A stretch of DNA of 64,000 nt from an uncultured Aquimarina sp. Its GTDB lineage: Bacteria > Bacteroidota > Bacteroidia > Flavobacteriales > Flavobacteriaceae. The position numbers and the translations under genes were made by a program. Where the stretch lies: positions 1 to 64,000 of the forward strand of contig CANMLS010000011.1 in NCBI GenBank assembly GCA_947498785.1, read 5' to 3'. This document shows, piece by piece, positions 1 through 64,000 of this stretch (its first letter is position 1; each line of letters starts with the position of its first letter). The notes under the pieces were generated by a model. It was not told where the DNA came from. It saw only the letters and a list, made by a program, of their open reading frames with translations, and ran no database searches.

Positions 1-117
1 GATGAATATGCTGCTTATTTAACTGTTTTTAATAATGAAAGTTCAAATAATTTTCCAATAAATAAAATAATGGTTAGCGCTGCTAAAGTTTGCCTAGATA
101 AATCATGTAAAGAATAA
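1..117 (+). CDS. C-terminal end of an unidentified protein (partial)
   Basis: The reading frame is open from the first base to a TAA at 115-117 and encodes 38 residues ending in KVCLDKSCKE. The start lies outside the window. The tail has two cysteines six residues apart and no motif I can assign. About 170 bp of AT-rich sequence follow before the next gene, which is on the other strand. I cannot name the product. Confidence 0.45.
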   Translation, partial: DEYAAYLTVFNNESSNNFPINKIMVSAAKVCLDKSCKE

Positions 118-291
118 AAAGATGATACTATAGATTTTATCTACCCTAAGATGTAAGCTATAATTTTGGATACTGTCTTACAAAACAACTCTTTTTCATT
201 GGTAAAACCCTTTTCGTGAGTAAAATTCACTTCATTTAATTATGAATTCTGTTTCAGCGGGTTTAATATCACTTCTAGTTACTTCTTTTTA

Positions 292-654
292 CTACTTTTT
301 ACTACTTTTTGCCAATGGATTAAACTCGAGACATAGTTGTACCCAATACTCTAAATCTTTGTCAAGGTCAAACCCATCTGGGGTTACAAACACAAAACCT
401 TTCATTGCCCTGCCTGTAAAATCCATTGGTTGACATCCTTCTTTTTTCATAGCTTCTCCTGTGGCATCAACACCTATTCTAGCCATAAGCAAATCCATTT
501 CTTTTTTCTTACTAAAATGAATACCGCAGCACATTTTATTATCTACCATAAAACACAATCCCCCCATCATTTTCTTTTCATAGAAGTTGGCTTTTCGTTC
601 TCTAAAAATCTGACGTATCCGATCCGCTATAAATTCATTATATGCCATAATCAT
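292..654 (-). CDS. TfoX/Sxy N-terminal-domain protein
   Basis: A 120-residue protein (118 if it starts at the second Met, MAYNEF) covering one TfoX N-terminal domain: an opening helix (IADRIRQIFRER), the MMGGLCFMVDNKMCCGI hairpin, a central basic segment, and GRAMKGFVFV near the end. In gamma-proteobacteria TfoX/Sxy acts in competence, but stand-alone N-terminal domains in Bacteroidota have no settled role, so no competence function is claimed. The start overlaps the end of the DUF2461 gene by 4 bp, so the two are probably one transcript. Just past the stop is a short tandem of a 10-bp T-rich unit, probably slippage. Confidence 0.8.
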   Translation of the reverse strand: MIMAYNEFIADRIRQIFRERKANFYEKKMMGGLCFMVDNKMCCGIHFSKKKEMDLLMARIGVDATGEAMKKEGCQPMDFTGRAMKGFVFVTPDGFDLDKDLEYWVQLCLEFNPLAKSSKK

Positions 655-1316
655 TGTATTGTTTTTAATAAATATTCATTTATAGGACGCATGGCATGCC
701 AATATTTCATAATCTCCTCAATCAGGTTTCTACTGCTGATTAATCCTGAAGCTTCTTCGCCAACAAAATAGAATTGTTTATTTGCGATTAGAGGCTCCTT
801 TTTACATGCTTCTTGCCATTCTTTAGGAATACGTTTCATGGTTTCTCCTCTGATCTCTCCAAATCTTTGCACAAAATCCGTATGCTCTAACAAGTCTTTA
901 AACGTTGTTGCATCCTTGCTGATTGTAGTTCTTATCCTATGCAACTGTTCCTTAGATGGTCCAAAACATCCTCCCATAATCCCTATCATTTCTGGTGAAA
1001 AACGTAAAAAAATACCAGGAATACTTTTATCCTTACGCCCTTCTCTGGAAACAAAAGCTGTATAATGAAGATTGTACGGAGATTTATCTTTAGAAAATCG
1101 AATATCCCTGTTAATTCTTAATATACAATCTTTTGGTTTAATCATTATATCAGAGTCATATCGTTGGATTTCTTCAATTAATTTCTCGACAAATACCTCG
1201 AAAGGTTTTTTTACACTTTTTTCATATCTATTTTTGTTATCATGAAACCAGTCCTTGTGATTATTTTTTGCCAAATCTTTAAAAAATAAAACAAAGTCTT
1301 CTGTAAAATAATGCAT
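651..1316 (-). CDS. DUF2461 family protein
   Basis: A 221-residue protein typical in length for DUF2461 (TIGR02453). Visible hallmarks are NHKDWFHDNKNRYE near the N-terminus, the basic INRDIRFSKDKSPYN stretch at about 70-84 and the glycine-rich IGIMGGCFGPS around 112-122. The family is widespread and its biochemical role is unknown. It is the first gene of a two-gene minus-strand unit with the TfoX-like gene, overlapping it by 4 bp. No signal peptide or membrane segment is seen, so it is presumably cytoplasmic. Confidence 0.85.
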   Translation of the reverse strand: MHYFTEDFVLFFKDLAKNNHKDWFHDNKNRYEKSVKKPFEVFVEKLIEEIQRYDSDIMIKPKDCILRINRDIRFSKDKSPYNLHYTAFVSREGRKDKSIPGIFLRFSPEMIGIMGGCFGPSKEQLHRIRTTISKDATTFKDLLEHTDFVQRFGEIRGETMKRIPKEWQEACKKEPLIANKQFYFVGEEASGLISSRNLIEEIMKYWHAMRPINEYLLKTIQ

Positions 1317-1432
1317 ACTAATAAATTTAAGAGAAAACTATAGAGCTTATCGAAATTATCAAGACTTCTAAAACCATCGATAAGCCCTTATTAAGATGAA
1401 TATTAAAACTAATGATAGTTACTACAAGGAAA

Positions 1433-1795
1433 TTATTTCATAGAGTGAAAAGCCACTCTATTCCCTTCTGTATCTAAAAATATGGCCATAAATCCGTTTT
1501 CTCCTAAAGAGGTTTTAGGCATCAGAATTTTTCCTCCTGCTTTTTCTACTCTTGCCAAAGGTACCGACAAATCCTCTCCTCCGTTAAGATATGCAAATGT
1601 TCCTTCTTGTGAAGGTTTATTTCCATTACCGTGAGTAATGCAACCTCCTACTCCTCCATCCTTATATGGGAAGAATGCCATTTTAAAATCTATTTCTATT
1701 GGCTGTAATTCGGCTTGCAAAAGTTCGTTGTAAAATTTTATTGCTCTTTCAAAATTGGTGCTTGGTATTTCAAACCAGCTAATTGCGTTTGACAT
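1433..1795 (-). CDS. VOC (glyoxalase/bleomycin-resistance) superfamily protein
   Basis: A 120-residue single-module vicinal-oxygen-chelate protein. The N-terminal SWFEIPSTNFERAIKFYNELL and the C-terminal FMAIFLDTEGNRVAFHS follow the beta-alpha-beta-beta-beta pattern of the fold, with a putative metal-ligand Glu in DTEGN. VOC proteins include glyoxalases, dioxygenases and antibiotic-binding proteins, and the sequence does not say which applies. It appears to be a single gene with no partner. Substrate unknown. Confidence 0.82.
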   Translation of the reverse strand: MSNAISWFEIPSTNFERAIKFYNELLQAELQPIEIDFKMAFFPYKDGGVGGCITHGNGNKPSQEGTFAYLNGGEDLSVPLARVEKAGGKILMPKTSLGENGFMAIFLDTEGNRVAFHSMK

Positions 1796-1858
1796 GATCT
1801 ATATTTTATTGATTTCTAATACCTCAAAGGTAAACGATCATATGAATCAAAAAAATTA

Positions 1859-1866
1859 TATTTTTG
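1859..1866 (+). promoter_or_regulatory. Candidate -7 box (TATTTTTG)
   Basis: A perfect match to the Bacteroidota -7 consensus TAnnTTTG, placed about 20 bp before the ATG at 1887, which would give a very short 5' leader. A convincing TTTG -33 element is not present at the expected 19-21 bp distance, so this is a partial match only. Confidence 0.35.
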
Positions 1867-1886
1867 TAAAAACATAGGTTTCTAAA

Positions 1887-3278
1887 ATGAAGAAAAACGA
1901 AGAATTATTTTATCTGATTAAGTCATTAACCAAAAGTGAAAAACGATATTTCAAATTAAGTGTGCAAGGAAACGAGTCTACAGAATATCTTCATCTCTTT
2001 GACGCCATAGAAGCTCAAAAGATCTATGATGAAACAAAAATTAAAATGCTTTTTAAAGACAAGACCTTTGTCACACAATTAACTACAATAAAAAACTACC
2101 TGAAGCAACGTATTTTACAGTCTTTGCGCAGCTATCATTCTAGAATTTCAAAAAATGCAGAACTTATGGATATCATCCGTAATGTAGAAATTCTTTATCA
2201 CAAAGGACAATATACTATTTGTAAAAGTGAATTGAACCGTGCAGAAAAGAAAGCCAAAAATTTTCAGCAAGACATGTTGTTGTTTCATATAGAGGATTGG
2301 AAAAGAAAAGTGCATCAGGCACTATATCCTCAGGATTTCACAACATTAAAAACCATTATAGAAAAACAAAAGGACACACTTGATTCTACCAACGAATACA
2401 TCGACCTGTTATTAGCCAATGTAGACCCTGCACAATTCTCATTATCACATAAAAAAAGTGTTTCTCTTCAAAACAAAACCCTTAAAACCCTTCATAAATA
2501 CAGAAAACAACTCTTAGCTAAACATACGGACAAAGCGAAGCAAACCTTAGAAAACTTAATCAAAGAATGGGAGCAAAACCCAGAGTTATTAAGAGAATAT
2601 TTTGCCCTGTATTTCTCTGTTAACAACAATCTTCTTGGTTTTCTAGTATTTAAAAAACAATACAAAGAAGCATTTGTGAGAATTCTTCTTTTAAAACAAA
2701 AAGCCCAAACAATAACTACCGTTTCTGCAGCTATAATAAAAGAAACATTACGACTCTATAATATCGAACTCGAGATCCATAGAAACTTAAAAGATCTACA
2801 TACCACTCATGATGTAATTAATGAAATTCAAAACTTTATCAACACACACAAAACACTGGTTCCTAATAATTATTGGGTCTCATTCCGTTTTCAATTTGCT
2901 AATATTTACTTCCTTAAAGAAGACTACAAAAAAGCATTACAATGGATCAATGATATTCTGAATCATCAAACAAAAAAAGATCGTAAAGATTTAATCACAC
3001 ATACATATTGGCTTAACCTTCTTGTACATTATGAATTAGGTAATGGCTTTACATTACGTTATCTTATCGAATCTATAAAAAAACAATTAAGAAAACAAAA
3101 AAACATAGTTTTCTATGAAAAAATCATCCTGAAGTTTTTATCAAAAACGGTAGAGTATGATGCCAAGGAGAGAAGAAAAGCGTTTATTGCTCTTAATAAA
3201 CAGCTCGAGGAGTATCCCATTCCTAATCATGTTTTGGGATATGTGGATTTTACAGAATGGATATTTAAAAAATGCTAA
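1887..3278 (+). CDS. Conserved helical protein of Bacteroidota, unknown function
   Basis: A 463-residue, lysine-rich, almost entirely helical soluble protein. The N-terminus (LTKSEKRYFKLSVQG) and the spacing of aromatic and small residues, for example FANIYFLKEDYKKALQWINDIL, suggest degenerate TPR-like helix pairs in the C-terminal half. There is no signal peptide, transmembrane segment or catalytic motif. I recognise the overall type as a conserved hypothetical of flavobacteria but cannot name a function. It is transcribed alone and ends at a shared terminator with the convergent symporter gene. Confidence 0.75.
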   Translation: MKKNEELFYLIKSLTKSEKRYFKLSVQGNESTEYLHLFDAIEAQKIYDETKIKMLFKDKTFVTQLTTIKNYLKQRILQSLRSYHSRISKNAELMDIIRNVEILYHKGQYTICKSELNRAEKKAKNFQQDMLLFHIEDWKRKVHQALYPQDFTTLKTIIEKQKDTLDSTNEYIDLLLANVDPAQFSLSHKKSVSLQNKTLKTLHKYRKQLLAKHTDKAKQTLENLIKEWEQNPELLREYFALYFSVNNNLLGFLVFKKQYKEAFVRILLLKQKAQTITTVSAAIIKETLRLYNIELEIHRNLKDLHTTHDVINEIQNFINTHKTLVPNNYWVSFRFQFANIYFLKEDYKKALQWINDILNHQTKKDRKDLITHTYWLNLLVHYELGNGFTLRYLIESIKKQLRKQKNIVFYEKIILKFLSKTVEYDAKERRKAFIALNKQLEEYPIPNHVLGYVDFTEWIFKKC

Positions 3279-3375
3279 TCAGTTTCTTCTGCTACTCTAA
3301 CTAGTACACATATAAACAACTATATGATTCAAAAAGAATTTTAATATATAGAACTATCTAAAGATTCTTAAGTTC

Positions 3376-3411
3376 AAAAGGGGATCTGCCGAATTCAGTA
3401 AATCCCCTTTT
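3376..3411. terminator. Bidirectional terminator hairpin
   Basis: A perfect 10-bp stem (AAAAGGGGAT with ATCCCCTTTT) and a 16-nt loop lie between the convergent genes ending at 3278 and 3437. The A-run on the left arm and T-run on the right arm let it work in both directions. Confidence 0.8.
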
Positions 3412-3436
3412 GCACTTAAACTAAGGTGAATATATT

Positions 3437-5017
3437 TTATGAAAAATAAATATAGATTCCTATCACAATTATGCAGATTACTCCTCCTACTATTTTAACA
3501 TGTTTCCAGGGAGTGATGTCTACTTCCTTTGTGTATTCCTGCACATAGGGTACTTTTCTTGGAAATAGTTTTCCTATAATAAGCATGATAATAATATTCA
3601 ACACAAAAAGAATAGCCATAACATGTAAAAAATGAGGGAACTGTTCTTCCATAATTGTACCATCTAATATCACATAAATGAGGTATAGTACTGCTCCCGA
3701 AACAATAGCAATTTTTGCTGCAATTGCTGGCACATTTTTGGTTAAATATCCCACCACAATGATCGTTAGAATCGGAATACTATAGCACCCATTTACTTGC
3801 TGTAGATATCCAAACAATCCATCAGGAGCATTTGCAATAAATGGAGCAATAAACATTGCCAACAGCGCCAATACCACCCCAAATAATTTACCAGCTTTTA
3901 CGACTTGTCGCTCTGAGGCCTCTTTATTAATATATTCCTTGTAGATATCAATTCCGAATAAAGTAACAGAACTATTTAAAGCACTATTAAATGAACTTAG
4001 GATAGCACCAAAAAGAACAGCTGCAAAAAAGCCAACTAAAGACAAAGGCAATACTTTACTTACCAAAGTCGGGTATGCTTCATCAGCATTGGTAAGTGTA
4101 TCTCCAAACATATGAAACGCAATGACTCCTGGAAGTACAACTATTAACGGACCTAGAATTTTGATAAAAGATGCCAATATCAACCCTTTTTGACCTTCTT
4201 TTAGGTTTTTTGCTCCCAATGCTCTCTGAATAATTGCCTGATTTGTTCCCCAATAAAACAATTGTACCAACATCATCCCAGTAAAAATTGTAGCAAATGG
4301 CACAGAAGCTTCACTAGACCCCAAAGAATTAAATTTCTCTGGATTATCGTTCAATAATGTTGTTAGCCCTGTGGTAAGGCTTCCGTTTCCTATATGAAGT
4401 AATCCAAAAATGGGAATCATAATTCCACCTATCAATAATCCAACAGCGTTAATTGTATCAGAGACTGCTACAGCTTTAAGTCCTCCAAAAATGGCATAAA
4501 TAGATCCTGTAATTCCTATTCCGAAAACACAAATCCATATAGACATCGTTTTAGATACTCCTAACAATTCGGGAACATCAAACATGGTACTAATAGCTAA
4601 AGATCCAGAATACAAAACAATAGGTAAAAACACCACTACATAACCTGTAAGAAACAATCCAGAAGCTATAGCTTTGGTTGTAGTATCATATCGTCTTTCC
4701 AAAAATTGTGGAACCGTAGTAATTCCCCCTTTTAGATATCTAGGCAATAAAAATATAGCGGTAACCACCATCGCAATAGCTGCTAGGGTTTCCCATGCCA
4801 TTACCAAAATACCTTCAGTAAATGCTTGCCCATTAAGACCTACGATTTGCTCAGTAGAAAGATTAGTAAGCAATAAAGAACCTGCTATTACAACTCCTGT
4901 GAGACTCCTACCACCAAGAAAATATCCATCTGATGTATTTTCATCAGTTTTTCTGGTAGAGATATAAGAAATAATACCAACAAGTAATGTAAACCCTAAA
5001 AAGGAAATTATGCCCAT
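3437..5017 (-). CDS. Sodium:solute symporter (SSS/SLC5 family)
   Basis: A 526-residue integral membrane protein with about 13-14 hydrophobic segments. The family fold is shown by GYFLGGRSLTG early (TM1-2 linker), LSTEQIVGLNGQAF in the sodium-binding region, FGGLKAVAVSDTINAVG mid-protein and SSFNSALNSSVTLFG around residues 340-355, the conserved SSS signature area. It would import a sugar or similar solute with sodium; the substrate cannot be read from the sequence. It is a single minus-strand gene, convergent with the helical protein, with a roughly 220-bp AT-rich divergent region before the astacin gene. Confidence 0.88.
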   Translation of the reverse strand: MGIISFLGFTLLVGIISYISTRKTDENTSDGYFLGGRSLTGVVIAGSLLLTNLSTEQIVGLNGQAFTEGILVMAWETLAAIAMVVTAIFLLPRYLKGGITTVPQFLERRYDTTTKAIASGLFLTGYVVVFLPIVLYSGSLAISTMFDVPELLGVSKTMSIWICVFGIGITGSIYAIFGGLKAVAVSDTINAVGLLIGGIMIPIFGLLHIGNGSLTTGLTTLLNDNPEKFNSLGSSEASVPFATIFTGMMLVQLFYWGTNQAIIQRALGAKNLKEGQKGLILASFIKILGPLIVVLPGVIAFHMFGDTLTNADEAYPTLVSKVLPLSLVGFFAAVLFGAILSSFNSALNSSVTLFGIDIYKEYINKEASERQVVKAGKLFGVVLALLAMFIAPFIANAPDGLFGYLQQVNGCYSIPILTIIVVGYLTKNVPAIAAKIAIVSGAVLYLIYVILDGTIMEEQFPHFLHVMAILFVLNIIIMLIIGKLFPRKVPYVQEYTKEVDITPWKHVKIVGGVICIIVIGIYIYFS

Positions 5018-5241
5018 AATTTATATGTTTTGATTTTTAATTATATTAAGAATTATTTTGATTAGCAATTTACAATTCTTCTTAACATAATGCTCTAAAT
5101 ATTTGTTTTTTGGTTTCATCTTTATAAGCAAGAAAATTTATTTTTATTTGTTAAAAATAAGTTAATATTTAACAAAAAGGTAATAACTCAAAACTTCTGT
5201 GGTTATCCACTTTGTAATTTAACAATAACAAACTCAACAAA

Positions 5242-6279
5242 ATGAAAAATTATAAATCAATGCTATTGCTAGCTACAGCGATAGTCATGGTCGCTTGTTC
5301 TGACAACGAACCCATCTCTGAACTAGAAGCTTTACAACCCGAAACCTCAACATTTGATGGGGCAGAAAAGGCTTTTGCAGATCAATCAGGAACTTTAGAA
5401 AAAGGTTTTTTTCAAGGACTAGCTGTTACTTTTGAAAAGATTAATGGTCAAAATATCTTAGAAGGAGATATCGTAATACCCGAAAATCAAATCTTCAAAA
5501 GCGCAGAAAATATAGTTCTACAACAAGGACAAGATCCAAACCTAGCTAAAAGTGTAGGGAGAACTGGAGGAAGATGGCCAAACAATATTGTATACTATAC
5601 CATCGCCAACAATCTTCCTAATCAGGCTAGAGTTACCAATGCAATCGCAAGTTGGGAAAACAACACCAACCTTAAGTTTGTTAGAAGAACCAATCAACGA
5701 AATTATATTTATTTCCAATCTGGAGGAGGATGTTCTTCTAGCGTAGGAATGGTAGGTGGAAGACAAAACATTACTCTTGCCAATGGATGTAGTACAGGAA
5801 ACACTATTCATGAAATTGGTCATGCTGTAGGTTTATGGCACGAACAGAGTAGAGCTGATAGAAATCAGTACATTACTATTAATTTTCAAAATATTCAATC
5901 TGGAAAAGAGTTTAATTTTAGAACATATGTTGAGCAAAGAAGAGATGGTGATGAATACACAAGTTCATTAGATTTTGGATCTATAATGATGTACGGTCCT
6001 ACATCTTTCTCTAAAAATGGACAACCTACAATTACTAAAAAAGACGGTAGTTCATATTCTGTACAAAGAAATGCTCTATCTTCTGGAGATTTACAAGGAA
6101 TAAGCCAAATGTATCCATCTGATACAGGTGGTGGTGGAGAACCAACTTATGAAAATGGACAATATTATACAGTAAACGGCCTGAGAGTTTACCGATATAA
6201 TGATAAGTGGTATTACTATACCTCTAGTAATGGCTGGAGAGAAGTTGAATACAGAAACGGCGCATGGTATTATGTATAA
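5242..6279 (+). CDS. Astacin-type (M12A) metalloprotease lipoprotein
   Basis: A 345-residue secreted zinc protease. It has a lipoprotein signal with cysteine in IVMVACSDNEP (acidic residues after the Cys suggest surface export), a propeptide to about residue 105, then an astacin domain opening with RWPNNIVYYTI. The zinc site HEIGHAVGLWHEQSR begins at His190 (ligands His190, His194, His200, catalytic Glu191), and the Met-turn is SIMMYG at 247-252. Two cysteines before the zinc site may form a disulfide. The last 45 residues, after a glycine-rich linker, are dense in Tyr, Trp and Asn (NGQYYTVNG, NGAWYYV) and may be a binding tail. It resembles flavastacin-like enzymes. Single gene with its own terminator. 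Confidence 0.92.
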   Translation: MKNYKSMLLLATAIVMVACSDNEPISELEALQPETSTFDGAEKAFADQSGTLEKGFFQGLAVTFEKINGQNILEGDIVIPENQIFKSAENIVLQQGQDPNLAKSVGRTGGRWPNNIVYYTIANNLPNQARVTNAIASWENNTNLKFVRRTNQRNYIYFQSGGGCSSSVGMVGGRQNITLANGCSTGNTIHEIGHAVGLWHEQSRADRNQYITINFQNIQSGKEFNFRTYVEQRRDGDEYTSSLDFGSIMMYGPTSFSKNGQPTITKKDGSSYSVQRNALSSGDLQGISQMYPSDTGGGGEPTYENGQYYTVNGLRVYRYNDKWYYYTSSNGWREVEYRNGAWYYV

Positions 6280-6314
6280 GAAAAGGTAAAATATAGCTTC
6301 AAAAGCACTTAATT

Positions 6315-6348
6315 AGACCCTTGATAATACAATCTGGGGTCTTTTTTT
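6315..6348 (+). terminator. Terminator of the astacin gene
   Basis: A 6-bp stem (AGACCC with GGGTCT, extendable by G-rich slippage) and a 16-nt loop, followed by seven T. The T-run also forms part of the next gene's promoter. Confidence 0.7.
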
Positions 6349-6376
6349 GGTCACAGTAATAAATACCTTATTTTTG
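6346..6376 (+). promoter_or_regulatory. Bacteroidota-type promoter (TTTG-N19-TATTTTTG)
   Basis: TTTG at 6346-6349, 19 bp, then TATTTTTG at 6369-6376, matching both elements of the primary sigma consensus exactly. It predicts a transcript start near 6381 and a leader of about 18 nt for the gene at 6399. The -33 element overlaps the U-tract of the preceding terminator. Confidence 0.65.
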
Positions 6377-6398
6377 AGTCCTTACTTAAAAACTTAAA

Positions 6399-6932
6399 AT
6401 GAAACGATTTCTTTTTATAGGAATATTACTAATTTGTATTGGATGTCAAAACGAAAATACAACAAATACTAAGCAAGAAAAACCCATTGCTCAACTTGAC
6501 AGTCTTTCTAAAGAAAAAATCATATTGAATCCTTTAAAACTTTCTCCAGAAGCAGAAAAAAGTCTTGAGAATTTTGAAGATTTTCAAAATTTAAGAAGTT
6601 TTATTACTTCACTGCGTAACGGAAATTCGTTTTATATTAACAAACATGTAGATAGTTTAAATATATTAATAGATACATTTGAAGAAAACCTCTCTGAAGA
6701 TCTAAATGTAAACACCATCAATTCTCGTATTAGTGTTCTTTCTACCGAATCTGGTTTGCTAAGGTTACTTTCTGAAAAGAAAAATCCTGATTCAAAAAAA
6801 ATATTGGAAGCTAATACAAGATTGATTAAAGCCTATAATAGTTTAATTATTCAACTTAATGAATTGTCCTTAGCAATTCCTGAAAATATTGAAAAAGAAC
6901 TTCTAAAAAAATTAGATCTCGACGAGGAATAA
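6399..6932 (+). CDS. Small lipoprotein of unknown function
   Basis: A 177-residue protein with a lipoprotein signal (FIGILLICIGC, Cys at residue 16) and a mature part that is charged and mainly helical (FEDFQNLRSFITSLRNGNSF, IDTFEENLSEDL), without recognisable domains. It is probably anchored to a cell-envelope membrane. The next gene starts 14 bp downstream on the same strand and also encodes an exported protein, so the two are likely co-transcribed from the strong promoter at 6346-6376. No function can be assigned. Confidence 0.7.
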   Translation: MKRFLFIGILLICIGCQNENTTNTKQEKPIAQLDSLSKEKIILNPLKLSPEAEKSLENFEDFQNLRSFITSLRNGNSFYINKHVDSLNILIDTFEENLSEDLNVNTINSRISVLSTESGLLRLLSEKKNPDSKKILEANTRLIKAYNSLIIQLNELSLAIPENIEKELLKKLDLDEE

Positions 6933-6946
6933 ACAAAAATGAACTC

Positions 6947-7441
6947 ATGCAAAAACTAACATTATTTCTCTTTTTATTAGCACATAGTTTATGTTTTGCA
7001 CAACAGAAAACAGAAATCAACTCTACATTAGAACAATGGCATAAAGCCGCAGCAGATGCTAATTTTGACACCTATTTTGGTTTAATGACCAAAGACGCAA
7101 TTTTTATAGGAACTGATCCTACAGAAAATTGGACTAATACTGACTTTAAAGCATTTTCTAAACCTTATTTTGACAAAGGAAAAGCTTGGAGTTTTTCTAC
7201 ACTCGAAAGAAATATTTTTGTCGAAAACGAAGTATCAGTTGCATGGTTCGATGAACTATTAGATACTCAAATGGGCATTTGTCGTGGTAGTGGTGTCGTA
7301 CAAAAAACTACAGACGGCTGGAAAATAAAACATTATGTATTATCCATTGCAATTCCTAATGAAAGTGTAAAAGAGATCACAGAACTTAAGAAAACATTTG
7401 ACACTGATTTAATGAAAAAACTAAGAGCTAAAAGTAATTAG
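6947..7441 (+). CDS. Exported NTF2/SnoaL-like protein
   Basis: A 164-residue protein with a cleavable signal peptide (hydrophobic run ending SLCFAQQ) and one SnoaL-3-type NTF2 fold: the opening helix LEQWHKAAADANFDTYFGLM, then the DAIFIGTDPTENW strand-turn, and the closing WKIKHYVLSIAIPN. Such cone-shaped domains bind small ligands or act as minor enzymes; the ligand here is unknown. It lies 14 bp after the lipoprotein gene. Its stop codon overlaps the stop of the convergent HAD gene, leaving no room for a separate terminator. Confidence 0.82.
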   Translation: MQKLTLFLFLLAHSLCFAQQKTEINSTLEQWHKAAADANFDTYFGLMTKDAIFIGTDPTENWTNTDFKAFSKPYFDKGKAWSFSTLERNIFVENEVSVAWFDELLDTQMGICRGSGVVQKTTDGWKIKHYVLSIAIPNESVKEITELKKTFDTDLMKKLRAKSN

Positions 7442-8091
7442 ATTAGCCATTCTTTAAACGTTGTTAAATTCGAAAAACAATGTTTTGCTCCGTTTTCAAT
7501 GAGTTTTTCTTTGTTTTTATCTCCTATTCCCACAAAATCAAGCGATAAATTTTGAGCTGTTTTTAGATCCCAAAGACCATCACCTACAGAGATAATAGTG
7601 TCAAATTGTTCTTTATTATAAAACATTTTTGCTCGTTCAATAGCATCCATAACAAAACCCTCTCTGGATTCGTGTGTTTTTGAAGTAGCTAATAATGATG
7701 TGTCATACCATATACCGCACTGATCCAGTTTCATAATTGCAGGTTTTGGTAAAGCTCCGGTAGCAAAACAAAATGGAATTTTATTATCTCTGAAAAACTG
7801 AATTAATGTCATTGCTCCTTCAATTTCTTGTACTGGATCAAACCTACTCATCTGATCTATTAGAAGCTCTTCAAAATCATTTATTAAATTTTTGGGAGGT
7901 TCTTTTCTAAAATTGCGCACATAGTTATAACGTAACGCATAGCTATCGGTATGGTGTTTATAATTATTATAATCTGTATCTATATCAGAAATTCCCAAAG
8001 TCATTAATGATTTGGTAACCGAAATTAAATACATAGGAACACTATCTGTTAGTGTACCATCTATATCGAATATGAATAATGTATTTCTCAG
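7438..8091 (-). CDS. HAD-family phosphatase with a non-ATG start
   Basis: The first ATG (8034) would give 198 residues lacking the catalytic aspartates. Reading upstream in the same frame gives LFIFDIDGTLTDSV directly before that Met, which is HAD motif I with the nucleophile Asp. The frame is open only back to a stop at 8107-8109 and contains no ATG, GTG or TTG. The codon aligned with the usual Met is CTG at 8089-8091, giving 217 residues. Motif II (FATGAL), a conserved Lys region and motif III/IV (ISVGDGLWDLKTA) follow. It probably dephosphorylates a small metabolite. Either CTG is used for initiation or the start codon has been lost by mutation. Convergent with the preceding gene, overlapping it by 3-4 bp. 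Confidence 0.78.
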   Translation of the reverse strand: MRNTLFIFDIDGTLTDSVPMYLISVTKSLMTLGISDIDTDYNNYKHHTDSYALRYNYVRNFRKEPPKNLINDFEELLIDQMSRFDPVQEIEGAMTLIQFFRDNKIPFCFATGALPKPAIMKLDQCGIWYDTSLLATSKTHESREGFVMDAIERAKMFYNKEQFDTIISVGDGLWDLKTAQNLSLDFVGIGDKNKEKLIENGAKHCFSNLTTFKEWLI

Positions 8092-8149
8092 AAAACTGGT
8101 ATTAGGTTAAACCCTTCTCTAGCAAACCCAGAATAAAGATTATTTTTTA

Positions 8150-10555
8150 TTAAAGTGTATATTTTACAGATAGAATAAAGTTTCGTCCTGCTCCAGCAAT
8201 ACCAGAAGAATATGGACGATATCTTTGATCTGTAATATTTTCTACTGATAATATCCCTTGTATATTTTCACTCACTTGATATTGTGTTCTAAAATTAAGT
8301 GTATACCAGGAAGGAGAATAAGGGTTTCCGTTCTCATCCTCGGCGTATAAGAAATCATTATTTTGCTGAGAAGGTGCTAAATCTTCAAAGCTAAATTTGC
8401 CATTATACACTGCAAAAGCATCAATAGTTAACTTTGGCAACGCATAACTAATACGTGTAGTCCCAAATTGAGGAGAAACATGCCTTGATGGGGTTACTAT
8501 GCCATCATCTGATTCTTCCTCTCCTCCGACAAACGTATATTTTGATGTTAATTTAAAATTTTCGAGAAATTTATACTCTAACCCTGCTTCAAAACCATAT
8601 ACTCTTGCATTAGCTGCATTTTGAATCGCCTGCACATTACTAAGTTCTCCCCCAAATCTGATCTGTGTTAGCCCATTTAGATTGAAATCTCTTCGAATTA
8701 AGGCATCATCTAATAACGTATAATAAGTGGCAAGATCGACAGATAAGTTTTTATCAAAATTTAACCGTACTCCCAATTCACCATTATATGCATATTCAGG
8801 TTTTATATCTGGATTGGGCACTACTACAGATCCAGGTTCGGAATCAAAAATCTTACCTATATCATCAATATTAGGTGCTCTAAAAGCAGTAGAGAAATTA
8901 AGTTTCCAATGTATAAAATCATTAGGTAACCAGCTCAATCCAGCAGTTCCTGTAACTGCCTCTGTATCAATATTAGCTTCGGTAAAAGGGAAATCAAAAA
9001 AGGTATCTTCGAATTCTGAATAAAGGATAATTCGATTATATCGTAATCCTCCTTGAAACCTTAATTTTTCGCTTAATTTATATTTTATACTTGCATATGC
9101 TGCTATAGATTGCCAGGTAGATCCATCAGGGTAACGAGAGGGAGCATCTGACAATTCATTGGTTTCTATATTTTGTTCAAAACCATCAGAATAGACCTGA
9201 TTTAAAACATATTCTAACCCATAATACAATGTTGTTTTTTTACTGAAGTTTTTTTCAAAATCCCAGTTTAAAGAGTATGCATCGACCTGCTCCTTGGTTC
9301 TCGATAAAATAGTACTCCCAAAATCACGATCATTTCTACTCTCTTCAAAATATTGATATGCCGTTGTAATTTTCATTTTATTATACAGCTTGCTCTCTGA
9401 TTTATGAGAGACCTGCATATTACCCATGAACCATTTTTGTGGTCCATAAAACCATTCAGCCGATCTTAAGTTATCATCCCTTCTTCTTATCAGTCGATCA
9501 TACCGAGGAAAATCTGAAGTTTCTGTATAAATTAAACTTGCATCAAGCTCCCAGTTATCGGTAGGCATAAAGCGTATTTTCTGTAATAAATTAAATTGAT
9601 CGTATCCTGTAAAAACTTGTTTTTCGGGATCATCATTTTGTATCACAAAATCCTCTCTGTCGATAGTCTCTATATATTCATTTCTCAAATAATCATCAGG
9701 GCCATGACTTCCCATTTTGAGATCATCAAAATCTGTATAACTAGCACTAGTTAAAAACGCCCATTTCTCCAAGCCAATATTTAAATCTACATGCCCAGTC
9801 TGTTCATTGCTTGCACTTGCATATCTTATTAGTGCATTACCACTAACCTTGTTTTTACCACTTATTGCAAATTTGGGTTCCTTTGTATAAAAATTGAGCA
9901 CTCCTCCTACTGCATCACTACCATACACCACAGAGCCAGGGCCAAGAATTACTTCTGTTCTTTCTACAGAAAAAGGATCTACAGAAATCACATTTTGCAC
10001 ATTTCCTCCTCTGAAAATTGCAGTATTCATTCGCACTCCATCTACTGTCAATAATAATCGATTTGTAGAAAAACCTCTAATAATAGGGCTACCTCCTCCT
10101 AACTGACTTTTCTGAATAAATACCTGACCACTACTTTGTAAAAGATCTGCTGAAGTCTGAGGAGTAGACAAGGCAATTTCATTAGAAGAAACACTAACTA
10201 TTTTTTGGGTAACATCCTTTTGTTCTTGTTCCCATTTTGATACCGATATAACAACTTCAGAAAGTTGATTTTCGTCAGGTTTTAGGTAAACAGTGTTTGA
10301 TTTTAATATTTTTGATTTTATAAGGCTAGTTCCCAAATGAGATATATGTCTAAAATATAAAATTTCTGTATCAGAAAATACAGAAATATCAGCAACACCA
10401 TCGAAGTCTGTTACTGCACTTTTTGTTTTAATTTTATTATAAATCTCTACATTAGGAATAGGCTGATTATCAGATGAATTGTATACCGTTATTTTTTGTG
10501 CTACGCTAGGTATCACAAAAAAAACAGTTAACAAAAAAGACATCAATAATCTCAT
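8150..10555 (-). CDS. TonB-dependent outer-membrane receptor, heme/siderophore-receptor-like
   Basis: An 801-residue outer-membrane receptor: signal peptide (ending IPSVAQ), a carboxypeptidase-like N-terminal domain at about 20-95, the plug with GGGSPIIRGFSTNRLLLTVD and GPGSVVYGSDAVGGVLNF at about 150-225, then a 22-strand barrel ending in VSENIQGILSVENITDQRYRP and a terminal aromatic-x-Leu strand (KYTL). The plug and the YRPYSSGIAGAGRNF terminus resemble HmuR/hemin-type receptors, so heme or another iron complex is a reasonable substrate, though this is inference. It starts 4 bp after the recO stop codon and is probably co-transcribed with it. No iron-uptake partners are nearby. Confidence 0.9.
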   Translation of the reverse strand: MRLLMSFLLTVFFVIPSVAQKITVYNSSDNQPIPNVEIYNKIKTKSAVTDFDGVADISVFSDTEILYFRHISHLGTSLIKSKILKSNTVYLKPDENQLSEVVISVSKWEQEQKDVTQKIVSVSSNEIALSTPQTSADLLQSSGQVFIQKSQLGGGSPIIRGFSTNRLLLTVDGVRMNTAIFRGGNVQNVISVDPFSVERTEVILGPGSVVYGSDAVGGVLNFYTKEPKFAISGKNKVSGNALIRYASASNEQTGHVDLNIGLEKWAFLTSASYTDFDDLKMGSHGPDDYLRNEYIETIDREDFVIQNDDPEKQVFTGYDQFNLLQKIRFMPTDNWELDASLIYTETSDFPRYDRLIRRRDDNLRSAEWFYGPQKWFMGNMQVSHKSESKLYNKMKITTAYQYFEESRNDRDFGSTILSRTKEQVDAYSLNWDFEKNFSKKTTLYYGLEYVLNQVYSDGFEQNIETNELSDAPSRYPDGSTWQSIAAYASIKYKLSEKLRFQGGLRYNRIILYSEFEDTFFDFPFTEANIDTEAVTGTAGLSWLPNDFIHWKLNFSTAFRAPNIDDIGKIFDSEPGSVVVPNPDIKPEYAYNGELGVRLNFDKNLSVDLATYYTLLDDALIRRDFNLNGLTQIRFGGELSNVQAIQNAANARVYGFEAGLEYKFLENFKLTSKYTFVGGEEESDDGIVTPSRHVSPQFGTTRISYALPKLTIDAFAVYNGKFSFEDLAPSQQNNDFLYAEDENGNPYSPSWYTLNFRTQYQVSENIQGILSVENITDQRYRPYSSGIAGAGRNFILSVKYTL

Positions 10556-10559
10556 TATC

Positions 10560-11279
10560 CTAATTAAAAATTTCGTTCAAAACAGAAAGCGATTTCGGTT
10601 TCTTAAAACCGTGCAAATGTAGCTCAAAATATACTAATAGCATAGCAAGAATATCACTTCTTACACTCTTTGACAATCTAATATTCATACTTGCCTCAAA
10701 TGTTGTGCCTAAAAACTGTTTGAATTGCACTATATGGTTTCCTTTGACGCAATACACATTACTACTGGTCGTCTGAAAAAAACCTTCCAGCATATTAAAA
10801 TACTCAGATTCTATTCCAGATATATCTGGATAAAACCCTAAATATCGAGTAAGTTTAATTAGAAATGCAATGTGATAATTACCAATGAGATTATGTTCAT
10901 CCAACCAAATAAATGCAGTTTCAAGATAATCGAATAAATCAACGTTGGTCTCCTCTTCCTGAATAGAATTCTTTAGTATTTCAGAAATAAAAAAAACCAA
11001 CGCACTTTTCATAAAATCTGTATGTAACGTCTTATAGGTGGTAGCAACTTTGGCCTCTTTAATACGCTCCAGAGAACCTTTATCTTTATGAAAAGCTTCT
11101 ATTTCTAATAAGGTAAGTGGCTGAAATAAAGAAGATCTGATTTTACCGCGTCTTGATTTTAAAACTCTTTTTAATAAATAAGAACGTAATCCATTGGTTT
11201 TGGTAAACAGCGTAACTATTAAATCTGCTTCTCCATATCTTAAGGAGTGTATCACTATTGCTGGAGAATGAATAATCAT
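10560..11279 (-). CDS. recO: DNA repair protein RecO
   Basis: A 239-residue protein with the RecO layout: an N-terminal OB fold (AIVIHSLRYGEADLIVTLFTKTNGL, LLKRVLKSRRGK) followed by a helical C-terminal domain. RecO loads RecA onto SSB-coated single-stranded DNA together with RecR in the RecF pathway. It is the first gene of a minus-strand pair with the TonB receptor, 4 bp apart. The zinc-finger cysteines found in some RecO proteins are absent, as is common in Bacteroidota. Confidence 0.9.
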   Translation of the reverse strand: MIIHSPAIVIHSLRYGEADLIVTLFTKTNGLRSYLLKRVLKSRRGKIRSSLFQPLTLLEIEAFHKDKGSLERIKEAKVATTYKTLHTDFMKSALVFFISEILKNSIQEEETNVDLFDYLETAFIWLDEHNLIGNYHIAFLIKLTRYLGFYPDISGIESEYFNMLEGFFQTTSSNVYCVKGNHIVQFKQFLGTTFEASMNIRLSKSVRSDILAMLLVYFELHLHGFKKPKSLSVLNEIFN

Positions 11280-11651
11280 AATTAGGTAAAAATAACTTTA
11301 AAAAAATAACTTTCCCCTCATATAAAGGAATAAAACATTATCTAATATTTTTCAGCTTAATAGTTCATTTTTATTTACTCTTCAATCGATTTTTTTTACA
11401 ATAATATAATGTATTCTTATTCAAAGTTTTTGATATAGATTTTTTGTAATAGCATTTCTAACTTAAAAACCATTTGCTTTACCCTATTTGTATTGTGGAT
11501 CAAACATAATTACATACACATCATAGATTGTTGTCTTTACAATATTACATATATTCATTGGTTTCCAATCAAAACAATAAAATAGTATTGCTAATTTTTA
11601 ATATCATTATTGATCAAACGTAACATTTCTTAAAGTTTGGTATGATGATTT
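11280..11651. other. Gene-free AT-rich stretch between recO and the DUF4136 gene
   Basis: About 370 bp upstream of recO and downstream of the DUF4136 lipoprotein gene. I found no reading frame of note, no stable hairpin and no full promoter match on either strand. It presumably holds the recO promoter. Confidence 0.5.
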
Positions 11652-12182
11652 CTACTTTTTATTCTTTGGAGGATATTTAGACAACGATTTTTCAATTATT
11701 CTTCGAAAAAAATCAGTATGTGCATTAGGAGAACCATTAGGGTTGAATCTTTTTTCTGCTATCGCCTGCCACACCAACTCATCTCGTTTGGTATCCACAA
11801 AATCTGTGGTAAGCTCAAGATAAGTTTCTGGCCCACCAATAGGAATAGAACCTCCAATGCCTATATTAACACCTCCTCCACCTCCGCCTCCTACACCAAC
11901 TCCAATGCTATTTCTTGATGGAGCCTTGGTTGTAGTCGTTTTAAAATTTATGTAGATATCAGGAGCTTCTGATTTGGTAAACCCTCTAATTTGCATAACT
12001 TTTTCGGTTTCCTGCAGTAATCGCTTATGATCCAATTCACTAAGCCCTGAATTCATTTCTGGATAAAATGCATACGTTTTATATACTAAAAAATCTTGCT
12101 GTTCATCATAATCATAACTAGTATTTGTAACCCCACAAGAAGTTAATCCAACAATAAACAGTATACAAACTATAAACCTCAT
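11652..12182 (-). CDS. DUF4136 lipoprotein
   Basis: The longest frame begins at 12260, but the start at 12182 is preferred because it yields a clean lipoprotein signal (MRFIVCILFIVGLTSCG) and 176 residues; the extra upstream codons would bury it. The mature part starts with the DUF4136 pattern (YDEQQDFLVYKTYAFYP), has a glycine-rich loop at about 95-120 (GVGGGGGGG) and ends with WQAIAEKRFNPNG and a C-terminal helix. The family is a common periplasmic or outer-membrane lipoprotein of unknown role. Single gene, divergent from the blaI-like operon. Confidence 0.85.
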   Translation of the reverse strand: MRFIVCILFIVGLTSCGVTNTSYDYDEQQDFLVYKTYAFYPEMNSGLSELDHKRLLQETEKVMQIRGFTKSEAPDIYINFKTTTTKAPSRNSIGVGVGGGGGGGVNIGIGGSIPIGGPETYLELTTDFVDTKRDELVWQAIAEKRFNPNGSPNAHTDFFRRIIEKSLSKYPPKNKK

Positions 12183-12322
12183 AGAAATTAATTTTACTAT
12201 AAAAATACATAACATAAATAATATCCCTTCAAAATGGTTAAATGGCTCCCATTTTTTCAAAGTTTATAGACCTTGCATTATAATGCAAAAAAACTAATAA
12301 TCAGAATCATACAAAAACAAGG

Positions 12323-12368
12323 TAACTATAAAAATAGTAGTATAACTATATTTATAGTTATAGTTATA
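12323..12368. promoter_or_regulatory. Probable BlaI-type operator: clustered inverted repeats
   Basis: TATAACTATA (12341-12350) and TATAGTTATA (12353-12362) form a perfect 10-bp inverted repeat with a 2-bp centre. Extra half-sites TAACTATA (12323-12330) and TAGTTATA (12361-12368) flank it. Position just upstream of the repressor's promoter fits autoregulation by the encoded BlaI-like protein, whose relatives bind short dyads of this kind. Confidence 0.6.
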
Positions 12369-12378
12369 AATATTATCA

Positions 12379-12386
12379 TATATTTG
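12379..12386 (+). promoter_or_regulatory. -7 box (TATATTTG) of the blaI-M56 operon, leaderless start predicted
   Basis: An exact TAnnTTTG match ending 5 bp before the ATG at 12392. Transcription would begin at or next to the start codon, so the mRNA should be leaderless. The -33 region coincides with the operator dyad, which would let a bound repressor block sigma contact. Confidence 0.55.
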
Positions 12387-12391
12387 TCACT

Positions 12392-12775
12392 ATGAATAAC
12401 CTTACTAAAGCCGAAGAACAAGTTATGCAACACATCTGGAAACTACAAAAAGTATTCCTCAAAGATATTGTTGAACAATTTCCCGAACCTAGGCCCGCAT
12501 ATACCACTATTTCTACTGTCGTTAGAGTATTGGTTAAAAAAGAGTTTTTAAAATATGATACATATGGTAAAATTAGACAGTACTACCCTGCGATATCAAA
12601 AGAGCAATATTTTAAAAAACATATTAAACAAGTCATAGGTAATTTTTTTAGTGGTTCGACTAGTAAATTTGCTTTATTCTTCACCGAAAATGAAGATTTG
12701 AATATTAGTGAATTAGAAAAAATGAAACTGATGATAGAAAAAAAAATAGAAATACTAAAAGACAAAAATGAGTAA
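12392..12775 (+). CDS. BlaI/MecI/CopY-family transcriptional repressor
   Basis: A 127-residue winged-helix repressor of usual length. It opens with NLTKAEEQVMQHIWKLQKVFLKDIV and the recognition region PRPAYTTISTVVRVLVKKEFL, followed by a wing (YGKIRQYYPAI) and a C-terminal dimerisation helix from about residue 85. In the Staphylococcus systems BlaI is cleaved after an M56 sensor detects beta-lactam. Here the next gene, overlapping by 8 bp, encodes an M56 protein, so the same two-protein logic is likely. The upstream dyad suggests autorepression. Confidence 0.92.
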   Translation: MNNLTKAEEQVMQHIWKLQKVFLKDIVEQFPEPRPAYTTISTVVRVLVKKEFLKYDTYGKIRQYYPAISKEQYFKKHIKQVIGNFFSGSTSKFALFFTENEDLNISELEKMKLMIEKKIEILKDKNE

Positions 12776-14096
12776 TTTAATTTTATATATATTTGAAGCT
12801 ACCTTAATTTTCACCTCTCTCTTTCTAGTATATAAGTTCGCTTTGAGTCGGCTTACGTTTCATAAATTCAATAGGTTTGTACTATTAGCCATAATCCCAA
12901 TATCAATTTTTATACCTTCAACCGATAATGTCGTTCTTCCTTTATCTTCTTCAATTATAGAAATACCTCAACTATTTGAATCCACAACTATTAATAATGA
13001 TAATACCAATGGTACTATAGAAAAACCTACGATAAATGTAACCCATACCTATTTTTCTTTTTTAACAGTATTGTACTGGCTTGGTACTCTAATATACTTA
13101 TTAAAATTTTTCTTCTCAACTCGAAAATTGATTTTATTAAAACGCAAATCCAAGGTATATCAGAAAAAAGGATTTAAATTAATAGCAACCAACGTTCCTG
13201 AAATCTTTTCATATTTCAACTGGATCTTTACCCCTGAGGAAAAACTAGAAAAGCACGATGCTTTGATCATCGAACATGAGAAAGCACATATAGAATTAAG
13301 GCATTCACTTGATTTAATTATTATTGAACTTTTTGTCTCATTTTTTTGGTTTAATCCTGTAGTATATCTCTATAGAAAATCATTAAAAGCCATTCATGAA
13401 TTTCAAGCTGATCATCTTGTGCTTCAAAATGAAGTTAAAACTTCTCATTATATGCAATTGATATTGCAAAGTATCGCTATCGAAAAACCAAATAATTTGT
13501 ACAGTTATTTTAATCATCCTATACTACTGAAAAGAATAAATATGATGACAAAGACCAAATCTAATAATTTCGCAAAGTTAAAATATCTTTTGCTATTGCC
13601 TATTTGTGCTTTTTTTTTAATTGCGTTCACAAAACCAACTGTCAACAATACAATTTTAACTAAGGCTGTAGAAGGAATTGAAATAGAAATTTTCCCTCCT
13701 TCTATTTTCCCTGTTCAAAACGGAAGTTTAAAAGACATTACGAATACATATGGTTCAAAAAGTAAGCGTCCAAAAATCAGTAAGAAAAAAACACACCGAG
13801 GGATAGACATAGGGGCAAAAGAAGGGACTCCAGTAATTGCAACCGCTAATGGTATAATTTCAGAAGCATCTATGCAAGGAGATTGGGGTAATCTAATTGT
13901 CATCTCCCACTCTGGAGGCTATGAAACCTGGTATGCTCACCTAAAAAGTTTTAATAGCAAAGAAATGCAACATATCAAAAAAGGAGAAATCATAGGTTAT
14001 GTTGGCAACACAGGGCTTTCTACTGGCCCACATTTACATTACGAAGTAAAGCTTAACGGAGATTGGTTAAATCCATTAGACTATATAGAAAACTAA
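12768..14096 (+). CDS. M56 (BlaR1-like) membrane metallopeptidase fused to an M23 endopeptidase domain
   Basis: 442 residues. The N-terminal half has transmembrane helices at about 3-25, 35-55 and 95-115 and the M56 zinc motif HEKAH at 170-174 in a BlaR1-type context, with a downstream EFQADH. A further helix (YLLLLPICAFFLIAF) at about 272-290 leads out of the membrane to an M23/lysostaphin-type domain: HRGID at 343-347 and HLH at 422-424, the family's zinc ligands. In BlaR1 the extracellular part is a penicillin-binding sensor; here it is a peptidoglycan endopeptidase fold instead. Probably it senses or remodels wall peptide and signals through cleavage of the BlaI-like repressor. Overlaps that gene by 8 bp, showing translational coupling. 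Confidence 0.88.
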   Translation: MSNLILYIFEATLIFTSLFLVYKFALSRLTFHKFNRFVLLAIIPISIFIPSTDNVVLPLSSSIIEIPQLFESTTINNDNTNGTIEKPTINVTHTYFSFLTVLYWLGTLIYLLKFFFSTRKLILLKRKSKVYQKKGFKLIATNVPEIFSYFNWIFTPEEKLEKHDALIIEHEKAHIELRHSLDLIIIELFVSFFWFNPVVYLYRKSLKAIHEFQADHLVLQNEVKTSHYMQLILQSIAIEKPNNLYSYFNHPILLKRINMMTKTKSNNFAKLKYLLLLPICAFFLIAFTKPTVNNTILTKAVEGIEIEIFPPSIFPVQNGSLKDITNTYGSKSKRPKISKKKTHRGIDIGAKEGTPVIATANGIISEASMQGDWGNLIVISHSGGYETWYAHLKSFNSKEMQHIKKGEIIGYVGNTGLSTGPHLHYEVKLNGDWLNPLDYIEN

Positions 14097-14222
14097 TACT
14101 TTCCTAAAGCTATAATCTAAACTCAAAATTAATATCACTTAATCAGATCATAACTTCTGTTTTTTAACAGTAGAGGATATCTATACCCTTTTCACAACCA
14201 TTTTAAAATTCAATATTATTGT

Positions 14223-15185
14223 ATGAAATTACTTTTCTATCTTACTATTTCCATTGGAATTTCACTAAACGGGCATGGTCAAAACCTTACCATCAAAGGA
14301 AAGGCAAAAGATCAATCAAAAAAAAATTCCGAACAAAGTAAACCAATAAAACATACTGCTTTACTTAAAGTAGGAGATTCTCTTATACTAAAAAAGAATA
14401 CTACTGAAGCGAATGAAATGAAATTGGTCAATCCTATCGACATCAAGGCAAATCATTGGAATACTACTACTTTTAATGCGTATAAAAATACAAAACCAAA
14501 ATTTCCAATTAAATTAGAGTTTTCGGATAGTAGTTACAGTTCACCAATCGCAAGAAATAAAGTTATTACTTCTCGATTTGGATGGAGAAACGGTAGAGGT
14601 CATAATGGTATTGATATAGATCTTATCACTGGAGATAGCATTTTTTCTATGTTTAGTGGTGTTGTTCGCTTTGCCAGGTATAGTACAGGATATGGAAAAA
14701 CAATTGTGATTAGGCATTATAATGGTTTGGAAACGGTATATGCACATTTATCTAAATATACTGTGAAACCCAATGATACTGTAAAATACGGACAGCATAT
14801 TGGTTACGGAGGAATGTCTGGAAACGCTAGAGGCAGTCATCTGCACTTGGGTATTTACTACAACGGCATAGCAATACATCCAGAATACTTATTTGAATTT
14901 TCAAAAACTAATAAGATAAGAGCACAAGAAATTTGGGTCACTGATAAATGGACACATTCATACTTACATAATCATAAAAAACAAAGTACTTTGAATCTTT
15001 TCACAACTAAAGAAGAAGCGCTTAAAAGCTATAAAAATCGTAAAAAGACCTATATTGTAAAACGAGGAGACACACTCTCAAAAATAGCTTTAAAAAACAA
15101 TATTCCTATTACTACTATTTGTAAAACCAACTACATTAAAAGTAGTTCTATTTTAAAAATCGGACAAAAATTGATTATAGAATAA
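14223..15185 (+). CDS. Secreted M23 endopeptidase with C-terminal LysM domain
   Basis: 320 residues with a signal peptide ending at GHGQN, a basic low-complexity region to about 110, an M23 domain with GRGHNGIDIDL and GSHLHLGI (zinc ligands His, Asp and HxH) at about 118-222, and a terminal LysM module, YIVKRGDTLSKIALKNN, at about 277-320. LysM binds peptidoglycan glycan and M23 cuts the peptide cross-links, so it is a wall hydrolase or wall-remodelling factor. It follows the BlaI/M56-M23 pair by 126 bp on the same strand and is probably under the same control. Ends at a strong terminator. Confidence 0.9.
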   Translation: MKLLFYLTISIGISLNGHGQNLTIKGKAKDQSKKNSEQSKPIKHTALLKVGDSLILKKNTTEANEMKLVNPIDIKANHWNTTTFNAYKNTKPKFPIKLEFSDSSYSSPIARNKVITSRFGWRNGRGHNGIDIDLITGDSIFSMFSGVVRFARYSTGYGKTIVIRHYNGLETVYAHLSKYTVKPNDTVKYGQHIGYGGMSGNARGSHLHLGIYYNGIAIHPEYLFEFSKTNKIRAQEIWVTDKWTHSYLHNHKKQSTLNLFTTKEEALKSYKNRKKTYIVKRGDTLSKIALKNNIPITTICKTNYIKSSSILKIGQKLIIE

Positions 15186-15196
15186 AATCTGGTATC

Positions 15197-15232
15197 AAAA
15201 AACGGTTTAGAGAAAACCTTAAACCGTTTTTT
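15197..15232. terminator. Bidirectional terminator between the M23-LysM gene and gdhA
   Basis: A perfect 13-bp stem (AAAAAACGGTTTA with TAAACCGTTTTTT) and a 10-nt loop sit between convergent stops. The A-run and T-run arms serve both strands. Confidence 0.88.
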
Positions 15233-15245
15233 AAACTTTATATAT

Positions 15246-16592
<1,347 letters not shown>

Positions 16593-16637
16593 TTAATAAA
16601 ATTAATAGATTCTAATCTAATGGTTGAATTATTTCGC

Positions 16638-16645
16638 CAAATATA
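16638..16645 (-). promoter_or_regulatory. Candidate -7 box of gdhA
   Basis: On the minus strand this reads TATATTTG, an exact TAnnTTTG match about 49-56 bp before the gdhA start. No clear TTTG lies at the -33 distance. Confidence 0.35.
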
Positions 16646-16692
16646 TGATATTCTTAAAAATGGAGGTCTGTTTTTTTAAATTTAATAATCAA

Positions 16693-17832
16693 TTAACCTA
16701 AAGCTTGCTCAATATCCTCAATTAGGTCATTTATATCTTCAATTCCAACACTTAATCTAATTAATGAATCCACCACTCCTGTTTTATCTCGTTCTTCTTT
16801 TGGGATAGAAGCATGAGTCATACTAGCTGGGTGCCCAGCAAGACTTTCTACTCCCCCAAGAGATTCTGCCAACGTAAATATTTTTAAATTCTCGACAATC
16901 TTAATTGCGCTATTATAGTCACTTCCTTTTGTAATAAAGGAAATCATACCCCCGTACCCATCCATTTGGGTTGCAGCAACATCATGATTTGGGTGATCTT
17001 CAAAACCTGGCCAATATACTTTTTCAATTTTGGGATGATTTTTTAAATATTTTGCAATCGCTTCTCCATTTTCACAATGTCTCTGCATTCTAACATGTAA
17101 TGTTTTGATCCCTCTCAATACTAAAAAGCTATCTTGAGGTCCACAAACAGCGCCACTTGCATTTTGAATAAAATATAACCGCTCTGCAATTTTTTCATCC
17201 TTTACGATTAATGCTCCCATAACCACATCACTATGACCTCCCAAATATTTAGTAGCACTATGCATTACAATATCAGCTCCAAGATCCAAAGGTCTTTGTA
17301 AATATGGGGTAGCAAAAGTATTATCAACTGCCAATATAATATCATATTTTTTTGACACCTCGGCTACCGCTTTGATATCAATAATATTCATCATTGGATT
17401 GGTCGGAGTCTCCACCCATATTAACTTGGTATTGTCATTAACGTATTGTTCAATTTTTTTGGGATTTTCCATACCAACAAAATGAAACTTGATTCCAAAA
17501 TCTTCAAATATTTTGGTAAATATTCTATAGGTTCCACCGTATAGATCGCTGGTAGAAATTACCTCATCTCCAGGTTTCAATAATTTGATAACCGCATCTA
17601 TAGCCGCCAAACCAGAACCAAAAGCCAGTCCAAATTTTCCGTTTTCTATACTGGCAAAAGAATCTTCTAATGCTTTTCTAGTTGGGTTGTGTGTTCTACT
17701 ATATTCAAATCCTTTATGTCCCCCCGGAGTGGTTTGAGCATATGTGGATGTTTGATAAATAGGAGGCATTACAGCTCCATAAGCCAGATCGTGTTGTTGT
17801 CCCCCATGTATTGTTTTTGTATTAAATTTCAT
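16693..17832 (-). CDS. Cys/Met-metabolism PLP-dependent enzyme (cystathionine gamma-synthase/lyase type)
   Basis: 379 residues of fold-type I PLP enzyme. The pyridoxal lysine is Lys195 in HSATKYLGGHSD. Other landmarks are EYSRTHNPTRKALE (phosphate-binding Tyr and Arg), AFGSGLAAIDAV, and SLGGVESLAGHPASMTH near the C-terminus. Members are cystathionine gamma-synthase, gamma-lyase, O-acetylhomoserine sulfhydrylase or methionine gamma-lyase, which cannot be told apart reliably by eye; a gamma-synthase or gamma-lyase is most likely at this length. It lies upstream of gdhA with its own apparent promoter. Confidence 0.9.
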   Translation of the reverse strand: MKFNTKTIHGGQQHDLAYGAVMPPIYQTSTYAQTTPGGHKGFEYSRTHNPTRKALEDSFASIENGKFGLAFGSGLAAIDAVIKLLKPGDEVISTSDLYGGTYRIFTKIFEDFGIKFHFVGMENPKKIEQYVNDNTKLIWVETPTNPMMNIIDIKAVAEVSKKYDIILAVDNTFATPYLQRPLDLGADIVMHSATKYLGGHSDVVMGALIVKDEKIAERLYFIQNASGAVCGPQDSFLVLRGIKTLHVRMQRHCENGEAIAKYLKNHPKIEKVYWPGFEDHPNHDVAATQMDGYGGMISFITKGSDYNSAIKIVENLKIFTLAESLGGVESLAGHPASMTHASIPKEERDKTGVVDSLIRLSVGIEDINDLIEDIEQALG

Positions 17833-17893
17833 CCCTTACCGTATTATTAAGAAGAAAAAATTAACTTGATCGTTTTTATGTTAAAAAACTGAA

Positions 17894-17901
17894 CAAATGT
17901 A
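17894..17901 (-). promoter_or_regulatory. Candidate -7 box of the PLP-enzyme gene
   Basis: The minus strand reads TACATTTG, an exact TAnnTTTG match about 62-69 bp before the start codon. A -33 TTTG is not evident. Confidence 0.35.
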
Positions 17902-17946
17902 TCATTTAATTCGTTCTAATCATATTTCAATGAATACCTTTAGTAG

Positions 17947-18726
17947 ATGATTAACAGAAAACCTAACACTCGTTTTATACTCAAATATTTCCTTATAATT
18001 TTCATCGTTTTTTATAGCTGTGATGACAAGGAGCTTTTCACTTTTGAGAAAGAAAATTTTACAGTAGATAACCTACTCGATTGTAAGGTTGTGGATTGTG
18101 CTTCATTAGAAATTAGCCTGCTCAAGATAATTGACGATAACCAAATTTCGATGACAATTAATAAAGAAATTGAACGTGTTGCTTGTAGTATATTAAATGT
18201 TGGTGAACAAACATCACAGGAGACTCTTAAAGAAGCTGCTCGTCAATTTAACATATCCTATCAGGAGATTAGCAAAGAATTTCCTGATGAAACCGTTCCT
18301 TATGAAGCTTCTATTAATTGCGAACTTGGTTTTCAATGCAAAGGTCTAATCTCTGTTATTATGGATTCATATGTTTTTACTGGCGGTGCACATGGCTATG
18401 ACAGTATCTCTTATATTAATATTGACACAAAAAGTGGTAAACGAATTGCAAACAAATCCTTATTTAAAGATTATGATGCTTTTGTGAGCTACGCTGAAAA
18501 GGTATTTAGAACACAACATAAAATCCCAGAAGAAGAATCTATTAATAGTATGGGGTTCTTTTTTGAAAACGATGTATTTACTTTATCTGAAAGCATTGGA
18601 TTTACTGATAAAGAAGTGATTTTGTATTATAACCAATATGAAATTAGTTCATACGCTGAAGGTCCAATCGAATTAAAACTGAACAAAGAAGAAATCGTAT
18701 CCTTTTTTGCTATTAAAATTCAATAA
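17947..18726 (+). CDS. DUF3298/DUF4163 (PdaC/RsiV-like) lipoprotein
   Basis: 259 residues with an N-terminal hydrophobic segment and lipobox-like FIVFYSCDDKELF (Cys at about 25). The mature part has the DUF4163 region (INKEIERVACSILNVG) and then DUF3298 with the hallmark YVFTGGAHGYDSISYINID at about 139-157. The terminal half continues with the fold's conserved YYNQYEISSYAEGPIE. Relatives are the outer domains of deacetylase PdaC and anti-sigma factor RsiV; no NodB deacetylase domain is attached here. Single gene, divergent from the PLP enzyme. Confidence 0.85.
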   Translation: MINRKPNTRFILKYFLIIFIVFYSCDDKELFTFEKENFTVDNLLDCKVVDCASLEISLLKIIDDNQISMTINKEIERVACSILNVGEQTSQETLKEAARQFNISYQEISKEFPDETVPYEASINCELGFQCKGLISVIMDSYVFTGGAHGYDSISYINIDTKSGKRIANKSLFKDYDAFVSYAEKVFRTQHKIPEEESINSMGFFFENDVFTLSESIGFTDKEVILYYNQYEISSYAEGPIELKLNKEEIVSFFAIKIQ

Positions 18727-18834
18727 GAAGTTATCGAAGTAGATTACTATTAATAGGAGTCAAACTAAATTTGTTGTAACGTTTCTTGCATAGGTCGATT
18801 TGTTTCACAAAACGTACATATTCATTGGTGAATA

Positions 18835-19683
18835 TTAATTCTCAGTTTCTTTTTTAATTAAACCAGGTTCAATCCACTTTTTATATATAAAAAATTCAAT
18901 TACTGGTATACTCATAACAATAAATAATATGAGAAAAAGAGACTTCACCATCGAATGGTATTGAGAATCTAGAAAAGAAGTAAGCCACGTCATTAACTTG
19001 TCCTGTACAGCTACTTCTATTTCTTTATATCCTACATTTAATAAAAAATCCATTGCGGCACTAAATTCATTGTAAGGCAGTGACTCATTGATGTTGGCAT
19101 GAACTCTAGCTCCAGCGAGATTGAGCATAGCATAGACACCCGTCTTATAGATGTCATTTCCATATTTTTCAATTAGATAACCTGAAATTTTATTTTTACC
19201 ATTATCTATTAACGAAATTCCTGAATTATAATTCATTGATGTTGCTTTTAATAGCTCAACCAAATGATCAGATCCATCCTTTGCATCTTTTGCAGATGCC
19301 TGTATTTCTTTAACAAATGTATTTTTACTTTTCTCTGATTCAAAAATTAAGCTAAGAGTATTAGCATACACGCTAGCTACAATAGGTTCTTTTTCTTTAT
19401 ATAAAACCTTGTAGACACCTCTTATAAAACCTATTTGTCCAAAAATATATAGAAATGTACATAGAAGAATTGGGACATATAATTTTACTGCCCAATTATA
19501 ATATTTAGGCTTTCTTTTGAGAACTTTTTTTTTGGTTAAAATGATAGTGTAAATGATCGATAGAAAAAAACCAATAATTAAAAATAGAATAGTATTCATA
19601 ATTAATGTGGCAGAATGTGGAACAATTGTATCCTTAATTACGGCCCAAAACAAACTCCAATCCATTTTTTCCAGATACTCCAT
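18835..19683 (-). CDS. Membrane protein of unknown function
   Basis: 282 residues with three clear hydrophobic helices: about 25-47 (TLIMNTILFLIIGFFLSIIY), about 66-88 (LYVPILLCTFLYIFGQIGFI) and near the C-terminus (LFLILFIVMSIPVIEFFIYK). Between the second and third lies a roughly 150-residue soluble, helical segment with no motif I recognise. A family name cannot be given. Flanked by gene-poor sequence on its promoter side. Confidence 0.7.
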   Translation of the reverse strand: MEYLEKMDWSLFWAVIKDTIVPHSATLIMNTILFLIIGFFLSIIYTIILTKKKVLKRKPKYYNWAVKLYVPILLCTFLYIFGQIGFIRGVYKVLYKEKEPIVASVYANTLSLIFESEKSKNTFVKEIQASAKDAKDGSDHLVELLKATSMNYNSGISLIDNGKNKISGYLIEKYGNDIYKTGVYAMLNLAGARVHANINESLPYNEFSAAMDFLLNVGYKEIEVAVQDKLMTWLTSFLDSQYHSMVKSLFLILFIVMSIPVIEFFIYKKWIEPGLIKKETEN

Positions 19684-19741
19684 ATTTTATCTATTTTCAA
19701 TCGAATATAGAAAAAAACTTTTCGTTTATTATCCTAAATAA

Positions 19742-20339
19742 ATAATTTTTATTTTGAGTAATGAATAGGTGAATTATCCATTTTCTTCGTTGATTTTTTT
19801 GCTTAATTCTTTTAGATTTCACGTTTACTATTTATTAATCTGGAATACCGAATGGTGCTAATTTCTTTTCGTTCATCAAAAACATTGGTGCATTTAGTAG
19901 AGGTTGTAGGATATGTGATAGGAATATATATGAAAGTAGCCCCAAGACTTTTTATCGCAGATCAATCAGAATTAGTTAGTTACCTACATACAAACCAAGT
20001 GAATAACATTATCATCAGAAGAGAGGCAGCTCATTCAAAGAGGATTCAATAGGTTGCACAACAGAGTTTTTCATTATACTTTAGATTACGTTTTCAATAT
20101 TGCATACTTCTCTTTACCCAACAGTTTACAACTGGATATCTAAAACAAAATTACTCCACAACCTAAATAAGAGATTGATACATTGTCAGGAGAAGTGTAC
20201 GCTACTACCTAAGGATAACAGAACCATACTCGATTATCTTGTTTTACTAGCGTCTTAATAAGCAAGTTTATTTCATTCTAATTAAGCAGAGGTCTCTATT
20301 TTTTTATAATTTCACCTCAAATTAATAGATCCCCTTATT
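19742..20339. other. Gene-poor stretch, possibly decayed coding sequence
   Basis: Nearly 600 bp without a convincing gene. Frame 19852-20052 encodes 66 residues (starting MVLISFRSSKTLVHLVEVVG) unlike any family I know. The following 200 bp read in another frame as ordinary-looking peptide (HNRVFHYTLDYVFNIAYF) before stops. This pattern suggests a decayed gene, but it could be chance. No terminal repeats or transposase motifs are visible. Confidence 0.3.
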
Positions 20340-20918
20340 ATGCAGTCTGTCAATGATTACCAAATATTCAAAAATATTCAAAAGCATATTTTGTTAAGTG
20401 ATTCGGATAAAAAACATCTAATTTCTTTAATTAAGGTAAAGAATATTTTAAAAAAGGAATTTGTTCTAAAGCAGGGACAAAATTGTAAAAAAATATATTT
20501 TGTAGAATTTGGTAGTTTAAGAGCTTTTAATGTTGATGATGAAGGAAAAGAATCTACCATAATGTTTGCCGTTCAAGATTGGTGGATTACTGATATGAAT
20601 TGTTTTATAAATAAAAAACCTGCGTTGTTATCTATCGAAGCACTTGAAAATAGCAAGGTAATAGAATTGGATTTTTATTTACTTGAAGAGCTTTATCGAA
20701 AATTGCCCAAATTTGAGCGTTTTTTTAGAATACTTTTTCAAAATGCTTATATAAGAGAACAACAAAGGGCACTATATAATATATCATATACAACAGAAGA
20801 AAGATATTGGCAATTTATTGAAAAATACCCTGCAATATCCAAAAAGGTAACACAAAAACAAATTGCATCTTATCTCGGTGTGACTCCAGAATTTTTAAGT
20901 TCTGTAAAAAACAAATAA
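20340..20918 (+). CDS. Crp/Fnr-family transcriptional regulator
   Basis: 192 residues: a cyclic-nucleotide-binding-type beta-roll at about 20-115 (EFVLKQGQNCKKIYFVEFGSL, KESTIMFAVQDWW), a dimer helix, and a C-terminal helix-turn-helix of the Crp kind (VTQKQIASYLGVTPEFLSSV). The usual residues for cAMP contact are not conserved, as in most Bacteroidota members, so the effector is unknown. It lies 66 bp ahead of the DUF4406-nudK pair on the same strand and may be co-transcribed with it or regulate it. Confidence 0.88.
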   Translation: MQSVNDYQIFKNIQKHILLSDSDKKHLISLIKVKNILKKEFVLKQGQNCKKIYFVEFGSLRAFNVDDEGKESTIMFAVQDWWITDMNCFINKKPALLSIEALENSKVIELDFYLLEELYRKLPKFERFFRILFQNAYIREQQRALYNISYTTEERYWQFIEKYPAISKKVTQKQIASYLGVTPEFLSSVKNK

Positions 20919-20931
20919 TGTAGTCTTAAAC

Positions 20932-20950
20932 TATCTTATTTTTTAAGATA
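20932..20950 (+). terminator. Weak hairpin after the Crp-like gene
   Basis: A 7-bp stem (TATCTTA with TAAGATA) and a loop of five T, with no clear T-run after it. It may be a partial terminator or attenuator between the regulator and the DUF4406 gene. Confidence 0.3.
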
Positions 20951-20984
20951 TAACAATTTACGTTATTTAAAAAAAAATAGAAAT

Positions 20985-21344
20985 ATGATGTTAATCTTAA
21001 TTGCAGGGCCTTATCGAAGTGGAACGAATAACGACCCAAAACTCATTAAAATAAATATGGATAAATTAGAATCCGTTGCACTCCCTATATTTCTCAAGGG
21101 TCACATTCCGATGATTGGCGAATGGGTTGCTAATCCACTAATAGAGCTTGCAGGTTCAAAGGAAATTGGGGATGATATTTTTAATAAAATCCAATATCCT
21201 ACAGCTCATAGATTATTGACCAAATGTGATGCGGTTTTAAGAATTGAAGGGGATTCTAAAGGAGCTGATCAAGATGTAAAGATAGCTAGAGAATTAGGGT
21301 TAAAAGTATATTATGACTTGACAGAAATACCAGATGCAAAATAA
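20985..21344 (+). CDS. DUF4406 protein (nucleoside 2-deoxyribosyltransferase-like)
   Basis: 119 residues; the start may be the second Met ([13 protein letters not shown]), which matches the usual family N-terminus. The fold is shown by [21 protein letters not shown], a mid-chain helix and the C-terminal [24 protein letters not shown], a Rossmann-like pattern shared with deoxyribosyltransferases. Members probably bind or modify nucleotides, but activity is unproven. Overlaps the start of nudK by 11 bp, so the two are translationally coupled and probably act on related nucleotide-sugar substrates. Confidence 0.82.
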
Positions 21345-21921
21345 TAAAGTCCGCAATCTCAAAACAGAAATCCTTTCTGATAATTGGTACACACTTAGAA
21401 AGGTTACTTTTGAATATCTAACAAAAGATGGCATTTGGGAATTTCAAAGTAGAGAAGCTTATGATAGAGGTAATGGGGCAACAATTCTTTTGTATAATAA
21501 GATAAATAGAACGGTAATTCTTATAAAACAATTTCGTATACCTACCTACGTAAACGGCAACAATTCTGGAATGTTAATTGAATCTTGTGCAGGATTATTG
21601 GACAAAGACAATGAAGAAGATTGCATTAAAAGGGAAACGGAGGAGGAAACTGGCTATAAAATTTCGTCTGTTAAGAAAATATTCGAAGCATATATGTCCC
21701 CTGGTTCTGTCACAGAAATCGTACATTTTTTTATTGCAGAATACACCAAATCTATGAAAATCGGTGAAGGTGGTGGATCAGATAATGAACAAGAAGAAAT
21801 TGAAGTTTTAGAATTGAAAATAGAGAAAGCTATTCAAATGATTGAAAGCGGAGAAATTAAAGATGGAAAAACCATAATGTTACTTCAGTACATCCAGCTT
21901 AAAGGTATTCTTACAATTTGA
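21334..21921 (+). CDS. nudK: GDP-mannose pyrophosphatase (Nudix hydrolase)
   Basis: 195 residues very close in layout to E. coli NudK (191 aa): [16 protein letters not shown] early, [36 protein letters not shown], then the Nudix box [17 protein letters not shown] leading into EEETGY, followed by [19 protein letters not shown]. NudK hydrolyses GDP-mannose and related nucleotide sugars to GMP and sugar phosphate with a divalent metal; the box glutamates bind it. It overlaps the DUF4406 gene, an unusual but informative pairing. Confidence 0.93.
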
Positions 21922-22043
21922 AAATCAAAATTCCGTTTTCGTTCCAACCGATTAAAAAAACCAGTAAAACGGTCCAATGTCTCTTCCAGAACTGCTACAT
22001 CTTTGATTTCTTCTGACGTTTCTATTACCATTTTTCACAGATA

Positions 22044-22080
22044 TTGCATCTTATTCCGAAAAAGTCGGGATAAGATGCAA
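22044..22080. repeat. Long imperfect palindrome (16-bp stem)
   Basis: TTGCATCTTATTCCGA and TCGGGATAAGATGCAA pair over 16 bp with a single wobble around a 5-nt loop. No T-run follows on either strand, so it is not a simple terminator. It lies in the roughly 240-bp gap between nudK and the DinB gene and resembles a dispersed palindromic repeat unit. Confidence 0.6.
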
Positions 22081-22162
22081 ATTTAGCTTTCACCCTTGCA
22101 AGTCTTGGTTTTCCTTCGTCCATTGGTTTTTTAGCTTGTGACTAGCAAAAGTTAAAGAAAAC

Positions 22163-22618
22163 TTATACAGATTTCTTAAGTGCCATGATATACCCTAAAT
22201 GAATTCCTTCATGAAAATTATTAAAATTTAGAGCGTCCTGAACAGATTTTAACACAAATCCCGAACTGGTTGGATATTCGTTATAATCTTTGAAAACTTC
22301 AGCTGTCAAATCTTTTTCGGTTTTATCCAGAGTGCTAAATAGCAATTCTTTTATTTTTAACACTTCTTCTGCCGTGACTTCTCTTTCGAACTTGGTTCCT
22401 TTTCGATATAAATTGACCATCTCCTCATCAATCATCATTGGTAATCCACTTAAATTATATACTAACAACTGTTGTGTCACTACAACATGAGCAATATTCC
22501 AGATCAAATTGTTTTTAAATCCATCAGGTACCTTATTAAGTTGTTCTAGTGTGTGATTATCCAGTATTTTTTGCATTAATTTTCGATTTACTCGAGTAAT
22601 TGTAATTGGATCTTGCAT
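22163..22618 (-). CDS. DinB-family protein
   Basis: 151 residues forming a four-helix DinB/YfiT bundle. The expected metal-ligand histidines appear in NLIWNIAHVVVTQQLL and NNFHEGIHLGYIMAL near the C-terminus, as in other DinB-2 proteins. In Bacillus and relatives such proteins are thiol transferases or metal-dependent enzymes; the substrate here is unknown. It is a single gene, divergent from the ArsC-like gene. Confidence 0.85.
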   Translation of the reverse strand: MQDPITITRVNRKLMQKILDNHTLEQLNKVPDGFKNNLIWNIAHVVVTQQLLVYNLSGLPMMIDEEMVNLYRKGTKFEREVTAEEVLKIKELLFSTLDKTEKDLTAEVFKDYNEYPTSSGFVLKSVQDALNFNNFHEGIHLGYIMALKKSV

Positions 22619-22779
22619 GATATTTATCTCTTTATTTTATTGTTTTTCAAAAGTCATACTTCAATATTGATTAGTAATAACATAATGAATGTATGATTTC
22701 ATAATTTTTAGCCAAAAATATGAGTTTTAATTGTGAATTGAATTCCTTTGTAGTGATTTTGATGCTTAAATAATTAACT

Positions 22780-23127
22780 GTGAAAAAAATATATCATCTA
22801 TCTACTTGCGATACATGCAAGCGAATTATCAATGAGTTAAATCTACCTTCAGATTTTACAGCTCAAGACATTAAAACCAAAGGAATTACTCCAAAAGAAA
22901 TAGAAGAAATGTATAAACTAGCAGGTAGTTATGAAGCCTTGTTTAGTAAACGAGCACGATTATATAAAGAGCGTGATCTTAAAAATCAAAATCTTACAGA
23001 AGAAGATTATAAAAAATTGATTCTCGAACATTATACATTTTTAAAACGTCCTGTGCTTATTATTAATGATCAGATTTTTATCGGAAATAGTAAAAAGGTT
23101 GTCGAATCTGCTAAATTAGTGATATAG
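22780..23127 (+). CDS. ArsC/Spx-family thioredoxin-fold protein
   Basis: 115 residues with a CxxC redox motif at the N-terminus (STCDTCKRIINELN), the SYEALFSKRARLY segment, and a cis-Pro-containing stretch LKRPVLIINDQIFIGN, the ArsC/YffB fold. The start codon is GTG. Whether it reduces arsenate or acts as a Spx/YffB-like protein is not evident; no ars genes are nearby. The EamA transporter gene starts 3 bp after its stop, so the two form an operon. Confidence 0.85.
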   Translation: MKKIYHLSTCDTCKRIINELNLPSDFTAQDIKTKGITPKEIEEMYKLAGSYEALFSKRARLYKERDLKNQNLTEEDYKKLILEHYTFLKRPVLIINDQIFIGNSKKVVESAKLVI

Positions 23128-23130
23128 CAT

Positions 23131-24024
23131 ATGAGCAAAAGAACTTTAGCATTAATTGCTGCTAGTTTTGTGGCTATATTTTATGGAGCAAACTATACTA
23201 TCGCTAAAGACGTAATGCACCTTCACATCCAGCCATTTGGATTTATTCTATTGCGAATAGCAGGTGCTACGGTTCTATTTTGGGGAATCGGTTTCTTGGG
23301 GCCAAAGGAAAAAATAGAACGTAAAGATTTTGCTCGAATTGTTGCCGCTTCCTTATTTGGAGTAGGGATAAATATGTTAACATTTTTTGAAGGTTTACAT
23401 CTTACCACCCCTATAAGTGCATCGGTTTTAATGGTTACTACTCCTGTAATCGTATTAATTCTGGCTGTGATTTTTTTAAAAGAAAAAATAAGAGCGTTGA
23501 AAGTTTTTGGGGTTTTAGTAGGGCTTTCAGGAACATTACTTATTATCTTATATGCAACCGGAAGTTCTGTTACGGCTACAAATCCGAATTTAGGAAATTT
23601 TCTAATTTTTGTTAATGCTGTCTCTTATGCAAGCTATATTATTGTAGTGAAAAAAATCACTCAAAAATATCATCCGTTCACTTTTATGAAATGGATGTAT
23701 AGTATAGGTTTTTTATTTGTTTTACCTTTTGGGTATTCTCAACTCATGGAAGTACAACCCGAAGCAATTCCATTAGAAGGATACCTTAAAATTGGTTATG
23801 TTATTGTCTTTGCTACTTTTGGGACTTATATTCTCAATATTTTTGCGATTCGAGAACTTAAACCTACTACAGTAGCTGTTTTTATTTATTTACAACCTTT
23901 ATTAGCTTCTATATTTGCAATTGGATTGGGAAAAGACACCTTGGATATTATCAAAATTGTTGCTACTCTACTAATTTTTTTAGGAGTATATCTTGTAACC
24001 AAAAAACCAAAAGCCTTACACTAA
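23131..24024 (+). CDS. EamA/DMT-family transporter
   Basis: 297 residues with ten hydrophobic helices arranged as two five-helix EamA repeats. The first repeat includes FVAIFYGANYTIAKDVM and ends near SGTLLIILYA; the second begins about residue 150 (NFLIFVNAVSYASYIIVVKK) and contains VAVFIYLQPLLASIFAIG. Members export small metabolites such as amino acids. The substrate cannot be assigned. Second gene of the operon with the ArsC-like gene; its end overlaps the convergent thioesterase gene by 9 bp. Confidence 0.9.
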   Translation: MSKRTLALIAASFVAIFYGANYTIAKDVMHLHIQPFGFILLRIAGATVLFWGIGFLGPKEKIERKDFARIVAASLFGVGINMLTFFEGLHLTTPISASVLMVTTPVIVLILAVIFLKEKIRALKVFGVLVGLSGTLLIILYATGSSVTATNPNLGNFLIFVNAVSYASYIIVVKKITQKYHPFTFMKWMYSIGFLFVLPFGYSQLMEVQPEAIPLEGYLKIGYVIVFATFGTYILNIFAIRELKPTTVAVFIYLQPLLASIFAIGLGKDTLDIIKIVATLLIFLGVYLVTKKPKALH

Positions 24025-24492
24025 ATCCACTGGAGCTTTAGCAAATTTTCTGGTATCTTCTTTGGTTAATATTTTAAAATTTTCTGGAAGTTCAATTTTA
24101 TCTAAAAACTGACGCATCTCTTCTGGAAGGGCAATAAGTTTACGTGTTTCTAGATTCATCCATGCTCCCATCATCTCACATTGGGCAAAATTCCTTCCTT
24201 TATGATCATAGAAATTATGTTTAAATTCAAAAAACTTCCTGTCTTCACTTAATCCCGAAACCTCTAGAGAAACTCGAACAGGTTTACCATAAAAAACTTC
24301 TTTAAAATAATAGATATGCTCATAAAACACAACAGGGCCTACATTAAATTTAGCCAACAAACGCTGATCAAAACCATGTTCTATCAAAAAAGACATTCTG
24401 GTATGCGCTGCAAATTCTATATATGCTTTATTGGCTAAATGACGATTTGCATCAATATCATTCCATCTAATTTCAAAATCCTTTGTATACAT
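24016..24492 (-). CDS. Acyl-CoA thioesterase (4HBT hot-dog fold)
   Basis: 158 residues with the 4-hydroxybenzoyl-CoA thioesterase pattern: RWNDIDANRHLANKAYIEFAAH (catalytic Asp in the DID/DAN region) at the N-terminus, followed by VVFYEHIYYFKEVFYGKPVRV and a long strand with EFKHNFYDHKGRNFAQCEM. It likely hydrolyses an acyl-CoA or acyl-ACP. Convergent with the EamA gene, overlapping its last 9 bp, and upstream of a 440-bp gene-free stretch. Confidence 0.88.
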   Translation of the reverse strand: MYTKDFEIRWNDIDANRHLANKAYIEFAAHTRMSFLIEHGFDQRLLAKFNVGPVVFYEHIYYFKEVFYGKPVRVSLEVSGLSEDRKFFEFKHNFYDHKGRNFAQCEMMGAWMNLETRKLIALPEEMRQFLDKIELPENFKILTKEDTRKFAKAPVDLV

Positions 24493-24936
24493 AATTCTTG
24501 ATTTGTTTTAGGCCGCAAAAATACAAAACATTAATTATGCATGCATAATACTTTAAGTTAAATATGGCTCTTCAATTCTTAAAAAATGACACTAATAAAA
24601 AACTCTTTCTTATTTTTTATTATCTACAATCCGATTTAGATCCATCGTATGCCAAAAGTACCCTTATTTAGTAAAATGTACTCCTAATGTACCCGCTCGA
24701 TTGATGATTTTTTCTATCTATTTGAGCAAATTTGGTAAACAAAATAGAAATTGATAAAACCAACAAATACATTATTACATTAAAAAAAATTTATTAACAC
24801 ATCCTAACTTTCTTAATATCTCTCTTTTATGAAATAACAATTACAATCTTCACTAAACCTTATATCAAATTTCCATTCTTAGGAAAATTAAAAAGTAGTT
24901 ACCCCCATAAACTACAGGTATCCATGCGATCCAAAA
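24493..24936. other. Gene-free stretch ending in two hairpins
   Basis: About 440 bp with no credible reading frame on either strand. Near its right end GTAGTT (24895-24900) can pair with AACTAC (24910-24915), immediately before a strong terminator. This suggests that a plus-strand transcript, not encoding protein, ends here. Confidence 0.45.
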
Positions 24937-24980
24937 AAGACCTAACAGACTTTGAAAATCTGTTGGGTCTTCTTATTTTT
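24937..24980 (+). terminator. Terminator with no gene upstream on its strand
   Basis: AAGACCTAACAGA (24937-24949) pairs with TCTGTTGGGTCTT (24959-24971), 13 bp with one wobble, followed by a TCTTATTTTT tract. It stands 15 bp before the bestrophin start, and no plus-strand gene precedes it for 900 bp. It could end a small RNA or act as an attenuator for the bestrophin gene. Confidence 0.7.
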
Positions 24981-24994
24981 AACAAAAACCATAT

Positions 24995-25996
24995 ATGTAT
25001 ATTAAACGAAATATCAGCTGGGGAGTTATTCTTAGATATGCTTGGAAAAATATCATCTTCTTTTGTATATATACCACAAGTATTTTTTCTGTTTATTATT
25101 TTTTGAATTGGCAGTTTATTGATATTCCTTTTCAGCCATTATCTCTCATTGGTATTGCTGTTGCTTTCTATATCGGCTTTAAAAATAGTCAAAGTTATGA
25201 TCGGTTTTGGGAAGGTCGAAAAATATGGGGTGGTATTGTAAATTACTCCAGAATCTGGGCAAATCAAGTATTATGTTTAATAAACGCCGATCACGATACA
25301 AAAAAAACGCTCATATATCGTCATATCGCTTGGATTAATGCACTACGTATTTAACTTCGTCAACCTACTTCATTTACCATTAAAGAGAATGCAGCTGTCG
25401 AAAATCTTTTTAAAAAACATGGCGAACAAAAACCCGCATGTGATGTTACTCAACATTTTGTATCTGAAAAAGAATATCAAGATTTGTTGGAAAGAAAAAA
25501 TACCGCAACACATCTGGTAAAAAACCAAGGACTTCATATCAAACAACTTCTCGATGAAGGTCTAATCACAGAATTTGACAAACAACTTTTTCATCATACA
25601 TTAGAAGAGTTTTACAATCTTCAAGGAAAATGTGAACGTATCAAAAACACTCCTTTTCCACGTCAATATGCTTATTTTAGTACTGTATTTACTTGGATCT
25701 TTGTGCTTTTGTTACCTTTTGGACTTCTTAATGTTTTTGAAAGTGAACTCAATGACATGTCACAACACCTCAAACCATGGTTTATTTTTCTAATGATACC
25801 TCTTTCTATTTTGATAAGTTGGATTTTTACCACTATGGAAAAAATAGGTAGTAATAGCGAAGACCCTTTTGAAGGTCGGATTAACGATGTGCCTATGACT
25901 GCGCTTTGCAAAACCATAGAAATTGATCTTAGGGATATGTTGGACGAAAAAGATCTACCAGGAAAAGAACAACCAAAAGATAATATCTTGTATTAA
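24995..25996 (+). pseudogene. Bestrophin-family (RFP-TM/UPF0187) chloride-channel-like protein, interrupted by an in-frame stop
   Basis: One continuous frame of 334 codons with a single internal TAA at 25352-25354. The first part (119 aa) has the bestrophin start YIKRNISWGVILRYAWKN, two membrane helices and SQSYDRFWEGRKIWGGIVN, ending HIAWINALRI. The rest continues in the same frame with LRQPTSF and contains FPRQYAYFSTVFTWIFVLLLPFGL, a further helix and SEDPFEGRINDVPM. In relatives the segment is usually ALRxQLR, so the stop sits where Gln is expected, consistent with CAA to TAA. Either it is recently inactivated, read through, or a sequencing error. Its last base overlaps the next gene's ATG. 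Confidence 0.88.
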
Positions 25997-26964
25997 TGCC
26001 AATAGTAAACTCACAATATAATCCTCCCTTTTTATTTAGAAATGGGCATATATCAACTATATACCCTAACTTATTACGTAAGATAAAAGACATCTCTCAA
26101 AAAAGAGAACGGATAGAACTTGATGACGGAGATTTTATAGACTTGGATTGGAGTCACAGTATTGTTAAGTCTTCCAAAAAACTAGCAGTGATTATTCATG
26201 GGTTAGAAGGTAATGGACAACGACAATACATCCTAGGATTAGCAAGACATCTCAATCATAATGGATGGGATTGCGCAGCTGTTAATCTTAGAAACTGTAG
26301 TGGTGAAGTAAATCGTTTGTATAAATCTTATAACGCTGGAGCCAGTGATGATCTAGAACATATTATCAATCATATCCTTTCTATTCATAGTTATCCAAGT
26401 ATAACCATATGTGGATTTAGCTTAGGAGGTAATCTGGTTCTCAAGTATTTGGGAGAAGATCGTGCTCTTCCTTCCGAAATAAAAAATGCTGTTGCCGTTT
26501 CTGTTCCTTGTGATCTTTATGATTCGTTATCAGAAATAAATAAACCAAAAAACTATATTTATCAACAACGTTTTATTAAAAACCTTAAAGCCAAACTATA
26601 TGATAGACAAACCCAATTTTCTGAAGTCTTAAATAAATCAGATATTAAAGCTTGTAATTCACTTATAGATATTGATAACCTATATACCAGCAAGGCTCAC
26701 GGATACGAAAACGCTATGGATTACTACTCAAAATGTAGTAGTAAGCAATTCCTTAAAAGAATCCGGATTCCAACGCTCATTCTTAATGCAAAAAATGATT
26801 CTTTTCTTGGAAACCAATGCTACCCAATAGATGAGGCAGACAAAAATCCTAATTTATTTCTAGAAATGCCTGATTATGGAGGCCACGTAGGATTTTATCT
26901 ACCAAATAAAACCTATTATAACGAATGGCGAACACTGAAATTTTTTGAAAAATATATATCATAA
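25996..26964 (+). CDS. Alpha/beta hydrolase, YheT-type
   Basis: 322 residues of the YheT/ABHD1-3 group: PPFLFRNGHISTIYPNLLRK opening, LAVIIHGLEGNGQRQYI (oxyanion region), nucleophile elbow CGFSLGGNLVLKYLG with Ser in GFSLGG at about 143-147, an Asp in IPTLILNAKNDSFLG and a terminal His in PDYGGHVGFYL. These give a full Ser-Asp-His triad. Physiological substrates are unknown, probably esters. The ATG overlaps the bestrophin stop (TAATG), so translation was probably coupled to that now-broken gene. Confidence 0.9.
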   Translation: MPIVNSQYNPPFLFRNGHISTIYPNLLRKIKDISQKRERIELDDGDFIDLDWSHSIVKSSKKLAVIIHGLEGNGQRQYILGLARHLNHNGWDCAAVNLRNCSGEVNRLYKSYNAGASDDLEHIINHILSIHSYPSITICGFSLGGNLVLKYLGEDRALPSEIKNAVAVSVPCDLYDSLSEINKPKNYIYQQRFIKNLKAKLYDRQTQFSEVLNKSDIKACNSLIDIDNLYTSKAHGYENAMDYYSKCSSKQFLKRIRIPTLILNAKNDSFLGNQCYPIDEADKNPNLFLEMPDYGGHVGFYLPNKTYYNEWRTLKFFEKYIS

Positions 26965-27115
26965 AACATTTAAAAAAAGCTTTTTCCTGAAGTGATTTAA
27001 ACTCTGGTTCAAAAAATTTATCAAATTAAATAATCAAGAACTAATATTAGATAAAAAAATGAAACTTGTATCTTATACTCTTGTCTAATTGTTTGAATTT
27101 TTACTAGTTTAGAAA

Positions 27116-27886
27116 ATGAAGAAATTTATAGTCCTGATAATAATCGTTCTATTATCCATAAAAACTTATGGGCAAATAAAAACGATTCATGTTTTTGTTG
27201 CTTTATGCGATAACCAGAATCAAGGAATAGTTCCTGTTCCTGCAAAAATCGGAAATGGAAAAGATACCAGAAATAACTTATACTGGGGAGCAGGATATGG
27301 TGTGAAATCATTTTTTAAACTAAAAACAAGAGACTGGAAATTAGTTAAAGAATTAGATACTTCCAATCCTTATATTTTAGATAGAGTACTATTTAAGCAC
27401 GCAACAGAAGAAATTTACTTATTAGCCGATGCCTATGATGGAGAACAAATAAAAACATGTATTGAAGATTTTTTAAAAGCATCAAATGCTCAAAATGCTC
27501 AAAAGGTTCAGTTTGATACCAAAAATTTAGGATTTGGTGGGGATTCTGATTTATTAGCCTATGTAGGACATGATGGATTGATGGAGTTTGATGTTTCTAT
27601 TTCGTACAAACCAGTACAAACAAAACAGAAAGATATCATCGTTTTAGCTTGTTACAGTAGAAACTTCTTTTCTCCCGAGATTAAAAAAGCAAATGCCAAT
27701 CCAATTTTATGGACCACGCATTTAATGGCTCCCGAAGCATATACATTAAAATCTGCTATGGATGGATGGATAAAAAATGAAACTGGAAAACAAATTGATG
27801 AAAGAGCCGCTCAAACCTATAATAAGTATCAAAAATGCGGAATACGAGGCGCGAGAAATCTGTTTACCACTGGGTTTAAGAATTAA
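27116..27886 (+). CDS. Secreted protein of unknown function
   Basis: 256 residues with a signal peptide (ending SIKTYGQ). The mature part begins with strand IKTIHVFVALCDNQNQGIVPVP, then GNGKDTRNNLYWGAGYGVKSFF, a central YVGHDGLMEFDVSI and late VLACYSRNFFSPEIK. The DGLMEFD and ACYS regions suggest a compact alpha/beta fold, but I do not recognise a family. It lies 24 bp upstream of the nitrilase gene, so the pair is probably one transcript. Confidence 0.75.
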   Translation: MKKFIVLIIIVLLSIKTYGQIKTIHVFVALCDNQNQGIVPVPAKIGNGKDTRNNLYWGAGYGVKSFFKLKTRDWKLVKELDTSNPYILDRVLFKHATEEIYLLADAYDGEQIKTCIEDFLKASNAQNAQKVQFDTKNLGFGGDSDLLAYVGHDGLMEFDVSISYKPVQTKQKDIIVLACYSRNFFSPEIKKANANPILWTTHLMAPEAYTLKSAMDGWIKNETGKQIDERAAQTYNKYQKCGIRGARNLFTTGFKN

Positions 27887-27909
27887 TAATCATTTCACAA
27901 AACTTTGCC

Positions 27910-28641
27910 ATGAAAATCTGTAGCGTACAAACAAAATCAATAACAGGAAATATGAAGTGTAATATTGAAGATCACAAAGCATGGATAAAACTTGCTGTAT
28001 TACATAAAACAGATTGTATCATATTTCCAGAATTATCATTGACTGGTTATGAACCCGAATTAGCAAAAAAACTTGCTATATCCCCCAATGATGATCGTCT
28101 TGATGATTTTCAAAAATTAAGTAACGAACATAACATTGTTATAGGTGTTGGAGTTCCAACAAAAAGCAATACAGGAATTTGTATTAGCATGATTATTTTT
28201 CAGCCCACTACAGAAAGGGTTACATATTCAAAAAAGTATCTACATATAGATGAAGAACCATTCTTTGTTCCTGGAGAGAATATAAAGCCGTTAACTATAA
28301 ATGAAGAAAAAATAGCAATTGCAATTTGTTATGAAATATCGGCACAAGAGCATATAGATCAAGCTATAAAAAATAAAGCGACTATATATATGGCTAGTGT
28401 TGTAAAATTTATAAACGGAATTGAAAAAGCCAATCATCGATTAACAGAGATTGCAAAAACACATCATATACCAGTAATGATGTCAAACGCTATAGGAAAA
28501 GCCGATAATGGCGAATGTGCAGGAAACTCTTCTGTTTGGGACGAAACCAGTCATAAAATAGGGCAATTAGACAACACTACAGAAGGGATTCTAGTTTTTG
28601 ATACCAAAACAAAAGAATTGACCACAGCATATCGTCAATAA
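27910..28641 (+). CDS. Carbon-nitrogen hydrolase (nitrilase superfamily)
   Basis: 243 residues with the Glu-Lys-Cys triad in order: Glu in FPELSLTGYEP, Lys in YSKKYLHIDEEPFFVPG and Cys in IAICYEISAQEH. The length, shorter than typical amidases, fits the small-hydrolase branch. It cleaves a carbon-nitrogen bond of an amide or nitrile; substrate unknown. It sits 23 bp after the unknown secreted-protein gene. There is no signal peptide, so it acts in the cytoplasm. Confidence 0.9.
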   Translation: MKICSVQTKSITGNMKCNIEDHKAWIKLAVLHKTDCIIFPELSLTGYEPELAKKLAISPNDDRLDDFQKLSNEHNIVIGVGVPTKSNTGICISMIIFQPTTERVTYSKKYLHIDEEPFFVPGENIKPLTINEEKIAIAICYEISAQEHIDQAIKNKATIYMASVVKFINGIEKANHRLTEIAKTHHIPVMMSNAIGKADNGECAGNSSVWDETSHKIGQLDNTTEGILVFDTKTKELTTAYRQ

Positions 28642-28691
28642 AAATTAAAAGTTTGTCGTGGTTTTAAATTTTTGTAAGTTTAAGGGAATAA

Positions 28692-28714
28692 AAACCAATT
28701 GATAAAATTGGTTT
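28692..28714 (+). terminator. Hairpin after the nitrilase gene
   Basis: AAACCAATT pairs with AATTGGTTT (9 bp, 5-nt loop). Only a short TTAATTAT tail follows, so termination may be weak. Confidence 0.4.
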
Positions 28715-28763
28715 AATTATACCTCCTCTAGTTTTTTAATTCAATCACATAATCTTCACTTCA

Positions 28764-30866
28764 ATGAATATAAACTTTATAAATATCCGTTTGCTTTTTA
28801 CACTGATTACACTTTCCGTGGTAAGTACATCATGTTCTCAATCTGAAACGATAGAAACACAGATTGCATGGGATACATGGGGTGTTCCGCATATTACTTC
28901 AACTACTATTGAGGATTTATTCTATGCACAAGGTTGGGCTCAAATGCATAATCATGCCAACTTGATTTTAGAACTTTATGGAAACTCTAGAGGAAAAGGA
29001 GCAGAATATTGGGGACAAAGTAAGCTTCAAAATGATATGCTTATCCATACATTAGGATTTGAAGAATTAGCCAAAGAATGGGAAACAAAACAAGATCCCG
29101 AAATCAAAACTATTTATACTTCTTTTATCAAAGGGGTGAATGCGTATGCAAAAAAACATCCAGAAGCAATAGATCAAAAAAACAAAGTTGTCTTGCCACT
29201 TACTACCCAGGATGTGAACATGCATAGTATTTATGTCATCTTTACCCGTTTTATTGCTGGGAATGACTTGGGGCGTGTTCAACAATGGCCAGATATGGGA
29301 TCCAATACGTATGCGATTGGCCCTCAACGTTCTGCTTCTGGAAATGCTATGCTAGTACAAAATCCTCATTTACCTTGGTGGAAAGAATTTTTATTCTTCG
29401 AATCACATTTAAATTTTAACGGAAAAAACATGTATGGAACAACTCTAGTGGGTTTCCCTGGAATTGCAATTGGTTTTAATGAAAATTTAGGATGGAGTCA
29501 TACCAATAACACCATTGACAATACAGATACTTATGAGCTAGAATTGAAGGATAATGGCTATCTTTTAGATGGTAAACAAACAGTATTCGAAACATCTTCA
29601 AAAACGATAAAAATAAAACAAAAAGATGGCTCTTTGATAGATCATAAAATACCTTTGATGAAGACTATCCATGGACCAGTAGTTAATAAGACCAAAGACA
29701 AGGTGCTAGCATTACGTATGGTGGGATTAGATCGACCAAATATGTTATTACAATGGTGGCGAATGATTAATAGCACTAATTTTAATGAATTTGAATCTGC
29801 ATTAAAAATGGCACAGATCCCATTTTGGAATGTAATGTATGCTGATAAAAAGGGGGATATTTTTTACCTGTTTAATGGTTTAGTTCCTAAAAGAAGCCAA
29901 GGTGATTGGAATTATTGGGATAGAATTATCCCAGGAGGTAAATCTGAGGATGTATGGACAGAAGTACATCCATACGCAGATTTACCAAAATTAAAAAACC
30001 CAGCAAATGGCTGGTTACAAAATGCAAATGACCCGCCCTGGACCAGCACCATACCTATGACCTTAAATCCAGATGACTACCCAGCTTATATGGCTCCTCA
30101 GTCTATGCTTTTTAGACCTCAACGTTCTGCAAGAATGTTACTAGATGATGAATCTATAACTTTTGAAGAATTGGTAGCTTATAAACTCTCCACTCATTTA
30201 GAATTTGCAGATCGTATTTTGGATGATCTTTTTGCCGCCATAGATGCTTCTGATTCAAAAAAAGCAAAAGAAGCAAAGGTAGTTCTCAAAAATTGGGACA
30301 GAGAAGCAGATGCAGACAGTAAAGGGATGTTACTATTCTTTAACTGGGCACGTAAATTTAATGTACGACAAAGCTCTAATTATGCTAAACCATGGAGTAT
30401 CAAAACTCCCAATACAACGCCAGATGGACTTTCTGATCCCAAAAGAGCGGTTGAATTATTAGAAATCTCAGCAACCAAAATAAAAACAAAATTCGGAAAA
30501 CTAGATATACCTTGGGGAGATTATTATAGAATCAAATATAATGGAAAAGACCTTCCTGCCAATGGTATTGATGGATCTATGGGTGTTTTTAGAGTAGCAT
30601 GGCCAGGTGACGCTGATGAAAATCACATGTATGTAGGTGGTGGTGACTCTTGGGTAGGTGTCATAGAGTTTGGTGATACAGTACATGCAAAAGTATTATT
30701 AAGCTATGGTAATGCCTCTCAAAAAGGTTCTCCCCATAATGGAGATCAATTAGAGTTATTTTCTAAAAAAGAATTACGTAACGCCTGGTTTACAAAAGAA
30801 CAAGTTAAAGCTAATACCTCTAAATTGGAAACCCTCACAGAAAGCGGGTTTCAGGAAAAAGAATAA
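28764..30866 (+). CDS. Penicillin-acylase-family Ntn hydrolase, lipoprotein
   Basis: 700 residues with a lipoprotein signal (VVSTSCSQSE). The N-terminal alpha chain begins with IAWDTWGVPHITSTTIEDLF, and the beta chain starts at the autoproteolytic Ser180 in GSNTYAIGPQRSASGNAML. Further conserved parts are NPHLPWWKEF, GFNENLGWSHTNNT and the C-terminal YVGGGDSWVGVIEFGD and YGNASQKGSPHNGDQ. Such enzymes cut acyl side chains from penicillins, homoserine lactones or similar amides after self-cleavage. The substrate cannot be inferred. A quorum-signal acylase or peptide deacylase is possible. Followed by a strong terminator. Confidence 0.93.
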   Translation: MNINFINIRLLFTLITLSVVSTSCSQSETIETQIAWDTWGVPHITSTTIEDLFYAQGWAQMHNHANLILELYGNSRGKGAEYWGQSKLQNDMLIHTLGFEELAKEWETKQDPEIKTIYTSFIKGVNAYAKKHPEAIDQKNKVVLPLTTQDVNMHSIYVIFTRFIAGNDLGRVQQWPDMGSNTYAIGPQRSASGNAMLVQNPHLPWWKEFLFFESHLNFNGKNMYGTTLVGFPGIAIGFNENLGWSHTNNTIDNTDTYELELKDNGYLLDGKQTVFETSSKTIKIKQKDGSLIDHKIPLMKTIHGPVVNKTKDKVLALRMVGLDRPNMLLQWWRMINSTNFNEFESALKMAQIPFWNVMYADKKGDIFYLFNGLVPKRSQGDWNYWDRIIPGGKSEDVWTEVHPYADLPKLKNPANGWLQNANDPPWTSTIPMTLNPDDYPAYMAPQSMLFRPQRSARMLLDDESITFEELVAYKLSTHLEFADRILDDLFAAIDASDSKKAKEAKVVLKNWDREADADSKGMLLFFNWARKFNVRQSSNYAKPWSIKTPNTTPDGLSDPKRAVELLEISATKIKTKFGKLDIPWGDYYRIKYNGKDLPANGIDGSMGVFRVAWPGDADENHMYVGGGDSWVGVIEFGDTVHAKVLLSYGNASQKGSPHNGDQLELFSKKELRNAWFTKEQVKANTSKLETLTESGFQEKE

Positions 30867-30890
30867 ACACAATTAAAATAGTATTTTTGT

Positions 30891-30928
30891 AGCCCAAAAG
30901 ATTCAAAAGAATCTTTTGGGCTTCTTCT
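30891..30928 (+). terminator. Strong terminator of the acylase gene
   Basis: A perfect 14-bp stem (AGCCCAAAAGATTC with GAATCTTTTGGGCT) and a 4-nt loop, then TCTTCT. It lies 24 bp after the acylase stop codon. Confidence 0.9.
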
Positions 30929-31055
30929 ATATTCTTATCAAGTATTATCAAACTTTAAAAATTAGAAAGTACTGTAAAATTCGATAGTATTAATCGAAAA
31001 AACTGTTCTTTCCTAAAAGAAAACCAAACAAATCTTAAAAAAATGTTAACAAAAA

Positions 31056-31086
31056 TGTGTTTTCTTAAGATAAATCTTTATATTCG
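31056..31086 (+). promoter_or_regulatory. Candidate promoter of the structured RNA (TGTG-N19-TATATTCG)
   Basis: A near match to TTTG-N19-TAnnTTTG with one mismatch in each element. It would start transcription near 31091, about 300 nt before the terminator at 31360. No reading frame follows. Confidence 0.35.
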
Positions 31087-31090
31087 CCCT

Positions 31091-31390
31091 ATCAAAAGTA
31101 GCTTCACAACCTCACACAAATCATTTTAACATTTAGTATTTATTCTATACAGTAGCTTAGTATTAATTTCATAATCTTTTAGACATTAGATAATGGTGTG
31201 CTTGATGAAATTAATAGAAAGAAACAATAGCATTAACAGTGCGAAAATTTTCGTCTGCTTGCTAGTAATTATATCGAAGGGAAATTTTCGAATTTAGCTG
31301 TAGTATCAGCATATAGTTCGAGTGTGTTGGGGGACACATCAGGTATATAATTACTGAATCCCTTCTCTGAGGAGAAGGGGTTTTTTATTT
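31091..31390 (+). ncRNA. Candidate structured non-coding RNA
   Basis: No reading frame fits this region, yet it ends in a strong intrinsic terminator. AGTAATTATAT (31264-31274) pairs perfectly with ATATAATTACT (31345-31355), closing a domain with three hairpins: AAATT-TTCG-AATTT (31282-31295), GCTG-CAGC (31297-31310) and TGTGT-ACACA (31323-31338) with a G-rich loop. The terminator follows 4 nt after the closing stem. The 5' end is uncertain: a promoter-like match at 31056-31086 suggests about 300 nt, but a shorter RNA starting near 31240 is also possible. It does not show tRNA, tmRNA, SRP or RNase P landmarks. Confidence 0.55.
31360..31386 (+). terminator. Intrinsic terminator of the candidate RNA
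   Basis: CCCTTCTC pairs with GAGAAGGG (8 bp) around TGAG, followed by G and six T. The nearest plus-strand protein gene ends about 490 bp upstream and has its own terminator, so this one serves another transcript. Confidence 0.85.
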
Positions 31391-31791
31391 AATATAATAC
31401 CATTTCTAGTATAAATTTACCCACTAACTTTGTAAAATATCTTTATGGTAATTTTCTACTTAAAACATTTGTCTTTAACAATAGAATCTTTATCTTAGGT
31501 CGATACTTGGTAAACATTACTCTTTCCCCACATTTTTGTATGTAAACGTAAACAAATGGTGATTAAAAGACCCGTTTTTTTCCTGATATTTTATGCTTTG
31601 CTACCAACTATAAAAGAGAAAATTATGAGTAAAAGTAAAACTCTGAAAAAGCATTAGAAATAAATTCATACCTTTTTCTTGTTTAGAATTATGGTAAAAC
31701 ATAATGATGATTTTTAACAAAAAAATTGTTACCCCGTTTTATCAACTTTACTTCATGAACACCACGTCGTGATTGAGCAACATTATGGAAT

Positions 31792-31817
31792 AAGAAAGGA
31801 CTTGTCTCCTTTCTTTT
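31792..31817 (-). terminator. Terminator hairpin after the exonuclease gene
   Basis: AAGAAAGGA and TCCTTTCTT form a perfect 9-bp stem with a 6-nt loop, 14 bp past the exonuclease stop. The flanking AT-rich arms mean that it could also act on the other strand. Confidence 0.6.
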
Positions 31818-31830
31818 CCATATCAAAATT

Positions 31831-32544
31831 TTACACTGATATCACTTCATGATCATCTAATAACTCCTCTTGTCGCATTCGTAGTAGAATTTGAGCTACA
31901 GCAACTGTATCTTTTTCACAATAAATTACAATGCGATCGATATCTTCTTCTTCATAAAAAACCTGCCGTACCTGACTACCATCTATATCATCTTTTGGAG
32001 AAGGGATTCCTAAAATACCTGTAAGCAATTTTAGAGAAGTATAATGTTTATAATCTCCAAATTTCCATAGATCCAAGGTGTCTAAGTGCGGGACTTCCCA
32101 GGGTTTCTTACCAAATAAGTTAAGCTTGTGAGGTAGTGATATATTATGAATAATCATCCTACGCGCTATATATGGAAAATCAAACTCCTTTCCGTTATGC
32201 GCACATAGTAAATGATTTGGTCTACTAAAATGAGTTTCTATTAAATTCTTGAAATCTATCAACAACTGTTTTTCTTCTCCAAAAAAAGAGGTCGTTCTAA
32301 ATGATCTAGTTTCTCCCTTATATGCAAAATATCCAACTGATATACATACGATCTTACCAAATTCTGCCCAAATACCTGCTCGCTTATAAAACTCTTCTGG
32401 GGTGAATTCTTCTTTACGCTGATATTTGGTTTTATCAGCCCAAAGGTATTTCATTTCTTCACTAAGCTCTCCAAAATCTTTATATTCTGGAACCGTTTCT
32501 ATATCCAAAAACAGGATATGTTCTAAATTAAGTTTATGAAGCAT
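31831..32544 (-). CDS. Predicted 3'-5' exonuclease (PolB exonuclease-like, RNase H fold)
   Basis: 237 residues of DEDD-type exonuclease fold related to the proofreading domain of family-B DNA polymerase (PF10108 type). The acidic residues appear in ILFLDIETVPEY, in CAHNGKEFDFPYIARRM, and in IVIYCEKDTVAVAQILLRM. It would trim nucleic acid 3' ends with two metal ions. Nothing else of a polymerase is present, as usual for this stand-alone family. It starts 11 bp inside the end of the serine-hydrolase gene, so the two are co-translated. Confidence 0.88.
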   Translation of the reverse strand: MLHKLNLEHILFLDIETVPEYKDFGELSEEMKYLWADKTKYQRKEEFTPEEFYKRAGIWAEFGKIVCISVGYFAYKGETRSFRTTSFFGEEKQLLIDFKNLIETHFSRPNHLLCAHNGKEFDFPYIARRMIIHNISLPHKLNLFGKKPWEVPHLDTLDLWKFGDYKHYTSLKLLTGILGIPSPKDDIDGSQVRQVFYEEEDIDRIVIYCEKDTVAVAQILLRMRQEELLDDHEVISV

Positions 32545-33700
32545 TCCCTAACATTTTATATGCTTCTTCAATAAAAATAAAGAAGTCTTTTGTAAATGAT
32601 TCCCCTGGTACAGACTGGCCTTTATTATGTCCTAAACGGACTATCATAATATTATCTTCTGGTATACAAATCACATACTGCCCCAGAATGCCTCTCATTG
32701 CAAATATTTTCTTGTCTAAATGATCTGATAACCAAAAACCATACCCATACATCGGGTCATCTTCAAATCTGGGTCTGGTAGCTTTTTCTATAAATTCTGC
32801 TGGTAATATTTGTTTTCCGGCAAAAACACCCTTATTCTTGAACAACATTCCAAAGCGTGCAAAATCTCTAGCATTACTTGCCACACAACAATATGCTTTT
32901 TCCATTCCGCTATCATTACTATCTAATTGCCAGATGGCATCCTGCTGCATTCCTAAAGGTTTCCAGAAACTTTGGCTTAAATACGATGATAATTGTTGCC
33001 CTGTAGCTTTCTCGATCACCATTCCTAATAATTGCGTATTCCCACTTAGGTATCTAAATTTTTTTCCAGGTTCGTCAATCACTTTTAATCCTAACATTAC
33101 ATCTCTAATATTAGAATCATAATATACTCTTGCGGTTATAGAAAACGGACTTGTATAATGCTCAGTCCAATTAAGACCCGAAGACATAGAAGAAAGATCT
33201 CCCACCGTTGTTTTTGCGGCAAGCCCTGTAGAAAACTCAGGGAAAAAATCCCCTAATGGTTGGTCCAAACTTTTTATATGACCCTCCATTATTGCTTTCC
33301 CAAGCATTCCTGTCACCAAACTTTTTGCCATAGAGAAAGAATTGGTTTTAGAATCCTTATTAAACCCTTCTGCATAGTTTTCATACCAAATACTATCATT
33401 CTTAATAATCATAAAAGCAACTGTTCCTAGATGCTCATTGGTTTCTTTTAATTTATTTGTAGATTCTGTTTTGTTATAATCTGAATGGATAGCCCATACA
33501 TTTGTACTATTTCCTTTTTCTATTTTACGATTATCAAAATACGGATAATCGTCTATATATGCTGTAGTGTGTCCCGTCATATACACCACCCTAACTCCTT
33601 TTAGGATATAATCATAATCAAAAATATATAACAGTATTACACAAGGGAGAATAATAATTAGAATGCTTTTTATAAAAAATTTGAGTATGCGTTTTATCAT
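32534..33700 (-). CDS. Beta-lactamase-fold serine hydrolase (class C/PBP4*-like), membrane-anchored
   Basis: 388 residues with an N-terminal membrane helix (ILKFFIKSILIIILPCVILL) that either anchors it or acts as a signal. The catalytic SxxK is SMAKSLVTG at about 124-132, followed by a YxN-like RYLSGNTQ and a late MRGILGQY region in place of KTG/HxG. This is the common serine-hydrolase group of Bacteroidota, which includes esterases and peptidases acting on peptidoglycan fragments or D-peptides; no lactam resistance is implied. Its 3' end overlaps the exonuclease gene by 11 bp. Confidence 0.9.
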   Translation of the reverse strand: MIKRILKFFIKSILIIILPCVILLYIFDYDYILKGVRVVYMTGHTTAYIDDYPYFDNRKIEKGNSTNVWAIHSDYNKTESTNKLKETNEHLGTVAFMIIKNDSIWYENYAEGFNKDSKTNSFSMAKSLVTGMLGKAIMEGHIKSLDQPLGDFFPEFSTGLAAKTTVGDLSSMSSGLNWTEHYTSPFSITARVYYDSNIRDVMLGLKVIDEPGKKFRYLSGNTQLLGMVIEKATGQQLSSYLSQSFWKPLGMQQDAIWQLDSNDSGMEKAYCCVASNARDFARFGMLFKNKGVFAGKQILPAEFIEKATRPRFEDDPMYGYGFWLSDHLDKKIFAMRGILGQYVICIPEDNIMIVRLGHNKGQSVPGESFTKDFFIFIEEAYKMLGNAS

Positions 33701-33968
33701 CTTTATGTTAAGATTAATCCTGTCTAACTATTTGCTAAACAATCAATTATTTATGTCTAATGTATGAAAATTTGGAGACTCGTACTTTATATTATGAAAT
33801 GGTTAAAAAAAATTCCCTTCGCTTTAAAATATTTCAATTGATCAAAAAAGTTTATTTCACTTCTATTTTTATATTTCAAAATACAATAATAGGACATTTC
33901 AGTTTCATTTTTTGAAACAGAACATCTATACAATAAGATTTATACTTTTGGGTTGTAAAAGGGAATTT

Positions 33969-34448
33969 CTAGAACAACGATTGTTGTTTTACTGGGTTCT
34001 CATGATCTAATAACCATTTTTTTCGCCATAAGCCACCTGCATATCCTGTTAATGATCCATCGCTTCCGATTACACGATGACAGGGTACAATAATCCATAA
34101 TGGGTTTTTGCCATTAGCACTCGCCGCTGCTCGTATGCATTTTGGATCCCCTAATCGTTTGGCCATATCTAAATATGTAGTGGTTTTACCAAAAGGAATA
34201 TGAAGTAATTCGTTCCAAACTCTTTTTTGAAAGTCGGTACCCGATGGGTTTAAAACAAGATTAAAATCAGTACGTTTCCCATCAAAATATTCTTGTAATT
34301 GAGAAACTGCGTTCTGTAAATGTACAGGTATGTTAACCGAAGTTGTATTTGTGGATTCTTTGGAGACAGAAACACTAGCGATGCCATCTTTATTTCCTGT
34401 TATAGTCGCAATCCCTAATGGAGTATTTATAAATACTTCATCATTCAT
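33969..34448 (-). CDS. ogt: O6-alkylguanine-DNA methyltransferase
   Basis: 159 residues, the short Ogt-type. The acceptor cysteine is in IIVPCHRVIGSDGSLTGYAG, and the helix-turn-helix DNA-binding part is FQKRVWNELLHIPFGKTTTY with the Arg finger region CIRAAASANGKNP. It transfers an alkyl group from O6-alkylguanine to its own Cys in a suicide reaction. The ATG overlaps the stop of the CNNM-type gene by 4 bp (ATGA), so both are one unit. Confidence 0.95.
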   Translation of the reverse strand: MNDEVFINTPLGIATITGNKDGIASVSVSKESTNTTSVNIPVHLQNAVSQLQEYFDGKRTDFNLVLNPSGTDFQKRVWNELLHIPFGKTTTYLDMAKRLGDPKCIRAAASANGKNPLWIIVPCHRVIGSDGSLTGYAGGLWRKKWLLDHENPVKQQSLF

Positions 34449-35530
34449 GCTTCTTTCTTATCTTCCAATATCCCAAGTCTACGTGCACGATTTTCCCAAT
34501 TCTTACGTGCTAGTGCTTGCATATCGGTTGCCGTATCACTCTCATCAACAATTTCTAAGCCTAATAAAGTCTCAATAACATCTTCCATTGTCACCAAACC
34601 ACTTATTGAACCATATTCATCAACAACCAATGCTATATGATTTTTGGTTTGGATGAATTCATTAAACAAATCCGGAATGGGTAAATTTCTGGTCGTAAAT
34701 ATTATAGGTCTTTTAATATCTGCTAGAGTTTTATGACCATTCTGATTGGCCATTTCTTTAAAAATATCGTCTTTTAACACCTGTCCCGTAATATTATCAG
34801 CTTTTTCTTTATAAATAGGTATTCTGGAAAAACGAAGATTTTGATTCTCTTTAAAAAAATCTTCGAGAGTTGTTTCTTCTGATGCGGTTTTTATTACTGT
34901 TCTTGGGGTCATCACATCTTTGGTAAAAATCTTTTTAAAATTTAATAGATTTTTGATCACTTTTGATTCTGATTCTTCAAAAACTCCTTCTTCTTCTGCA
35001 ATATCTGTCATTGCGGTAAAATCTTCTCTACTCAATACAGATCCATGATGGCCTTTACCACCAATAAGCTTTGTTGTTAGTCTCAATATCCATAAAATGC
35101 CTGTATATTTTAAAGGAGCAATTAGAATAATTAAGGCTTTAGAGGTAAAGTTTGCTAGTTGTTTCCAGAAGGTAGCCCCAATAGTTTTTGGAATAATTTC
35201 TGATAAGACCAAGATCAATAATGTCATGATAGTAGATACAATTCCTACCATATTCACACCAAGAATTTCAAACTTATATGGTAATTGTTCCGCCTGTACT
35301 CCTACCAAGATTGCCCCAACGGTATGTGCAATTGTATTTAAGGTAAGAATGGCAATAAGAGGTTGATCTACATCTTTTTTTAGATTTTCTAATGTCGTTG
35401 CATATGATTTTCCTTCTTTCTTCTTAACATTAATAAATGTTGGAGTTACACTAAGCAATACTGCTTCTAAAATCGAACATAAAAATGAAAAGAAAATAGA
35501 AAGTACCGCGTAAATAATTAGTAAGGTCAT
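34445..35530 (-). CDS. CNNM/CorC-type transporter with DUF21 and CBS domains
   Basis: 361 residues. The DUF21 membrane domain at about 1-180 has four hydrophobic segments (IIYAVLSIFFSFLCSILEAV, ILTLNTIAHTVGAIL, GIVSTIMTLLILVLSEIIPK), with LSEIIPKTIGA as a family mark. A short linker with FTAMTDIAEEEGVFEE leads to the paired CBS domains (VMTPRTVIKTASEE and HIALVVDEYGSISGLVTMEDV). No CorC-HlyC C-terminal domain is present. Relatives are magnesium transport or efflux proteins and predicted hemolysin-like proteins. First gene of the pair with ogt. Confidence 0.9.
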   Translation of the reverse strand: MTLLIIYAVLSIFFSFLCSILEAVLLSVTPTFINVKKKEGKSYATTLENLKKDVDQPLIAILTLNTIAHTVGAILVGVQAEQLPYKFEILGVNMVGIVSTIMTLLILVLSEIIPKTIGATFWKQLANFTSKALIILIAPLKYTGILWILRLTTKLIGGKGHHGSVLSREDFTAMTDIAEEEGVFEESESKVIKNLLNFKKIFTKDVMTPRTVIKTASEETTLEDFFKENQNLRFSRIPIYKEKADNITGQVLKDDIFKEMANQNGHKTLADIKRPIIFTTRNLPIPDLFNEFIQTKNHIALVVDEYGSISGLVTMEDVIETLLGLEIVDESDTATDMQALARKNWENRARRLGILEDKKEA

Positions 35531-35655
35531 TTTATCTTAAATATGTTACTAAAGTAAGTATTTTGTACCTAAATTATGACATAAATCATTTCCTAATTAT
35601 GCTTTTTGACATTTTTATTATGCTCAATAGAGAATGATTTCTTTTATCATTGGGC

Positions 35656-36057
35656 TTAACCTTTGCTTATATCATTCATATATACAATTACTGCTTTAAG
35701 TTCTTCCTCAGTAAATGTTTTGATAACAGCAAAATTGGTTTTCATCACAGTATAGGTTTCTGGATCTACAATAGGCTCTGCTTCTTGTTTTAAGAATGCC
35801 ATTAGATCTCCATTTTGTTCTTCATATATTTTTACAATGTCAATAACTCCTGGCCCGATAGATTTTTTATCAATTTTATGACATGTATAACACTTCCCTT
35901 TGCCATTAAAAATACTTTTTCCCAAATCAAAAGAAGAAATTTCTTCTTTCTTTTTTCCAATTTTGATTTCTTCTTTTTCTTTTTTTTCTGATTGACAACT
36001 TGTTGAAAACAATACTACTACTCCAAGTAGTATTCCGATTTTATATATACAATTCAT
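35656..36057 (-). CDS. Monoheme cytochrome c lipoprotein
   Basis: 133 residues with a lipoprotein signal (LGVVVLFSTSCQSEKK), a lysine/glutamate-rich linker, then a class-I cytochrome c fold: heme motif CYTCH in GKGKCYTCHKID, IGPGVIDI after it, and the axial Met in PETYTVMKTNFAVIKTF. The protein probably carries electrons at the periplasmic face of a membrane. It follows the TerB gene by 8 bp and may be co-transcribed with it. Single heme site. Confidence 0.9.
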   Translation of the reverse strand: MNCIYKIGILLGVVVLFSTSCQSEKKEKEEIKIGKKKEEISSFDLGKSIFNGKGKCYTCHKIDKKSIGPGVIDIVKIYEEQNGDLMAFLKQEAEPIVDPETYTVMKTNFAVIKTFTEEELKAVIVYMNDISKG

Positions 36058-36065
36058 AAAAGGTT

Positions 36066-36452
36066 TTATCTATATTTTTCTTTAATTTTTTCGATATCAT
36101 TCTTAAAGCGTTCTAATAAGTCTCTCGAAAAATTAGTAATCACTTTTTTTTCTTTATTATTCATTCCCTCGCTGGCATCTGCTATTTTGCCAAGTGCGTA
36201 GAGCATAAAATCATATTCCTCATCAGGTCCATTATCAGAAAACACCTCTATTACTTTCTTGTATAAAGTTTCAACATCATTCTGTTTTTCGTTTTCATAA
36301 TCAAAAGACCACTTGATCGCCGCTCCTTTTGGATGTGCTTTCAAAATTTCCTCTAATGTTTCGACTTCTTCTTTTTGAATGATCCCGTCACTCATTGCGA
36401 TTACATAAAGTAATTCTCCAAAGGTTTGAAATAATCTATCTCTACTTACCAT
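36066..36452 (-). CDS. TerB-family protein
   Basis: 128 residues of the TerB helical fold: FGELLYVIAMSDGIIQKEEVETLEEIL with the family's acidic D-x-x-x-x-x-E pattern, then KWSFDYENEKQND and DEEYDFMLYALGKIADA, and a final helix. TerB proteins occur in tellurite-resistance and stress systems and probably bind metal through these acidic residues; the function here is unknown. Located 66 bp after hemB and 8 bp before the cytochrome c gene on the same strand. Confidence 0.85.
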   Translation of the reverse strand: MVSRDRLFQTFGELLYVIAMSDGIIQKEEVETLEEILKAHPKGAAIKWSFDYENEKQNDVETLYKKVIEVFSDNGPDEEYDFMLYALGKIADASEGMNNKEKKVITNFSRDLLERFKNDIEKIKEKYR

Positions 36453-36518
36453 GAATCATAGTTTTATAATAGTCTTTATTGTTAGTCTGAGCTAGTTAAA
36501 ATAAGAACTATATCTCTA

Positions 36519-37493
36519 CTAATCCAAAATTCTAATCACATCTTTTGCAAAATAACTAGCAATAATATGTGCTCCTGCTCTTTTGAAGGCCATAATCTGT
36601 TCTAACATCACAGAATCGTGATCTAACCATCCTTTTTCTGCTGCAGCTTTTACCATTGCATATTCTCCACTTACCTGATATACTGCAACGGGAACATCTA
36701 CTGCATCTCTTATATCTCTTACAATATCCAGATAGCAAAGACCTGGTTTTACCATAACAATATCTGCACCTTCATCAATATCCATGAGTGTTTCTTTTAT
36801 GGCTTCATCTTGATTAGAAAAGTCCATTTGATATGTTTTTTTATCTCCAAATCCCGGAGCAGAATCCAGTGCATCTCTAAAAGGACCATAAAAAGCAGAT
36901 GCATATTTTGCACTATAACTCATAATCCCTGTTTGCTTAAAATTCTCTTTTTCCAATAGTTCCCGAATGGCCAAAATTCGTCCGTCCATCATATCACTAG
37001 GAGCAACAAAATCAGCACCTGCCTGAGCATGTGATAACGACATTTCTGCCAAAACTTTACAGGTTTCATCATTGATAATATACCCTTTATCTACAATTCC
37101 ATCATGTCCATAAGAAGAATATGGATCTAATGCAACATCGGTCATTACTAATATCCCAGGAGCAGCTTCCTTCACCGTTTTAATAGCCTTCTGCATAAGT
37201 CCATCCGGATTTATAGCTTCTGTTCCTTTGTTATCCTTAAGATCATCTGGGACTTTTACAAACAGTAAAACAGATTTTAACCCCATAGACCAAAGTTCCT
37301 TTACCTCATTTGTAAGTAAATCCAGACTATATCTATAATATCCAGGCATCGAAGCGATTTCTTCTTTTATCCCTTTTCCTTCTACTACAAAAAGGGGAAC
37401 TAAAAAATCGTGAGGAGTAATCGTATGTTCTCTAACTAAAGAACGAATAGCTTCATTCGATCTTAGTCTTCTGTTTCTGCGAAGTTGCTGCAT
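36519..37493 (-). CDS. hemB: Delta-aminolevulinic acid dehydratase (porphobilinogen synthase)
   Basis: 324 residues, the typical length. The Schiff-base lysines are in SYSAKYASAFYGPFRDAL and VMVKPGLCYLD, and the flexible-lid and metal region lies in MTDVALDPYSSYGHDGIVD. VDVPVAVYQVSGEYAM completes the TIM-barrel. It condenses two 5-aminolevulinate molecules into porphobilinogen for heme synthesis. The lid lacks the triple-cysteine zinc set, which points to a magnesium-type enzyme. It is the first gene of an apparent unit with TerB and the cytochrome c gene. Confidence 0.96.
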   Translation of the reverse strand: MQQLRRNRRLRSNEAIRSLVREHTITPHDFLVPLFVVEGKGIKEEIASMPGYYRYSLDLLTNEVKELWSMGLKSVLLFVKVPDDLKDNKGTEAINPDGLMQKAIKTVKEAAPGILVMTDVALDPYSSYGHDGIVDKGYIINDETCKVLAEMSLSHAQAGADFVAPSDMMDGRILAIRELLEKENFKQTGIMSYSAKYASAFYGPFRDALDSAPGFGDKKTYQMDFSNQDEAIKETLMDIDEGADIVMVKPGLCYLDIVRDIRDAVDVPVAVYQVSGEYAMVKAAAEKGWLDHDSVMLEQIMAFKRAGAHIIASYFAKDVIRILD

Positions 37494-37756
37494 TCTTAAT
37501 AGTAAAATTTGATATGTGTAAAGATACTCATATATCTTTTTTGATATTTGAATTTGTTCAAAAACAAAATAATCTTTTTGCGTTTATGCAAAATAGAAAC
37601 TTGAAAATGGGGTTAATTGATTAAATTCAAACAAAAAAAGATAGTATTGGCTTAGGCCGATTAACAATTGGTTATAAAGGTAATTTTACTTAAAAAATAT
37701 ATCAAATAATGTAACAAAACCTTAACAAAACCTACTAACAATGCAAATTTAACAGT

Positions 37757-38644
37757 ATGCTTACGATAAAAAACCTCAACAAAACATATCCCAATGGAAC
37801 GCAGGCTTTGAATGATGTTAATCTGTCATTAGAGAAAGGAATGTTTGGCCTTTTGGGGCCCAATGGTGCTGGTAAATCTACTTTAATGAGGACTATCGCT
37901 ACTTTACAACTGGCAGACTCAGGTACAATTGATTTTGATAGTATTGATGTGTTTAAGCATCCAGGAGAATTACGAAAAATACTAGGATATCTACCTCAAG
38001 ATTTTGGTGTGTACCCAAAAGTTTCGGCCGAGATGATGCTTAATCATATTGCAAAAGTAAAAGGTATTACCAATACTCAGGAACGCAAAGGCTATGTCGC
38101 CGATCTTCTTCATAAAGTAAATCTATACAAATTTAGGGATCGTAATCTTGGCGATTATTCTGGAGGGATGCGACAACGTTTTGGTATTGCCCAGGCGTTA
38201 CTAGGTAATCCAAAATTAATCATAGTAGATGAGCCTACTGCTGGTCTGGACCCTCTAGAACGTAATCGTTTTCATAACCTACTCAGCGAATTAGGAGAAA
38301 ATGCTGTTGTAATCCTTAGCACTCATATTGTAGATGATGTGACCAACCTGTGCCAGAACATGGCTGTTTTTAATGAAGGGAAAATTCTGGTACAAGGCAA
38401 TCCTCAAGAACTTTCGGATACTTTGAATGGTAAAGTATTTAAAAAACATATTAATAAATCAGAATTAGAAACACTCGAAAACGAATTTACCATATTATCA
38501 AACTACCTTAGAGCAGGACAGTTTTATGTAAATGTATATGCCGAATCTAATCCTGGAGAAGGGTTTGAGGTGATTGATAATGATTTAGAAGATTTTTACT
38601 TCTACTGCATCAATAAAAAAGAACAGGAGGAAGTAACAGTATGA
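37757..38644 (+). CDS. ABC transporter ATP-binding protein (ABC-2 type)
   Basis: 295 residues. Walker A LLGPNGAGKSTLMR at about 33-46, Q-loop GYLPQDFGVYPKVSA, signature YSGGMRQRFGIAQALLG, Walker B LIIVDEPTAGLDP and a switch His in VVILSTHIVDD. The roughly 80-residue C-terminal extension is typical of this drug or lipid-export group. The next gene, overlapping by 4 bp (ATGA), is its permease partner, fused to an M1 peptidase. This is a two-gene export system. Confidence 0.94.
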   Translation: MLTIKNLNKTYPNGTQALNDVNLSLEKGMFGLLGPNGAGKSTLMRTIATLQLADSGTIDFDSIDVFKHPGELRKILGYLPQDFGVYPKVSAEMMLNHIAKVKGITNTQERKGYVADLLHKVNLYKFRDRNLGDYSGGMRQRFGIAQALLGNPKLIIVDEPTAGLDPLERNRFHNLLSELGENAVVILSTHIVDDVTNLCQNMAVFNEGKILVQGNPQELSDTLNGKVFKKHINKSELETLENEFTILSNYLRAGQFYVNVYAESNPGEGFEVIDNDLEDFYFYCINKKEQEEVTV

Positions 38645-41600
38645 TAGAAATCTTACGATTCGAATTACAATATCGGTTAAAAAGACCCGCTACCTGGATT
38701 TATATCATTCTAGGGTTAATTATCGCTGGTACGTGGAGTATATTTATGCAATCTTCTACTCCAGAATTTATAAATAGTCCAAACAATATTGTTGGAATTA
38801 TTGGCCCTATTTCTATTATCTCGATATTTTTTTATGCAGCTATTATGGGAGTTCCAATATTTAGGGATAAAGATCATAAAACTGCACAAACCTATTTTAC
38901 ATTTCCCATTACACAAAAATCATATGTTTTAGGACGGTTTTTGGGGAGTTTTACTATAGTCACTTTATTGAATCTATTTATCCTTTTGGGAGCAATTATA
39001 GGTCTTCTGATAGGCATGTTCTTAGACCGTCCTGATTATGGAACCTATACTTCATTTAATTTTACATCATATTGGCTTCCCTTTCTATTTTTATTAGAAA
39101 TCAATGCTTTTTTAATTGGATCTCTATTTTTTTGTCTGATGGCATTTTTTAAAAAGATGCCTATTATCTATTTGGGCGGAATATGTTTTTTTCTACTATA
39201 CAGTGTTTCTGGAGATTTACTAAGAAGTTTAGATAACCAATGGTTAAGTGTTTATTTAGATCCTTTTGGTATTAGAGCCTTCAGTTTTGTTAAAAAATAT
39301 TGGTCAATCAATGAATTGAACACAAATCAATTACCTATTTATGGTAAGTTTTTATGGAATAGAATATTTTGGTTGACAATAGGTCTATTTCTCTTTTTAA
39401 TCACCTTCTTTAGGTTTGATTACAAAAAGTTTTTGCTTTCTGGGAAGAAAAAAAATACAATAGAAAATAAAAAATATACTCCTTCGTTGATTTCTACCGT
39501 GACACAAGTTTTTACTAAAAAAACAGAATGGAACAATTTACTTTCTCTTAGTAAAATAGAATTCTTATCTATTTTTAAAAGTCCAGTTTTTATAATTCTT
39601 CTGATAATAGGAATCATATTTTCTATCTTCAGTATATATAGTGCCAATGAAATTTATGGAACGCCTAATCTACCGTTAACTCGATATGTTGTCATTTATA
39701 TTAACGGAATTATTTCTTTTTTCTGTATAGTGATATTAGTAATTTATTCTGGTGAAGCTGTGCATCGAACCAGAAATAATAAGACTTTTGTGTTTTATGA
39801 TGCGTTGCCTATTAGTAACTCTAGTTTATATTTTTCAAAAATAATATCGCTTATTGGTATTGCTTTTATATTAGTAATTACTAATATTTTTATTGGTCTT
39901 CTTTTTCAGACATTTAATGGGTATTTCAGATATGATCTGGGCATGTATCTTATTTATAATTTTGTTTTGGTATTTCCCAGTTTTATTACCACTATCCTGG
40001 TTTCATTTTTTATACATGTATTGGTCAATAATAAATTCTTAGGTCATTTTATTGTGATCCTAATCTATTTTGGACTTCCACTTTTGGTTGCCTTTGCTTT
40101 TAAAAGTGCCAATCCGATGTATATATTTACAGGAACAACTCCTATTTTTTTAAGTGACCTTAATGGATTTGGGCATTATCTAGAAGGAATCACATGGCTT
40201 AATGTATACTGGATTCTGATGACTTCAATTTTGATGATGATTGGTAAAGTCTTTTGGACAAGAGGATTCTTTTCTACGGTCAAAGAACGTCTATCTTTTG
40301 CAAAACAAAGGTTTGATACCAAAACTATTGGAATTTTTATAATCATCTTACTGGCTTTTATATCGGTAACCGGATATAATTATTATAATCTTAAAGTACT
40401 CAATACCCTCGAAGATGGTAATTATGTAGAAGAAGTAGAGGTCGATGCTGAAAAGAAATATAGCAAATACATTGGTCAAGCACATCCGCAGGTCACGGAT
40501 CTAAAAGCTTATATTGATGTTTTTCCTAAAAAACGAAATGTAAGAGCAAAAGGAGAATATAAAATCATTAATACCTATGATACCTCGATTGACACCTTAC
40601 TTCTAGAGATTCAATATCCTTGTCCTAATACTTATTTAGAAAAAGTAATTTATAATGGTACACCATTACACCCAGTAGTATCAGATTCAGTATATAGAAT
40701 GTATTTTTATAAGCTACCTAAGGCTATGCTTCCTAATGAAAAAGCAAAGCTTACTATAGAAGTATCTTCAGAAACCAAAGGGTTTGCAAATGATTTAGAA
40801 ACCGAAGTATTACACAATGGGTCTTTCTTTAATAATAGTATTTTTCCTAGATTTCATTTTGAAAGAAGCCTTATTGATAACGGAGTACGGGTAAAACACG
40901 GATTAGAAAAATTAGATTACCTCTACCCTCCTCGAACAGATTCTATAGCGCTTAAAAAGAATCTATTTAACGAAGATGCTAATTATATCAATTTTGAAGC
41001 TATTGTAAGTACTGCTGATGATCAAATCGCTTTAGCACCCGGAAAATTAGTAAAGAAATGGAATGAAAATAACAGGGCGTACTATCATTATAAATTAGAG
41101 TCACAGACCGATCTGTTTTTTAATGTCGTATCTGCACGGTATGATATTGAAAAATCCAGTTGGATCGCTCCTAGCGGAAAAGAAGTAGCTATAGAGATTT
41201 ATCATTCTCCAAAACATAAACGCAACCTCAAACATTTTGTAGAAGGCACAAAAGTAGCGTTAGATTATTGTTCTAAAAACTTTTATGAATATCCTAATTC
41301 GGTAATAAGAATTGTAGAATTTCCTGCACATTCTACTTTTGCACAATCCTTTGTAACGACTATCCCCTACTCTGAAGATTTTGGGTTTGCTGCTAATTTT
41401 GATAAAGCAGAGGATTTTAATTATGCCTTTAGAGTTACTACTCACGAGGTAGCACATCAATGGTGGGGACATATTGTAACTCCGAGTAAAACCTCTGGAG
41501 CCAATATTATTTCAGAAACCTTAGCAGAATATTCATCGCTTATGACTATGAAGCATCAATATGGAGAAAACGGAATCAAAAATTTCCTTAAGTATTCTTT

Positions 41601-42243
41601 GGATGACTATTTAAGAAGCAGAGCTTTTAGTTTTAAGCCAGAACGCTCCTTAATCAATGTTGAGGTGGGTCCTCATATCTGGTATCGCAAAGGATCTATG
41701 ATCATGTATGAGCTTCAGGATATTATTGGCGAAGAAAAAATAAATGCTGCACTCAAAGGTTTTCTAAACGAATATAAAAATTTTGAAAAAGAAGTATATC
41801 CAACTTCAGAAAACCTGTATAATACCATTTATAAAGTAGCACCTGATTCTCTAAAATATGCTGTAGAAGATGGATTTACCAAAATCGCTTTGTATGAAAA
41901 CCGTGTCGTACAAGCTAAGACAAAGAAACTGGATAATAACACCTACGAAACCACTTTTACTGTCAATGCCCAGAAAATCTATTATGATGATACAGGAAAA
42001 GAAGAGCGTATTGATGACAAAACCAATTATATCGAAGTTGGATTATTTGGTGAAGATATTGTAGATGATCAAGAGGTTCCTCTTAAAAATCCATATTATC
42101 TGGAACGAAAATGGTTGCATCCTGGTGAAAACACCTTTACAATTATAACAGATAACAAACCCATAAAAGCAGGTATTGATCCTTATAATAAATTAATCGA
42201 CAGAAACTCTGGGGATAATCTAAGACCTGTTGAAGAGGAGTAA
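38641..42243 (+). CDS. ABC-2 permease fused to an M1-family aminopeptidase
   Basis: 1200 residues. The first about 570 residues have twelve or so membrane helices in two ABC-2 blocks (FELQYRLKRPATWIYIILGLI, and a second from about 305, LSKIEFLSIFKSPVFIILLI). After a last helix (FIIILLAFISVTGY) at about 565-580, the rest is outside the membrane: an M1 N-terminal beta domain, then the peptidase domain with zinc motif HEVAHQWWGHIV (His935, His939) and the third ligand Glu in SETLAEYSS. It may couple export of a peptide or lipid with its processing. Exact substrate unknown. Pairs with the ATPase just upstream. Confidence 0.93.
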   Translation: MIEILRFELQYRLKRPATWIYIILGLIIAGTWSIFMQSSTPEFINSPNNIVGIIGPISIISIFFYAAIMGVPIFRDKDHKTAQTYFTFPITQKSYVLGRFLGSFTIVTLLNLFILLGAIIGLLIGMFLDRPDYGTYTSFNFTSYWLPFLFLLEINAFLIGSLFFCLMAFFKKMPIIYLGGICFFLLYSVSGDLLRSLDNQWLSVYLDPFGIRAFSFVKKYWSINELNTNQLPIYGKFLWNRIFWLTIGLFLFLITFFRFDYKKFLLSGKKKNTIENKKYTPSLISTVTQVFTKKTEWNNLLSLSKIEFLSIFKSPVFIILLIIGIIFSIFSIYSANEIYGTPNLPLTRYVVIYINGIISFFCIVILVIYSGEAVHRTRNNKTFVFYDALPISNSSLYFSKIISLIGIAFILVITNIFIGLLFQTFNGYFRYDLGMYLIYNFVLVFPSFITTILVSFFIHVLVNNKFLGHFIVILIYFGLPLLVAFAFKSANPMYIFTGTTPIFLSDLNGFGHYLEGITWLNVYWILMTSILMMIGKVFWTRGFFSTVKERLSFAKQRFDTKTIGIFIIILLAFISVTGYNYYNLKVLNTLEDGNYVEEVEVDAEKKYSKYIGQAHPQVTDLKAYIDVFPKKRNVRAKGEYKIINTYDTSIDTLLLEIQYPCPNTYLEKVIYNGTPLHPVVSDSVYRMYFYKLPKAMLPNEKAKLTIEVSSETKGFANDLETEVLHNGSFFNNSIFPRFHFERSLIDNGVRVKHGLEKLDYLYPPRTDSIALKKNLFNEDANYINFEAIVSTADDQIALAPGKLVKKWNENNRAYYHYKLESQTDLFFNVVSARYDIEKSSWIAPSGKEVAIEIYHSPKHKRNLKHFVEGTKVALDYCSKNFYEYPNSVIRIVEFPAHSTFAQSFVTTIPYSEDFGFAANFDKAEDFNYAFRVTTHEVAHQWWGHIVTPSKTSGANIISETLAEYSSLMTMKHQYGENGIKNFLKYSLDDYLRSRAFSFKPERSLINVEVGPHIWYRKGSMIMYELQDIIGEEKINAALKGFLNEYKNFEKEVYPTSENLYNTIYKVAPDSLKYAVEDGFTKIALYENRVVQAKTKKLDNNTYETTFTVNAQKIYYDDTGKEERIDDKTNYIEVGLFGEDIVDDQEVPLKNPYYLERKWLHPGENTFTIITDNKPIKAGIDPYNKLIDRNSGDNLRPVEEE

Positions 42244-42333
42244 ATCAAAATGAGTTTGAACAAGTTGATTATAAAAGTATATTGTATACCGTGTATTTTT
42301 ATAATCAGAGTTTCACTTAATTTAATTAGTTGT

Positions 42334-42376
42334 AAAAATCACGATTGAGAAGCGCTGTCTTGGTCGTGATTTTTTT
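42334..42376 (+). terminator. Terminator of the ABC-M1 operon
   Basis: A perfect 11-bp stem (AAAAATCACGA with TCGTGATTTTT) with a 19-nt apical part, followed by T. It sits 90 bp after the permease-M1 stop. Confidence 0.85.
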
Positions 42377-42427
42377 ATCTACACAGTGTATTGGACACTA
42401 TCGGTTATTATGTTTTTTAATTTCTTT

Positions 42428-42721
42428 CAAAATTGGACTTCTAACACCCATTTTTGGACTTAGGGGGTTCAAATTTGAGACACGACTATAAAGCGATGAA
42501 CCAAAAAGACGCTCCATTGGATCTTATTGATGAAAATTTAGACATTTAAGGCTCATATTTGGGACATCAAGATCCAAATTTGGACTTATGACCTTCAAAA
42601 TTGGACGTTAGAAGTCCAATTTTGGGATACCAACCTCTAAATTTGGGTGTTCAATCTCTAACCGAGCGTCTTTTTGACCCAACAGAAGATCTTTGGGTTC
42701 TAAATTTTCTTATTATTTTGT
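42428..42721. repeat. Degenerate array of exactly 21-bp period (14 units)
   Basis: Units with core near CAAATTTGGAC start at 42428, 42449, 42470, 42491, 42512, 42533, 42554, 42575, 42596, 42617, 42638, 42659, 42680 and 42701, an unbroken 21-bp step; the units at 42491, 42659 and 42680 are strongly diverged. Best units are 42428 and 42596 (CAAAATTGGAC) and 42575 (CAAATTTGGAC). 21 bp is two helical turns and also seven codons. On the minus strand the frame reads as a heptad-like peptide (SPNLDLDVPNMSLK) but is broken by TAA codons. Confidence 0.8.
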
Positions 42722-42923
42722 TTCACTAGTTTTAGAAACGTTTTTACTGCGATTAAAAAACTGTCTAAACTCTGCTGCCTTTTCTGTATACCCAGATTTA
42801 TCTACTCTTTACTATATTGCTAATATGAATTGTACTAGCCACTATTTGATCTGACAGTTAACATTTATCTGGCACTTTGAAAAACACTTTTAAGCTACAA
42901 AGCCTTAATCGCTGCTATATGAT

Positions 42924-42951
42924 GAGATCCTGAAAACATGTTCAGCATGAC
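42924..42951. repeat. Palindromic repeat unit, copy 1
   Basis: CCTGAAAACATGTTCAGCATG, with CTGAA pairing with TTCAG, matches the dispersed repeat seen again in the permease array (55572, 60485, 62900). Confidence 0.55.
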
Positions 42952-43131
42952 ATTTAACCGATGATCAATAATAAAAAAACAGATTACACGACACCCTTTG
43001 TAACAATTTTGTCTTATTATAGTCTTCCTGTTATACCATAAAATTACTATTCATCTGACATGTCAGGCAACCTTTTTCGTCTATACATTGTCTATAGGTA
43101 TAGAAACTTGTTTGATATAAAACTCATCATA

Positions 43132-44637
43132 ATGACACATCATAAAACCAAAATCATAATATTTTTAATTGGCCTTATCAGTTTCATAGGTTCTTCACAA
43201 ACGATTACATCTAAAATAGTAGATAAAAAGACCAATCAGCCTATTCCCTTTGCTACAATTCAGATATCAGAAAATGATGGTGTCATTACCAATGAAGAAG
43301 GAAGATTTACCATACATATGGATCAGACAAATACCTCAACAGATTCTATCTATATCTCTTCTATGGGATATGAAAAAATCGGTATTGCGGTGCAGACAAC
43401 GATAGATAGTGTCATTTATATCCAACCCAAAGCTATTGAACTAAAAAGTGTATACCTGTCTAATAAAACTTATACTATCGACGAAATCATGGATAAGGTC
43501 GAAGAACGATTAACACAGAATTATCATTTTGATATGACACAAAAGCGTTTGTTTTTTAGGCAATCTGAATTTAATACCATGAACAAACTGGATGTGGAAT
43601 TTAAAAAATCTACCATCGAAGAACTTAATAAAGAATTTATTGATAGCGTGATTACCATAATTCCTAGAAAATCAGAATATTATACCGAGACGCTTTGTGA
43701 TTATTATGGTAGTGTCGAAAAACGAAAAATCAATATCATTAAAGCTGCAGAGTTATATGACAAAAATAACTCAGGTTCTATGGAGGCTCTTTCTGAAAAA
43801 CTGGAGAAAATCTTTAAGGATAATGTAAAACCTGATTCTTATCTAAAAATTAAATCTGGTTGGTTTGGCACCAAGGTACAAGTAGATTCAATTCTAGAAC
43901 AGAGTGAAGAAGCCAAAGTAGCCAAAGACGAGATCAATGATAAAAAAGAGGAAAAAAGTGAGTTTTTAAAATATCGAAGATCAGCTATTCATGGTCTCTT
44001 TAATGATATGTTCTTTCAGGAAGATCCCAAAGTAAATTTTATGAGTAAATCAGGGCGATATGAGTTTGAGTTGATTGATTACACTTATATGGATGAGAGT
44101 AGCGTATACATCATCAATTTTTCGCCTAAAAGAAGAGAAGATTTTAAGGGGACTATATATGTAAATACAGAAGATTTTGCGATCATGCGTATCGATTATA
44201 CTAATGTAAAAAACTTACGGAATTTTAGATTGCTTGGACTTAGTTACCAGGAGAACCTTTATAAAGGAACAACAATTTTTACTAAAGGTCAGGATAATAA
44301 ATACACAGTAAAGTACCTCGAAAAAATAATGGGTAATCTTTTTGGTATAGATCGACCGTTAAAAGTGATCGAAAAAAACAAACACGTCAAAGGAAAGCGT
44401 AAACAAAATGAATTATCCTTAGAAATCGATGCTGGTATTGGTAATGTTACCAAATATGAAATAGTAGTTTTTGATGCTCAACCCCTAACCGAAGTCGATT
44501 ACAAAAATACTACAGAAAATAAGTCGATCCGACCAGAATACTTATCAAGATATAACCCAGAATTTTGGAAGGGATATAATATTATAGAGCCCAACGCCGC
44601 TATAAAACAATTTACCGTAGCTCCAGAGAGTGAGTGA
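43132..44637 (+). CDS. Exported protein with carboxypeptidase-regulatory-like domain
   Basis: The longest frame begins at 43060, but the start at 43132 is chosen because it gives a good signal peptide (KTKIIIFLIGLISFIGSSQ) in a 501-residue product. The first domain after it (TITSKIVDKKTNQPIPFATIQ, ITNEEGRFTIHM, ISSMGYEKIGIAV) is a CarboxypepD-reg-like beta sandwich. The remaining about 400 residues, with YELIDYTYMDESSVYIINFSP-like beta strands, match the large unknown part common to this protein group in Bacteroidota. No plug or barrel follows, so it is not a TonB receptor. Single gene, ends at a strong terminator. Confidence 0.82.
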   Translation: MTHHKTKIIIFLIGLISFIGSSQTITSKIVDKKTNQPIPFATIQISENDGVITNEEGRFTIHMDQTNTSTDSIYISSMGYEKIGIAVQTTIDSVIYIQPKAIELKSVYLSNKTYTIDEIMDKVEERLTQNYHFDMTQKRLFFRQSEFNTMNKLDVEFKKSTIEELNKEFIDSVITIIPRKSEYYTETLCDYYGSVEKRKINIIKAAELYDKNNSGSMEALSEKLEKIFKDNVKPDSYLKIKSGWFGTKVQVDSILEQSEEAKVAKDEINDKKEEKSEFLKYRRSAIHGLFNDMFFQEDPKVNFMSKSGRYEFELIDYTYMDESSVYIINFSPKRREDFKGTIYVNTEDFAIMRIDYTNVKNLRNFRLLGLSYQENLYKGTTIFTKGQDNKYTVKYLEKIMGNLFGIDRPLKVIEKNKHVKGKRKQNELSLEIDAGIGNVTKYEIVVFDAQPLTEVDYKNTTENKSIRPEYLSRYNPEFWKGYNIIEPNAAIKQFTVAPESE

Positions 44638-44692
44638 TCTATTTATGTCATTACTGCTTATGTGAAGAAATATCAGCTTAAAAAAAAGTATA

Positions 44693-44727
44693 AACCTAAC
44701 AGGTCTCTAAGACCTGTTAGGTTTTGA
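44693..44727. terminator. Strong bidirectional terminator
   Basis: A perfect 14-bp stem (AACCTAACAGGTCT with AGACCTGTTAGGTT) and a 3-nt loop lie between the convergent stops at 44637 and 44758. The arm core (ACCTAACAG) resembles that of the terminator at 24937. It serves both the regulatory-domain gene and the permease array. Confidence 0.92.
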
Positions 44728-44757
44728 AGATCTGAATTCTTTATTATTACTTCCTTT

Positions 44758-45420
44758 CTATACAATACTCCCATCCAACAAATTAATCACTCTGGATCCA
44801 TAGGCCATATTCTTTTCAGAATGTGTTACCTGTATGATGGTTACGCCTTCTTTATTAAGTTGGGTAAAGATCTCCATAATTTCTTCTCCTTGTTTAGAAT
44901 TAAGGTTCCCGGTAGGTTCATCGGCAAGAATGAGTTTTGGACTTGCAATAAGTGCCCTGGCTACCCCAACCAATTGCTGTTGTCCACCACTTAACTGAGC
45001 AGGAAAAAGATCTTTTTTACCTACAATATTAAAACGGTCTAACATATCACCAACGAGTGATTTTCGCTCAGAAGCACTATGTTTTTTATATAGTAATGGC
45101 ATTTCCAGATTTTCTTTGACCGTTAATTCATCAATTAAGTGATATGCCTGAAAAACAAATCCTACATATTGCTTATATAAGTTGGCGCGGTGTTTCTCTT
45201 TGAGTGTATGAACAGATTCATCCAAAAACGAATATTCTCCTTCATTAAAATCATCCAACATCCCAATTACATTGAGTAAGGTTGATTTTCCTGATCCAGA
45301 AGGTCCCATGATAGAGATAAAATCTCCTTCATTAACCCAAAAATTAATATCTTTTAATAAGAAAACCTTCTGTCCTCCTGACTGTACCCATTTTGAAATA
45401 TTCTTTAAATTTAATAGCAT
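44758..45420 (-). CDS. ABC ATP-binding protein (LolD/MacB-like), partner of the permease array
   Basis: 220 residues, the LolD/MacB length. Walker A GPSGSGKSTLL, Walker B LILADEPTGNLNS, and a switch His in IIQVTHSEKN. The signature is LSGGQQQLVGVARAL: the LSGGQ core is intact, but the following Arg of the usual QQQRVAIAR is Leu and an Ala is Gly, an uncommon deviation. It is the last gene of a long minus-strand array and the only ATPase in the visible 19 kb, so it presumably powers several of the permeases. Confidence 0.92.
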   Translation of the reverse strand: MLLNLKNISKWVQSGGQKVFLLKDINFWVNEGDFISIMGPSGSGKSTLLNVIGMLDDFNEGEYSFLDESVHTLKEKHRANLYKQYVGFVFQAYHLIDELTVKENLEMPLLYKKHSASERKSLVGDMLDRFNIVGKKDLFPAQLSGGQQQLVGVARALIASPKLILADEPTGNLNSKQGEEIMEIFTQLNKEGVTIIQVTHSEKNMAYGSRVINLLDGSIV

Positions 45421-45443
45421 CTGTATTTGTTTTATTTTTTAAA

Positions 45444-45513
45444 ATTAATAGCAGTATTCACTTTATTTTTCAAAAGATTTCTCCTGGCTATTTTGATATA
45501 ATTCTTAAACATA
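45444..45513 (-). pseudogene. N-terminal stub of a lost MacB/FtsX permease
   Basis: From an ATG at 45513 the sequence reads MFKNYIKIARR and then, after skipping one A, NLLKNKVNTAIN. This is clearly the N-terminus of the neighbouring permeases (MFKNYLKIAWRNLIRNK in the copy at 60518). One extra base shifts the frame, and homology stops just before the point where relatives have the first membrane helix. The stub is preceded by the same A-rich leader as its sisters and lies between a complete permease and the ATPase. Confidence 0.8.
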
Positions 45514-45541
45514 ACTTTTTGTTTTTTGATATTGTGACCTC

Positions 45542-47926
45542 CTACTCTTCTTTTAATCCGTCTACTGGATTTTTATTTGCCGCTCCTATTGCTTGTGACC
45601 CAACCGTGAGTAAGGCTACAAATAAAGCTATACAACCAGCACCCATAAAGTACCATCCTTTTAAGGGAATTCTATATGCAAAACCTGATAGCCAATTATT
45701 AGCCAGTAGGTATGCTACAGGTATTGCAATACCTATAGCTATCAATACTAATTTTGCAAATTCGCCAGATAACATCATGGTTACCTGAGAAGCACTTTGC
45801 CCTAGTACTTTTCTAATACTAATCTCTTTTCGTCTTCGCTCTGCCGTATACATCGCTAAACCAAATAAACCTAAACAGGAGATTAAAATGGCTAAACCCG
45901 CAAAATACTTTGATAAGGAAGCCACACGTTGTTCTGCTGCATACTGCGCCTGAAAATCTGAGTCCAAAAAACTATATTCAAATACATATCCAGAATTAAA
46001 TTTGGCATAAGCATCTGCGAGTTTAACTAGAGTTTCTTTTTCTGTTCCAGCTGCAATTCGAACTACAAATTCTAAATTGGATCTATTATTATTTAATCTA
46101 AAAAACATAGGACGAACAGTTTCCCGAAAAGATTGAAAATGAAAATCTTTTAAGATTCCTATAATCGTATATTGTCTAGATCCGTAATGTATCGTTTTTC
46201 CAATTGGATTTTTGATACCCATCACTTTTATGGCAGTTTCATTAAAAACTATTGCAGCACTATCTGTAGGAAATTGTCTAGAAAATGATCTTCCTTCTTT
46301 AAGTTTCATATCCATGGTCTCTATAAAACCATGACCAATACGAAGTTCTTTAAAACGAGATTGACGTTCTTCTTCATTACCTGTCCAAACTAACCCTCCG
46401 GTTGTATTAATATTTGTACCTATAATATTTTGACTGGTCATAGCAGCATTAACCACGCTTGGAAATTCTTTTAATTCTTTTAAAAAAGCCTCTGCATTTT
46501 CTCTTAAATGGCCTTCTTGTTTAAAATAAACAACATTGTCCTTATCCATTCCCAAATTTTTAGATTGTACATAAGCTACTTGCTGAGAAACTAATAAGAC
46601 CGCTATAATTAAAATAATTGATAATGAAAATTGAAATATCACTAACCCCTTTCTAACCCAAACTTCTCCCCATGAATTTTTTAATTGGCCTCTTAAAATA
46701 GTTACTGGTTTAAAACGTGAAAGATGCAATGCAGGATAACTTCCTGCCAATATTCCTGTAAAAAGAGCAATCAATAAGAGCAAACCAAAAGTCAAAGAAT
46801 CAAAACTTAAGGACAATGCTTTACCAGTAATTACATTAAATTGTGGAATAAAAAGAAACACTACTAAAAGCGCCAATAATAGAGAAATAAATGCAGTCAT
46901 CACTGATTCTCCAAAATACTGTGTAATAAGTGTAGTTCTTTTTGATCCCAATGCTTTTTTTACCCCTATTTCTTTTAAACGCCTTGATGCATTAGCTGTA
47001 GAAAGGTTCATAAAATTGATACAAGCAATGGTCAAAATAAATAATGCAATACAAGAAAATAAGTATACATAATTCATACGTCCAGAAGTTTGTTTCCCAT
47101 TTTCAAAATTACTGTACAGATAATTAGATGAGTATTTGGTGATTATAAGATCTGCTTCAACATCTTCGTCTTGTAGCTTCGAGAAGTTTTCTATTTTAGC
47201 AGCAAATTCTTCTACATTTGTTCCTTCATTGAGCAAAATATAGGTGATTGGATTATTATTGACCCAATCATTTTTTCCACCATTATGTATGATTCCTTTT
47301 TTATATGTAGCTAAGGGTAATATAAAATCGAATTGTGTTGTTGAATTAGAAGGAATATCTTTAAAAACACCACTCACTTGATGTTTTTCTAGCATACCCA
47401 TCGCATCCCATTCGATTACCTTTCCTACCACTTCTTTTGGAGATCCAAAAAGTCGATTTGCTAGAGATTCTGAAATCACAATCGAATTCGTCCCTTCAAG
47501 TACCTGATCTTTATCTCCTTCTATCAAAGGGTAGGAAAACACATTAAAATAATCTTTACCTGCAAATACGCCACCAGTCTTTATGATTTGGTCATGTACA
47601 CGAAGTGGTATTTTAGCAAACTGTGCAGGTACTGTTTGAGACACTGCATATTTTACTTCAGGTAATTTATCTGCCATTGTTTCTGCCAAAATACTTGGAG
47701 TCCAATTAAAGACTCTAGAACCTTCTTGGCTTTCAAACTTATTCCAAACCTGATACAGGTGTTCATCATTTTCATGAAATTTATCTACTTGAACCTCATC
47801 TAACACCCAAAGAGCAATCAAAAATACACAGGCCAATCCCGAAGACAACCCTATAACATTAATCATAAAAGTGGTCTTGTACCGCTTTATAGTTCTAAGA
47901 AATAATTTTACATTGTGCTTAAACAT
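45542..47926 (-). CDS. MacB/FtsX-type ABC permease, array copy nearest the ATPase
   Basis: 794 residues with eight membrane helices in two FtsX modules. Each module has an N-terminal helix, a MacB-PCD periplasmic domain and a membrane bundle: first helix at about 20-42, bundle at about 285-400 and a second single helix near 430, second periplasmic domain to about 665, last bundle to the end. Landmarks are LKEIGVKKALGSKR, RRRKEISIRKVLGQ and the end NPVDGLKEE. Its RTIKRYKT N-terminus groups it with the copy at 53182. It follows the copy at 47961 by 34 bp. Such permeases move lipids, peptides or drugs by mechanotransmission with their ATPase. Confidence 0.92.
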   Translation of the reverse strand: MFKHNVKLFLRTIKRYKTTFMINVIGLSSGLACVFLIALWVLDEVQVDKFHENDEHLYQVWNKFESQEGSRVFNWTPSILAETMADKLPEVKYAVSQTVPAQFAKIPLRVHDQIIKTGGVFAGKDYFNVFSYPLIEGDKDQVLEGTNSIVISESLANRLFGSPKEVVGKVIEWDAMGMLEKHQVSGVFKDIPSNSTTQFDFILPLATYKKGIIHNGGKNDWVNNNPITYILLNEGTNVEEFAAKIENFSKLQDEDVEADLIITKYSSNYLYSNFENGKQTSGRMNYVYLFSCIALFILTIACINFMNLSTANASRRLKEIGVKKALGSKRTTLITQYFGESVMTAFISLLLALLVVFLFIPQFNVITGKALSLSFDSLTFGLLLLIALFTGILAGSYPALHLSRFKPVTILRGQLKNSWGEVWVRKGLVIFQFSLSIILIIAVLLVSQQVAYVQSKNLGMDKDNVVYFKQEGHLRENAEAFLKELKEFPSVVNAAMTSQNIIGTNINTTGGLVWTGNEEERQSRFKELRIGHGFIETMDMKLKEGRSFSRQFPTDSAAIVFNETAIKVMGIKNPIGKTIHYGSRQYTIIGILKDFHFQSFRETVRPMFFRLNNNRSNLEFVVRIAAGTEKETLVKLADAYAKFNSGYVFEYSFLDSDFQAQYAAEQRVASLSKYFAGLAILISCLGLFGLAMYTAERRRKEISIRKVLGQSASQVTMMLSGEFAKLVLIAIGIAIPVAYLLANNWLSGFAYRIPLKGWYFMGAGCIALFVALLTVGSQAIGAANKNPVDGLKEE

Positions 47927-47960
47927 AACTTTTTGTTTTTGATTGAATTGTTGATGAAAT

Positions 47961-50429
47961 TTATTCGTCTCTTAATGCCTCTATAGGATTTCTACTCGCG
48001 GCTATAAAGCTTTGCCAACTTACTGTTAATAATGCAATAGTTAACGCTCCAATACCAGCCAAAACATACACCCATAGCCCCAAAGTTGTTTTATAAGCAA
48101 AATTCTCCAGCCAAGTATTCAATGCATACCAGGCAATCGGACAAGCTATTACATAAGCAATAGTCACCCATTTTATAAAATCTTTATTAAGTGTAAATAA
48201 GATCTGTTTAACCTTTGCTCCGTTTACTTTACGAATACCTATTTCTTTGACTCGTTTTCTGGTATTAAATAGTGCAACTCCTAATAGACCTATACATGAA
48301 ATAAACAAGGCGAGTATCGTAGAGGAATTTAAAATTTGATTGAATTTTTGATCCTGTACATATTGGTTCTCAAATGCTGCATTAGAAAAATTAAAAATAA
48401 ACTCTTCTTTGGGGTATAATTCATCCCAAATTTGGGCTATTTGATCCATAGTCCCAGCAATAGTATTTGACTTCAATTTAAATGAATAAAATCCCACAGC
48501 ATGATCCCACTCCAGGTTCTGGATGTAGATAGTTGGTTTTACCGTATGGTGTAATGAAACATGATGATAATCCTCAACCACACCTCGTATTCGATAGTTT
48601 TTATTGCCTATAGTAATAGCGTTTCCAATAACATTATCAGCATGGAGATTGCCCATTTTGGATAGTGCTGTTTCATTAATTAATATATTATTAGATTTCC
48701 AATTGCTTTCGGATTTTAGGTTTTTACCAGCAATCAATGAGATATCATAGGTATCTAAATATCCCTCATCAATACTGATTTGGTTAAAGGTCACTGGATA
48801 AGGTTTAGCGGCTACTACCGCTTTTACCTGATCATTTAGACGAGTAATCGCTTTACCTGGTATTGATGAGCTCGCCGAAAATGAAGCAACACCTCCTAAT
48901 GCAGATACCTCGTTTCTAAAAGTAGAGAGTCTACTCACAAGATCAGGATGTTGATTCATCGTCATGGGTGTAAAACTGAATATCGTTTGCGTATTATTAA
49001 ACCCTAATTCTTTATTCATCATAAACTGCATCTGCTTATAAATTCCAACTGTACAAATCATTAATACAATAGTGATAGAAAATTGTAAAGTGACCATTAC
49101 TTTTTGACTTGTCCATTTTTGATGTAGTTTTTGATTACCTTTTTTAACTACTGAAAAAGCTTTGTTCTTAATTACTGACATGAATGGTACAATAGAAGCA
49201 ATACCAACTACAACTACCCCAATAGTCCCTAACAATACATATGTAAAAAAAGTAATTCTATCAATTGGAAGTTGTGAATTGATCAAATAATGAGCTATAG
49301 GTATAGAGATACCAATAGCCACAATATTAAATAGTATCGTCTCTGCAAACAATAAGTAAAATACTTGACCATATCCTGAACCATTAAGTATTCTTATCGA
49401 ATAATTTTTTGAATTCTCCAGAGTTGTAATCGTGTTCAAATTAATAAAATTGATAAGACATACAAGTAACACCACCAGAATAATTATGGACAGGAAAAGT
49501 ACTTGCATTTCTTCTCCATTAACCGATAATTCATGATCGAGTTTGGACTTTAAATGGATATCGGCGATGGGTTGAAATATAAAATTCATTTTTGCCTCCT
49601 TGAGATTTTGTGGAAGTGCTACCTTTTTTAGCAAACCACCTAATCTACTTTCTACTGCGCTAATCGAGGTTTTTTTATCTAATTTTATATAACAATGTGG
49701 TCGATATTGTATAGGTGATTGCCATCTTTTTTTTTCATATGGCGTTGCCTTAAGATACTTATAATCAAGATTGTCAACCAATACTTGATTTTGATTATCA
49801 TAATTTTGAAAGTAATAAAATAGCGTCTTATATGTACCGACAACATCAATTTTTATGTGGCTATTATCTGGGATATCTTCAAAAACGGCATCAACAACAA
49901 ATTTCCACCCTTCATTAACGGTTAGTTCTTTTCCTAATGGATTTTCCTCTCCGTATAGTTTTTTTGCAAAAGATTGTGAAATGGCTACTCCATGAATATT
50001 TTCTAGCAACGAGTTAGTCTCTGTAGTGATGATCTTACGACCAAAAACAGAGAAAAAAGTGGGATCACTCCAAACAAAATCAACATTTTGTATTTTTTGT
50101 TGAGGGCCATTAAAAATAGTCACCACATCCCTACCAAAATTGCACTGAGCAACAACACCTGTCATTTCTGCTTCTAAAAGTTCTGAGGACCCTCCAAAGT
50201 TTTTTGCAGATTTTACTTCTTCACCGTCTTTATATTTTAAATCCAGAGCGACCCTATATATGGATTCAGAATCCTTCCAGAATGTATCATAGTTCGTTTC
50301 ATGCTGTATTTTTTCAATAAGAAAGATGAACACTGTAAATCCAACAATCAGCCCTAAAATTTTTGTTGATGACAAGAATTTTTTCTTCCATATATTTCTG
50401 ATAATAGTTTTTAAAATGTGTGTGTTCAT
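47961..50429 (-). CDS. MacB/FtsX-type ABC permease, divergent array copy
   Basis: 822 residues, the longest and most diverged copy. It starts MNTHILKTIIRNIWKKKF instead of the usual MFKN, and the linker to the first bundle is less like its sisters (NSKNYSIRILNGSG in place of KEIGIRKVLG). The second half is standard: RVKEIGIRKVNGAKV and the end NPIEALRDE. Layout is otherwise the two-module, eight-helix plan with two MacB-PCD domains. The loss of the conserved coupling segment in module one may mean that only the second half contacts the ATPase canonically. A 54-codon small ORF precedes it. Confidence 0.9.
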   Translation of the reverse strand: MNTHILKTIIRNIWKKKFLSSTKILGLIVGFTVFIFLIEKIQHETNYDTFWKDSESIYRVALDLKYKDGEEVKSAKNFGGSSELLEAEMTGVVAQCNFGRDVVTIFNGPQQKIQNVDFVWSDPTFFSVFGRKIITTETNSLLENIHGVAISQSFAKKLYGEENPLGKELTVNEGWKFVVDAVFEDIPDNSHIKIDVVGTYKTLFYYFQNYDNQNQVLVDNLDYKYLKATPYEKKRWQSPIQYRPHCYIKLDKKTSISAVESRLGGLLKKVALPQNLKEAKMNFIFQPIADIHLKSKLDHELSVNGEEMQVLFLSIIILVVLLVCLINFINLNTITTLENSKNYSIRILNGSGYGQVFYLLFAETILFNIVAIGISIPIAHYLINSQLPIDRITFFTYVLLGTIGVVVVGIASIVPFMSVIKNKAFSVVKKGNQKLHQKWTSQKVMVTLQFSITIVLMICTVGIYKQMQFMMNKELGFNNTQTIFSFTPMTMNQHPDLVSRLSTFRNEVSALGGVASFSASSSIPGKAITRLNDQVKAVVAAKPYPVTFNQISIDEGYLDTYDISLIAGKNLKSESNWKSNNILINETALSKMGNLHADNVIGNAITIGNKNYRIRGVVEDYHHVSLHHTVKPTIYIQNLEWDHAVGFYSFKLKSNTIAGTMDQIAQIWDELYPKEEFIFNFSNAAFENQYVQDQKFNQILNSSTILALFISCIGLLGVALFNTRKRVKEIGIRKVNGAKVKQILFTLNKDFIKWVTIAYVIACPIAWYALNTWLENFAYKTTLGLWVYVLAGIGALTIALLTVSWQSFIAASRNPIEALRDE

Positions 50430-50486
50430 GATACTATATGTGTTTTTATTAAAGCAACTTTTATATTAGAAAAGCATTCGTTTATA

Positions 50487-50651
50487 TCAACACTCCTGTA
50501 TATTAGGGTTTTTTGTTCGTATAATTTCTTCCATTAAAAACGTGACATAATGTAATTCCATCTCATTAAGAACAGGTAAATTGTTAATAATGAAAAGACG
50601 TAGTTCTAGTCCCACTTTTTCTTTTTCTATTTGTTCTTTTATCTCTTCCAT
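50487..50651 (-). CDS. Small ORF, 54 residues, between permease genes
   Basis: ATG at 50651 to TGA at 50487. The peptide begins MEEIKEQIEKEKVGLELRLF and continues with NNLPVLNEMELHYVTFLMEE, a charged amphipathic helical pattern without signal or membrane segment. It lies 28 bp after one permease and 57 bp before the next, in the same direction. It does not resemble a permease fragment. It may be a small regulatory or accessory protein, but coding status rests only on frame length and position. Confidence 0.5.
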   Translation of the reverse strand: MEEIKEQIEKEKVGLELRLFIINNLPVLNEMELHYVTFLMEEIIRTKNPNIQEC

Positions 50652-50679
50652 GGTATTTACATTCTTAGATTATTAATAG

Positions 50680-53097
50680 TTATTCATTTCTTAAGGCATC
50701 CACTGGATTTCCGTTGGCGGCCATAAAACTTTGCCAACTTACTGTAAGCAATGTAATCCCCAATGCCATGATACCGGCCAGTATAAATACCCACCAACTT
50801 AGGTTTGTTTTTACTGCAAAGTTTTCTAACCATGAATTCATAGCATACCATGCTATAGGAACGGCAATTATAAATGCAACTCCGACCCACTTGATAAAAT
50901 CTATATTTAGTAGTTTCAATATTTTAAAAATCGAAGCTCCATTTACTTTTCTAATTCCGATTTCCTTTTTTCGCTGTATACAGGTATAAGAGGTAAGTCC
51001 AAATAGACCTAATGCGGCAATGAATATGGCCAACGCAGTGAATATTTTAAAAGCTTCACTAAATTTGGTATCCTCTTCATACTGTGCTTGAAATTTTTTA
51101 TTGATAAAAGTATAGTTGAAAGTACTCTGGGGAAAAACTTCTTCCCAAACATGCTGCAATTGTGACAATGAACTTTGATATCCTATTGTTGAGGCCACCT
51201 CTGGATCTAACTTTACTAACAGATTATTTCTTATTTTTCCATATCGAATCATTACAGGCTGCATTGGGGTTTTCAAACCAAAGTGATGATAATTTTTGAT
51301 GACTCCTATGATATTCCATTCTACATCCCAAAATTTTACTTTTTGATTGATTGATTCTTTAGGATTAGGGATGCCTATTTCTTTTGCAAATTTTTCATTA
51401 ATGACCAGATTTCTATCATTTATTTTACTGTTAGGAAGAAAAGTGTTTCCTGCCAAAAATTCAATATCCATAAGGTCAAAATAGTTTGATTCTGCTATAT
51501 AGAAGTAATATGTTACGTTTCCTTCTTTTGTACCATCTGGATGGGTAATCTCCATAAAAGAAGATAAATTGTCATACCCATCCCCAGGATACGTTTGAGT
51601 TGTTGTCACATCCTTGACCATTGATAGTTTTCTCATTTCATTACTTAGTGTAGTAAAATCTTGAATTAGCAATGAATCAGATTTTTTATTTAAAATCTCT
51701 CCATGTATAGCTACAATATCATTCAAGTCAGAACCAATAGGCTGTTTTTGTATATAATTGATCTGTTTTGTAACTACTATGGTTCCAATTAATAATACTA
51801 TAGTAGCCAGAAATTGTGTAATAATTAATCCTTTACGAATATTTAATCCATTAGCCGAAGTTTTTATTTTTCCTTTTAATGCTTTTGAAGGCGAATAATT
51901 GCTAAGTAAGATTGCGGGGTATAATCCAGCAAGCATCATACCTAGAAGAATAAACCCTAAAATTGGAAGAATATTTGCCAAACTCGCTAGTTCAAAAGTC
52001 AACGCTTTTCCCGTAAACGAGTTGTACAATGGTAATATAATAATGGCAAGTACAATTGCCATTATTATAGCAATCATATTAAGGATCATGGATTCTAACA
52101 ACAACTGAATAATAAGCTGTTGCTTTTGCGCGCCAGCCACTTTTCTAATTCCTATTTCCTTTGCTCTTTCTAATGATTTTGTAGTAGATAAATTAATATA
52201 GTTTAACCAGGAAAGTATTAAAATAATAAAGGCGATCGCCGTTAAAAACTTGACTCTAACTACGCTTCCATTCAATTCGGCTTCATAAGGCTTATTAGAA
52301 TATAAGTGAATATCTTCGATGGGTTCTATATTATGTCTTTCATCAGGATCATCTTCAAAATTACTTTCTGTTATTTTTTTCTGAAGCAATGATATATCTG
52401 CATTTTTATCAATTTTTAAATAGGTAAAGTAGTTATTACGACTCCAGTCTGGTTTTTTTTGCCCTTCAAATTCATCCCAGGTTTGTATTGTTTCAAAAGA
52501 TAGTAAATAATTAATTTTGAAATGAGTGTTTTTAGGAATGTCTTGCATTACTCCTTTTATGGTAGCAAGAACCTGAGATCCCCAAAAAACAGATATGGTT
52601 TTACCAATAGGGTTTTCATTACCAAAAAGTTTTTTTGCAACAGTCTCTGTTAATACAATACTATTAGGTTCTACCAAGGCGGTAGTTATATCACCTTTGA
52701 GTAATGTTTGATTAAATATCTCAAAATAAGAAGGGTCAGCAAGATTACCATTGGTTTCCTCTATTATTTTGTTTTCTATTTTAAGTGTGGTTTTTTCTAA
52801 TCTATAAAACCGTGTAAAATCTAATACTTCTGGAAACTCTTTTTGGAACGTTGGTCCCGTGACATTGTAGGTCTGCGCATCACCTGGTACAAATTGATCT
52901 CCTTTTTTATAATCCATGTATACTCTATATACATTTTCGGACCCTGCAAACTTATCATAGTCATTCTCATAGTTCACATAAACCATGATCAAAATAAAAG
53001 ATGCTACTCCAATAGCTAAACCCAGAATATTAATAACAGAATAGAGTTTATTCTTAAGAAGATATCTGATCGCTATTTTGAAATATAAATTATACAT
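50680..53097 (-). CDS. MacB/FtsX-type ABC permease, array copy
   Basis: 805 residues, two-module plan. It starts MYNLYFKIAIRYLLKNKLYS with the first helix at about 20-40, the periplasmic domain with NPIGKTISVFWGS, the coupling segment RAKEIGIRKVAGAQKQ at about 315, second domain, then RKKEIGIRKVNGASI and the end NPVDALRNE. It groups with the 47961 copy by KVNGA in the second coupling helix. Separated by 84 bp from the previous permease, and that gap contains the tail of a lost copy. Confidence 0.92.
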   Translation of the reverse strand: MYNLYFKIAIRYLLKNKLYSVINILGLAIGVASFILIMVYVNYENDYDKFAGSENVYRVYMDYKKGDQFVPGDAQTYNVTGPTFQKEFPEVLDFTRFYRLEKTTLKIENKIIEETNGNLADPSYFEIFNQTLLKGDITTALVEPNSIVLTETVAKKLFGNENPIGKTISVFWGSQVLATIKGVMQDIPKNTHFKINYLLSFETIQTWDEFEGQKKPDWSRNNYFTYLKIDKNADISLLQKKITESNFEDDPDERHNIEPIEDIHLYSNKPYEAELNGSVVRVKFLTAIAFIILILSWLNYINLSTTKSLERAKEIGIRKVAGAQKQQLIIQLLLESMILNMIAIIMAIVLAIIILPLYNSFTGKALTFELASLANILPILGFILLGMMLAGLYPAILLSNYSPSKALKGKIKTSANGLNIRKGLIITQFLATIVLLIGTIVVTKQINYIQKQPIGSDLNDIVAIHGEILNKKSDSLLIQDFTTLSNEMRKLSMVKDVTTTQTYPGDGYDNLSSFMEITHPDGTKEGNVTYYFYIAESNYFDLMDIEFLAGNTFLPNSKINDRNLVINEKFAKEIGIPNPKESINQKVKFWDVEWNIIGVIKNYHHFGLKTPMQPVMIRYGKIRNNLLVKLDPEVASTIGYQSSLSQLQHVWEEVFPQSTFNYTFINKKFQAQYEEDTKFSEAFKIFTALAIFIAALGLFGLTSYTCIQRKKEIGIRKVNGASIFKILKLLNIDFIKWVGVAFIIAVPIAWYAMNSWLENFAVKTNLSWWVFILAGIMALGITLLTVSWQSFMAANGNPVDALRNE

Positions 53098-53122
53098 ATA
53101 TCTGGTCGTTTATATGATTGTA

Positions 53123-53179
53123 TTCTGTTTTCAAACTTTTTATAGGATTCATATTTGCTGTTTTAAATGATCTAATACC
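53123..53179 (-). pseudogene. C-terminal tail of a lost MacB/FtsX permease
   Basis: The minus strand reads SFKTANMNPIKSLKTE, matching the end of sister permeases (ALKAATANPIKSLRTE in the copy at 55604). The frame differs from the gene before it, and the stop codon expected after Glu is now Tyr (TAC). The relic is 84 bp or less in length and lies between two complete permeases, showing that a further copy once stood here and was removed by deletion. Confidence 0.82.
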
Positions 53180-53181
53180 TC

Positions 53182-55548
53182 TTACTCATCTCTTAATGCA
53201 TCCACAGGATTTCTATTGGCTGCAATCATAGTTTGGGTACTCACGGTAAAAATGGTGACCATAAGCACTAACACACCTGCTATAAGAAAATACCATAGAT
53301 TTGCTCCTGTTTTATAAGCAAATCCCGAAAGCCAGTTGTTAATTAGCAGGTAGCTTATAGGTAACCCAATAGCTATTGCAACTAAGATTAGTTTTATGAA
53401 TTCTTTGGATAATAAAAAGGAAATATGAGCACTACTATCCCCCAAAACTTTACGAATTCCAATCTCTTTTTTTCTTCGTTCTGCGGTAAAAGATACCAGT
53501 CCAAAAAGGCCTAAACATGAAATAATAATAGCTAATACAGCAAAATAACGAGACAGTTTGGACACTCTCTGTTCTGCAACATAAAGCTGTTGGTAATTCT
53601 CGTCCAAAAACATATAATCAAACAAAAATCCAGGATTGTTTTTTTCATAAAATTCCTGAAGTGATGCTAAGGTTTCTTTTTCTTTCCCTACTTCAATTTT
53701 TACCATAAACTTAGTGAGTCTTTCTGTCCATAAATTGACAATCATCGGTTTTATCTCTTCGTGAAGAGATTCAAAATGAAAATCTTTTATTACTCCTATA
53801 ATTTCTCTTTTTTTATTTCTAAACCCGATAAACTTACCAACAGGATCTTTCAATTGCATTCGTTTGATAGCAGATTCGTTAAGGATAACTTTAGTATTTT
53901 CTTCACTAAAATCTTTTGAGAATGATCTGCCTTCTAATATTTCAATATCTAACATTTCAATCAAACCATAATATGCTATCATGTTTTGAAATTGAGTGTA
54001 ATCATTAGGGTCTTTTCCTTCCCAATCAAAACCTCCCACACCCCAACCATCCCCAGTCATTGCATTACGGGTACTTGATGCGTCAATTACGCCTGGGATA
54101 TTCTTAAGCTCTGCCAAAAAAGTATCTATATGATCATTATCCAATGTTTTTCCTTCTCGACTAAAATGAATGATTTGTTCTTTGGTATACCCTAAATTTT
54201 TGTTTTGTATAAATTCAATTTGCTGATGTATTATTAATACAGATACAATGAGCACTATCGAAACCGTATATTGAATAATAACCAGACCTTTACGTGTCCA
54301 TACTTCACCGACAGAAGTGTTTAATTTTCCTTTTAATATGATAGCAGGCCTGAAACCTGACAAATGCAAAGCAGGATAACTACCAGATAATAATCCAGTG
54401 AATAATGTGATCCCTAATAATGTAAAAACAAAACCAGGATTAATCTCAATGGATAGTTGTTTTCCGGTAATTTGATTAAATTCAGGAAGTAATAGAGTAA
54501 CAAAAATCATTGCTAGAAATAAAGCTATAAATGCAACTCCTACGGCTTCTGTCAAATATTGAAAAATAAGTGTTTTCCTATTTGCTCCTATAGCTTTCTT
54601 AATCCCTATTTCCTTAAGTCTTCTCGAAGCTTTTGCTGTAGACATGTTCATGAAATTGATACAAGCGATAATTAGAATAAACAAGGCTATAATAGAAAAC
54701 AGTTTTACATATGTAATTCTACCACCAGCTTCAACACCATTTTCATAACTCCCGTATAGATACTCGTCTATATATTTTTTTAAGAATGGAGTGCGATAAG
54801 ATTGTCCCTTATTGGTTTTTTTGCGAATAAAATCATGAATCTTGTCATTAAAAGCAACAATATTGGTACCTGGCTTCATACTTAGGTATACATATGTTGA
54901 TTGACTTCCCCAATGTAAAAGATTCGTTTGAGAAAGTGCTTTTTCTTCATAAGAAAGTACAAAATCAAATCGTTCTGAAGATCGCTGTGGAACATCTTCA
55001 AAAACACCAGCAACGGTATATTCTTTTTCTTTCTGAAAGTCAATAATTTGTCCCATTGCATTTTCAACAGAACCAAAAAGAGTTGTAGCTATAGTTTCTG
55101 ATACGAATATGGTATTTGTATTTGCCCATATATCATTTTTATCTCCCTTGATAATAGGAAAAGAGAATATTTTAAAAAAATCTTTGCTCACATAATGACC
55201 ATCTCCTTTTATGGTTTGATTCTCGATAGAGAGTGTTGCATCTTGTGGATATTTTACCACCTGAGTTGCCATATGTATTTCTGGTATTTCTGCTAACATA
55301 AGTGGTGCTATATTTCCAGATGTGGTCCTACCTACTTTTGTCACTTGCGGAAATTCGGCAAGCTCCATCAAATGAAAAATATGATCACTATTCTCGTGAA
55401 ACCTATCGATATGCAATTCATCGTTTACCCATAGATATATCAAAATAGAACACGTTAATGCAGTAGATAATCCAATGATATTTATAAAAAAAGAGGTTTT
55501 ATATCTTTTAATACTCCTTAAATACAAAATGAAATGATGTCTTAACAT
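53182..55548 (-). CDS. MacB/FtsX-type ABC permease, array copy
   Basis: 788 residues. The N-terminus (FILYLRSIKRYKTSFFINII) with the HIDRFHENSD segment places it with the copy at 45542. Two modules, eight helices, with LKEIGIKKAIGANRK as first coupling helix, RKKEIGIRKVLGDSS as the second, and the end NPVDALRDE. Periplasmic parts carry the MacB-PCD strands EYTVAGVFEDVPQRS and KREIIGVIKDFHFES. 55 bp after the 55604 copy. Likely substrate specificity resides in the differing periplasmic domains. Confidence 0.92.
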   Translation of the reverse strand: MLRHHFILYLRSIKRYKTSFFINIIGLSTALTCSILIYLWVNDELHIDRFHENSDHIFHLMELAEFPQVTKVGRTTSGNIAPLMLAEIPEIHMATQVVKYPQDATLSIENQTIKGDGHYVSKDFFKIFSFPIIKGDKNDIWANTNTIFVSETIATTLFGSVENAMGQIIDFQKEKEYTVAGVFEDVPQRSSERFDFVLSYEEKALSQTNLLHWGSQSTYVYLSMKPGTNIVAFNDKIHDFIRKKTNKGQSYRTPFLKKYIDEYLYGSYENGVEAGGRITYVKLFSIIALFILIIACINFMNMSTAKASRRLKEIGIKKAIGANRKTLIFQYLTEAVGVAFIALFLAMIFVTLLLPEFNQITGKQLSIEINPGFVFTLLGITLFTGLLSGSYPALHLSGFRPAIILKGKLNTSVGEVWTRKGLVIIQYTVSIVLIVSVLIIHQQIEFIQNKNLGYTKEQIIHFSREGKTLDNDHIDTFLAELKNIPGVIDASSTRNAMTGDGWGVGGFDWEGKDPNDYTQFQNMIAYYGLIEMLDIEILEGRSFSKDFSEENTKVILNESAIKRMQLKDPVGKFIGFRNKKREIIGVIKDFHFESLHEEIKPMIVNLWTERLTKFMVKIEVGKEKETLASLQEFYEKNNPGFLFDYMFLDENYQQLYVAEQRVSKLSRYFAVLAIIISCLGLFGLVSFTAERRKKEIGIRKVLGDSSAHISFLLSKEFIKLILVAIAIGLPISYLLINNWLSGFAYKTGANLWYFLIAGVLVLMVTIFTVSTQTMIAANRNPVDALRDE

Positions 55549-55571
55549 AACTCTTTAGTTTATTGATTTTA

Positions 55572-55594
55572 ATAGCTAAACAGGTTCAATCTAA
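55572..55594. repeat. Palindromic repeat unit, degenerate copy 2
   Basis: ATAGCTAAACAGGTTCAATCT aligns to the copies at 60485 and 62900 at the same place, between two permease genes, but with weaker pairing. Confidence 0.4.
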
Positions 55595-55603
55595 GTTAAT
55601 AAT

Positions 55604-57988
55604 TCACTCTGTTCTCAAACTTTTGATAGGGTTTGCCGTTGCTGCTTTTAATGCTTGATAACTTATTGTCAAAAAGGTGATTAGGACTATACTTCCTATT
55701 GCCAAAACAAAAACCCACCAGTCTATTGCGATTCTATATTGATAATTTTGAAGCCAGTTATCCATAAAATACCATGCTAGAGGAGATACTATACTACCAG
55801 CAACAAAAATGAGTTTAAAGAAATCTTGTGTAAACAAAATCAAAATATCACTTACCTTACTTCCTAGGACTTTTCTAATACCGATTTCTTTTTTACGTTG
55901 AGCTACAAAGAATGAAATCAATCCATAAAGCCCTAAACAACTAATAAAAATTGCCAGTGCAGAAAACAGTTTTGACATGGATAAAAAGCGTTGTTCGTCG
56001 GCATATTGCTCTGCGACACGCTCATCTATGAATGTGAATTCATAAATGTAATTTGGAAATACTTCTTGCCACAATTTTTCGACTTCTGTCAAGGTAGATT
56101 TTGCATTTTTCCCTTGAATTTTTATTGCAAAATTAGAGTACCCGCTAACATAAGGTGCTATAAAAATTGGACTAATACTTCTTTGAAAATTGCGGTCATG
56201 AAAATCTGCAACAACACCTACGATGGTACCTTTGGTATCTCCTCCATTTACTTCTATTCTCTTTCCGATTAACTCATCTAGTGACTCAAGGCCTAATTTT
56301 TGCGCTAACTTTTCATTCACCACTAATTCTGTTACAGAATCTGTGGGAAAAAAGTTTCGCCCTGCAACTATTTCTAATCCAAAAGTATCAATGTAATCAG
56401 CATCTGCAAATTTTGCTGAAATTGAGAATTCTTCTGCTTCTGCTTGACTATTGTATTTTATTCCTGTATTCCAGTCATTATAAGAAGCCCCTGGACTGGA
56501 TAGGCACGTTGTCATCTTTTCTACACCAGAAAGTTTCGCAATACGTTCTTTTAATCCCTTTAATTTAACGTATTCTATATCTTCTGGTATGTCGACCATT
56601 ATGATGGCATCTTTTTCGAAACCCAAATCAGCATTAACAGCATAGTTTATTTGTTTACCGATAATAACTGTAGCTACTATAAGAACAATTGAAATTGTAA
56701 ACTGTGTGGTTACTAAAATTTTTCTGGTTAGTTTTCCTCCAGTATCTTTTTCTGTAAGTTTTCCTTTAAGTGCTAAGGTGGGAAGGGTTCTTGCTAATAG
56801 TATTCCGGGATAGCTACCTGCAAAAAGAGCAACTATTAGAAGTAATGCTATCATAAAACCTAATACCCTAAATTCTAGTAGTGATTGTATAGAAAGATCA
56901 AGCCCAAAAAGTGTATTAAATGATGGTAAAGTTACAGCCGCAATTACTAAACCAATGACCATAGCAAAAAGACTAATAATAAACGTCTCTGATATAAACT
57001 GCCAAAAAAGATGTTGTCTAAAACTTCCTAATACTTTTCGAATTCCAATTTCTTTAGAACGTGTAAATGCTTGTGCAGTAGAAATATTTATAAAGTTAAT
57101 ACAACCAACTACAATTAAGAAAAACCCTATTAAAGAGAAAATCCATAGGAGATTAACATTTATTCCTCCATATTTATTATTAAAATGAATATCATTAAGA
57201 GCTTGTAATTTGTAACGATGTACATTTTTACTTTTAGAACGATGCTTCGTCACCAGTTCTACTAGTCCATTTTCTATTTGAGCAATATTTTGATTAGGTC
57301 TTAGTAATGTAAAACACATTAAACTACTATTAATACCGCCCCAAGAACCGCTAGACACAAAATCGTCATAACTTTTTAATGTTATAAATGATGGAAAAAT
57401 ACTAGCTTCTATAAGTGTTCTCTCTGGTAAATTTTTAAGAACTCCGATTACTGAAATGGTTTGATTATTATCAAGAACAAACGTCTGTCCTAATGCATTT
57501 TGATCCCCAAACATTTTTTTAGCAAATCTCTCTGTTATATATGCCGTATTTGGTTCTGCTAGTGTTTGATCTCCTAATTTTTCTAGCAACGGAAAGTTTA
57601 AAATATCAAAAAACTCGGGTTCTGCAAATGCGATATTCTCTTTAAAGCGTTTTTCCTCATTGCTATCAGAGCCATTAACTTGCCAATTTTCTCTGGTAAA
57701 AAGCTTAGCTACTTTTTCTGCATAATCATAATCCGATTCAAATGCCTCAGCAAATCCTGGAGGAACAGCTGCCTGATATTCTATATCATCACGATGTTCT
57801 TCGGTTACAACACGGTAAATACGATCTGCATTATTATGAAATGTATCGAACTGCAGATGATGGCTAACATATAAGAATATCAAAACAGTACAACCAAAAC
57901 CCAACGCTAATCCAAGAATGTTGATAAAGGCAAATACTTTTCTTTTACGAAGATTTCTCCAAGCGATTTTTAAGTGGTTTTTAAACAT
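55604..57988 (-). CDS. MacB/FtsX-type ABC permease, array copy
   Basis: 794 residues of the MFKNxLKIAWR subgroup (MFKNHLKIAWRNLRKRK). Two modules with SKEIGIRKVLGSFRQ and RKKEIGIRKVLGSKV as coupling helices and the end NPIKSLRTE. First periplasmic domain includes QTISVIGVLKNLPERT, the second GTIVGVVADFHDRN. An intercistronic hairpin (58002-58027) precedes it. It is the closest visible relative of the deleted copy whose tail remains at 53123. Confidence 0.92.
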   Translation of the reverse strand: MFKNHLKIAWRNLRKRKVFAFINILGLALGFGCTVLIFLYVSHHLQFDTFHNNADRIYRVVTEEHRDDIEYQAAVPPGFAEAFESDYDYAEKVAKLFTRENWQVNGSDSNEEKRFKENIAFAEPEFFDILNFPLLEKLGDQTLAEPNTAYITERFAKKMFGDQNALGQTFVLDNNQTISVIGVLKNLPERTLIEASIFPSFITLKSYDDFVSSGSWGGINSSLMCFTLLRPNQNIAQIENGLVELVTKHRSKSKNVHRYKLQALNDIHFNNKYGGINVNLLWIFSLIGFFLIVVGCINFINISTAQAFTRSKEIGIRKVLGSFRQHLFWQFISETFIISLFAMVIGLVIAAVTLPSFNTLFGLDLSIQSLLEFRVLGFMIALLLIVALFAGSYPGILLARTLPTLALKGKLTEKDTGGKLTRKILVTTQFTISIVLIVATVIIGKQINYAVNADLGFEKDAIIMVDIPEDIEYVKLKGLKERIAKLSGVEKMTTCLSSPGASYNDWNTGIKYNSQAEAEEFSISAKFADADYIDTFGLEIVAGRNFFPTDSVTELVVNEKLAQKLGLESLDELIGKRIEVNGGDTKGTIVGVVADFHDRNFQRSISPIFIAPYVSGYSNFAIKIQGKNAKSTLTEVEKLWQEVFPNYIYEFTFIDERVAEQYADEQRFLSMSKLFSALAIFISCLGLYGLISFFVAQRKKEIGIRKVLGSKVSDILILFTQDFFKLIFVAGSIVSPLAWYFMDNWLQNYQYRIAIDWWVFVLAIGSIVLITFLTISYQALKAATANPIKSLRTE

Positions 57989-58001
57989 AATTTTATTTTT
58001 T

Positions 58002-58027
58002 TGATAACCTCACCTCTGGGGTTATCA
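58002..58027 (-). other. Intercistronic hairpin in the permease array
   Basis: TGATAACC and GGTTATCA pair over 8 bp around a 10-nt loop, between the stop of one permease and the start of the next. On the transcribed strand it is followed by A, not T, so it is more likely an mRNA stability or processing element than a terminator. Confidence 0.5.
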
Positions 58028-58032
58028 TGACT

Positions 58033-60468
58033 TTATTCCGTTCTTAAACTCTTTACAGGGTTAACAATTGCGGCTTTAATACTTTGATAACTTACGGTAA
58101 GTATAGAAATGATTATCGCCAAAAAAGCAGCAACAACAAATACTCCCCATCCGATTTCTATTCGGTATGAAAAGTCTTCTAACCATTTATTCATAGCATA
58201 CCAACCAAGCGGTAATGAAACTAGAATAGCGATCCCTACCAGTTTTAAAAAATCTATAGTTAGTCTATATGAGATTTGACTAACACTTGCTCCCAATACT
58301 TTTCTCACTCCTATTTCTTTGGTTCGTTTTTCTGCATTAAAAGCTGCTAGACCAAATAATCCAAGACAAGCAATCAAAATAGATAGTATGGTAAATATGA
58401 TATATATTTTACCTAGTCTCTGTTCTGCCTGATAAGTTGTATTGAAAGATTCATCCATAAAATAGTAATTAAAAGGTTGATCTGGCGATACTCTATTCCA
58501 GATTGTTTCAATTTGTGCTATCGTATTAGAAAAATCTCCTACATCTAGTTTTACTGCCATGGATCCGAAACTATTATTTAGAGAAAGTCCTAATGCATCA
58601 ATATTTGTTCTTAAGGATTCGTAGTGAAAATCTTTAACAACTCCAATTACCGTTCGAAATACGGCTTCACTTTCTCCGTAATCAGATGACAATCTCATCC
58701 CCAAGGCTTTTTCTGGGGTGACCCCCAAAACAGCTACAGCAGATTCATTTAAGATTATAGCTGTTGAATCTGTACTAAATTGTCGATTAAAATCACGTCC
58801 TGCAATTATTTCTAAGTTTAGAGTTGATACATAATCAAAATCAACATCCCAATCACTCATATTGATTGATTTTTCATGATCTTCTTTTAATCCTTCTCTA
58901 TAAAATGTAGTATTACCTCGAAACGAAGGTGTGGGTAAAAAACCACTTACCGTTGTACTTTTTACCTGGCTTAATTGCTGTACTTCTTCTTTAAAAGATA
59001 CTATTTTGCTTTTGGTAGCATATACATCATCAATAATTAAGACCTGATTTTTTGTAAACCCTAAATCCTTGTTTTTAATAAATTGTAATTGTTGAAAAAC
59101 AACCAGAGTACTTACAATTAAAAAGACTGAAATTGCAAACTGAAAAACAACCAGAGAATTTCTGATTTTTCCTCCTCCAATACCATTTTCGGTTATACCT
59201 TTTAATGCTTGAATAGGTTTAAATCTTGACATAAAAAATGCAGGATAACTTCCCGAAAAAAGGCTTAATAATGTCACTGAAATCAATAAGATTAACCAGA
59301 AAAAAGGATTGGCAAATGGTATGGAAATTTCTTTCCCGGCAAGTTCATTAAAAAAAGGAACTGCAATTAAAGCCATAACAATAGCCAATACCAATGACAT
59401 AAAAGAAATCAAACCAGATTCTATTAGAAACTGTCTGATGAGCTCTGACTTATTAGAACCCAATGTTTTGCGAACACCTATTTCTTTTGTTCTTTTAAGA
59501 GAATGAGCGGTAGATAAGTTCATAAAATTAACACTTGCTAGAATGATCAAAAACAAGGCTATAAAAGAAAGAATATAAACGTTTTGAATATCGCTATTTG
59601 CGCTTAACTCTGTACCTCTTCTTGAATGAAGATGAATATCTGTTAGTGGTATAGTACTGAAATTAAGATAATTACCTGACATCAAAAATTGTTCTTCTGT
59701 TATCCCTGGCGCATAATTTTGAATACCAGGAATTACATAGTCTCTTAGTGCTGATTCTAAAAAAGTATCAAAATCTTTGATATCAGCTCCTGATCTTAGT
59801 TTAATAAAAGTTGGATAATTATGGTTTCCCCATTCTTTAGAGAAAGAATCCTCATTACCTGCCATTGCAATAAAAATATTGTGGTTTCTAATAAAAGAGT
59901 TCTCTGGCATATCTTCTATTACACCTGTTACCGTGTACTCATTTGTATCATTTAATATGATACTTTGCCCAAGAGCTTCATCTATTCCAAAATGTTTTTC
60001 TGCTGCAGTTTTGGTTAGAATTAGAGTATTAGGGGCTTTTAAAGCTGTTTTAGGATCTCCTACTAACAGGTCTAGATCAAACATTTTAAAAAAAGTAGTG
60101 TCTACATAGGTAGCTCCAGATTGTTTTACATTGAGTTCTGCGTCACTTTTTCGAATAAACATACTCCCCAAATTTCTAAATCGTGTAGCCACTTCTATAT
60201 GTGGATAATCTCTTTTCATGGCTTCGGCCATAGGAGCAGATACTTCTGCATATTCTTCGGCGTTTCCTCCAAATTTAACATCTACATTTATCCTGTAAAT
60301 GCGATCGGCATCTGCAAACATTTTATCAAAACTTAATTCGTCATAGATATATAAACAAATAAGTAACCCTCCAGTCATACCAATAGCTAATCCAAATGTG
60401 TTTAGGAAAGTAAAAAAAGGTTGTTTTTTAAGACTTCTCCATGCTATTTTTAAATGATTTTTAAACAT
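58033..60468 (-). CDS. MacB/FtsX-type ABC permease, array copy
   Basis: 811 residues, MFKNHLKIAWRSLKKQPF start and the end NPVKSLRTE. Coupling helices are TKEIGVRKTLGSNKS and TKEIGVRKVLGASVS. The periplasmic parts carry NEYTVTGVIEDMPENS in module one and FRTVIGVVKDFHYES in module two. It is read between the 60518 and 55604 copies, with spacers of 49 and 44 bp, fitting a single transcript. Confidence 0.92.
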   Translation of the reverse strand: MFKNHLKIAWRSLKKQPFFTFLNTFGLAIGMTGGLLICLYIYDELSFDKMFADADRIYRINVDVKFGGNAEEYAEVSAPMAEAMKRDYPHIEVATRFRNLGSMFIRKSDAELNVKQSGATYVDTTFFKMFDLDLLVGDPKTALKAPNTLILTKTAAEKHFGIDEALGQSIILNDTNEYTVTGVIEDMPENSFIRNHNIFIAMAGNEDSFSKEWGNHNYPTFIKLRSGADIKDFDTFLESALRDYVIPGIQNYAPGITEEQFLMSGNYLNFSTIPLTDIHLHSRRGTELSANSDIQNVYILSFIALFLIILASVNFMNLSTAHSLKRTKEIGVRKTLGSNKSELIRQFLIESGLISFMSLVLAIVMALIAVPFFNELAGKEISIPFANPFFWLILLISVTLLSLFSGSYPAFFMSRFKPIQALKGITENGIGGGKIRNSLVVFQFAISVFLIVSTLVVFQQLQFIKNKDLGFTKNQVLIIDDVYATKSKIVSFKEEVQQLSQVKSTTVSGFLPTPSFRGNTTFYREGLKEDHEKSINMSDWDVDFDYVSTLNLEIIAGRDFNRQFSTDSTAIILNESAVAVLGVTPEKALGMRLSSDYGESEAVFRTVIGVVKDFHYESLRTNIDALGLSLNNSFGSMAVKLDVGDFSNTIAQIETIWNRVSPDQPFNYYFMDESFNTTYQAEQRLGKIYIIFTILSILIACLGLFGLAAFNAEKRTKEIGVRKVLGASVSQISYRLTIDFLKLVGIAILVSLPLGWYAMNKWLEDFSYRIEIGWGVFVVAAFLAIIISILTVSYQSIKAAIVNPVKSLRTE

Positions 60469-60484
60469 AACCTTGTTTTTGATC

Positions 60485-60508
60485 GATACCGAAACAAGTT
60501 CAGTACGA
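60485..60508. repeat. Palindromic repeat unit, copy 3
   Basis: TACCGAAACAAGTTCAGTA forms a 7-bp stem with one wobble. Same family and same intercistronic position as the copy at 62900. Confidence 0.6.
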
Positions 60509-60517
60509 GTTAATGAA

Positions 60518-62878
60518 TTATTCTGTTCGTAAACTTTTTATAGGGTTTACTATCGCTGCTTTTATAGCTTGATAACTTACTGTTACAAGTGCTATTACAA
60601 GTGCTAAAATTCCGGCTAAAACAAATGTCCACCACGAAATGTTTACTCTATAATCAAAATCTTCTAACCAATTATTCATAAAATACCAGGAAATAGGCAC
60701 TGCCAGAACAATAGAAATTAAAACTAGTTTTATGAAGTCTATTGAAAGAAGTGTAGTAATACTTCTAACCGAAGCTCCCAAAACTTTCCGAATCCCAATC
60801 TCTTTAATTCGATTTTCTGCCATGTAACTAGCAAGGCCAAATAAACCTAAACACGAAATGAAAATAGTGAGTAACGTAAACAGGCTTATAAGCTGGCTTG
60901 TTCTTTTTTCGCTATTAAATTTTCTAGCATATTCCTGATCTACAAATTCGTATTCAAAAGGGTATTCAGGATTATACTTCTTAAAAACAGCTTCTACCTC
61001 AGCAAGGCTTTTTGAAGTATTACTGGTCGTATTAAGTTTTATATGGATTACATTAAATCCCGCCATAGCACCTTCTATAACCATTGGCTGAATTCTTTGG
61101 AAAGGAGAATCTAATACAAAATCCTTTGTTACCCCTACAATATGCCATTCTATTCCATTATCCTTAATAATCTGGCCAATAGGTTCATCAAAATTCATGA
61201 GTGCTACTGCAGATTCGTTAATGAGCGCTGCGGTAGAATCTGTTGCATATTTGTTTAAATCAAAGTCACGTCCGGCAACAAGTTCAATACCAAATGTCTC
61301 ATTGATGTTTTCATCTGCAGCGAATCTTTGGACAATGCGCTTATTTTCTTTATCTTTTCCCTTCCATTCAAAACCCCAGGTATTACTCCAACCCTCTGTC
61401 ACTGGCGAATTAGTTCTTGTGATAGAAGTAACAGTATTAGATGATAAAAGTTCTTCTTTTATAAGGGAATAATTTTTTTCTGTATCCCCTTGAATTATTG
61501 AATAAATCAGGTTGTTTTTTGCATAACCCGTTTGCCTGTCTTGAACTTTTTTTAACTGTTGCATAACAATAATGCTCGAAGTGATTAAAATAATGGCAGC
61601 AGAAAATTGAAGGACTACCAAAACTTTTCTTGGTGTAACGGCTGTATTGGACTTTACAAAAGTTCCCTTTAATACTGAAGAAGGCTTAAATCTAGAAAGA
61701 AACAATGCAGGGTAACTACCCGCTAGAAGACCTGTAAAAACTATTACTGCTATGGTCGATCCCCAAAACCAAATATTAGTCAAATCCAATGATAATGGCT
61801 TTTCTACTAATATGCTAAAATGAGGTAGCGCTATTAAAACCATAATAAAGGCAAATATTGCTGCAATGAATGATATCAGTACGGACTCTCCCAAAAACTG
61901 ACTTACAAGCGTTAATCTTCTTGCTCCTACAACTTTACGCACCCCTACTTCTTTTGCTCGTTTTTCACTACGTGCCGTACTTAAATTCATAAAGTTGATA
62001 CAGGCTATTATTAAAATAATAGCAGCTATGATACCAAACATTCGAATGATATCGATTCTACCTCCTATCTCTTCCCCATTTTCAAAATTTGAATACAACC
62101 AGGAACGTGTAAATGGATATAAATAGGTGATCATTTCTGGAGAATCTTTGTCATATACTTTTCTCAAGTTTTTTATTTTTTTTGAGAACGAGGTGTAATC
62201 CACACCCTCTTTAAGCATCACATAGGTTGCAATAGAATTATTACCCCAATATTTATCGTCTGAGCCTCGCTGTTTTAAATAGGCCCAAGGCATTAAAAAA
62301 TCAAATTCAAAGGCTGTATTTGAAGGTAAATCCTTTAAAATACCCGTGATCATAAAACTATCAGCATTATCTACCTTAACCGTTTTACCCACTGCTTGTT
62401 CATTACCAAACATTTTTTTGGCAAAAGATTCGGTAATAACCACCGAATTAACATCATCCAAAACAGTTTCTAAATTACCTTCTATTAGCGGAAAACTGAA
62501 TATTTTCAAAAAATCAGGATCAACAATTTTACCTGTCCCTTTTATTCTTTTATCATCTTTTGCAAATAAAAATTCGGAATCCCAATTTACTCTTGCAATA
62601 TGTTCTACTTCGGGATAATCTTTTTCTATGGTAGATGCCATAATTTTGGGTGTAGAATTCCAGGTCCATATTTCGCCGCCTACAGGATATTGATTATATA
62701 CTTGATAAGTACGATCTTTATGTTCATGAAATTGATCAATCCCTATTTCAAAATTGATCCAGATGACAATAAGTGTAGTAACCGTCAAACCAATGGCTAA
62801 TCCAACTATGTTTAATACCGAGAAACTCTTATTTCTGATTAAATTTCTCCAGGCAATTTTCAAATAATTCTTAAACAT
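60518..62878 (-). CDS. MacB/FtsX-type ABC permease, array copy
   Basis: 786 residues with MFKNYLKIAWRNLIRNK start, HEHKDRTYQVYNQYPVG in the first periplasmic domain, coupling helices AKEVGVRKVVGARRL and IKEIGIRKVLGASVR, and the end NPIKSLRTE. FSFPLIEGNLETVLDD and SFMITGILKDLPSNT mark the MacB-PCD fold. Its N-terminus is the best match for the stub at 45444. Spacer to the next upstream copy is 54 bp. Confidence 0.92.
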   Translation of the reverse strand: MFKNYLKIAWRNLIRNKSFSVLNIVGLAIGLTVTTLIVIWINFEIGIDQFHEHKDRTYQVYNQYPVGGEIWTWNSTPKIMASTIEKDYPEVEHIARVNWDSEFLFAKDDKRIKGTGKIVDPDFLKIFSFPLIEGNLETVLDDVNSVVITESFAKKMFGNEQAVGKTVKVDNADSFMITGILKDLPSNTAFEFDFLMPWAYLKQRGSDDKYWGNNSIATYVMLKEGVDYTSFSKKIKNLRKVYDKDSPEMITYLYPFTRSWLYSNFENGEEIGGRIDIIRMFGIIAAIILIIACINFMNLSTARSEKRAKEVGVRKVVGARRLTLVSQFLGESVLISFIAAIFAFIMVLIALPHFSILVEKPLSLDLTNIWFWGSTIAVIVFTGLLAGSYPALFLSRFKPSSVLKGTFVKSNTAVTPRKVLVVLQFSAAIILITSSIIVMQQLKKVQDRQTGYAKNNLIYSIIQGDTEKNYSLIKEELLSSNTVTSITRTNSPVTEGWSNTWGFEWKGKDKENKRIVQRFAADENINETFGIELVAGRDFDLNKYATDSTAALINESAVALMNFDEPIGQIIKDNGIEWHIVGVTKDFVLDSPFQRIQPMVIEGAMAGFNVIHIKLNTTSNTSKSLAEVEAVFKKYNPEYPFEYEFVDQEYARKFNSEKRTSQLISLFTLLTIFISCLGLFGLASYMAENRIKEIGIRKVLGASVRSITTLLSIDFIKLVLISIVLAVPISWYFMNNWLEDFDYRVNISWWTFVLAGILALVIALVTVSYQAIKAAIVNPIKSLRTE

Positions 62879-62899
62879 AACTGTTTGTTTTTTAACTTT

Positions 62900-62923
62900 G
62901 ATACTAAAACAAGTTCAGTATCA
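62900..62923. repeat. Palindromic repeat unit, copy 4
   Basis: GATACTAAAACAAGTTCAGTATC folds into a 9-bp stem with one wobble. It is the most intact copy of the family and lies between two permease genes. Confidence 0.65.
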
Positions 62924-62932
62924 GTTGATGTA

Positions 62933-64000
62933 TTATTCTGTTCGTAAGCTTTTGATTGGGTTTGTTGTTGCTGCTTTTATAGATTGAAAACTTAAAGTAA
63001 CTATGGCTATAGCAGCAATCATTACATCTGCTAATATGAATGCCCACCAGGGCATCGTTATTTTATATTGATAATTAGCCAACCACTGACTCATAAAATA
63101 CCATGCTATTGGACTACCAATTATAATGGCAAACAATACCAGTTTTAGAAAATCTTTTGCTAATAAGATAGTAATCCCTGAGACAGAAGACCCTAGTACT
63201 TTTCTTATACCTATCTCTTTTATTTTTTGTTGAGAAGTAAACATCACTAATCCAAATAATCCAAGACATGAAATAAAAATAGCCATAAGCGAAAAGTATT
63301 TTGATAGTCTAAAAAACATAGTATCACTTTTGTAAAGCATATCATATTCTGTGTCTAAAAAACTATAATCTAATGGAAAAGAAGGGTTCATTTCTTTATG
63401 CAATGCTTGCAAAGCATTTATGGTAGCTTTTATATTTGTAGCATTGATTTTTACCATAACAAATTGTGCAAATTCTTTACTACTGTCGGTATACCTTATT
63501 ATCAGGGGTTCAATTGTAGATTTTATAGAACTGAAATGAAAATCTTTCATTACTCCTATGATTCTTCCTTCACGTTCCCAGTGATATATCCTTTTACCAA
63601 TAGGGTTTTCAAATCCCATCAGCTTTAAAGCTTTCTCGTTAATAATAAAGTCGTTGTTATCTGAAAGATTATTGATAGAAAAGTCGGTTCCCATAAGCAT
63701 TTCGGTTCCCCAAGTTTTGACAAAATCATCTCCAACAGCTAGGGTATTAAATTGGGTCCAAACATTATTCGGTCTTTCGAGCCAATATGCGCTGCTTCCA
63801 TTATTTTTAAAATCCAAAGGGTTTCCAGACATAAGTGTCATAGATTCTACCCCTGATAATTGTAAGGCTCTATTTCTGAAAACCGAATATTTATTTATCA
63901 ACTCTCCATCAAATTGAAACAACATAACATTTTGACGATCAAATCCAAGATTGTGGTTTTTGATAAAACTAATTTGTTGCGATGTAATAATCATTACAGT
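62933..64000 (-). CDS. MacB/FtsX-type ABC permease, partial (C-terminal half)
   Basis: The frame is open to the last base of the window, so the gene's start lies beyond it; the Met at 63994 is internal. The visible part covers the second module: single helix end (MIITSQQISFIKNHNLGFDR), the periplasmic domain with GRIIGVMKDFHFSSI, coupling helix IKEIGIRKVLGSSVS and a terminal three-helix bundle with the end NPIKSLRTE. Closest in type to the 55604 and 60518 copies. The array therefore extends outside the window. Confidence 0.9.
   Translation of the reverse strand, partial: TVMIITSQQISFIKNHNLGFDRQNVMLFQFDGELINKYSVFRNRALQLSGVESMTLMSGNPLDFKNNGSSAYWLERPNNVWTQFNTLAVGDDFVKTWGTEMLMGTDFSINNLSDNNDFIINEKALKLMGFENPIGKRIYHWEREGRIIGVMKDFHFSSIKSTIEPLIIRYTDSSKEFAQFVMVKINATNIKATINALQALHKEMNPSFPLDYSFLDTEYDMLYKSDTMFFRLSKYFSLMAIFISCLGLFGLVMFTSQQKIKEIGIRKVLGSSVSGITILLAKDFLKLVLFAIIIGSPIAWYFMSQWLANYQYKITMPWWAFILADVMIAAIAIVTLSFQSIKAATTNPIKSLRTE

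Follow-up and report, generated by a model that had tools for sequence, protein, structure and literature searches.

Does the DNA between a penicillin-amidase gene and an exonuclease-like gene of an uncultured Aquimarina species encode an RNA of its own and, if it does, what kind of RNA might this be? The locus lies in a window of 64,000 nucleotides, which is the whole stretch of DNA that was analysed. An initial annotation, made from the letters of the window, had proposed a highly structured non-coding RNA with its own terminator. The upstream neighbour (28764-30866) belongs to the penicillin-amidase family (PF01804), and the downstream neighbour (31831-32544, minus strand) is exonuclease-like and convergent (PF10108 and PF13482), both according to a domain scan.

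The region had been described as free of reading frames and highly structured, and it is both. No ORF of at least 40 aa occurs in 31056-31390, and folding of the region gives a z-score of -3.05, with none of 100 shuffles as good. Judged from the sequence and its relatives, a small, strongly folded RNA that codes for no protein is very probably encoded here. We infer that it is transcribed and that it acts in trans. The fuller reading, which we regard as somewhat probable, is a stand-alone, non-coding, structured sRNA of about 290 nt with its own sigma-A-type promoter and terminator, forming a genus-level family in Aquimarina. It would stand outside the classic families, as had been proposed, because the promoter box, the 5' element, the stems and the terminator are conserved together in 25 homologues while the flanking genes change, and because it has no match in Rfam.

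The locus and its putative transcript

The features of the locus are listed in order of position.

31034-31050, plus strand: upstream box CTTAAAAAAATGTTAAC, lying 28 bp ahead of the -7-type box; may be an UP element or a site for a regulator
31079-31086, plus strand: -7-type promoter box TATATTCG, of the TAnnTTTG type, kept in 25 of 25 homologues
31091-31383, plus strand: putative transcript of about 293 nt, its start taken from the box position and its end from the terminator
31102-31108, plus strand: 5' element CTTCACA, in 22 of 25 homologues
31161-31216, plus strand: leader hairpin with a 12-bp stem (31161-31172 with 31205-31216), strong in the window; found in changed form in the near homologue L035 only
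31238-31256, plus strand: hairpin A, variable in sequence and unevenly supported
31255-31263, plus strand: linker CTGCTTGCT, conserved in part
31264-31274, plus strand: P1, 5' strand, an exact 11-bp pair with 31345-31355
31287-31294, plus strand: P2, 5' strand TTCGAATT, a covarying stem
31297-31310, plus strand: putative hairpin inside P2, GCTG/CAGC; many homologues lack it or have it in another place
31315-31322, plus strand: P2, 3' strand AGTTCGAG, which holds TTCG at 31317-31320
31323-31338, plus strand: P3, TGTGT-TGGGGG-ACACA, with TGTTGGGGGACAC invariant
31345-31355, plus strand: P1, 3' strand, pairing with 31264-31274
31356-31390, plus strand: intrinsic terminator (scan site 31356-31383), whose 5' arm holds TCCCTT at 31359-31364

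The initial annotation had described a promoter-like TGTG (31056-31059) followed, 19 nucleotides later, by TATATTCG. Both are present in the window and TATATTCG is conserved, whereas the TGTG is not. A box of the form TATATT[CTG][GC] stands upstream of the RNA in all 25 homologues, and a conserved putative promoter of its own is one mark of a stand-alone sRNA. Since the sigma-A box TAnnTTTG of Flavobacterium psychrophilum sits at -12 to -5, according to the available text of one report (PMC9723704), the transcript would start near 31091 in the window. Where the leader is shorter, homologues are predicted to give a transcript of roughly 210-270 nt.

Further conservation is seen on either side of the box. 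CTTCACA follows it by 12-15 nt in 22 of the 25 homologues. The combination TATATTCG-N8-24-CTTCACA is found in 12 of the 37 genomes of the genus, a single time in each and without exception at this RNA, and its reversed control occurs 6 times altogether (hand count). Upstream, about 9 of the 15 homologues found first have a recognisable, altered form of CTTAAAAAAATGTTAAC, and other sequence takes its place in L002, L004, L005, L007, L008 and L009.

Homologues and distribution

A DNA search gave matches in 15 of 56 genomes, the window's own included, and all 15 belong to one genus, Aquimarina. A covariance model of the core between the two P1 strands (R1; P1-P1', 92 positions) was built from the first 15 homologues. 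Applied to 37 genomes of the genus, it recovered the same 15 genomes, each with one match and with E values between 4.6e-19 and 6e-11; the remaining 22 gave no match at E up to 1. With its members (most of them in the model) at E 6e-11 or better, R1 separates the RNA from the rest of those genomes. Because 22 of the 37 genus genomes have no match, the RNA is not needed throughout the genus.

Across the family, R1 matched only the window's own genome, both among 397 genomes (strict filters, 10 candidates scored per genome) and among 41 genomes in which about 103 candidates each were scored. In a collection of named genomes, an exact pattern of loop and P1 arm found 21 stretches, 19 of them in Aquimarina and 2 in bins (Flavobacteriaceae; Bacteroidia). 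The type strains of A. megaterium and A. mytili are among the bearers of the RNA. Eleven of these were loci already in the set and ten were new, which gives 25 distinct homologues. The loop 12-mer taken singly has 53 matches in the 397 genomes, the window's own included, against about 60 for its reversed control (hand count); at 29 of these loci, all outside the window's own genome, TAATTAC never follows the loop within 40 nt. Viral contigs gave no matches to one exact pattern.

Presence of the RNA was also placed on a tree of the neighbouring exonuclease, which has 30 rows, one of them a fragment and 14 with the RNA; the fifteenth RNA-bearing genome, where the gene is split, was left out. Presence takes 5 changes on this tree against 10.3 with shuffled labels, and none of 500 shuffles is as low. 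The RNA is clustered on the tree, with apparent losses. Beside the exonuclease gene, over 10 kb (2 kb in one case) in 19 of the 22 RNA-less genomes, there is no credible displaced or diverged copy, the best match having E 2.4.

Structure of the conserved domain

A leader that differs widely in length among homologues is followed, in order, by hairpin A, the partly conserved linker, P1, P2, P3 and the terminator. Conservation was scored on a MAFFT alignment of 25 distinct rows (A3), none of which was dropped in later counts unless stated. The structure scored was taken from the window's own sequence, which favours it over slid versions; 83.8% of cells are paired against 40.6-52.7% when slid, and 14 pairs show changes on both sides against 3-8. 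Three of 500 shuffles reach the paired share and none of 500 the covariation score. For the 14 pairs changed on both sides the shuffled mean is 10.7 (25 of 500 as high), and further pair types are not above shuffles (384 of 500 as high).

The exact 11-bp pair reported for P1 is present, and an 11-bp Watson-Crick stem arises in none of 300 dinucleotide shuffles of 31230-31356. Compensatory changes in this stem, put forward earlier as a check, are found to a slight extent. One inner pair shows a single clean double change, in one species, while 8 of the 11 pairs never vary among the 25 homologues; the outermost pair is often changed and is unpaired in 6 of the 25. The T-GGGGG loop noticed in the window is likewise real. 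Its hairpin columns, TGTTGGGGGACAC, are invariant in all 25 homologues, two of which have a sixth G. Three of the five pairs of P3 never vary, and one is broken in 8 of the 25. As most of P1 and TGTTGGGGGACAC are invariant, the pattern points to constraint on the sequence beyond pairing.

Because P1 and P3 hardly vary they give little covariation, and most of the support comes from P2. In its six-pair core, 5 pairs are changed on both sides and 92.7% of cells are paired, with variants such as CTCGAAT/ATTCGAG, CTCAAA/TTTGAG and TCGGATT/AATTCGA. The TTCG that had been taken for a tetraloop is part of the 3' strand of this covarying stem. The count of three hairpins within P1 also has to be revised, since the conserved domain has P2 and P3; the hairpin nested in P2 shows up in individual sequences, and 28-40% of its cells pair on A3. 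The terminator stem has 73.5% of its cells paired on A3. Misalignment may account for the low pairing of both. Taken singly, 4 of the 25 homologues have a hairpin A that outperforms its shuffles at p<0.05.

Comparison with known RNA families

When the covariance-model check against Rfam that accompanied the annotation was carried out (Rfam 15, 4227 families), no match over the gathering threshold was found in the 64-kb window. Between 30860 and 31840, at E up to 10, there are 14 weak matches. The best of them (E 0.053) is to a microRNA family and lies on the terminator of the upstream gene.

Several classic families can be set aside individually. A tRNA or tmRNA is rejected, as ARAGORN finds no gene for either in the window. 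So is 6S RNA: 6S-Flavo (RF01685) has no window match at the gathering threshold, nor one in 30860-31840 at E up to 10, and the true 6S-Flavo RNA of this genome lies at a different locus (L143; G000:C34:39130-39237, minus strand; 105.8 bits). A sponge for CsrA, of the CsrB/RsmZ type, is rejected because the CsrA family was found in none of four RNA-bearing genomes. The Hfq family was not found in these four genomes either, and control genomes gave matches for both families.

Possible mode of action

Within the sRNA reading, pairing between the loop and mRNA is the likeliest mechanism, and we hold it tentatively. The invariant P3 loop UUGGGGGA, presented by the P1-P2 scaffold, would pair with one or a few mRNAs, and Hfq would not take part.

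Three tests of the loop as a seed for start codons were negative. In 2.0 Mb of one RNA-bearing genome (G020; about a third of it), 7-mers complementary to the loop were found close to 1 of the 1533 start regions, where shuffles average 3.6. In 37 genomes there are 58 occurrences of the 10-mer GTCCCCCAAC, of which 13 belong to the RNA, and 52 of its reversed control, which is no excess (hand counts). Across 130 start regions of neighbouring genes, pairing with the loop is no better than with shuffled loops. The loop as a start-codon seed is therefore rejected and many start-codon targets are unlikely, which leaves one or a few targets, sites elsewhere in mRNAs, or a protein partner. Five other conserved elements were compared with the G020 starts, and the highest count belongs to 8-mers of the P1 3' strand, which occur at 39 starts where shuffles average 21.7, a count that 4 of 60 shuffles reach. 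In L030 the 5' element seemed on inspection to pair convincingly with the P3 loop (10 bp), but such pairing is rejected, since it reaches p<0.05 in 3 of 25 homologues against 5 of 25 for a reversed-loop control.

The likelihood of a partner protein that recognises the P3 hairpin is only slightly lower than that of an mRNA partner. In such a case the P3 hairpin and the sequence-conserved P1 would form a recognition site, and the RNA would titrate or guide a protein in the manner of CsrB or 6S RNA. Conservation of sequence and not only of pairing, with 8 of 11 P1 pairs fixed and the P3 loop invariant, is in keeping with this, as is the lack of any sign of an antisense seed near start codons. There is, however, no candidate protein: the CsrA family is not found in the four genomes, and the 6S RNA is a different locus. 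We consider a protein-binding role possible, if on the unlikely side.

In whichever way the stand-alone sRNA works, it would offer a clean case for sRNA action where the Hfq and CsrA families are not found (in four genomes). It gives one match per genome, is present or absent among close relatives, has an invariant loop that can be mutated, and comes with a covariance model that discriminates.

The terminator and its complementarity to the loop

The intrinsic terminator lies where it had been claimed, as a terminator-like site at 31356-31383. Two such sites occur in 30800-31900 where 0.2 are expected. Both neighbouring genes had been credited with terminators of their own; this holds for the upstream gene (30891-30922), while no minus-strand site for the downstream gene is found in 30800-31900. 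A stem of 8-13 pairs follows P1 in all 25 homologues, so that a conserved terminator of its own, another mark of a stand-alone sRNA, goes with the RNA.

The TCCCTT of the terminator arm is complementary to the GGGGG loop of P3. All 25 homologues have a corresponding stretch, CCYYY, that could pair with GGGGGA of the loop; it begins 4-9 nt beyond P1, in the 5' arm of the terminator or at its edge, and in 22 of them a T precedes it. The 3' end could then regulate itself: the P3 loop would pair with CCYYY and would delay or prevent the terminator unless the loop were bound elsewhere. The closeness of CCYYY to P1 each time is not given by construction. In a like-for-like strict scan, which recovers 12 of the 25 RNA terminators, all 12 arms have CCYYY (list read by eye); of the 273 other terminators that the scan gave in 2.0 Mb of G020, 23 have it. 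An A, which pairing would not allow in the first five positions, is found further along the arm, in 3 of 25 at the position next after CCYYY.

Several observations count against such self-regulation. The five pyrimidine positions, and with them the absence of purines, are set by the search string. The homologues share ancestry and hence are not independent events, and this ancestry may so far be a sufficient explanation of the regularity. Part of the stretch precedes the stem in L030, and covariation between loop and arm could not be demonstrated. Since the downstream genes differ, the first of them being convergent in 7 of the 23 homologues for which one was found (window included), read-through has no evident use. 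We consider a self-regulating 3' end improbable. A little less probable still is the complete form of the idea, that the RNA controls its own 3' end through the kept complementarity of G5 loop and terminator arm, with a partner that binds the loop (mRNA, protein or small molecule) deciding on termination and accumulation. If it were true, the terminator of a stand-alone sRNA would be the output of a sensor.

Gene context and coding potential

The 46 flanking proteins fall into 20 sequence clusters, and the homologues have neither a reading frame nor a downstream gene in common, as a stand-alone sRNA would lead one to expect. One cluster, of large proteins, takes in 13 of the 46. It includes the neighbours of the RNA in G004 (L144; G004:C8:290900-301600), a subtilase (PF00082) and a zinc carboxypeptidase (PF00246). 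These two peptidases (S8 and M14), both large and secreted, carry the sorting tail PF18962 and are the members of the cluster that were domain-scanned; shared accessory domains may hold the cluster together. A close relative without the RNA (G001, C2 near 327400) lacks the carboxypeptidase gene too, neither RNA nor gene being present in the interval from the exonuclease gene to a protein whose beginning resembles that of the subtilase. A joint absence of this kind could result from recombination between such genes.

A cis-acting leader or riboswitch of the downstream gene would be in keeping with a terminator directly following the structured domain. In 8 of the 23 homologues a same-strand gene of the large-protein cluster does lie 258-1360 nt downstream, and the one scanned, in G004, encodes the secreted zinc carboxypeptidase. 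Against this, no downstream family is common to all and the gene is convergent in the 7 cases mentioned. With no conserved co-directional downstream gene, a cis-acting leader is rejected as very unlikely.

The weakest alternative is a short coding transcript using the 34-aa frame of the window, which resembles a 52-aa frame of L035, while eight homologues have a 6-11 aa frame starting MCWGTQ that is made by the invariant loop sequence; this is extremely unlikely and is rejected because no frame is common to all 25, the longest ATG frame per homologue ranging from 0 to 52 aa and L006 and L011 having no closed ATG frame in the stretch examined (ATG starts only).

In two species, G023 and G026, the exonuclease-like gene is split in two; the pieces are separated by 8-10 kb and have an overlap of some 17-19 codons, as integration of an element with duplication of its target might leave them. 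In L006 the exonuclease gene has a recombinase-like frame (labelled by eye) next to it. The split pieces are as follows.

G023, C4:624106-624465 and 634431-634838: pieces of the split exonuclease gene
G026, C1:4646082-4646444 and 4654009-4654419: pieces of the split exonuclease gene

Comparison with known small RNAs

Searches of the literature on small and noncoding RNA of Aquimarina, on flavobacterial sRNAs and on Rfp18, supplements being outside the search, brought up no report of this RNA. It may be identical with an RNA, for instance Rfp18, whose listing is confined to a supplement. The available parts of two further papers (PMC11109978, PMC8632094) contain none of three group names searched for.

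6S-Flavo RNA (RF01685) is likewise a structured stand-alone RNA of the same bacterial group; it differs in having a separate locus in the genome of the window, and it has no match at this RNA.

GibS of Bacteroides thetaiotaomicron is described, in the available text of its report, as a conserved intergenic sRNA that acts in trans, with an intrinsic terminator and a host without obvious Hfq (PMC7366714). Both RNAs belong to the same phylum, and conservation in an intergenic position, the intrinsic terminator and the lack of an obvious Hfq are points of likeness. By the same account most of GibS is unfolded, and its 5' seed, which is single-stranded, pairs with start regions (PMC7366714). In contrast, the RNA described here is strongly folded and has an invariant hairpin loop, and seed matches at start regions were not found.

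Rfp18 of F. psychrophilum is a trans-acting sRNA tested by deletion, and its third stem-loop is predicted to pair with metalloprotease mRNAs, according to the available text of the report (PMC9723704). The comparison is by description; R1 matched 1 of 397 family genomes (the window's own), a set that may or may not include F. psychrophilum. As far as that text goes, Rfp18 is also an independent, strongly structured sRNA from a genus of Flavobacteriaceae (PMC9723704). The P3 hairpin is also third here, counting hairpin A and P2, and in G004 this RNA sits between two secreted peptidase genes. By its pattern of conservation, the locus appears to represent a new genus-level family of conserved sRNAs, ordinary in kind and with a single invariant loop that is striking.
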